This document shows, one piece after another, positions 1-28,836 of a stretch of DNA of 28,836 nucleotides. This DNA is from a virus. A model generated the notes under the pieces. The model was not told the DNA's origin, did not search any database, and saw only the letters and a program-made list of their open reading frames with translations. The translations under genes were made by a program, and so were the position numbers. The stretch covers positions 1 through 28,836 of the IMG/VR virus record IMGVR_UViG_3300028277_000015, one strand, 5' to 3'. Position 1 is the first letter of the stretch, and each line of letters starts with the position of its first letter.

Positions 1-248
1 CCGACTGTTTCAAGTATGGTTTCTAGCAATTCATGATCATCCTGTGCTTGGTGAAAGTTTCGTTTAAATGCTGTACGAACAGCCTTTTTCAAAACACTAG
101 GTTTCACATCTAGTTCTTCGGCGATAGCCTTAATAGTATCATTAAGACCTTCATTTAGGGTTTGAACTTCTGTCATAACACTAACGCCCTCATTAATAAG
201 GTATGTTAGTTTAGTCTTCTGTTCGGTGTTAAAAATTGGTATTGGCAT
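1..248 (-). CDS. dsbA: DsbA-like late-transcription accessory protein (3' end cut by window)
   Basis: The frame opens at an ATG (246-248) and runs off the left edge, giving 82 visible residues beginning MPIPIFNTEQKTKLTYL. The middle reads VQTLNEGLNDTIKAIAEEL followed by DVKPSVLKKAVRTAFKRNF, which I recognise as the helical T4 DsbA family, double-stranded-DNA-binding proteins that assist late-promoter transcription. T4 DsbA is about 89 residues, so only a few residues should be missing. An AAAAGGAT ribosome site lies about 8 nt before the ATG, and a perfect sigma70 promoter lies 41-69 bases upstream. That suggests expression by unmodified host polymerase. The family call is from memory of T4-like homologues. 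Confidence 0.75.
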   Translation of the reverse strand, partial: MPIPIFNTEQKTKLTYLINEGVSVMTEVQTLNEGLNDTIKAIAEELDVKPSVLKKAVRTAFKRNFHQAQDDHELLETILETV

Positions 249-288
249 TTGTTATCCTTTTATGTAATAGTGTTATTCATTGCATCGA

Positions 289-317
289 ATTATAACAAAA
301 AGATCTTAGAATGTCAA
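289..317 (-). promoter_or_regulatory. Perfect-consensus sigma70 promoter for the dsbA-like gene
   Basis: On the minus strand, TTGACA (312-317) is followed after exactly 17 bases by TATAAT (289-294). Both hexamers match the bacterial sigma70 consensus at every position with ideal spacing. The -10 element lies in the gap between gene 314-1342 and the dsbA-like start at 248; the -35 reaches three bases into the upstream stop region. Transcription would begin near 282, giving a leader of roughly 35 nt containing the AAAAGGAT ribosome site. Confidence 0.8.
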
Positions 318-1342
318 TAGAGTGTTATTTTTTTAATTATATCGTCATAGAATGATTTGGTATATAATGCACTATGATATTCTTTTAATACACTTTGGTT
401 ATGCATAGCTAACGCATCTAAATCAACATTGTTTGCAGTTATGTTATTTTTAAGAATTCCTATAATTAATTGAATTTGTGAATAACGGTTAGGCATTAAA
501 TCTAGCATGTAATTTAATGGATGTGCTTTTAAGTTTAGGCTGTTTAATAATTGTTCACTCGTGTTGTTGCTATTTAATATTAATGATATGTTAGGGAGTT
601 GCAAACTTTTGATACTCTTTTCAGTAAACACAATAAAAGGATTATCATATTCATTTGATGAATTGTATGTCTCATTGATGACGGAATACTTTGTTTTTGA
701 TAATAAATCATATAAGTTTTCAGGTTCATCAAAATTCGTAAATGGCATTTCATTAATGTCGATTGATGAAGAATCAAAACCCGGATTCTCTGACACCGTT
801 TTTATAACATCGAGAGGGGTGGATATATTATGCTGTTGTAACCAATCAGGAATTTGATAACCCAGACAACTAACATACCCCTCGTGCAATAAATTATGTT
901 TGCTAAGTTCATTGAATAGCAATAACCGGTATTCTTCTACCCGCTGAATTAAGCAATCATATAATTTAGATGGGCGGTATTCATATCGGTAGTTATTGTA
1001 ATATACCCCATAGAATTCTTTTACGAATATAAATTGTAGGTTATCATATTGAAAGGAACCTCCATTGATAATATTGTCTGATATCAATACGATTTTGTTA
1101 TTGAATGTTTTGGCTATTTCATTAAGGTCAGTCATAAAGCCGTTGTCCCACATGATATCTGTAAATCCTAGCAATGCAAATGTTGCATCCGAATGGTCAG
1201 TATTCCAATTCTTGATGTCGGTGTCGATATCATTTGGTAATACGATAATACCAGCATCATTTAGAACATTTCGTAACTCGTTGGTAAAATGTGCCTCATT
1301 ATCTAACCACATTAAATGGTCTAGTGATATGCGTGCTTTCAT
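314..1342 (-). CDS. Divergent ITEKT-type glycosyltransferase-like protein
   Basis: A 342-residue protein with no signal peptide or membrane segment. Its C-terminal third contains FIVFTEKSIKSLQLPNISL, then a stretch ending in PNRYSQIQLIIGIL. This parallels the C-terminus of the protein at 9211-10335 (YITEKTLKCLLGQTAFVPV ... DHDRLLGIVNLIK). That pattern recurs in phage and giant-virus proteins linked to glycosyl transfer. Here it is degenerate (T-E-K-S, no glycines), so catalysis is doubtful. The N-terminal part is not recognisable. It follows the coiled-coil gene by 8 bp and does not carry the capsid-targeting-like leader of its upstream neighbours. A paralogous relation to 9211-10335 is my inference from the motif alone. 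Confidence 0.45.
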   Translation of the reverse strand: MKARISLDHLMWLDNEAHFTNELRNVLNDAGIIVLPNDIDTDIKNWNTDHSDATFALLGFTDIMWDNGFMTDLNEIAKTFNNKIVLISDNIINGGSFQYDNLQFIFVKEFYGVYYNNYRYEYRPSKLYDCLIQRVEEYRLLLFNELSKHNLLHEGYVSCLGYQIPDWLQQHNISTPLDVIKTVSENPGFDSSSIDINEMPFTNFDEPENLYDLLSKTKYSVINETYNSSNEYDNPFIVFTEKSIKSLQLPNISLILNSNNTSEQLLNSLNLKAHPLNYMLDLMPNRYSQIQLIIGILKNNITANNVDLDALAMHNQSVLKEYHSALYTKSFYDDIIKKITLY

Positions 1343-1350
1343 TGCTGTAT

Positions 1351-2148
1351 TTACACCATCGGTTGTTCATCTTTTGGATTTTGAAATGCTACTAGCTTAT
1401 CTTCTAATTCTCGCTGTGCCATTTGTTTCTTGTGATTGTGAGAATTAGTATGTGTATTTTGGTCAATATTTATCAATGAATGTGAGAGGTCATCTTTGAG
1501 GTTATCTATATCAGCCTTGGACTCGTCCCATTCATCCTGCATTGATTCCATATTCTGCGTCAACACATCTTGTGTGTGATATAATTTTTTTATTTTATCT
1601 TCGTATTCTCTTTCTAATTCTTTTAGTTTGGTAACTTCAGCAGAATACTGTGCGGTAGTATTAGATACTGCATCAAATGCTGATTTAACATGCGCATCAA
1701 TATTTTGTATATCACCCATTTTACCAGCATACTCTTTCTCTTTCTGTATTAGATTTTCAGTTTTCTCTTCTATATCTGCGATATCAGAATCAAACATTGC
1801 GTGTAGTTGTGCAATCTTCGATTTTCTTTTAGCTGTTTCGGTTTCAAGATCTTTTTCAAGATCATCTTCGCGTTGTTTTAACCGTATAACATTCTTTTCT
1901 AGCTTGTCCTCCCGATCTTTCAAATCGTCAATCTGTTCTTGGTCACGATCTTGTTCTCGTGACCATTGGGTTACTATCGCTTCAAGATCAGTCTCTGCAT
2001 ATCCGGTAGACGCTGATGCTTTTTGAATCTTCCGTTTCAGTAATGGATCACGGATTTTAATGTCTTGGTGATCATCTTTTTCTTTGTTCGACGCACCTTT
2101 GATCGATTTTGCCTTGTCATCTTTTTCAAATAAGTTATACAAATTCAT
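1351..2148 (-). CDS. Leader-tagged coiled-coil protein
   Basis: A 265-residue, highly charged protein. Residues about 60-235 are rich in E, K, D, Q and L at heptad-like spacing (DDLKDREDKLEKNVIRLKQ, KTENLIQKEKEYAGKM), so a long coiled coil is predicted. The N-terminus MNLYNLFE/KDDKAKSIKG resembles T4 gp21-type cleavage leaders (hydrophobic-x-Glu before the cut), although P1' is Lys. Its start overlaps the stop of the 49-residue gene (2145-2294) in an ATGA junction. A scaffold or internal head role would fit the composition and leader but is not shown; no known family was recognised. Confidence 0.6.
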   Translation of the reverse strand: MNLYNLFEKDDKAKSIKGASNKEKDDHQDIKIRDPLLKRKIQKASASTGYAETDLEAIVTQWSREQDRDQEQIDDLKDREDKLEKNVIRLKQREDDLEKDLETETAKRKSKIAQLHAMFDSDIADIEEKTENLIQKEKEYAGKMGDIQNIDAHVKSAFDAVSNTTAQYSAEVTKLKELEREYEDKIKKLYHTQDVLTQNMESMQDEWDESKADIDNLKDDLSHSLINIDQNTHTNSHNHKKQMAQRELEDKLVAFQNPKDEQPMV

Positions 2149-2294
2149 TTTTTCTTGCCTTTTTTCTTTGCTTTCTTTTTATTCACTGAGTTAGCATATA
2201 TACTAGGATTCCTTTTTATTGGTTCGCCCAATGGGGCAGATACGGTAGCTATTCCGCCTGCTGAAGTCATTTCCATTATTTCTTTAATTTTCAT
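2145..2294 (-). CDS. Small leader-tagged basic protein with SAGGIATVSAPLG motif
   Basis: A 49-residue protein starting MKIKEIMEMTSAGGIATVS and ending in a lysine-rich tail (KKKAKKKGKKK). The segment TSAGGIATVSAPLG followed by a basic tail is typical of small proteins encoded near head genes of T4-like and other large phages. The start MKIKEIMEM matches the leader class shared across this block. It overlaps the upstream gene by 11 bp and ends in an ATGA junction with the next start at 2148, so translation is probably coupled. The basic tail suggests DNA contact inside the capsid (inference). Confidence 0.65.
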   Translation of the reverse strand: MKIKEIMEMTSAGGIATVSAPLGEPIKRNPSIYANSVNKKKAKKKGKKK

Positions 2295-2583
2295 TTAATA
2301 TCTCAAATTTTGTGTCAGATAATATGTTACCTGGGCCATATTTCACTCTCGTATTTTCTATCTTAAAATTACTTAGTTGTGGTTCTACTTTTTCTAATCG
2401 AAATTCATATGTACCATGTTCAGCTTCTACTTGCAGTATTTCGGTCAAATAAACTGGTTCTTTCCATTTGAATGTTCGTTCGCAGAATAGTTCATCTTCA
2501 ACATATATCCTATATTCCGGCGCAATGCCTTCCCAATCGCAATGCAAATCAAATAATATTTTTACAAATACTGGTTCCATCAT
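2284..2583 (-). CDS. Small beta-rich carbohydrate-binding-like protein
   Basis: A 99-residue protein beginning MMEPVFVKILFDLHCDWEG. It consists of alternating hydrophobic/polar strands (YRIYVEDELFCERTF, GTYEFRLEKVEP). Its layout resembles the N-terminal part of the protein at 21181-21633 and of small phage beta-sandwich proteins often called carbohydrate-binding. It has no capsid-targeting-like leader. Either Met (2583 or 2580) could initiate, and no clear Shine-Dalgarno is present. The sequence TAAATA lies two bases before the first ATG. Binding function is inferred from fold-like appearance only. Confidence 0.5.
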   Translation of the reverse strand: MMEPVFVKILFDLHCDWEGIAPEYRIYVEDELFCERTFKWKEPVYLTEILQVEAEHGTYEFRLEKVEPQLSNFKIENTRVKYGPGNILSDTKFEILNEN

Positions 2584-2621
2584 TATATTTAGTCATAATC
2601 ATTGCGCAGTGCTTGCAGCTG

Positions 2622-5600
2622 TCATTCAGATTCGCCACTGTATAAATCATCTACAATATCAATCAAGTCATTGAGATGCGGTTGGTATAACCTTGGCTTC
2701 TTTCTGATTTGCTTATTAGTGAATTCAATCTTTTCTAGACCACCATCAGGTGTAACAACCACCGTGATCAATGTTTTAGTGCCATCTTCAGTTTCTAACA
2801 TTAACCTCCACTCATCAGCATTCACTTTTTTCCATTGATGATGATCCTCATATGTGATTTTACCATGCTGGTATCCAAACATCTTTTGATTATCTTTGAT
2901 TTCGTGTAATTTGCCTCGGTTATAATATAAATCATTGTCTATTAAGAATCTACTGCCCGCTAACTTCTGAATCTTCATCAGTTTCCCAATCTCACTCTTG
3001 AAATTAACCAATGTGGAATTATTTGCCAATTGTGTATTATCTTCGGCTATATTGAATATCGCTGATATTATCATTCCCTCTTTTTCGACTATTACACGTA
3101 ATAATGGCTTATTTCTTCGGTAGAATGTGTAGTAATCATCATTCCTTGTATCATGTGAAATCGTACCATTATTGTTGATGCCCCCATGAGGGACTAATGG
3201 TGTTATGCCATACTGGTGTGCTATTGTGTTGCTATAACGGTAGGTGTTTCCCATGTCATCCTTTATTTTATTAGACATCACACTGTTGATTGCTGGGTCA
3301 TTGTCATTGTAAACTTCGCTGACCCATTTGCCTGTTTTGGTTCTTGCTATGGTTGAGGATGGATACTGTTCTTCCATCTTTTTCACACCACCCATATTTA
3401 CATCATGTACCAACCCATGTTTCCATAATTTAGAATAAAAATCAGAGTTATGTCTAATGTCAGTGCCATCAGATGTGATGCGGTTGATAAAAAATTTAAT
3501 GCGATTATTGCTGTTGTCTAATAATTCCACCCCCCGTGCGAATAATTCATCATATGAATGGCTATACATCTCGCAATCATACGATGTATCTTTCGTCTTG
3601 CTTATCAGACTAGCAATATGAACATTATCCGTTGCATTGTAAAACATATATTCATTGGCACCGGTAGACTTTAATTCGTAGATTTCGAGTTTTTTGTTTT
3701 TAACGGTCTTTGACACAATCTTTTTAGGTTGTGTCATTGGACCTTTCCATGATTCATTCATATCACTATATGTTATTCCTAACGATTTAATAGTATCATT
3801 GAACTTGTGTGCATCATAGCCACCACTTCGCCCGACATTGAATTCATTTAATATAGAGGCAATGTGATTCCGATTCTGTGTTACCTTTAGGCGATTCATA
3901 TTTGATATTTCGCTGATAGTTATTGGCTTATCCTCACCAGCCCGCCACTGGTGTCTATCAGAAAATCCGAATCGAACCATTTCTTGGTGATTCTCATCAA
4001 ATACACGGATAGCATTGGCAGTTTTAACTGCTGAAATGTTACCATAATTGCTACTAGATACACCCGCAGTGGTAGGGTTGTCAGTGAACTTTTCTTTTAC
4101 CTCACTGTAAAAGATGCCATTATTTTCTAACCGTGACTTGCTATGGTCATCCATTGCATCATTGATGTCTAGTTTATTCAACACATTGATGATATTGCTA
4201 ATATCATTCTTGTCTATGCGGTGGTCATTACCAACTGATATTTCGCTGCTGATTTCTATATGTGACCCTGGTGATGCGATATAAATTGATTTTTCATTTG
4301 CATCAGCATCGTCTGATATAGATGACTTTGACGATAATGCATGGTATGCACCGACGATACCACTTCGTGCTAGTTTTTTGCCTACTACCGAGACATCGGC
4401 AGATACTCTCAAATCAGTTCCTTGAAACAAGTAATCTCCACCATATAATTGTAGGCTAATGTATGGTCTATCTTCTTCATTTAACTTGTTAACCATTTTG
4501 ATAAAAGAAGGTTTTATATCATGATCCCTTCCACCAACACTAACAACGTGTCTTTCAGACCCCATAATTGGTCTAAGAGATATTTTGTCAGCCATCATGC
4601 CATCTACTATGTAAAATATTCCATCATTTATCAATCGATATTTTTCATTGCCTTCACTGTATAGTAATTTACCAGCATCATCGTATGATACTATCATTCC
4701 ATTGTTGTCGTTTGTTAAGTAACCCCCTAATTCCCATATCTTACTGCCTGGTTCTAGTTTAGGACTTACCGACGCTATGTATTCCGCAATGCTACGTTTT
4801 TCTGATTCTGATGTTCCACTCCATTCTAATTGCACCCACGCACCTTCTTGCCTCCCTCTATAACTCTTCCTTTCGTCAATTTTCGCAATAATACGCTTCT
4901 TTTTGTCGGTGAAGAAATATGAGGTAAATCCAGAATGTAAATCAATGCTGTATGTTGTGTATTTTTCCGACGAATCAACTATTGTAGAAAGATCAAACAG
5001 TGTCCCATATGTTTTTGAGGCAGCGTGATAGCTAACATTCATTGCATTTATATCACCACTGCCCTGATGATTTGGTGGCACAGCCAATTTATTCAACATT
5101 GGTATGGCATATGGAATATATATTGGCAATGGTGCTCTGTTTTGCTTGCCTTTGATCTGAACTAATTGACCTCCTGTAACTTCGATTGCCATATATGGGT
5201 TATTGCCTACATCACGTAAACTGAATAATTGGGTATTTCCAGATTTCACTTTTTCAGGCCAGCCGAATGATTTTTGTTTTAAACAGTTTTGAATACGGTG
5301 TCCCTCCCGTGTGATACATTCATCAGATGTCAGTGTATACCAAGCATATCCATCTCCTACATCTAACACCTTTTGTATCCCCTCTCCTTCATCTGCTACT
5401 GATACATTGCCTTTACCCTTGACAGAAGCATCTATCCTACCCATCCAGTTGCTAGATGCTTCAAGGGCTTGTGCCATTGACATATTCTTTAGACCTTTGA
5501 TGGTTCTAATAGATGCTGCCATCCTAGCTTGATCTGCTTCCCCTGCACCACCAGCATTGTTATACAAGGATACTAACCAATCTAATATGTGTTCAAAATT

Positions 5601-5942
5601 AGTTCTTAGATCATTGGTTGGGGTGAACTTATGTAATGCTACTCCCTCTTTTTGGCGTTTTTTCATCCACGGTTCAGCGTTTCTGCTGAAGTTGGTAATC
5701 AATTCATTATTATCTTCGCTGTTGATAATATATTTTTTGCCCCGGTTAGTGAACCATCTTTTTAGTCCATCAGGGAGTTCTTCTCTAGCTGCAACCATTG
5801 CATCCATGAAGTTATCAATGGCTGGTATGTTGATCACATTTAATTCTAATAATATTTGACCAACAGATCTATGTTCTCTAATTATAGATTTTGATTCTTT
5901 TAATGTTACAGTTGGTGTAATTTCTATGTCACTTAATCTCAT
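2622..5942 (-). CDS. Giant leader-tagged protein with PcfJ-like domain
   Basis: I place the start at 5942 rather than the upstream in-frame ATG at 5972. It forms an ATGA overlap with the preceding stop and has AAGGAT at proper spacing. It also gives the leader-like N-terminus MRLSDIEITPTVTLKE. The product is 1106 residues. Residues about 20-130 contain RSVGQILLELNV, LPDGLKRWF and HILDWLVSLYN. Residues about 195-275 contain WYTLTSDE, GHRIQNCLKQ, TQLFSLRDVG and QIKGKQNRAP. That is the PcfJ-like signature seen in many large phages, whose molecular role is unknown. The remaining roughly 800 residues look like repeated beta-rich modules with no recognised domain. Its size and leader make it a candidate internal or delivered protein. 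Confidence 0.7.
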   Translation of the reverse strand: MRLSDIEITPTVTLKESKSIIREHRSVGQILLELNVINIPAIDNFMDAMVAAREELPDGLKRWFTNRGKKYIINSEDNNELITNFSRNAEPWMKKRQKEGVALHKFTPTNDLRTNFEHILDWLVSLYNNAGGAGEADQARMAASIRTIKGLKNMSMAQALEASSNWMGRIDASVKGKGNVSVADEGEGIQKVLDVGDGYAWYTLTSDECITREGHRIQNCLKQKSFGWPEKVKSGNTQLFSLRDVGNNPYMAIEVTGGQLVQIKGKQNRAPLPIYIPYAIPMLNKLAVPPNHQGSGDINAMNVSYHAASKTYGTLFDLSTIVDSSEKYTTYSIDLHSGFTSYFFTDKKKRIIAKIDERKSYRGRQEGAWVQLEWSGTSESEKRSIAEYIASVSPKLEPGSKIWELGGYLTNDNNGMIVSYDDAGKLLYSEGNEKYRLINDGIFYIVDGMMADKISLRPIMGSERHVVSVGGRDHDIKPSFIKMVNKLNEEDRPYISLQLYGGDYLFQGTDLRVSADVSVVGKKLARSGIVGAYHALSSKSSISDDADANEKSIYIASPGSHIEISSEISVGNDHRIDKNDISNIINVLNKLDINDAMDDHSKSRLENNGIFYSEVKEKFTDNPTTAGVSSSNYGNISAVKTANAIRVFDENHQEMVRFGFSDRHQWRAGEDKPITISEISNMNRLKVTQNRNHIASILNEFNVGRSGGYDAHKFNDTIKSLGITYSDMNESWKGPMTQPKKIVSKTVKNKKLEIYELKSTGANEYMFYNATDNVHIASLISKTKDTSYDCEMYSHSYDELFARGVELLDNSNNRIKFFINRITSDGTDIRHNSDFYSKLWKHGLVHDVNMGGVKKMEEQYPSSTIARTKTGKWVSEVYNDNDPAINSVMSNKIKDDMGNTYRYSNTIAHQYGITPLVPHGGINNNGTISHDTRNDDYYTFYRRNKPLLRVIVEKEGMIISAIFNIAEDNTQLANNSTLVNFKSEIGKLMKIQKLAGSRFLIDNDLYYNRGKLHEIKDNQKMFGYQHGKITYEDHHQWKKVNADEWRLMLETEDGTKTLITVVVTPDGGLEKIEFTNKQIRKKPRLYQPHLNDLIDIVDDLYSGESE

Positions 5943-6382
5943 TCGCTTAAATCCTTGTATGTAATAGTCCAATCGCTTAATCTTACGGTTATATCAGTAA
6001 GAAACATATGATATTCATTGGTGTCTTTTAAAAATAAACTCTTTATTGCTGTGTCGTTATTATTAGGGAACGATGCGGTTTTCCCATTTAAATCCTCAAA
6101 CCTAGCCATTTTGCCTATGCTCACCAAAATGGCATCTACTGTAAATGATGAAATATTAATCCATTTATGTCCTGGAATTGCCATTATTCCCACAGGCATG
6201 AACCTTGAACCAACGTCATCATTTGATAGTTTGGTATTGCCCCATGCCTCATATAAGTTGTCTAATACTGGGGTAGGTCCAGTACTTTCAAATAACTCAT
6301 TGGTTGCTTGAAGTCCTAGTTCTTTGATTGCTATGTGGAATTGGGTATCAACAACACTATCATTGATTTCATCAATTCTCAT
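5939..6382 (-). CDS. Leader-tagged protein of unknown function
   Basis: A 147-residue protein beginning MRIDEINDSVVDTQFHIAI. The first six residues match the M-(K/R)-(I/L)-x-E-(I/L) pattern shared by its neighbours. The rest is a mixed alpha/beta sequence (HKWINISSFTVDAILVSIG, FLTDITVRLSDWTITY) with no recognised catalytic motif, membrane segment or cysteine. It ends in an ATGA overlap with the 1106-residue gene, so the two are probably translationally coupled and may act together. No family recognised. Confidence 0.55.
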   Translation of the reverse strand: MRIDEINDSVVDTQFHIAIKELGLQATNELFESTGPTPVLDNLYEAWGNTKLSNDDVGSRFMPVGIMAIPGHKWINISSFTVDAILVSIGKMARFEDLNGKTASFPNNNDTAIKSLFLKDTNEYHMFLTDITVRLSDWTITYKDLSE

Positions 6383-6412
6383 GTAGTCATCTTCCTAGTT
6401 TAATGTGATGCA

Positions 6413-6652
6413 TCACACAAATGCACCTTTTATCGCTTCCCACCAATGCTTGCCTTTACTGTCTGAATCTAACCAAGATTGATAATCTTCATACTCCATT
6501 CCTGGTATCTCATATGAACGACCAGAGAGAGTAGTCATCCAGACTGAACCAGAATCTTCATCGTATGATAAATCTTCAATCCACGAACTAATAACCCCCT
6601 CTTCATTGAGAATTTCCATCAACGGGTTATCTTTTAATTCGAATAGTTTCAT
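6413..6652 (-). CDS. Leader-tagged KTSC-domain protein
   Basis: A 79-residue protein. Residues about 20-75 read SSWIEDLSYDEDSG, then WMTTLSGRSYEIPGMEYEDY, then SWLDSDSKGKHWWEAIKG. This follows the KTSC pattern: Ser then an Ile-x-x-Ile/Leu-x-Tyr strand, an SG-x-x-Y turn, a helix, and SKG before the final helix. KTSC is a small domain found alone or in phage and lysyl-tRNA-synthetase-related proteins; its role is unknown. The N-terminal extension MKLFELKDNPLMEILNE/EG is the leader type common to this block and is not part of KTSC. It starts in an ATGA overlap with the upstream gene. Confidence 0.6.
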   Translation of the reverse strand: MKLFELKDNPLMEILNEEGVISSWIEDLSYDEDSGSVWMTTLSGRSYEIPGMEYEDYQSWLDSDSKGKHWWEAIKGAFV

Positions 6653-7377
6653 AAACCCTGACTTATTTTATCCAATTTATCATCGTATCGGGTGAAGAAT
6701 TTTTGCAACATACCCTCTAATCGTTGGTATCTAACATCATCATTGTATTCTTCATTAATGTACTGGGTTGGATCAATGCTTTCTAATTGTGCCAACTTAT
6801 CTTTTAATTTTTGTTTAGCGGCTGGGGTTTGTTTTATAGAAAACGCTGGTTTTACTTCGTCTTTGTACTTTGGCGGGGTATATGCGGCAATGATTAGTTC
6901 GATTGCTTTAGTTAATTCAGGGAACATATCTTCTGTCAAAAAATCTACTTTGGAAATCAATTCATCAGGCAGATTTTTAATCATTTCATCTTTGTTCTTG
7001 GCGAGCATTACGCCACCCTTTGTTTTTGTTGTTGCTTTTGCTATCTGGACAATGATATCCTTTGTTTCTACAGCTCTGGTATATGCTTCATCAATTGGAT
7101 CAAATGTTTCGTTCTGGATTTTGTCACGCATTTTGTCTTTTAATGCTTGTCGTGCCCGTGATAATTTGTTTGCTTGGTCTTCTAGCTTCATATATTGGTT
7201 AGCCATTCTAGTCCACGAACCCCCAAAATAAGAACCGATTTTAGCAACTAATTTTGTTACTTGGCTAGGAGAATTTGTTTCTTCGGTACCAGCATATGTT
7301 TTATATTCAACATTCGGATCATCTATTCGATCTTCCATTAGTTGTATTGTTTGTTTCATTGTGTCGTGTAAATTCAT
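6649..7377 (-). CDS. Leader-tagged helical phage protein
   Basis: A 242-residue, predominantly helical, charged protein with N-terminus MNLHDTMKQTIQLME/DR. The central part (GSYFGGSWTRMANQYMKLE, EAYTRAVETKDIIVQIAK, LPDELISKVDFL, PELTKAIELIIAAY) resembles a family I have seen in T4-like and other large phages: a G-S-Y/F-G turn, a TR-(V/A)-VET helix and paired helices. That family has no assigned function and may be a head-core component. The start has a good site (ATAAGGATTTATAATG) and lies 23 nt downstream of an AATAAATA box in a 63-bp gap, so a transcript may begin here. Confidence 0.6.
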   Translation of the reverse strand: MNLHDTMKQTIQLMEDRIDDPNVEYKTYAGTEETNSPSQVTKLVAKIGSYFGGSWTRMANQYMKLEDQANKLSRARQALKDKMRDKIQNETFDPIDEAYTRAVETKDIIVQIAKATTKTKGGVMLAKNKDEMIKNLPDELISKVDFLTEDMFPELTKAIELIIAAYTPPKYKDEVKPAFSIKQTPAAKQKLKDKLAQLESIDPTQYINEEYNDDVRYQRLEGMLQKFFTRYDDKLDKISQGL

Positions 7378-7400
7378 TATAAATCCTTATATTTTACACT

Positions 7401-7408
7401 TATTTATT
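7401..7408 (-). promoter_or_regulatory. Candidate T4-type late promoter box (AATAAATA)
   Basis: AATAAATA on the minus strand fits the T4-like late -10 pattern NATAAATA. It lies in a 63-bp intergenic gap, 23 nt before the ATG at 7377, with the AGGAT ribosome site between. A late-transcription accessory gene (dsbA-like) in the same window makes such promoters plausible. In DNA this AT-rich the motif also occurs by chance, so position is the main support. Confidence 0.4.
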
Positions 7409-7440
7409 AGATTTAAGAAAGAAACTCAAAAAGCGTTAGA

Positions 7441-7791
7441 TCACAATTCTGATGCTGTGCTAAGATTGTGTGATAATATTGCTAGTGTATCCTGGGCGAC
7501 CATATGTATGGTCGATTTAACTAACGGAGTATCATCAATCAATGGTTCCCATTGTATTTTCTTTAAGTGAATTATCTCATTAACTGCTTCTGCTATTTCA
7601 TTAACTGAGTAAAAATCAGTTATATGCGGTTGTTGTTTAATTATTTCTTTAACAACAGGAACAATCACCATTGAGGTAAAATCCCGGCGACTAAACGAGT
7701 TCGTTCTTCGATCGTATGTGAGATCTACTAGTTTGCTATTAACCATCCTAGATTTTGTTCGGGGTGCTTCAAATAAGTGTTGTAAATTCAT
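7441..7791 (-). CDS. Leader-tagged protein of unknown function
   Basis: A 116-residue protein. Its N-terminus MNLQHLFE/APRTKSRMV is one of the best matches in the window to a T4 gp21 prohead-protease site (Leu-x-Glu before Ala). After the leader the sequence is basic, then helical (VVKEIIKQQPHITDF, VNEIAEAVNEIIHLKKI). No domain was recognised. A GATAAATA box lies 20 nt upstream, with a GGATAAT ribosome site between box and ATG. The final 63-bp gap separates it from the next gene. Confidence 0.55.
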   Translation of the reverse strand: MNLQHLFEAPRTKSRMVNSKLVDLTYDRRTNSFSRRDFTSMVIVPVVKEIIKQQPHITDFYSVNEIAEAVNEIIHLKKIQWEPLIDDTPLVKSTIHMVAQDTLAILSHNLSTASEL

Positions 7792-7797
7792 GTCATA

Positions 7798-8286
7798 TTA
7801 TCCATTCTTGATATTTATCCACTGATCATTAACCCATTCATGCGAAAAACCTTTTCTTTCTAATTCTTCTAACATTGCTAATAATGCTGGTTTAATCTTG
7901 TTGATTTTATCCAACTTAGCCGCTGGTAAATTCTGGTGTTTTGTTGCAGTCCTGTATAACTTCATTTCTCGTGCTATAAAGTTTTCGATTGTATCGTAAT
8001 TATCATCAGTTGGCGTAATTGTTTTTAGGAATTGTATTATGCCAACCGATAAATCTTTGAATCCTTCATTAACATCTGTGGTTAACATATTGTCTTTGGT
8101 GGGTTTTCTGGGTTCTTTTTTATCATGAAACTCTTGGTCAAAATATTGTTTCATGTCTTCTGTGCCCTTTCGCATTTGTGGTTTTATCTTGTCAGCAAAA
8201 TTCTTCATTTTGGGTTCCATTATGTCCCTGAACTTCATCATATCGCCTATAAAATCTTCTTGTGTTATTATTTCATCTAGTTTCAT
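7798..8286 (-). CDS. Leader-tagged helical protein of unknown function
   Basis: A 162-residue, lysine-rich and methionine-rich protein beginning MKLDEIITQEDFIGDMMKF. It is predicted helical throughout (PKMKNFADKIKPQMRKGTE, KIKPALLAMLEELERKGF), with no cysteines and no recognised motif. It overlaps the ADP-ribosyltransferase-like gene by 14 bp, so the two are coupled. A small charged helical protein next to a possible toxin-like enzyme could be a partner or another packaged protein; the sequence does not distinguish these. Confidence 0.55.
   Translation of the reverse strand: MKLDEIITQEDFIGDMMKFRDIMEPKMKNFADKIKPQMRKGTEDMKQYFDQEFHDKKEPRKPTKDNMLTTDVNEGFKDLSVGIIQFLKTITPTDDNYDTIENFIAREMKLYRTATKHQNLPAAKLDKINKIKPALLAMLEELERKGFSHEWVNDQWINIKNG
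7812..7819 (-). promoter_or_regulatory. Candidate T4-type late promoter box (GATAAATA)
   Basis: GATAAATA on the minus strand lies inside the 3' end of gene 7798-8286, 20 nt upstream of the ATG at 7791. The spacing resembles the boxes at 7401 and 14405. It could let the downstream tagged gene be transcribed separately late in infection. Chance occurrence cannot be excluded. Confidence 0.35.
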
Positions 8287-9202
8287 TGTTTAATCCATAT
8301 ATAGAACGCCATTTATTACGCATTGCTAATGCATAATCGCGTGGTTCGGCAAGACCCTCTTTGTGCATAATACCTATTATCTTCTCAACATAATCTCTGC
8401 CACTGCTAGTTGGTGTTCTGGAGTTGTGTATGTCTGCATTTAACCCAAAATCATCTTCACCAGTATATAAATAACCAGAAGATACGGTGTATGCTAGATC
8501 CTTCCCCTCCTTGCTTAAATCATTATCGTTGTTTTTGTAATATAATTCAACCCATGGTTTAAGATACCGTTTCCCATAATTCCCTGAATAATAAGTACTT
8601 GTCTCTGCTTTATCTGGAATGATTGGTTTAACAGTATTACCAGAATGTTGTAATTTAAAATCATTGGTGTTATCATAAAAATAAGTAGGTATGCCCAGCT
8701 GTTTAGCAGCAATGATAACTTTCCTAGTGGATGACCTTTGGTTTTCATTTACGAATTCTGCACTTGTTAGCAACACATGAACACTTTCTATAGCTTCGGT
8801 TGCCTTGCCATTAAATTTAATCGTTGGTTTGTTACTTAGCACACGGTCTTCTTGTTCACTAGTAAAGTATTCTTCATTTGGTTGTTTTGTTTTGTGGGAA
8901 GATAGCCACATATCACGCCCCCAATAATCGATAGGTTTTACTTTATAATGTCTATTGAAAAAATCACCATTTAGGTTAAACATTACTCCATTATCAGATA
9001 CTGATCTAGTATAATCGTTTACCTTGTTCCGTGATGTACTTAAATAATAATGATATCCGCTATTTACTTCAGAATCTGCCCCAACCGCTACTGTTAGTCT
9101 GAACTCTTGATTTTTTAAAATCGCAAGTGCTGATTGAACATTGGTATAGTGAAATAGCTTTTTGCTTGCCATTTCTCGGAGGATAACTTCATTTATGTGC
9201 AT
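8273..9202 (-). CDS. Leader-tagged putative ADP-ribosyltransferase-like protein
   Basis: A 309-residue protein. After the leader MHINEVILRE/MASK it reads LFHYTNVQSALAILKNQEF (residues 17-34), YYLSTSRNKVNDYTRS (52-67) and EYFTSEQEDRVLSNKPTI (111-128), then IESVHVLL (138-145). An N-terminal HYT strand, an STS strand and a downstream E-x-E(D-R) resemble ADP-ribosyltransferase folds. STS plus ExE is the R-S-E-class hallmark that includes T4 Alt and ModA/B, while HYT recalls DarT-like or other toxin-type enzymes. Which class it belongs to, and whether it is active, is unresolved. T4 Alt is packaged in the head and injected, so an ART-like enzyme with a leader here would be a parallel. Confidence 0.45.
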   Translation of the reverse strand: MHINEVILREMASKKLFHYTNVQSALAILKNQEFRLTVAVGADSEVNSGYHYYLSTSRNKVNDYTRSVSDNGVMFNLNGDFFNRHYKVKPIDYWGRDMWLSSHKTKQPNEEYFTSEQEDRVLSNKPTIKFNGKATEAIESVHVLLTSAEFVNENQRSSTRKVIIAAKQLGIPTYFYDNTNDFKLQHSGNTVKPIIPDKAETSTYYSGNYGKRYLKPWVELYYKNNDNDLSKEGKDLAYTVSSGYLYTGEDDFGLNADIHNSRTPTSSGRDYVEKIIGIMHKEGLAEPRDYALAMRNKWRSIYGLNNETR

Positions 9203-9210
9203 TAATGTAT

Positions 9211-10335
9211 TTATTTAATTTTGGATTCAATTATATTGAGAACTTGTTCTATTGATTTTTGATTAATATTTTCACATATATCATAAAAATCCCCGCTTAT
9301 TATATGGTTATAATTGTGCATTGATGATTTTCTAGTTCCATCAAACAGTTCTTCTTTGGACATATTTGCGAATTGTTTTATTAAATTTACAATTCCCAGC
9401 AAGCGATCATGATCCCCTATAATAGAGTCAAACGAGGTATCAAAGTTATAATTGAATTCAAATCCTAACTGAGTTAAGTGTCCGTATGTATCAAATTGCC
9501 CAACTGGTACAAAAGCTGTTTGCCCTAATAAACACTTCAATGTTTTTTCGGTAATATATGGACCAGGGTGTTGATAATCTCCGATATGGTTGGAAATATC
9601 ACTATAATGAAAACTTTCGTTAGTGAAATGTATGGCACATTCTTGCAATGCAGGTATGTTTGGATTAGCAGTAAATTTATTGTTATTATCAGTTATATTG
9701 CTAAAATTATCAACTTTGTATGTTGTTCCAAAATATTTTTCAAAGAAGATATCAGATAATTCTCTTATACTAACAGGAACATCATCGGTTGCAGAGAATG
9801 CATTAGACTGTTCGAACCATCCATGTAATGCATTTGCACTGTCATTGAATCCTATATATTCTGCAATTGCCGTGAACACTATTAACTTAGAATCTGTAAT
9901 CCTATTACAGAATGCACTTGCCTTTTTTGATATATTTTTATCATATATATATGGATTGAACCATAGAATCATTTTATCTAATTGATAATGCCATGTGTAA
10001 TAGGATATGAATGTAATACCAGGAATTGTGTAGTTATAAAATTTCCCATCGTGAAGTACAATGATGGGTGTCTTTATATTATCCGATTGCCTGTGCAACC
10101 ATACAAGGTTAATTTGTTCATAGTGGAAGCTCACTATATAGAACTCGTATCCGAGTGGTAGGTCTTCTTCATCTGCCCAAGCTCCTAATATCAATGATAG
10201 ATGAATTCTTCGGTTGGGTAATTTTTTCACCCAATCATATCCAATAACATCAAATGTAGGTGGTAACTGTTCTGTACTGCCCGTGTATGCATTAGAATCT
10301 AGCATTGCTATGCTACGGTTGGTATCGTATATCAT
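9211..10335 (-). CDS. Glycosyltransferase-like protein with ITEKT motif
   Basis: A 374-residue cytosolic protein. The C-terminal half contains PALQECAIHFTNESFHYS, then GPYITEKTLKCLLGQTAFV and a segment ending in GFEFNYNFDTSFDSIIGD and HDRLLGIVNLIKQF. Phage, giant-virus and bacterial proteins with an (I/V)TEKT-x-K-x-L-x-G-x-(P/A)-F core followed by L-G-F and a D-x-R-x-x-x-I helix resemble fucosyltransferase-like GT-B C-terminal domains. That suggests sugar transfer, but the substrate is unknown. It starts at the stop of the radical SAM gene (one-base TAATG overlap), implying coupled expression and perhaps a shared pathway. No capsid leader is present. Confidence 0.5.
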   Translation of the reverse strand: MIYDTNRSIAMLDSNAYTGSTEQLPPTFDVIGYDWVKKLPNRRIHLSLILGAWADEEDLPLGYEFYIVSFHYEQINLVWLHRQSDNIKTPIIVLHDGKFYNYTIPGITFISYYTWHYQLDKMILWFNPYIYDKNISKKASAFCNRITDSKLIVFTAIAEYIGFNDSANALHGWFEQSNAFSATDDVPVSIRELSDIFFEKYFGTTYKVDNFSNITDNNNKFTANPNIPALQECAIHFTNESFHYSDISNHIGDYQHPGPYITEKTLKCLLGQTAFVPVGQFDTYGHLTQLGFEFNYNFDTSFDSIIGDHDRLLGIVNLIKQFANMSKEELFDGTRKSSMHNYNHIISGDFYDICENINQKSIEQVLNIIESKIK

Positions 10336-11513
10336 TATTGAAACCTAATGCTAAGGTTAATATTCGGATTTATTTGATTGCGGATCTCGTCTAATTTTTT
10401 ACTAAAAGCAGAGACTGCAATAAATGATATATTTGGTTCTTGGTTTAACTGATTTATCACTAGGTTTTTTATATGTTGTGGCAGATTGATTGTTCTGTAT
10501 CTTTTTATTATGGTATCTTTGTATTCTTGTGGTAAATTCCGTATATCTAATTCTTGCGGAATAATGCATAGATTGTACATTACAGCATCCTGTTTTATGC
10601 CTTGATCTATTAACCAATTATGAAGAACATCTAATCTATCTACATTGTGAATATTGATTAATGTAGATATTTTTATATCCCACCCGTATTTTTCACCTTC
10701 TGTTACATAATATGTTAGGTTTTTTTCAATGTCGTTCCATTTACTGCCATATCGAAAATAATCATTGTCTGTGCCATATCCATCAATGCTTATGAATAAA
10801 ATTAGCTTCTTGATACATTTCCATAATTCTAGGGTTTCATTTTTGGGCAATATTGACCCGTTGGTAAAATATTGTAATACTTTATTAGATGAGTAATCTT
10901 TGATTTCAGTCGTCAATTGGTCACTCTGCTTCATATAAAATGGTTCACCACCGTACATAGTAATAACATCTATATCATTGAAGTTTAATTCATACCATGA
11001 TAAATCTGGATTTTGCAATGAATGGGGGTTAATACCCAATTTTCCTTCATCTTTCCTCCATTTTGTACTCAATAAACTATAACAACCTCGGCATGCTAAA
11101 TTGCATACATTAGATCCATGTAATGCAATCCATCTTAGTGTTATCGGTGTATCTTTGAATATTTCTAACCAGTCTAGGTCGTTTGTTGCATCATACGAGG
11201 ATGAATCGCTGTCTTCTTTCCACGGTAAGATGGTATTGTTATTTAAATATTCATTAAACCAATTGTTCAATAACAATCGTTGACTAGCATGGCTTAATGA
11301 TTCTTCGTGGTAACATTTCTCGCATCCTTCAATGAATTCCCCATCTCGCATATCTTGTCTAATGCCATCCATTTTATCGGAATGTATTATGTCATTGATT
11401 GAATTGTTATTTAAATTGCCTAATGGGATAGACTTTCGACTACACAGATGAACATCCCCATTGGGTTTTATATGTGTGTGTATCCATGGAAGAATACAAA
11501 AAGTTTTATTCAT
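10335..11513 (-). CDS. Radical SAM protein with N-terminal auxiliary-cluster region
   Basis: A 392-residue protein. The radical SAM core carries SNVCNLACRGCYS (C137, C141, C144; CxxxCxxC), which binds the 4Fe-4S cluster that cleaves S-adenosylmethionine, and the MYGGEPFY motif near residue 190. Unusually, SPASM/twitch-like cysteines come first: C6 (CILPW), C24 after NGDVHLC, and C64/C67 (EGCEKCY). The N-terminal auxiliary region followed by the core recalls phage 'twitch' radical SAM proteins. Substrate is unknown. It overlaps the ITEKT glycosyltransferase-like gene by one base, so the two may modify a common target. No capsid leader. A GATAAATA sequence lies five bases before the ATG. Confidence 0.8.
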   Translation of the reverse strand: MNKTFCILPWIHTHIKPNGDVHLCSRKSIPLGNLNNNSINDIIHSDKMDGIRQDMRDGEFIEGCEKCYHEESLSHASQRLLLNNWFNEYLNNNTILPWKEDSDSSSYDATNDLDWLEIFKDTPITLRWIALHGSNVCNLACRGCYSLLSTKWRKDEGKLGINPHSLQNPDLSWYELNFNDIDVITMYGGEPFYMKQSDQLTTEIKDYSSNKVLQYFTNGSILPKNETLELWKCIKKLILFISIDGYGTDNDYFRYGSKWNDIEKNLTYYVTEGEKYGWDIKISTLINIHNVDRLDVLHNWLIDQGIKQDAVMYNLCIIPQELDIRNLPQEYKDTIIKRYRTINLPQHIKNLVINQLNQEPNISFIAVSAFSKKLDEIRNQINPNINLSIRFQ

Positions 11514-11536
11514 CTGAATATTTATCCCGTGTGTGA

Positions 11537-12124
11537 TTAGGTCAAATATCTTATTTGGGGTGAATGTATTTCACCAAATTTTAACTCAAACATAGATAGA
11601 AATTGATTAAATTCAAGCACTGTTCTGAATAATGCTGATTTCTTTACTATGTCATTGTCTATGCTTCCTGATTCAGGAAATGATTTTAGTTCCCCGGCAA
11701 TATCAAATATATACCCATTCTCATCAATGTTCAGTAATTTTTGTGGTCTCTTGAATGCGGATTTAGTAACCATTTTATCACCAATGGCAAAGATGCTACA
11801 GTATATGTATGATTCTCCTATAATTGGGGTAGTGTTGTAATCAGCAATGAAATTAAATATATTAGTGTTTGTTCGTTGGATGCCAAGGTTCTCATATAGC
11901 GATTGATTTTCAACTATAGCTTTCTCCATTTCTGCAAAATGTATAGCCTCAACATCAACATGATTTGCGTATGGTTTGTGTAATAGTGGTGGCACACCAT
12001 CTTTAGTAACGGTAAATCCCATTTTTTTGGCTTGAATTTTTATTTCATCTGGGCCAACATCGTCTGTGGTATTGATACCAGGAATAATGCGTCCATCTTC
12101 TAATACTATGTCATTAATTTTCAT
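11537..12124 (-). CDS. Leader-tagged protein of unknown function
   Basis: A 195-residue protein beginning MKINDIVLE/DGRIIPGIN, nearly the same leader as the GNAT-Nudix protein (MKINDILAE/GSKN). The rest is mixed alpha/beta (IKIQAKKMGFTVTKDG, ESYIYCSIFAIGDKM, VLEFNQFLSMFELKFGE) with no recognised active-site motif. A good AAAGGA site precedes the ATG by about 6 nt. The gene lies between the LRR-like gene and the radical SAM gene, with small gaps on both sides. Confidence 0.55.
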   Translation of the reverse strand: MKINDIVLEDGRIIPGINTTDDVGPDEIKIQAKKMGFTVTKDGVPPLLHKPYANHVDVEAIHFAEMEKAIVENQSLYENLGIQRTNTNIFNFIADYNTTPIIGESYIYCSIFAIGDKMVTKSAFKRPQKLLNIDENGYIFDIAGELKSFPESGSIDNDIVKKSALFRTVLEFNQFLSMFELKFGEIHSPQIRYLT

Positions 12125-12133
12125 ACTGTCCTT

Positions 12134-12652
12134 TTACCGGTATACTATTTCGAGCACTTGCATATCAGTAGGTAAATTATCTTTATCTAAACTCGGTGTA
12201 TTTCTAAGGTATAAATATCCGAGTACTGTTAGATTATTGCCTATATGTGTTATTGGTGTATTTCTAAGGTCTAAATACTTACCCACGGTTAAATTATCAC
12301 CTATATGAGTTATGTGTGTATTGTTAAGGGAGAAACTCCCATTTATTGTTAAGTTATCAGGTAACTGCGTAATTGGTATTTGTGTTACTTGTAAGAATAA
12401 ACTCTCGCCTACGGTTAAGTTATCAGGTAATTGGGTTATTTGTGTACGGTTAATATTTAACTCCCCATCTACCGTTAAATTACTAGGCAACTGAGTTACC
12501 ATACTATAAGGGAATTTTCTAAAATCAAGATGCCCATGAGTTTCAGCCATCATTTGCTGACACGTCTCTAGTGATGGTTTGGTATATTTCTCACGTATTT
12601 GTTCATATCCATATAATGACTCTGGATTAGTGTGTAGTTCGTATAAATTCAT
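12134..12652 (-). CDS. NPESLYGY-leader protein with LRR-like repeats
   Basis: A 172-residue protein. Residues 1-16 are the leader MNLYELHTNPESLYGY. From about residue 50 there are five imperfect repeats of about 20-22 residues with consensus L-P-D-N-L-T-V-x-G-x-L-x-L-x-x-T-x-I-T: LPSNLTVDGELNINRTQIT, LPDNLTVGESLFLQ, LPDNLTINGSFSLNN, IGDNLTVGKYLDLRN, IGNNLTVLGYLYLRN. This is a leucine-rich-repeat-like or related solenoid, as seen in phage and bacterial effector-type proteins, and implies a binding rather than catalytic role. It starts at the stop of the metallopeptidase gene (TAATG), so the two are coupled. Confidence 0.65.
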   Translation of the reverse strand: MNLYELHTNPESLYGYEQIREKYTKPSLETCQQMMAETHGHLDFRKFPYSMVTQLPSNLTVDGELNINRTQITQLPDNLTVGESLFLQVTQIPITQLPDNLTINGSFSLNNTHITHIGDNLTVGKYLDLRNTPITHIGNNLTVLGYLYLRNTPSLDKDNLPTDMQVLEIVYR

Positions 12653-13458
12653 TATCTCATATTCTCGCCGAGTAACCCCTCACGATGCATTCGCTTTCTT
12701 AGTATTTTTTTCCATAACTGGTAAGCATTTAAATTGTCATCATTGAACGCCAATACAAGCAACTCTTGCTTTATTGTATGTAACGATGGACTTTTCTCAA
12801 TCATCTGGTCTAATGTGATATTATTCCAGTTAACCTCCCCTATCCCCCGCTTGAGCTCTATAATAGAATGAATTTGTGCATTAATTTCATAATTTGTTAA
12901 TACTCGTGCAATTTGACCTTGATTCATATGTCTTCTGGCCTTATCCTTATTACCTAAATCTAACTCTGATGTATATGCTACGCGATTGGAAATATGGTTA
13001 TTATGCAATGCATCATCTACCCAATGTGATAGTTCGTGGTGGATTGACCCTTTAATTCGTGCAGGAGTTAGTTCGGTTTTAAACTGGTCTGCTACTTTTT
13101 TGTTATTATAGCGTTCAACATCGCGGATAGCATCTCTTAGTGACCCAGAATCACGTATTATGTCAAGAACTTGACGATGGATACCAACCTGTATTAAATC
13201 TTTGCGATATATATTTGCGTTCGCATTGATTATAATCAGACTAGGATTAATGGCATTCGCTTCAACTGCTTTTGGGCTAGTTAATGCACTAGTTCTTAAT
13301 TCTTTGGTATATGGCAACGGTGCATCGGGATCAAATGATCCCTCCCATAAACTGTTTACAAAATCAGAAAAGTATACATCGTATATTAAATCTACATCGG
13401 ATGATAGGTTAAATGTTGATTCTGTTATATATTGTGATAATGTATTTGCTTTATGCAT
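12652..13458 (-). CDS. Leader-tagged putative zinc metallopeptidase (HExxH)
   Basis: A 268-residue protein. Residues 140-149 read HHELSHWVDD, containing the zincin motif H141-E142-x-x-H145; E191 in TNYEINAQIHS is a plausible third zinc ligand for a gluzincin-like site. The N-terminus MHKANTLSQYITE/STFNLSS has a textbook T4 gp21-like site (Ile-x-Glu before Ser). No secretion signal is present. A zinc peptidase packaged in the head could act on host proteins at ejection, or could be a virion maturation enzyme; the leader favours the first. Upstream gap is 20 bp; downstream it is coupled to the LRR-like gene. Confidence 0.6.
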   Translation of the reverse strand: MHKANTLSQYITESTFNLSSDVDLIYDVYFSDFVNSLWEGSFDPDAPLPYTKELRTSALTSPKAVEANAINPSLIIINANANIYRKDLIQVGIHRQVLDIIRDSGSLRDAIRDVERYNNKKVADQFKTELTPARIKGSIHHELSHWVDDALHNNHISNRVAYTSELDLGNKDKARRHMNQGQIARVLTNYEINAQIHSIIELKRGIGEVNWNNITLDQMIEKSPSLHTIKQELLVLAFNDDNLNAYQLWKKILRKRMHREGLLGENMR

Positions 13459-13478
13459 AATATAATCACAATAGTCAC

Positions 13479-14378
13479 TTATGCTGCATCAAAGTATTGC
13501 GAATAGTGTTTCTTGATTAGGCTATTAAGCAACTTAGTATATCCGCTATGTCCAGATAATAGTGCTATTTCTTCATCATTGATCTCAACATCTGATTCGT
13601 TTTTGAATTCACCAGCTTCATAACATAATTGAAACATTCTCATATTAGCAGCATCGCCATAGTTTAAAATAATTACGAACAATGGACCTTTCCCACTATA
13701 ACTTTTAAAATTGTTTGCTGATAATGTACACCAACGGGTGGATCTACCCTCTTTATCAGGGTTACCAGCATGGCATGTATTGCTATTGCCATACACAGAC
13801 CCTGCGGGGAATGACGCTGCGTTCCTTGATTGTTCCACTGATTGCGGAACAACTGTCATAAAGTCACCTTCATCAATTATTATCTTGCCAATATCCCCAT
13901 AATCTCTAGCCCCTGTTTTAGTGCGTGCCAATGCAGTATCACCTTTCTGTTTAGCTAGCATTGCTTTTTTATCAGCCTGAACAATATTGTTGATTGTGCC
14001 CACTAATTGTGTTCTAGATACTTTATTAATATCTCTTATTTCAGCAGGCATTTTCCCCCTGAACTGTTGGTATTGCTGTAGTAATAGCTGTATATCCTCT
14101 TCATCTTCGCCCGTTTTCCATTCACCAGCTCCATACCATCTAATTATAGATGGTGCGAATTTGCCAGCATTTGATTGGTCTAGCGGAATAAGATGTTGTA
14201 TTGCAAATTGTTTGAGTGCAGCATCATCTTGTGCTGGATCGCCAGTCAACGGAACATCTGCATGTTCATCTTTTTGGATACCAGATTGGACAAACTTGCT
14301 TAATGTAGGCCACATTCTTTGTGACAATACTTTTTGTTCTGCTTGTGTACTTTCAATTATAAATTCGGTTGCTCTCAT
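13479..14378 (-). CDS. Leader-tagged protein with TRWCT / GPLFVI domain
   Basis: A 299-residue protein. Residues about 165-240 contain DEGDFMTVVPQSVEQSRNAA, then VYGNSNTC, STRWCTLSANNFKSYSGKG and PLFVIILNYG. The order (a VV/IP strand, YG, T-x-WCT, a Y-x-x-x-GPL(Y/F)VI strand) is a domain common in large phages and distantly reminiscent of the PcfJ-like region in the 1106-residue protein; no biochemical function is known to me. The N-terminus MRATEFIIE/STQAEQ is an excellent T4 gp21-like leader. The start has an AGGA site, and an AATAAATA box lies 26 nt upstream. Confidence 0.6.
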   Translation of the reverse strand: MRATEFIIESTQAEQKVLSQRMWPTLSKFVQSGIQKDEHADVPLTGDPAQDDAALKQFAIQHLIPLDQSNAGKFAPSIIRWYGAGEWKTGEDEEDIQLLLQQYQQFRGKMPAEIRDINKVSRTQLVGTINNIVQADKKAMLAKQKGDTALARTKTGARDYGDIGKIIIDEGDFMTVVPQSVEQSRNAASFPAGSVYGNSNTCHAGNPDKEGRSTRWCTLSANNFKSYSGKGPLFVIILNYGDAANMRMFQLCYEAGEFKNESDVEINDEEIALLSGHSGYTKLLNSLIKKHYSQYFDAA

Positions 14379-14393
14379 TGTGTTAAAATCCTG

Positions 14394-15347
14394 TTAATAT
14401 AAACTATTTATTAAATCATCAAGGTCATCGCTAGATTCAGTAGATGGTGTGTTTAATGATGGTCTGTGTTGTTCGATCGAACCCAAATCTTCTTGATTTG
14501 ATACTTCGTTGCGATCCCATTGTTGTAACTTATTTGTATCTTTATGTTCCCACGAGTAGATATAATCCCCATGATCATCTTTTACGAATTTATAATATTG
14601 CCCAGCTAATTCCCAAATGGATATAGTTGGTTTATATCCTGGCATTGTATCACCGAAATCAATTTCTGCTTCTTCTACTACTGGTGACCCATAATTTTTA
14701 ACCATTCCAGCTACTGCATCTAACTCTTCCTGATCATTGGTCATGGATGATACTGTATCTATATCTTCATCTGCCATTTCACCAAATGCATGGAATACCT
14801 GTCGTCCCATATTACGGATCATTTGTTTTGCATACCCTGGCAACTGTGTTAAATTGGTCCATTCAATATTATTGACATATTGTACCATATCTTGGGGTAT
14901 AGTTGCAAGGTCTGATGACTGTTTAACCGCTGGTAAATTACTTGCTATTTGCGGTGGGGTATCAGTACCAACCGTTGTTGCCTGTGCTGTATGCTGTGTT
15001 ATTTGCGGTGCGGTTGCATCTAAATCTCCCCAATCATCATCGGTTGCACTAGCTGGAATATCACCGATTGTATAATTGGGATTACCTCTTGGTGCTCTAA
15101 TGTTTGGCGCTGTAGTTCTACGTCTGGGTCTGCCAATCTTCTCTGCATTAGGTGTATTGTCCTGCGCAGAGATATCATGAAACTCTGTGTCCCGAAATAA
15201 ATTATCCAAATCAGGTGTTTTGGTTTTGGTTTTGGTTTGGGTCTTTGTTTCATCATCTTCTAATAATGTTATCCACCGATTATACGAACGATGAATATGA
15301 TCTTCTGATAAGATATTGATGTAACTTCTAAGTTGTGTTGTTTCCAT
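14394..15347 (-). CDS. Leader-tagged, largely disordered acidic protein
   Basis: A 317-residue protein beginning METTQLRSYINILSE/DHIHRS, whose Leu-x-Glu at residues 13-15 resembles a prohead-protease site in a longer leader. Residues 33-43 are TKTQTKTKTKT, encoded by a short GGTTTT-type repeat. Residues about 50-160 are rich in D, T, P, Q and A and look disordered. The last 150 residues are more folded (SIWELAGQYYKFVKDDHGD, YIYSWEHKDTNKLQQW) but not recognised. A candidate internal head protein by leader and context only. Confidence 0.5.
   Translation of the reverse strand: METTQLRSYINILSEDHIHRSYNRWITLLEDDETKTQTKTKTKTPDLDNLFRDTEFHDISAQDNTPNAEKIGRPRRRTTAPNIRAPRGNPNYTIGDIPASATDDDWGDLDATAPQITQHTAQATTVGTDTPPQIASNLPAVKQSSDLATIPQDMVQYVNNIEWTNLTQLPGYAKQMIRNMGRQVFHAFGEMADEDIDTVSSMTNDQEELDAVAGMVKNYGSPVVEEAEIDFGDTMPGYKPTISIWELAGQYYKFVKDDHGDYIYSWEHKDTNKLQQWDRNEVSNQEDLGSIEQHRPSLNTPSTESSDDLDDLINSLY
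14405..14412 (-). promoter_or_regulatory. Candidate T4-type late promoter box (AATAAATA)
   Basis: AATAAATA on the minus strand, embedded in the final codons of gene 14394-15347, ends 26 nt before the ATG of the WCT-motif gene at 14378, with an AGGAT ribosome site between. Same geometry as the boxes at 7401 and 7812. The sequence is AT-rich enough that chance is a real alternative. Confidence 0.35.
15218..15241. repeat. Short GGTTTT microsatellite inside a gene
   Basis: The plus strand holds consecutive TTTTGG units, encoding the TKTQTKTKTKT stretch of the disordered protein at 14394-15347. Such tracts are prone to length change by slippage in units that keep the reading frame here. Confidence 0.6.
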
Positions 15348-15373
15348 ATTAATGTATTTAGCCTTGTTGTTAA

Positions 15374-15583
15374 TTATCTATTCTGATATATACCTGGCAT
15401 CTCATCCCAATCCCATCCTGTTTCTCCTCTAGATCTCATTCCTCGATCTTCATGCTCCATATCACCCTCGTCCATAAACCGATTGAATTCTGCGGTTATG
15501 AAACTAACAACATCCCCCTGTATGTAAGCAAAGTAGTCATGTATGTTGAGACGATCAATGGGTGATGGGGTAGTTTTGCCCAC
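15374..15583 (-). CDS. Probable C-terminal half of a frameshifted or recoded NPESLYGY-leader protein
   Basis: A 69-codon frame opening with GTG at 15583 inside the preceding gene. It reads TTPSPIDRLNIHDYFAY, GDVVSFITAEFNRFMDEGD, then an acidic tail ending MPGIYQNR. It has protein-like composition, whereas the overlapping end of the upstream frame (LPHHPLIVSTYMTTLLTYR) does not. The two frames share 88 bp, and this one is in the -1 frame relative to the upstream gene. A shift at the AAAA run (15574-15577, GCA AAA C) would fuse them into one protein of about 129 residues. Independent initiation at the weak GTG is the alternative. No family recognised. Confidence 0.45.
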   Translation of the reverse strand: MGKTTPSPIDRLNIHDYFAYIQGDVVSFITAEFNRFMDEGDMEHEDRGMRSRGETGWDWDEMPGIYQNR

Positions 15584-15762
15584 ATTTGTTCTATTCGGAA
15601 TTCGATGTCAAAATCTCGACCATCTATTTCTGGATGTGGATTTATAAAAAAATCACGAATAATTCGCAAATTCTGCCAGAATTTTGGTGTCAACGGTTTA
15701 GCCCATGCTTCATACCCATATAATGATTCTGGATTAGTGTGTAGTTCGTATAAATTCATCAT
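15496..15762 (-). CDS. NPESLYGY-leader protein, upstream frame of possible frameshift
   Basis: The frame remains open upstream of this gene, but the real start is 15762 (or 15759): it forms a TAATG overlap with the stop of the repeat protein and exposes the leader MMNLYELHTNPESLYGY. Everything before it in that frame is an out-of-frame reading of the repeat array. After the leader the sequence is AWAKPLTPKFWQNLRIIRDF, NPHPEIDGRDFDIEFRIEQM, WAK. The last 25 residues probably represent post-frameshift sequence; the conserved product likely continues in the -1 frame (15374-15583). Function unknown. Confidence 0.55.
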   Translation of the reverse strand: MMNLYELHTNPESLYGYEAWAKPLTPKFWQNLRIIRDFFINPHPEIDGRDFDIEFRIEQMWAKLPHHPLIVSTYMTTLLTYRGMLLVS

Positions 15763-16181
15763 TATAGTGTCCTTATGAATTCCTTGTATTTCCGTGCATA
15801 TTTTGGATCTTTCATTATATATGGTTCGGCTTCGGGCCATCTTCTTTCCATTACATACATAACATACCGACATGCATATTTTGGATCTTTCATTATATAT
15901 GGTTCTGCTTCGGGCCATCTTCCGTTTATTACCCACTTAGCATACATATATGCATATTCAGGATCTTTCATTATATATGGTTCGGCTTCGGGCCATCTTC
16001 TTTCCATTACATACATAACATACCGACATGCATATTTTGGATCTTTCATTATATATGGTTCTGCTTCTGTCCATTCACCTGTTGCGAATGCTTCTTCCCA
16101 TGCGAATGATGGGATTTTAAACCTATCTTTATAGCCATATAATGACTCTGGATTTGTGTGTTTGCTGTATAAATCCATCAT
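15762..16181 (-). CDS. NPESLYGY-leader protein with four EAEPYIMKDP repeats
   Basis: A 139-residue protein: leader MMDLYSKHTNPESLYGY, a linker KDRFKIPSFAWEEAFATGEW, then four units of about 26 residues with consensus (P/T)-EAEPYIMKDP-x-YA-x-x-Y-x-x-x-V-x-x-x-(R/G)RW. Units 1 and 3 are identical in protein and lie in a perfect 107-bp DNA duplication. The repeat is probably a two-helix solenoid (inference). I have seen GRWPEAEP-type repeats in phage proteins without known function. Start overlaps the stop of the next paralogue (TAATG), and the end overlaps the downstream leader gene the same way. Confidence 0.65.
   Translation of the reverse strand: MMDLYSKHTNPESLYGYKDRFKIPSFAWEEAFATGEWTEAEPYIMKDPKYACRYVMYVMERRWPEAEPYIMKDPEYAYMYAKWVINGRWPEAEPYIMKDPKYACRYVMYVMERRWPEAEPYIMKDPKYARKYKEFIRTL
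15805..16067. repeat. Perfect 107-bp direct duplication within the EAEPYIMKDP array
   Basis: 15805-15911 and 15961-16067 are identical over 107 bp, offset by 156 bp (two 78-bp units). The identity covers third codon positions, so this is a recent duplication or gene conversion rather than selection on protein sequence. Flanks diverge immediately (TTTTGGATC versus TTCAGGATC on one side; TTCGGGCC versus TTCTGTCC on the other). Confidence 0.9.
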
Positions 16182-16519
16182 TATAGTGCCCTTATGAATT
16201 CCTTGTAGTTAGATGCAGAAAATGGATTCTTCATTATATATGGTTCTGCTTCTTTCCATCTGCCTTCTATTACATCTCTAGCATACAGAAATGCATAATA
16301 TGGATCTTTCATGATGTAAGGTTCGGCTTCTGACCATCTTCTTTCCATTACATACATAACATACAGAAATGCAGAAGATGGATCTTTCATTATATATGGT
16401 TCTGCTTCTGTCCATTCACCTGTTCGTTCTGCTTCTTCCCATGCGAATGATGGGATTTTAAACCTATCTTTATAGCCATATAATGACTCTGGATTTGTGT
16501 GTTTGCTGTATAAATTCAT
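16181..16519 (-). CDS. NPESLYGY-leader protein with three EAEPYIMKDP repeats
   Basis: A 112-residue paralogue of the gene at 15762-16181: the same leader (MNLYSKHTNPESLYGY) and linker (KDRFKIPSFAWEEAERTGEW), then three repeat units ending in KEFIRAL. The first 45 codons are nearly identical at the DNA level between the two genes, while the repeats have diverged (DPSSAFLYVMYVME, DPYYAFLYARDVIE, NPFSASNYKEFI). This indicates tandem duplication followed by repeat turnover. The gene starts two bases after the stop of the 94-residue gene. Confidence 0.65.
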   Translation of the reverse strand: MNLYSKHTNPESLYGYKDRFKIPSFAWEEAERTGEWTEAEPYIMKDPSSAFLYVMYVMERRWSEAEPYIMKDPYYAFLYARDVIEGRWKEAEPYIMKNPFSASNYKEFIRAL

Positions 16520-16520
16520 T

Positions 16521-16805
16521 TTAGTTCATCACCTTTATTCTCACTAATGGGCTTTTTCTTACTGATAGCATATATTCCCTATTCCCACACTTGTTAAAAT
16601 GCCGTAAGTCTTCATCTGTTACCCAGTATTTAATTAAATGCTCGTACCTTCCTTTTACGAATTTACTATTGTTAAAATTCCCATCTTGCACTCTCGAAGT
16701 AACAAATTCCTTTGTGCCAAACCATTTGAATTTCTTGCCAGCAATCCACGACAATGGATTACTTGCTTCGTATTCTTCAGAACACATTGCGCGATATAGT
16801 ATCAT
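16521..16805 (-). CDS. Small protein of unknown function between repeat genes
   Basis: A 94-residue basic protein: MILYRAMCSEEYEASN, then KKFKWFGTKEFVTSRVQDG, FNNSKF, GRYEHLIKYWV and NREYMLSVRKSPLVRIKVMN. It lacks the leader and the repeat of both neighbours. An N-terminal LYRA strand, FVTSR and a late NREYM glutamate loosely recall small ADP-ribosyltransferase-like or RES-like proteins seen in phages, but I cannot confirm that. Overlaps the upstream repeat gene by 4 bp. The single untagged gene inside the repeat array could be a cargo or immunity-like partner. Confidence 0.5.
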   Translation of the reverse strand: MILYRAMCSEEYEASNPLSWIAGKKFKWFGTKEFVTSRVQDGNFNNSKFVKGRYEHLIKYWVTDEDLRHFNKCGNREYMLSVRKSPLVRIKVMN

Positions 16806-17461
16806 GTATTGTTCCCTATGAATTCATTGTATTCAGCTGCATATTCTGGACTCTTCATTATATATGGTTCTGCTTCTGGAAATCTGCCTTCTATTACATA
16901 TCTAGCATACCAATATGCATATGTTGGATTTTTCATTATATATGGTTCTGCTTCTGACCATCTTCCTTTTTTTCTTATATCCCTAGCATACATATATGCA
17001 TATTCTGGACTCTTCATTATATATGGTTCTGCTTCTGGAAATCTGCCTTCTATTACATATCTAGCATACCAATATGCAGAATATGGATCTTTCATTATAT
17101 ATGGTTCGGCTTCTGTCCATTCATCTTTTATGACCTCATTAGCATACAGATATGCATATTTTGGATCTTTCATTATATATGGTTCTGCTTCTGGCCATCT
17201 TCCTTTTTTTCTTATATCCCTAGCATAAAAATATGCATATTCTGGGTCTTTCATTATATATGGCTCGGCTTCTGGCCATTCATCTTGTATTGCATCCATA
17301 GCATAAAAATATGCATATTCTGGGTCTTTCATTATATATGGTTCAGCTTCTAGCCAGTTACCTGTTCTTTTTGCTTCTTTATATGCGAATAATGGGATTT
17401 TAAACCTATCTTTATAGCCATATAATGTCTCTGGATTTGTGTGATATTCGTATAAATTCAT
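16802..17461 (-). CDS. NPETLYGY-leader protein with seven EAEPYIMKDP repeats
   Basis: A 219-residue protein, the longest of three paralogous array genes: leader MNLYEYHTNPETLYGY, linker KDRFKIPLFAYKEAKRTGNW, then seven units alternating roughly 26 and 27 residues. Variant positions follow YIMK(D/S/N)P and the repeat ends (IQDEW, RKKGRW, IEGRF). The alternation of 'ARYVIEGRF' and 'ARDIRKKGRW' units suggests duplication of unit pairs. No catalytic motif; likely a binding solenoid. Ends in an ATGA-type overlap with the 94-residue gene and begins overlapping the stop of gene 17458-18219. Confidence 0.65.
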   Translation of the reverse strand: MNLYEYHTNPETLYGYKDRFKIPLFAYKEAKRTGNWLEAEPYIMKDPEYAYFYAMDAIQDEWPEAEPYIMKDPEYAYFYARDIRKKGRWPEAEPYIMKDPKYAYLYANEVIKDEWTEAEPYIMKDPYSAYWYARYVIEGRFPEAEPYIMKSPEYAYMYARDIRKKGRWSEAEPYIMKNPTYAYWYARYVIEGRFPEAEPYIMKSPEYAAEYNEFIGNNT

Positions 17462-18219
17462 TTAATTCTTCTCCCATAGCGATCATACTCATTGGCTTTT
17501 ATATATTCTACTTTATGCATGATTTGCCCATTCTCAACTACTGCGGTATGCCTCTCATCCCCGAATATCCGGCGAATGCCAATCCTCTCTAATATATATT
17601 CTGCAATTGAATGCTTGTCATAATCAATGGCATCGTAGTTGTTAGTTCGGGATGGAAGATCTTCTCTGAGAATGAACGAAAATATATAATCTAAATTGGC
17701 AACAGAATATAGGTGTGGTTCAAATGTCGCATCATAATCCCCATCTTCCACATTTAATCTTTGCGCAGCATTAATTAAATCATCCCGTGTTATATCAAAC
17801 GTATCACTTAGGACGGAGTGCATTGCATTGACATCATCGTTATATTCGGCATACGAGGGGGCATTTTCCCAGTCAATATTACCCTCGTCATCTACTATAC
17901 CTTCATCCGTTAAGTAATCGAGAAAACCCACATCATTTATTTCCCACTCAGCAGTTTGTTCAAATACAAATTCAAGGGCGAGATTTTTCATATCTGCCAA
18001 TAACTCATCAAGCAACTCATCAGACACAAATGGTAAATAAGCTGTCCAACTTTCTGTTGGGAAGGTGTCTGGGCGTAACCGAGCAAGTATTTCCCTCGTT
18101 GCACTGCTAGCAAATCCTAGTTCAATCAACGTATCATCGTCAAATAATTCATCTACTCCCAATGCTTCTTCATAGCCATATAATGTCTCTGGGTTTGAAT
18201 GTTTGCTGTATAAATTCAT
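17458..18219 (-). CDS. NPETLYGY-leader acidic protein of unknown function
   Basis: A 253-residue, strongly acidic protein with leader MNLYSKHSNPETLYGY followed by EEALGVDELFDDDTLIEL. Further segments include SDELLDELLADMKNLALEF, EWEINDVGFLDYLTDEG and a basic C-terminus (IRRIFGDERHTAVVENGQ, NEYDRYGRRIK). Predicted mainly helical with no cysteine or recognised active site. The leader links it to five other proteins with unrelated bodies. ATGA overlaps on both sides place it in one translational unit with the GNAT-Nudix gene and the seven-repeat gene. Confidence 0.55.
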   Translation of the reverse strand: MNLYSKHSNPETLYGYEEALGVDELFDDDTLIELGFASSATREILARLRPDTFPTESWTAYLPFVSDELLDELLADMKNLALEFVFEQTAEWEINDVGFLDYLTDEGIVDDEGNIDWENAPSYAEYNDDVNAMHSVLSDTFDITRDDLINAAQRLNVEDGDYDATFEPHLYSVANLDYIFSFILREDLPSRTNNYDAIDYDKHSIAEYILERIGIRRIFGDERHTAVVENGQIMHKVEYIKANEYDRYGRRIK

Positions 18220-19310
18220 AAGTTACTCATTATCCTAAAAAATTCTGGCCGTTGCAATAATCCTACCAACCCAGGATGCATTGGATTCGGTAAATGTTTT
18301 AATGTAACCCAACTATAGCCCTGTGTTTCCCAATTTAATATTGGTGTAAATTCATCTTCTACTATTGCAATGTAATTATGATACTTGAACCCCGACTCAT
18401 GTTGGAATGTCCAAACATATCTAATATCAGTTAGACCATTATACCCTGCCTCTTCTTTTATCTCCCGTGCTACCGTCTGCATGGGCTTCTCCCCTGCATC
18501 CATTGCACCGCCCCACGTTCCCCATGTGCCTGGTTCTTCAACCATATTACTGCGATGTGCAATGAGATAACGATTAGTTGCCGTAGAATAGAATATACAC
18601 CCAGCTCCTTGTTTACCCCAAAATCCGGTGTTATTCAGCGCATTTATGTGGTCGGTCTCATCTTCACGCAGTGTCCCATCATCTGGCTTAGAACCCGGGG
18701 CAATGCCATGTTGATCTTTATAGAATAGTTCCCATACTTTTCGTGCCATCCCGTATCCCATTTCAGTCATTTGCCCGATCTGCATGTGTGGGTTTTCTTT
18801 CATGAACAGCTTTAGCAAGAATGACCCAATGCCAGACCCCTGGTAATCATCGCGCACCCATATCCCAATTGCACCGAATTCGTTGCTTGCTAGTGCGACA
18901 TATTCATCTCCGTGGAACGCAAATATAGTCTGGTCATATATAGCTAACCCCTTTTTCCGCATTTCGTTTCGTGTCATGTAAATGAGTTTGCCAGCCGAAT
19001 CCCTAGCTAGGTTACCAAACGCATCATCCGGTCCACTGTAGATCGTTTTGGTATATTTGTTTTCATCAATTGACTTTCTAAACTCTATCTTCTTGTCACC
19101 GAATGTCTTTTTGCCAACAACTTTGGGGTGCATGTGGTTGGTCTCTTTTTGCCACCTATCGGATTCTGGGTTTGACATTCCAGTGTACGTGCTGTCATCG
19201 ATGAACCCAGTATAATGATGGTCTATAAATTCTCTCTCGGACATGTCACCTGGGTGCTTGCCCCCAGCCCAGTTTTTGCTACCCTCGGCTAATATATCGT
19301 TAATTTTCAT
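18216..19310 (-). CDS. Leader-tagged GNAT acetyltransferase-Nudix hydrolase fusion
   Basis: A 364-residue two-domain enzyme. Residues about 70-200 form a GNAT-like domain with acetyl-CoA motif A in IGIWVRDDYQGSGIGSFLL (Q157-G-S-G-I-G162). Residues about 230-364 form a Nudix domain with a complete Nudix box G268-x5-E274-x7-R282-E-I-K-E-E-A-G-Y290, which binds divalent metal and hydrolyses nucleoside-diphosphate-X compounds. The N-terminus MKINDILAE/GSKN is a close T4 gp21-like site (Leu-x-Glu before Gly). Fusion plus leader suggests an enzyme delivered to the host, acting on nucleotides, NAD-type cofactors, RNA ends or an acetylated target; the substrate cannot be told from sequence. Coupled by overlaps to both neighbours. 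Confidence 0.75.
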   Translation of the reverse strand: MKINDILAEGSKNWAGGKHPGDMSEREFIDHHYTGFIDDSTYTGMSNPESDRWQKETNHMHPKVVGKKTFGDKKIEFRKSIDENKYTKTIYSGPDDAFGNLARDSAGKLIYMTRNEMRKKGLAIYDQTIFAFHGDEYVALASNEFGAIGIWVRDDYQGSGIGSFLLKLFMKENPHMQIGQMTEMGYGMARKVWELFYKDQHGIAPGSKPDDGTLREDETDHINALNNTGFWGKQGAGCIFYSTATNRYLIAHRSNMVEEPGTWGTWGGAMDAGEKPMQTVAREIKEEAGYNGLTDIRYVWTFQHESGFKYHNYIAIVEDEFTPILNWETQGYSWVTLKHLPNPMHPGLVGLLQRPEFFRIMSNL

Positions 19311-20017
19311 AGTGACATTCTATCATCTTCTAAATCACGTTTTTTGTCCCATAATTTTTGAACTAACCCCTTCTTGCGCAGTATCTTGAATGCGATATTC
19401 TCCGGACTAAATTCACCTTTTTCTGATAATCCTGCATTGCGATATTTCGTTATTGTATGTGTAGCAATCACAATGCTATTCTCATTGTCACTCGCTAATG
19501 CCATTAATATAAATTCACGTAGTTTTTCGTATTTTGCTTTAGTGGCAGAATCATCTAAATTAGCACGTTTTTTAGTTGGCATTTTGTTCCAATCATCTTT
19601 TATTATGCTATATTCACCAATTGATGTATGTAGCTGTGCTGAGTCTTGAACATATAGTTCAACTTCATATCCACGGATCATTATATCATGTTGGTCATTG
19701 TATTGGTACTTTTTTGCATCAAATAATTCACGATACACTTCATCATCATTGATTTGTGAAAAATCAACAACCAGATGGAGGTCAATGTCAGAATATGGGG
19801 TGAATGAGTAAGCAGCATTTGACCCAGATAGGGTGATATCCGTTATTGCGAGGTCTTTTACACCCAAGAATATCCTAAAATCCTCCGCAATATCAAGCAA
19901 TGCCGTATGTACTTCTTTCCGCATTCGTTCTTCTGAATCCCACAATTGGGGATTTAATTCCTTGTGAAAATTTATCGCATCATCTAACCTAAAACTGTCT
20001 AATTCAAATATATTCAT
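19307..20017 (-). CDS. Nucleotidyltransferase-fold protein with short leader
   Basis: A 236-residue protein. Residues 62-86 contain ITLSGSNAAYSFTPYSDIDL followed by HLVVDF: the nucleotidyltransferase signature G65-S66-x10-D77-x-D79, with E120 in GYEVELYVQD as a plausible third metal ligand. This superfamily transfers nucleotides to proteins, small molecules or RNA ends. The start MNIFELDSFRLDDAINF matches the short M-(N/K)-(L/I)-x-E-L leader class but lacks a clear cleavage site. It is the first gene after the 153-bp gap, has an AAAGGAT site and is coupled to the GNAT-Nudix gene by a 4-bp overlap, so the two are probably co-produced. Confidence 0.7.
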   Translation of the reverse strand: MNIFELDSFRLDDAINFHKELNPQLWDSEERMRKEVHTALLDIAEDFRIFLGVKDLAITDITLSGSNAAYSFTPYSDIDLHLVVDFSQINDDEVYRELFDAKKYQYNDQHDIMIRGYEVELYVQDSAQLHTSIGEYSIIKDDWNKMPTKKRANLDDSATKAKYEKLREFILMALASDNENSIVIATHTITKYRNAGLSEKGEFSPENIAFKILRKKGLVQKLWDKKRDLEDDRMSL

Positions 20018-20170
20018 TTTATATCCTTTGTGTACACCAAATTACCACAGTCCCATATATACGATGATAACTATTTAACTCCATATTTTTGTTTTTTGGT
20101 TAACCCTTGATTGAATATTTCTAAAATATGTTTCTGTTATTTATTCCAGTTCCTATTCAATTCAGAACGT
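20018..20170 (-). promoter_or_regulatory. Largest intergenic gap, with candidate late promoter
   Basis: 153 bp without a supported gene separate the radical SAM gene from the leader-tagged block. On the minus strand an AATAAATA box (20138-20145) fits the T4-like late pattern but sits 120 nt from the next ATG. An 8-bp palindrome GGTTAACC lies in the middle and GTGTACAC (about 20032) just ahead of the AAAGGAT ribosome site. I see no stem followed by a T-run, so no intrinsic terminator is called. Being the only sizeable gap, it is the likeliest transcription start for the 20017-to-left operon. Confidence 0.4.
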
Positions 20171-21181
20171 TTATTTAAATGTAAAACATGCGTTGCAAGA
20201 TGGATGAGTCCATTCGGAATCATTTTGCCAACTATCCATTAGTTGATGGGTGTAAAATTCACTATTGAATATCTCATCAATAGTGTGTTTGTTGATATTA
20301 ATAGATTCTGGGTCTTTTAATATATTAAGCCACATTTGTGATGGAATATCAGCATTATTATCCATATATGGTGCTGTTTGGCAACATGGCAGTAGATATC
20401 CCTGATGATTTACGAACCATTCTTCTCTGATGAACGCAAAACAGTTTTCATATTTATTAGCGTGTGGGGTTGCCATTGTAATATCTACATCAGTTTTGGA
20501 TATGTTGTATTCATTGTCGTAACGGCAGAGATTATCTGATTTGCTAGCCTGTTCTATGTCGTACAGATATTCCCCCTTCACTCTGACAGGCCATGTATTC
20601 CCTTGAAACCATGAGCGGTCAGTGTATACTGTTGTGAATTCACCAAAACCTAAATCTACCGATAATTTTCTAGCCTGTTCTACTTGATGTTCATTGTGCT
20701 TAAATACTATAAACTGCCATGTTGCATTTCCCCCAGCATTTATAAATGCTTTAGCATTTTCCATTATTTTATTATAGTTACTATTGATCCGGTATATCTC
20801 GTTGGTATCTTCAAGACCATCAATAGCAAACATCACGGTTAGATTTTCAAATCCTCCAAGTTCTTCCCACCACTTGGGTGTTCGCATACTACCATTGGTT
20901 GAGATTAAATACCTATAATTCTTAAAAAATTCTATCCAATCTTTGATGTCAGGATGCAACATAGCATCACCATAAGTTGGTACATTTCTAATGTCGCGGA
21001 GGTTTGGTAAACTGTCAAAATTAATATTATGTTTGATAGTTTCAAGGTCCATATGTGTCATTTCAATGGTTTTGATTAGATCACCATTAAAATCATACCG
21101 CTTACATTGTGGACAATGTAGATTACAATATGTAGTGATGTCAAAATTTAGAGTATATATTAGGTCAGATGCAATGTTCAT
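20171..21181 (-). CDS. Radical SAM protein with SPASM-like C-terminus
   Basis: A 336-residue protein. FDITTYCNLHCPQCKRY holds the CxxxCxxC core (C19, C23, C26) and PTYGDAMLHPD the second conserved segment; LISTNGSM matches a core strand. The C-terminal part has additional cysteines (NLCRY, ENCFAFI, LLPCCQTAPY, SCNACF), consistent with an auxiliary Fe-S cluster of SPASM/twitch type. Members modify peptides, sugars or cofactors; the substrate here is unknown. It is distinct from the gene at 10335-11513, which has its auxiliary cysteines at the N-terminus. Starts in a TAATG overlap with the beta-rich protein. No leader. Confidence 0.8.
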   Translation of the reverse strand: MNIASDLIYTLNFDITTYCNLHCPQCKRYDFNGDLIKTIEMTHMDLETIKHNINFDSLPNLRDIRNVPTYGDAMLHPDIKDWIEFFKNYRYLISTNGSMRTPKWWEELGGFENLTVMFAIDGLEDTNEIYRINSNYNKIMENAKAFINAGGNATWQFIVFKHNEHQVEQARKLSVDLGFGEFTTVYTDRSWFQGNTWPVRVKGEYLYDIEQASKSDNLCRYDNEYNISKTDVDITMATPHANKYENCFAFIREEWFVNHQGYLLPCCQTAPYMDNNADIPSQMWLNILKDPESININKHTIDEIFNSEFYTHQLMDSWQNDSEWTHPSCNACFTFK

Positions 21182-21633
21182 TATTTACCGATGTGCTTTA
21201 TTAATAACCATTCATACAATGGTGTTTTGAAATTGAGTGTCGCAACACCATTTGCACCCATTTCACCATAAAACTCTTCGGTTACGGTATCACCGTATCC
21301 ATTAAAATCGTGAGTGTATGATGCTATGCTACGCATAATACCGGGTAAAATAGATAAGTTTATTTCATTAAAACTTATATTGGTAATGTTAATATTCGCA
21401 GAATCCACAATCACTCCATCCTTTTCAACTGCATGATCATCTGTTTTGCCCGACATTATGAATTTTAATTGGTGTTCATTTATGATGGAATCATCAATAT
21501 CATATACAAAATTATACGATGTTTTTGTAGTTGATATTTTATATATCGAAACATCATTCACCAGTATTTCAAAATCAAGCGGTATTTCTGGTATATTTAC
21601 ATGAATATCACATCTGATTGGTAACATTGTCAT
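21181..21633 (-). CDS. Beta-sandwich carbohydrate-binding-like phage protein
   Basis: I choose the start at 21633 (MTMLPIRCDIHVNIPEIPL), 4 bp after the previous stop, rather than the earlier in-frame ATG at 21678 that lies inside the preceding gene; 21627 is also possible. The 150-residue product is rich in beta strands (DFEILVNDVSIYKIST, HQLKFIMSGKTDDHAV, NINITNISFNEINLSI) and ends with an aromatic segment (FYGEMGANGVATLNFKTPLY). It resembles small phage carbohydrate-binding-module-like proteins, and loosely the 99-residue protein at 2284-2583. It may decorate the virion or support adsorption (inference). Confidence 0.55.
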   Translation of the reverse strand: MTMLPIRCDIHVNIPEIPLDFEILVNDVSIYKISTTKTSYNFVYDIDDSIINEHQLKFIMSGKTDDHAVEKDGVIVDSANINITNISFNEINLSILPGIMRSIASYTHDFNGYGDTVTEEFYGEMGANGVATLNFKTPLYEWLLIKHIGK

Positions 21634-21637
21634 CTGG

Positions 21638-21814
21638 TTACCAATCGCCTGTCTGTTTTTCAATTTCAACCATAACATTAGGCCCTGTCATCTCAGAAAT
21701 AATTGCAGTTAAATCTAATAATGTCTGGTCTGGTAACAACTCAACATCATCTTCGTTATTTCGTCGTAGTTTACTCACGCTAATTGCTATCTTAGCTTCA
21801 TTTAATCTAGCCAT
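21638..21814 (-). CDS. 58-residue phage protein of unknown function
   Basis: A short frame with ATG at 812-814 past 21000 and TAA at 21638-21640: MARLNEAKIAISVSKLRRNN, then EDDVELLPDQTLLDLTAIIS and EMTGPNVMVEIEKQTGDW. The composition, the ClpA-stop overlap (8 bp) and tight spacing to the next start all support a real gene. Similar small proteins (a basic 'AKIAITVSKLVR' helix, an acidic segment, then a 'TGPxVxVEIE' strand) occur in T4-like phages near structural genes, without known function. Confidence 0.65.
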   Translation of the reverse strand: MARLNEAKIAISVSKLRRNNEDDVELLPDQTLLDLTAIISEMTGPNVMVEIEKQTGDW

Positions 21815-24116
21815 TGTTCTCTTCCTTGGGTTTAAATTGTGTTAATACGATAACACCATCTTTGTCTATTTCTGGTTGTATATCCACTGGTAATTCAGCT
21901 GTTTCAACAACATCAGGCATAATCTCAAATTCAATTTCATCATTTAAAATGATATTAATATTGCAATTTGTAATATCATCAAATAATAATTTTTGACTTA
22001 GTGGCACTCGGATTAGTTCATCAATTTTTCTACTGATCGGTCTTGCCCCCATCTTGCTATCATACCCAATTTCGGCTATATGAGAGATGACGCTTTCATT
22101 TACCATCAGTTTTATGTTGCGATCAGCCAATGATTCTTTTAGTTCATTGATGAATTTAACAACCACTTTCTTAATACTCAATGTATCTAATTTGGTGAAT
22201 TTGATTATTTTATCAATTCTGTTTCGTAGTTCTGGCTTGAAGAATTCTTTAACCGCATCATCTTCTTCCCCTGTTTTCTCCAACGATTGTGCGAAACCAA
22301 TGTTATTTGCTTCATTGGCTTGTGCACCTAAGTTTGAGGTTAGAATTATAATGCTATTATTAATTTTGACAGATTTCCCTGAACTACTAGTTATTTTACC
22401 TTCATCTAACATTTGTAGCAGAATGTTACTCACATCTGGATGTGCTTTTTCAATCTCATCAAATAAGATAATGCTGTATGGGTTTTTACTAAGATCAGAT
22501 ATTAGTTTCCCACCCCCAAGGCTACTATCTTCGTAGCCGACATATCCCGGTGGTGGACCAATTAGACTGCTTACAGTGTGTTTCTCTTGGTACTCACTCA
22601 TGTCATACCGTAGTAATTCCATATCAAGGTGTGTGCTTAATAATTTAGAAATGGCAGTTTTTCCAGTTCCCGTGGGACCCAATAGAAGGAAACTAGCAAC
22701 TGGTTTATCTTTCTTGCTGATTCCACTAAATCCAACATATACCCGATTTAGCATTTCATCAACCGCATTATCTTGTCCATACAGCTTATCTTTGATATTA
22801 CTATCAAGGTTCTTCAACTTGGCAGAAGTTTCGTTGGTTAATCGTTCTGCTGGTATATTAGTTAGTTTAGCCACTTGGTCAATGATTCTTTGTTTGGTAA
22901 TATGTGTTCCTTCATTTGCTTTAGCACGTTGTTTAGCACAAGCAGCATCCACCAAATCGATGCATTTATCAGGGTTCTTGCGATCATGCATATAGCGATT
23001 ACTTAGATCAATGGCATTAATAATTGCATCTTCATCAATCTTAACCTTGTGGTATTCTTCCAAACGCTTACTAACCCCTGTAAGAATCTTCACATTAGTA
23101 TCATAATCAGGTTCCTCAATGACTAATTTATAGAACCTTCGCATTAATGCACGATCTTTCTCAAAGGTTTCGTAATATTCTTCCCATGTAGTGCTTGCAA
23201 CAACTTTTAGTGTTCCTTTAGTAATGGCCGGCTTTAACATACTAGCTAAGTCTGGCCCACCTTTGCCCGTACTACCTGCACCTGACATTGTATGTGCCTC
23301 ATCAATAAACAAAATCGTATTCTCTAATGATTCCAATGACTTGATGATATCTTTGAATTTTTCCTCAAAATCCCCGCGATATTTGCTACCAGCAACGATG
23401 TCACTAACCTCCAAACTCCATACCGTATGGTCGGCAATAAATTCTGGACAATTATCAGATTCAATTAATTGGGATAATCCTTCTACAATAGCGGTTTTGC
23501 CTACACCCGGATCCCCTACCATTAATACATTGCTTTTGAATTTTTTAGCCAATACATCTATGGCATCGGTAATCTCGATGGATCTGCCAATCAGTGGTTC
23601 TAATTTTTCATCTCTTGCCAATTCGTTGAGATTAGTGCAGTGTTTATTAAGAATATCCATCGCTTGATCATCGGATAGTACTACATCGTCCTCTGAGTAA
23701 TGCGTATTCCAGAATGCAGTAAACTCATCACGATTCATTCCATACTTTAATAAGAAGTATGATGCATGACTATTTGTTTCACTAGTTATACTTAAATATA
23801 TGTCTATTGTAGTTACATAGCGTCTGCCTGTAAATAGAACTTGAGTCACCGCACGGTTAAATACTCGTTCCAATGCATTGGTTCGTTTGGGTGGTTCTGA
23901 ACTAGTGGATATATTCCCCACATCTTCTAAATATGCATCTAATTCTACATCTAGTGCTTCAACTTCTATTCCGTATTCGATTAGGCATTTGTTAAATGGT
24001 TCATATCGTATTAATGCTAGCAATAGATGTTCCAATAATACATATTCGTTGTTTTTCTGCTTGGCTATAGATATAGCATAATCTGTTATCTGTTCAATTT
24101 CAGGATTTGTTTGCAT
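21807..24116 (-). CDS. clpA: ClpA-like AAA+ unfoldase
   Basis: A 769-residue class I Clp/Hsp100 ATPase, close to the ClpA length. Residues 1-140 form the Clp N-domain. Ring 1 has Walker A GDPGVGKT (201-208) and Walker B ILFIDEAH; ring 2 has Walker A GPTGTGKT (480-487), MSEYQEKHTVSSLIGPPPGY and Walker B IILFDEIEKAHPDV. The segment between the rings is short, so there is no ClpB M-domain. Residues 606-608 are IGF in the place where ClpA has the IGL ClpP-docking loop, so docking to ClpP is possible. No ClpP is in this window; a host ClpP is the likely partner. Start overlaps the upstream gene by 17 bp and lacks an obvious Shine-Dalgarno. Confidence 0.9.
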   Translation of the reverse strand: MQTNPEIEQITDYAISIAKQKNNEYVLLEHLLLALIRYEPFNKCLIEYGIEVEALDVELDAYLEDVGNISTSSEPPKRTNALERVFNRAVTQVLFTGRRYVTTIDIYLSITSETNSHASYFLLKYGMNRDEFTAFWNTHYSEDDVVLSDDQAMDILNKHCTNLNELARDEKLEPLIGRSIEITDAIDVLAKKFKSNVLMVGDPGVGKTAIVEGLSQLIESDNCPEFIADHTVWSLEVSDIVAGSKYRGDFEEKFKDIIKSLESLENTILFIDEAHTMSGAGSTGKGGPDLASMLKPAITKGTLKVVASTTWEEYYETFEKDRALMRRFYKLVIEEPDYDTNVKILTGVSKRLEEYHKVKIDEDAIINAIDLSNRYMHDRKNPDKCIDLVDAACAKQRAKANEGTHITKQRIIDQVAKLTNIPAERLTNETSAKLKNLDSNIKDKLYGQDNAVDEMLNRVYVGFSGISKKDKPVASFLLLGPTGTGKTAISKLLSTHLDMELLRYDMSEYQEKHTVSSLIGPPPGYVGYEDSSLGGGKLISDLSKNPYSIILFDEIEKAHPDVSNILLQMLDEGKITSSSGKSVKINNSIIILTSNLGAQANEANNIGFAQSLEKTGEEDDAVKEFFKPELRNRIDKIIKFTKLDTLSIKKVVVKFINELKESLADRNIKLMVNESVISHIAEIGYDSKMGARPISRKIDELIRVPLSQKLLFDDITNCNINIILNDEIEFEIMPDVVETAELPVDIQPEIDKDGVIVLTQFKPKEENNG

Positions 24117-24513
24117 TTTTTGTAGTTCTCTGTTTTGTTATTTTCTTCTTCTTGGCTACTTTCTTCTTGGTTGGAGCTTTTCTAGTGCCTTGAAGTAATT
24201 TAATTTTGGATCGGATTTCATCCAAATTATCGTTGATATTTACTAGTTGTGTATTGCCTATATAATCTTGGTATTGTATTTCCAATATGTTATCTTCATC
24301 ATTTAATACGATGGGATTAAACAAATATGTAGGGTGTTGATTTGTAACTATTATAGACATATCAACCCCTACTTCGGGTGCTGTGATTGTAGTTCTATCA
24401 TCATTGACCATACATATAGACATTTTAACTGCTATTTTTTGGTTATCTATTGGTTTTACAAAAGTGCATTTTTTTGCTTTTTTCTTTAGTGGGTTTTTAA
24501 TTATTTTTAACAT
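24100..24513 (-). CDS. Basic-ended protein between chaperone genes
   Basis: A 137-residue protein with lysine-rich ends (MLKIIKNPLKKKAKKCTF at the N-terminus; KKKVAKKKKITKQRTTKNA near the C-terminus) and a beta-rich middle (VGVDMSIIVTNQHPTYLF, NILEIQYQDYIGNTQLVNI). Not recognised. Its location between DnaJ-like and ClpA-like genes, with overlap into the latter, suggests a client, an adaptor or a nucleic-acid-binding partner, but the sequence does not say which. Confidence 0.5.
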   Translation of the reverse strand: MLKIIKNPLKKKAKKCTFVKPIDNQKIAVKMSICMVNDDRTTITAPEVGVDMSIIVTNQHPTYLFNPIVLNDEDNILEIQYQDYIGNTQLVNINDNLDEIRSKIKLLQGTRKAPTKKKVAKKKKITKQRTTKNANKS

Positions 24514-24519
24514 ATAAAA

Positions 24520-25257
24520 TTATTTAGTTTTAATCTTTCTAATCTCCGTAATTATTGATTCAGGAATATCAGCAGGTAATTCGGGTTGCAATAATACAAA
24601 CATATCACCAGTTGTGTGTTGTGATTTTAACCCATGCTCTTTTAATCGCAATATTGTTCCTGGTGCAGATTTTGGTGAGATGGATACATTAAGTTCCTGT
24701 TCATAAATATCATACACTGAAATACTAGTGCCTAATATTAAATCCCAAAAGTCTATGTTAACTTTGGTAGTTAGGTTTAATCCTTTTCTTTCCCACATAG
24801 GATCAGGGTGGATTTTAAACTTAACAATCAAATCAACATCGTTAGGTTGTGGATATTTAATCGCATCCCCGTCATTTATAGTGGGTGGTATGACAATTTC
24901 TGCGGTAACACCATTCTGTAATTGTATCAGTTTCTTCTCATTGGATGCTAATTCTTGTAATGTGACTACTAGCACTGCTTGTACTGATACTCTTCTATAA
25001 CTAAATGGTTGAGTGAACATATCATGAAAATTGCCTGAATGTGCGTGAATATAACCGGACCCCCTATTGGATTGGTGATATTCTTGTCTAGCATTTGCAT
25101 TTTTAATTGTAGCATATGCCGTTGATATTTCTTGGAATATAGTATCATCCCCACCCTTATCTGGGTGATGTTTCATGGATAGTTTTTTGTAGGCTTTCTT
25201 AATATCAGCATCAGATGCTGTTTCGGGAACACCTAGTATTTTAAATGGGGTTTGCAT
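24520..25257 (-). CDS. dnaJ: DnaJ/CbpA-type J-domain co-chaperone
   Basis: A 245-residue protein. Residues 1-65 form a J-domain (FKILGVPETASDADIKKAYK, then KLSMKHHPDKGGD) with the HPD tripeptide at 31-33 that stimulates DnaK ATPase. There are no CxxCxGxG zinc repeats and only a short Gly-rich linker, so it is class II (CbpA-like). Residues about 90-240 match the DnaJ C-terminal substrate-binding domain (VTAEIVIPPTINDGDAIKY, DLILGTSISVYDIY, GTILRLKEHGL). With the ClpA-like gene it forms a phage chaperone module that would use the host DnaK. The ATG has no clear Shine-Dalgarno; the ClpA-like gene also starts ATGCAAAC. Confidence 0.88.
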   Translation of the reverse strand: MQTPFKILGVPETASDADIKKAYKKLSMKHHPDKGGDDTIFQEISTAYATIKNANARQEYHQSNRGSGYIHAHSGNFHDMFTQPFSYRRVSVQAVLVVTLQELASNEKKLIQLQNGVTAEIVIPPTINDGDAIKYPQPNDVDLIVKFKIHPDPMWERKGLNLTTKVNIDFWDLILGTSISVYDIYEQELNVSISPKSAPGTILRLKEHGLKSQHTTGDMFVLLQPELPADIPESIITEIRKIKTK

Positions 25258-25263
25258 ATATGT

Positions 25264-25686
25264 TCAATTATACACTGAAAGTATACTATTAGCAATGCTT
25301 TTAGCGTTATAATCAAATCTGGTAATTATAATGTTAGTATTCGTTGGAGAATTAAATACATCATCGGTATCACGATATTTGCTATGTTTAACGGTATTCA
25401 TCCATATAGTATAATCAGCATTAAATATTTCTCTTGATTCAGGCAATGGTGCTATAAAATCACACACTACTATATCACTTGTTGATCTGTCTGCTATATT
25501 TTTTAATCGGTGTGCTTGCCTAGTGCGTCCTTCTTCTGAAAAATCCCAATCATTTGCTGTTTCACGTACTATATCTGCATTCAACCTCACCACAGCTTTA
25601 TATTCTAGCAATACATCAACTAATGATTTAGCTAGTGTGGTTTTTCCCGAACCCGATAATCCCATTATTAGTATTCTATATGGCAT
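25264..25686 (-). CDS. Adenylylsulfate-kinase-like P-loop kinase
   Basis: A 140-residue kinase. MGLSGSGKTTLAKSL (8-22) is the Walker A loop; LNADIVRETANDWDFSEEGR (35-54) matches the APS-kinase segment LDGDNVRxGL...FSxxxR; CDFIAPLPESREIF parallels the AFISPxxxxR lid region; ADYTIWMNT is a core strand. Cellular APS kinases (CysC, about 170-200 residues) phosphorylate adenylylsulfate to PAPS. This short form with NAD in place of DGD is common in marine phages and its real substrate is unproven. It follows the U32-like gene directly (TAATG-type junction) and lies near a sulfotransferase-like gene. Confidence 0.7.
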   Translation of the reverse strand: MPYRILIMGLSGSGKTTLAKSLVDVLLEYKAVVRLNADIVRETANDWDFSEEGRTRQAHRLKNIADRSTSDIVVCDFIAPLPESREIFNADYTIWMNTVKHSKYRDTDDVFNSPTNTNIIITRFDYNAKSIANSILSVYN

Positions 25687-26474
25687 TATAATAGATCTAA
25701 TGTAATACCAACGGTTTCATTGATTGGAGTTAATTTAAAATGACTAAACCCCATATCAACCAATCGATTAATATTAAAAATCACTTTATCTGTCCCCCCA
25801 TTTTGTGAACATTCAAACGTCTCTTCTAACCCTTTGATATTCTGTGATACCTGCATGTAACAGGTCGGTGTTTGGCATGTCCAGCCACATTTAGAATTCG
25901 CAAATACAATAATTTTATCTTTATTCACGATGTTTGTTATATTAGGATCATCATTGAACCTAGCGGATAATACAGTGTTATCATATAACCCATCACTAAA
26001 TGAATTATCTATTTGTTTTGGTGTATAGTTTTTGATTGTACTACAATCTCTGTTATATAATGGAAAATCTTCTCGAATCCATTCTGCTAATTTTTTAACA
26101 GTAATAATAACATCATTATGTTCTCTATGATGCTTTTCCAAGAACCATTTGCTATCTTCATAATCTTGCCTGGTGACAAGTGAATTGGTCAATGGCAATC
26201 GTAAGCCGATCCCATCTTGATACATGGAATCAAGGTCATATTCAGTAAGTACAGCTTCTGGCTTGAAACTACGTCCGCCATACAATGGAATTAACTCTTC
26301 TGTGAACCCATATACTGTATCTATTTGGTTATAATTAAGAAATCCATATTCTGCGATAAGAAAATCGTTAATAAGCATCCCTGTAGGTTTATTTCTAGCA
26401 GAAACAGTAAACTTTATATGTTTATGTTTGCTAAAATCATCATAATTAGGAATTAGTAATGGAACTTTCTTCAC
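25686..26474 (-). CDS. Cysteine-rich protein, possibly U32/TIM-barrel-like
   Basis: A 262-residue protein with GTG start, overlapping the upstream gene by 29 bp; AGAGG lies about 12 nt ahead. The middle (GIGLRLPLTNSLVTRQDYED, NDVIITVKKLAEWIRE) has the strand-helix rhythm of a TIM barrel. C196, C200 and C205 (KCGWTCQTPTC), with C222 (FECSQNG) and C144, could ligate an Fe-S cluster. The combination recalls peptidase-U32-type proteins, which use four cysteines for a 4Fe-4S cluster in hydroxylation reactions, but no exact motif proves it. A divergent radical-SAM-like fold is an alternative. It lies between the sulfotransferase-like and APS-kinase-like genes. Confidence 0.4.
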   Translation of the reverse strand: MKKVPLLIPNYDDFSKHKHIKFTVSARNKPTGMLINDFLIAEYGFLNYNQIDTVYGFTEELIPLYGGRSFKPEAVLTEYDLDSMYQDGIGLRLPLTNSLVTRQDYEDSKWFLEKHHREHNDVIITVKKLAEWIREDFPLYNRDCSTIKNYTPKQIDNSFSDGLYDNTVLSARFNDDPNITNIVNKDKIIVFANSKCGWTCQTPTCYMQVSQNIKGLEETFECSQNGGTDKVIFNINRLVDMGFSHFKLTPINETVGITLDLL

Positions 26475-27090
26475 ACGCTTTTTTAACCTCTTTGTCTAAC
26501 CAATGTTCTTCTATATATTTAATGTATTTTTTATTAGCATTGGTATTACATAAATCATTAGCAACTTTGTGATTATTTATCGTAGGAAACCCAAATAATT
26601 TACTCAAATAACCCATATACCTATGTCCATGCAATGACAAACTCTCATGCGAGATAAAATGGTATGGTATGCCTGTATGATCAATGTTCCGCAATTCATC
26701 CATAAACATATGCAGTGTAGATTCCCCACGAACTCTAGTTTGTTGGGCTTCTAGTATATTTTTATCCCGTGTGATAATGCCTAATTGTACATCTATACCT
26801 AACTTAGTTGCTTGGTTATAAAAATCAACTATATTTGGTATTTGAGTTGTGTTGTTATGCACATACGGAATTGATATTGAAGTTACCCAATAATCAAACC
26901 CTTTAAGGTCGTCTAATGCAAGAACTCGACCACCATTCCATATTTCAATGAACGGTTCGGTATGATGACCAAGCCAATAGGTGTCTGTTAATTCTCCCCA
27001 TCCACCTACCATTGAACTATGTAAGAAACATTTGGTAAATAGATGGTTTCCAGATCCCTGTGGACCAGTGAGAATTAACAGTTTTTTCAT
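26446..27090 (-). CDS. P-loop sulfotransferase-like protein
   Basis: A 214-residue protein beginning MKKLLILTGPQGSGNHLFTK. GPQGSGNH is a modified P-loop of the sulfotransferase-like type (the final K-[ST] of Walker A is replaced by N-H). Later segments GIDVQLGIITRDKNILEAQQ, TRVRGESTLHMFMDEL and LSKLFGFPTI follow a family found in marine phages and cyanobacteria, usually annotated as P-loop or sulfotransferase-like. If it uses PAPS, the APS-kinase-like gene two genes downstream could supply the donor. It starts in a TAATG overlap with tctC. Confidence 0.5.
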   Translation of the reverse strand: MKKLLILTGPQGSGNHLFTKCFLHSSMVGGWGELTDTYWLGHHTEPFIEIWNGGRVLALDDLKGFDYWVTSISIPYVHNNTTQIPNIVDFYNQATKLGIDVQLGIITRDKNILEAQQTRVRGESTLHMFMDELRNIDHTGIPYHFISHESLSLHGHRYMGYLSKLFGFPTINNHKVANDLCNTNANKKYIKYIEEHWLDKEVKKACEESSITNS

Positions 27091-28259
27091 TAGTTGATAT
27101 TGAGTAACTCAGTAAACCAATTTCCTGCACTTCCTGATGACCTAACAGGTACGATGAAACTATTAGAATCTGCTAGATCAGCAACCAGCTCTGCTTTGTA
27201 GATAGACTTCAACCCAAGAGCTTCCTGATTAAACTTGACTAATGCTTGCAGTGGCTTATCCTTAATAAGACCCATTAGAATATCAATAGTTTTATTCCCA
27301 TCTTCACCTACTATCCAATCATATTTTCCAATCTTCTTGTGGAAAACCTTAATTGATTCTGGGTTATTAGCCATTTGTTCACACGCCTGACGATACTTGG
27401 CTGTGTTTGGATTGCCCTTGTTAACCCACATTGCCTTTTGAATAGCATCACGCCACGAATGAATCATACTATATGCATCATATAAATCGCCCGATGGTGC
27501 TACACCCCACTTAGCTTCAAATACATCCTCAAATCGCTTGCCGAGATAATTTGGATCATCTATTGTTCCACCACCATTGGCAATATCTAATATACCATGA
27601 TGTAACCAAGTTTCAACCTTGCCAGCATCTACCAATGGTTGGATCTTTGAAATATATTGTGCTGGATTAGCACGGGATGCAGTAACTTCGCCGCGAGTGA
27701 ATGCTAAGTGGCGTTCTGACCCGTTTAACCCATTAATCCATGATACTTTGTCATTGAAAATATCAATATATTCCTGTGTTGTTTTATATGGTCCGCCAAT
27801 CATCATGGCAATTGCAAGACCTTCTGGAACCATCCCAGAACCTGCAATATGTGAAATCCCTTCGTCTTCGTTAACACCTACATGCTTGCCCATAATAATG
27901 TTTAGATTCTGATGACATACACTATCGTATGCGGTGTAATCATATTTTACATTTTCTTGCACATATGAAATACCATTCCCACCATGTGATACCATAATCA
28001 CATTGTCTTTAAAACGTTCTGTTTTGTGAAATTTATTTGGACCAGCCATGTCACGAACACCTGGATTATATGTAATCACTACATTTTCACCATTTAGTGC
28101 TGGTGCTTTAGCAAATTCCTTCGCTATAATCTCAGTCCATACAGATGTACCAGAACCTGGCTTCTGCGGGGACATTAAAATAATATCCGACATTGCGGTG
28201 CCAGAAAAAATGACACCTGTGGCTACTGCCATACTCTTTACTAATTTAGAAACTTTCAT
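27090..28259 (-). CDS. tctC: TctC-family tricarboxylate-binding periplasmic protein
   Basis: A 389-residue protein with a Sec signal peptide (MKVSKLVKSMAVATGVIFSG then TAMS/D): basic start, hydrophobic core and small residues before the cut. The mature protein has an LMSPQKPGSGTSVWTEIIAK strand-helix start like TctC proteins (a P-x-x-x-G-x-x-D/W-x-x-A pattern), then MVSHGGNGISYV and a domain of alternating Rossmann-like strands. TctC members capture carboxylates in the periplasm for TctAB permeases; cellular ones are about 320 residues, so this is long. RBS AAGGAT is well placed. Being next to tctA supports the call. In a phage it would be an auxiliary metabolic gene acting on the infected cell. 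Confidence 0.8.
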   Translation of the reverse strand: MKVSKLVKSMAVATGVIFSGTAMSDIILMSPQKPGSGTSVWTEIIAKEFAKAPALNGENVVITYNPGVRDMAGPNKFHKTERFKDNVIMVSHGGNGISYVQENVKYDYTAYDSVCHQNLNIIMGKHVGVNEDEGISHIAGSGMVPEGLAIAMMIGGPYKTTQEYIDIFNDKVSWINGLNGSERHLAFTRGEVTASRANPAQYISKIQPLVDAGKVETWLHHGILDIANGGGTIDDPNYLGKRFEDVFEAKWGVAPSGDLYDAYSMIHSWRDAIQKAMWVNKGNPNTAKYRQACEQMANNPESIKVFHKKIGKYDWIVGEDGNKTIDILMGLIKDKPLQALVKFNQEALGLKSIYKAELVADLADSNSFIVPVRSSGSAGNWFTELLNIN

Positions 28260-28287
28260 TGTTGTTATATCCTTCTAATAATATGCC

Positions 28288-28836
28288 TTACGCATAATCA
28301 ACTTTACCTCTATTTCTCCAACCCCATACTAATACGAACATTGTTAAAACAAAGGTTACCATAAACACTGGATGTTCGAGTAAATCCTTCCCTTCACCCA
28401 GTGCAAACCTGATTTTCCCACTACCAACTGGCTTATCTGTAAAAAATTCAGACAATTTAATTAGTGGGTAACCACCTACATTAAACATTTGGAAGAACTG
28501 ATATGAAAGCATTTCAATCTTGTCACCAAGAATAAATCCAATCATTAACGCAGGTCTACTAAACATCCAATTTTTCATTGCTAAACCAAATAGTGTAAAC
28601 ACACCTAGTAAAGCAACATTTTCCCAACCGTATGTACTAAACCCTGATGTGTATGTTGCCCATACAATAAAGGCTAATAATATTGGAAAATAAAACTTAT
28701 ACGGCACATATGCAATCATTGTGATATATCGCATTAGATATAAACATATAATACCGGTAATTAATGTCGCACTTAAAAACCCAAAGCTAAGTGAATTAAA
28801 AAATAATCCATCACCCATTATACTTTGTGAATCAAG
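28288..28836 (-). CDS. tctA: TctA-like tricarboxylate transporter permease (C-terminal part)
   Basis: The frame is open to the right edge: six codons precede the ATG at 28818 without a stop, so the gene continues outside. The visible 182 residues hold about four hydrophobic segments (LSFGFLSATLITGIICLYL, FYFPILLAFIVWATYTSG, NVALLGVFTLFGLAM, FMVTFVLTMFVLVWGW) and SRPALMIGFILGDKIEM, matching the TctA C-terminal G-x-x-x-G-x-x-x-E stretch (cellular TctA is about 500 residues). Its stop is 28 bp from the tctC start. TctB, the small second membrane subunit, is not in the visible part; it may lie upstream. Confidence 0.75.
   Translation of the reverse strand, partial: LDSQSIMGDGLFFNSLSFGFLSATLITGIICLYLMRYITMIAYVPYKFYFPILLAFIVWATYTSGFSTYGWENVALLGVFTLFGLAMKNWMFSRPALMIGFILGDKIEMLSYQFFQMFNVGGYPLIKLSEFFTDKPVGSGKIRFALGEGKDLLEHPVFMVTFVLTMFVLVWGWRNRGKVDYA

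Follow-up and report, generated by a model that had tools for sequence, protein, structure and literature searches.

A TctA–TctC pair of the tripartite tricarboxylate transporter type, without TctB, in large tailed phages known from environmental sequence

A two-gene importer of the tripartite tricarboxylate transporter (TTT, TC 2.A.80) type is encoded by many large tailed phages whose only record is environmental sequence. Its genes stand in the order tctA–tctC with sound reading frames, encode a permease of the TctA family and a binding protein of the TctC fold, have evolved under purifying selection and have diverged together, and they lack a TctB partner. The DNA analysed here (the window) is the whole of a linear IMG/VR virus record of 28,836 bp, at one end of which such a pair is found. 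We consider it likely that this pair represents an old TTT branch, specific to viruses and built of two components, that imports an organic anion.

The pair in the window

The earlier note on this DNA had described a TctA permease gene adjoining tctC, in the order A then C, with a gap of 28 bp and with no TctB in view. All of this is borne out, coordinates included (Table 1). The tctA frame is open up to the contig edge and matches the last 86 profile positions (338–423) of PF01970; its score of 27.3 bits lies just below the Pfam cut-off of 28.9 because the gene is a fragment. The encoded fragment is 68% identical to the full-length viral TctA of a relative, L002 (alignment A2), and places inside the viral TctA clade. 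The tctC-like frame runs from ATG to TAA without internal stops, and its stop codon shares bases with the start of the next open reading frame (TAATG).

Table 1. Positions of the tctA–tctC pair, its sequence elements and the neighbouring gene block in the window
Feature	Position	Strand	Basis or remark
DnaJ, deformylase-like and ClpA-type AAA+ block	21807..25257	minus	context of tctC
Peptide-deformylase-like protein, 137 aa, sub-threshold	24100-24513	minus	between DnaJ and ClpA-type genes
tctC-like periplasmic solute-binding protein, complete, 389 aa	27090..28259	minus	fold matches and profile comparison
Ligand 'pincer' loop PQKPGSGTS, residues 31-39	28143..28169	minus	HMM alignment to BugD and MatC
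Sec signal peptide, residues 1-24, predicted cleavage AMS/D	28188..28259	minus	heuristic scan and conservation in relatives
tctA–tctC gap, 28 bp	28260..28287	minus	tctA stop to tctC ATG, read from sequence
AGAAGGA, Shine-Dalgarno-like stretch	28270-28276	minus	within the tctA–tctC gap, read from sequence
tctA permease, last 182 codons	28288..28836	minus	PF01970 E 1.8e-6; 5' part beyond contig end

The same note had called the neighbouring product a TctC solute-binding protein with a clear Sec-type signal, and this too is upheld, the signal by a heuristic scan. The N-terminus has a lysine-rich start, a hydrophobic stretch (best 10-residue Kyte–Doolittle mean 1.93) and a cleavage-type motif at residues 22–25; Ala at −1 and Asp at +1 of the predicted cleavage site are nearly invariant in 54 viral sequences. 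By sequence, the protein matched no TctC model in Pfam, PHROG or NCBIfam, and no TctC was reached among PDB sequences from the single protein or from a 10-row profile; a profile of 54 viral rows reached BugD (E 0.0098). An AlphaFold model made from those 54 sequences had a pLDDT of 89.3 and a pTM of 0.85, an earlier model from 10 sequences having been modest (pLDDT 69). When the better model was compared with the PDB by Foldseek, its 16 best matches were all TctC-family proteins (E 8.6e-10 to 2.6e-7; target TM-scores 0.59–0.68), with BugE, TBP, MatC, TphC, Bug27, AdpC, BugD and a Polaromonas TctC represented, and hhalign aligned viral TctC with cellular long-type TctC at 99.9% probability (E 2.9e-32, 26% identity). 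It is thus through predicted structure and profile comparison, with PF03401 giving no match, that the 389-aa protein is assigned to TctC. Surveys that depend on annotation by Pfam, PHROGs or NCBIfam, none of which detects phage TctC, therefore overlook half of the system.

In the TctC family, the proximal carboxylate of the ligand is gripped by a pincer loop with the motif PFxAGGxxD (review PMC5812351). The viral counterpart, PQKPG(S/G)GTS, aligns with this motif and keeps its proline and glycines, with Gln in place of Phe and Ser in place of Asp, and it is largely invariant among the 54 viral sequences. Hydroxyl residues substitute at such pincer positions in some Bug proteins (review PMC5812351). 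With the Phe and Asp of the family motif gone from the viral loop, its ligand may differ from a typical di- or tricarboxylate.

The block of DnaJ, deformylase-like and ClpA-like genes also lies 3' of tctC on a 250-kb contig that bears Gp23 (L006), where a 139-aa gene of similar size occupies the position matching the window's deformylase-like gene. Elsewhere in the window are two radical-SAM/SPASM proteins (10335-11513 and 20171-21181, minus strand) and a 364-aa protein (18216-19310, minus strand) in which a NUDIX domain at the C-terminus is preceded by a weak match to GNAT.

Viral relatives and neighbouring genes

A search with the window TctC as a single protein returned 11 viral relatives; alignment-based searches of IMG/VR returned about 320 TctC-like and 207 TctA-like stretches, and 80 of each were fetched. 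Both genes were present at 148 of the 156 fetched loci, and at 147 of these tctA lay upstream of tctC on the same strand. The remaining eight loci, with one gene each, were all cut by contig ends. The sole locus with both genes on opposite strands, in convergent arrangement, was on a 359-kb viral contig (L107). Spacing between the genes was usually −8 to +29 bp, with one to three genes intervening at some loci, and most relatives have a complete tctA frame just upstream of tctC.

Viral TctA matches PF01970 with a best E of 7.9e-98, and eight of nine members match at E ≤ 0.001. The duplicated motif G-Hy3-G-Hy3-G-Hy2-P-G-Hy-G was found in both TM1 and TM7 in 72 of 73 complete viral TctA proteins, A or S being allowed for the G after P, and GIPG in all 73; the window fragment, from the 3' end of the gene, lacks both helices. 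The complete proteins end at 473–535 aa without a fused TctB part. Nor was a separate TctB (PF07331) found in 40 viral records at E ≤ 0.1; the same model detected TctB in 55 of 147 SAR11-order (Pelagibacterales) genomes. As many of the viral records are fragments, the absence of TctB is firm beside tctAC and less so genome-wide. The viral system therefore has the TctA permease, the TM1/TM7 motif and the TctC fold of the TTT family and lacks TctB, separate or fused, for which reason we call it TTT-type rather than a full tripartite system.

Across close pairs of tctC genes the median dN/dS was 0.088 (25 pairs; 0.092 for the window and L002), with dS saturated in several comparisons. Distances between TctA proteins and between TctC proteins were correlated over 73 loci (r = 0.88), a value reached in none of 2000 permutations; because shared phage ancestry contributes to it, this correlation shows joint inheritance and not physical contact.

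That the pair is phage-encoded, and not the product of a contig joining host and phage DNA, had been left as a condition by the earlier note, and the wider sampling supports the phage reading: the pair occurs in about 90 non-redundant viral loci, some with terminase or gp23. Terminase was found in 6 of 41 viral records and T4-type Gp23 in 7 of 40, contigs of 250–344 kb being among them, and at one locus (L030/G014) the pair is close to the terminase gene. Genes for PhoH, a clamp loader, DNA polymerase, lysozyme and Hsp20-like proteins were seen near the pair by inspection, in part confirmed by models. Of the features expected of an auxiliary metabolic gene, occurrence in bona fide phage genomes under selection is thus present (terminase/gp23 records; dN/dS 0.09). 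No close relatives of the pair were found among INPHARED phages; weak TctA matches there (26–30%) looked like bacterial contamination and were set aside.

Three kinds of gene recur beside the pair. A 2OG/Fe(II)-oxygenase-like protein is encoded within 1.5 kb at 28 of 88 loci; it has ~220-250 aa and lies beside or between tctA and tctC (L103:5334-5996, L031:7271-7972, L120:9440-10153 and others). An HxD…H…R pattern (HID...PH...R) is invariant in this neighbour, to which Pfam (below cut-offs) and PDB matches were weak, and it is probably, judging from these residues, a 2OG-Fe(II) oxygenase. No profile match to it was obtained in the window. A small membrane protein of ~76 aa, DUF6552 (PF20189), is encoded within 1.5 kb of the pair at 25 of 88 loci, and directly 3' of tctC in about a quarter of loci (L057:9050-9268, L101:11173-11412 and others). 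Homology of DUF6552 to TctB was rejected (hhalign 0.1%), and the protein could instead be a TctB analogue; its one profile match in the window (E 0.0012, plus strand, 15024–15197) was taken as noise. A protein with the motif FFTGxPGSxWSG is encoded near tctAC at 48 of 94 loci (L154:6750-7286, L002:7036-7605 and others), and the one member searched had no Pfam or PHROG match.

Cellular kin and origin

In trees that included cellular homologues, the viral proteins formed a single clade in each case, TctA (30 rows) with an SH-aLRT of 100 and a stem of 2.47 substitutions per site, and TctC (29 rows) with an SH-aLRT of 100 on a long stem. The nearest cellular kin in both trees were systems of the type tctC–tctAB fusion. 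These were quick trees, with no bootstrap and with long branches, so that they support kinship with the fusion group more firmly than any exact placement. A TctC phylogeny had been proposed earlier as a route to the donor; it was built and led to no such source, since TctA and TctC both form virus-only clades on long stems, which argues against any recent cellular donor. An identifiable or recent host origin, another feature of auxiliary metabolic genes, is accordingly absent.

About 700 cellular genomes were searched, 398 phylum-wide and 297 of the SAR11 order, and no close donor was found in either set; the pattern search of genome contigs covers viral-like peptides only, and the profile searches are the stronger test of absence. 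A GTDB scan yielded one relative of the viral family, on a short contig, and no other at that level among the 297 SAR11-order genomes. The sole cell-labelled members of the viral clade lie on a 7.9-kb contig of a Pelagibacter MAG (L160), which is probably a binned phage contig. This one MAG contig was the basis for considering SAR11 as the host, an assignment that we did not accept.

The best cellular TctA matches had E values of about 1e-75 to 1e-88, as against about 1e-50 for ordinary TctA, and most were 650–700 aa long. At the C-terminus they have a TctB-like part (hhalign 95%, E 3.8e-8; PF07331 5e-6 to 3e-4, below cut-off), which identifies them as TctA–TctB fusions, an arrangement reported in at least one species only (2018 review). 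The fusion genes usually lie 3' of tctC. The statement that cellular operons are commonly C-B-A thus applies to the classical systems and fails for the closest kin of the viral pair, in which tctC is followed by the fusion.

At four SAR11-order loci (L209, L211, L212 and L213), tctC and the TctA–TctB fusion lie near genes for 4-oxalomesaconate tautomerase (NF033377) and AcnA, and L212 also has TcuA (NF006130, E 7e-172). These clusters are likely to serve tricarballylate/aconitate uptake and use in SAR11, and their gene content points to a C6 tricarboxylate as substrate of the cellular systems. A tricarboxylate is a weak guess for the viral system, given the altered pincer loop and the low identity (about 26%).

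Function and comparison with known systems

The phage importer probably pulls organic acids into infected cells. From what is known of the family, TctC would be secreted, would use its two-loop pincer to capture a periplasmic solute that bears a carboxylate and would hand it to phage TctA for import by ion symport; TctA may work without TctB, borrow that of the host or use a small phage membrane protein. Carbon brought in this way could pass into the infected cell's TCA cycle (2-oxoglutarate, nucleotide precursors). In Comamonas, uptake by TpiBA required both membrane subunits (review PMC5812351), and a pair without TctB might therefore not transport alone. A bolder reading, slightly less likely than not, is of a virus-exclusive two-component TTT in which TctB has been dispensed with or replaced (for example by DUF6552); a single acquisition long ago would have been followed by its spread among large tailed phages, in many cases together with a linked 2OG/Fe(II)-oxygenase-like gene.

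The distribution of TctB, absent from the 40 viral records and present in 55 of the 147 Pelagibacterales genomes, would also suit a phage TctA that pairs with host TctB, or a phage binding protein that redirects host permeases, host import being altered without an independent transporter; one Pelagibacterales MAG holds both the phage pair, on the 7.9-kb contig, and a tctC-tctB-tctA set of its own (L216). We nevertheless think this unlikely, since the phage retains its own, co-diverging TctA and TctC, the nearest cellular kin have their TctB part fused to TctA and so offer no separate partner, and 92 of the 147 sampled genomes lack TctB by PF07331, the host assignment itself being weak. Still less probable is a change to the envelope rather than to nutrition, by superinfection exclusion at a host transporter that acts as receptor or by ligand sensing or chelation. 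Other bacteria have TctC proteins with no matching TctA, for which a part in signalling or chemotaxis has been suggested (review PMC5812351), but in the viral family the permease motifs persist in almost every member, the binding-protein fold and the pincer loop are retained as well, strong purifying selection acts on the pair (dN/dS from tctC pairs), and a search for receptor evidence found none. Contamination, with bacterial tct genes joined to phage DNA, would account for a contig end inside tctA and for the few window genes that match recognised phage families, but is scarcely credible for a pair that lies among phage genes on many independent contigs, near terminase and with Gp23, and is nearly absent from cellular genomes.

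A permease and a binding protein are here retained as a pair, under strong constraint, by a large group of uncultivated phages, in a lineage hardly seen in cells. A working importer would give the infected cell a separate route of uptake, and the pair would then be a natural test of whether TctB is needed.

A tctA gene, identified by domain match only, was noted on SUP05 viral contigs (Roux 2014, PMC4164917) and again in a 2019 review, and a 2020 paper places a tricarboxylate-transport gene near viral norB/nirK (PMC8115048). The passages of PMC4164917 and PMC8115048 that deal with these genes mention a TctA-type gene in passing and do not describe a binding protein, the pairing, the lack of TctB, a virus-only clade or its breadth. 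A literature search, covering few subscription journals and preprints, found no published description of the pair, its TctC partner or the missing TctB. Phage-borne TTT-type uptake genes are thus an already known kind, and the virus-only bipartite variant with an unrecognised binding protein appears to be new.

The cellular long-type TTT of SAR11 and other Pseudomonadota shares with the phage system a binding protein of ~350 aa and a Trp after the pincer loop. It differs in having the order C then A with a fused TctB-like part, whereas the phage order is A-C with no TctB part, and in having a TctC, about 26% identical to the viral protein, that retains PF...D in the pincer loop and is set in catabolic clusters. 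The classical systems (Salmonella TctCBA, Bordetella BctCBA and Comamonas TphC/TpiBA) likewise combine a TctA permease with a binding protein of the TctC fold; they have three components, commonly in the order C-B-A, whereas the phage has two genes in the order A-C and a TctC below PF03401 detection. As a rule, a phage uptake gene adds a single component to a transporter of the host; PstS is such a component, the binding protein of a host ABC transporter. Cyanophage pstS and the pair described here both supply a phage-encoded periplasmic component of uptake, but, unlike cyanophage pstS, the pair brings permease and binding protein together.
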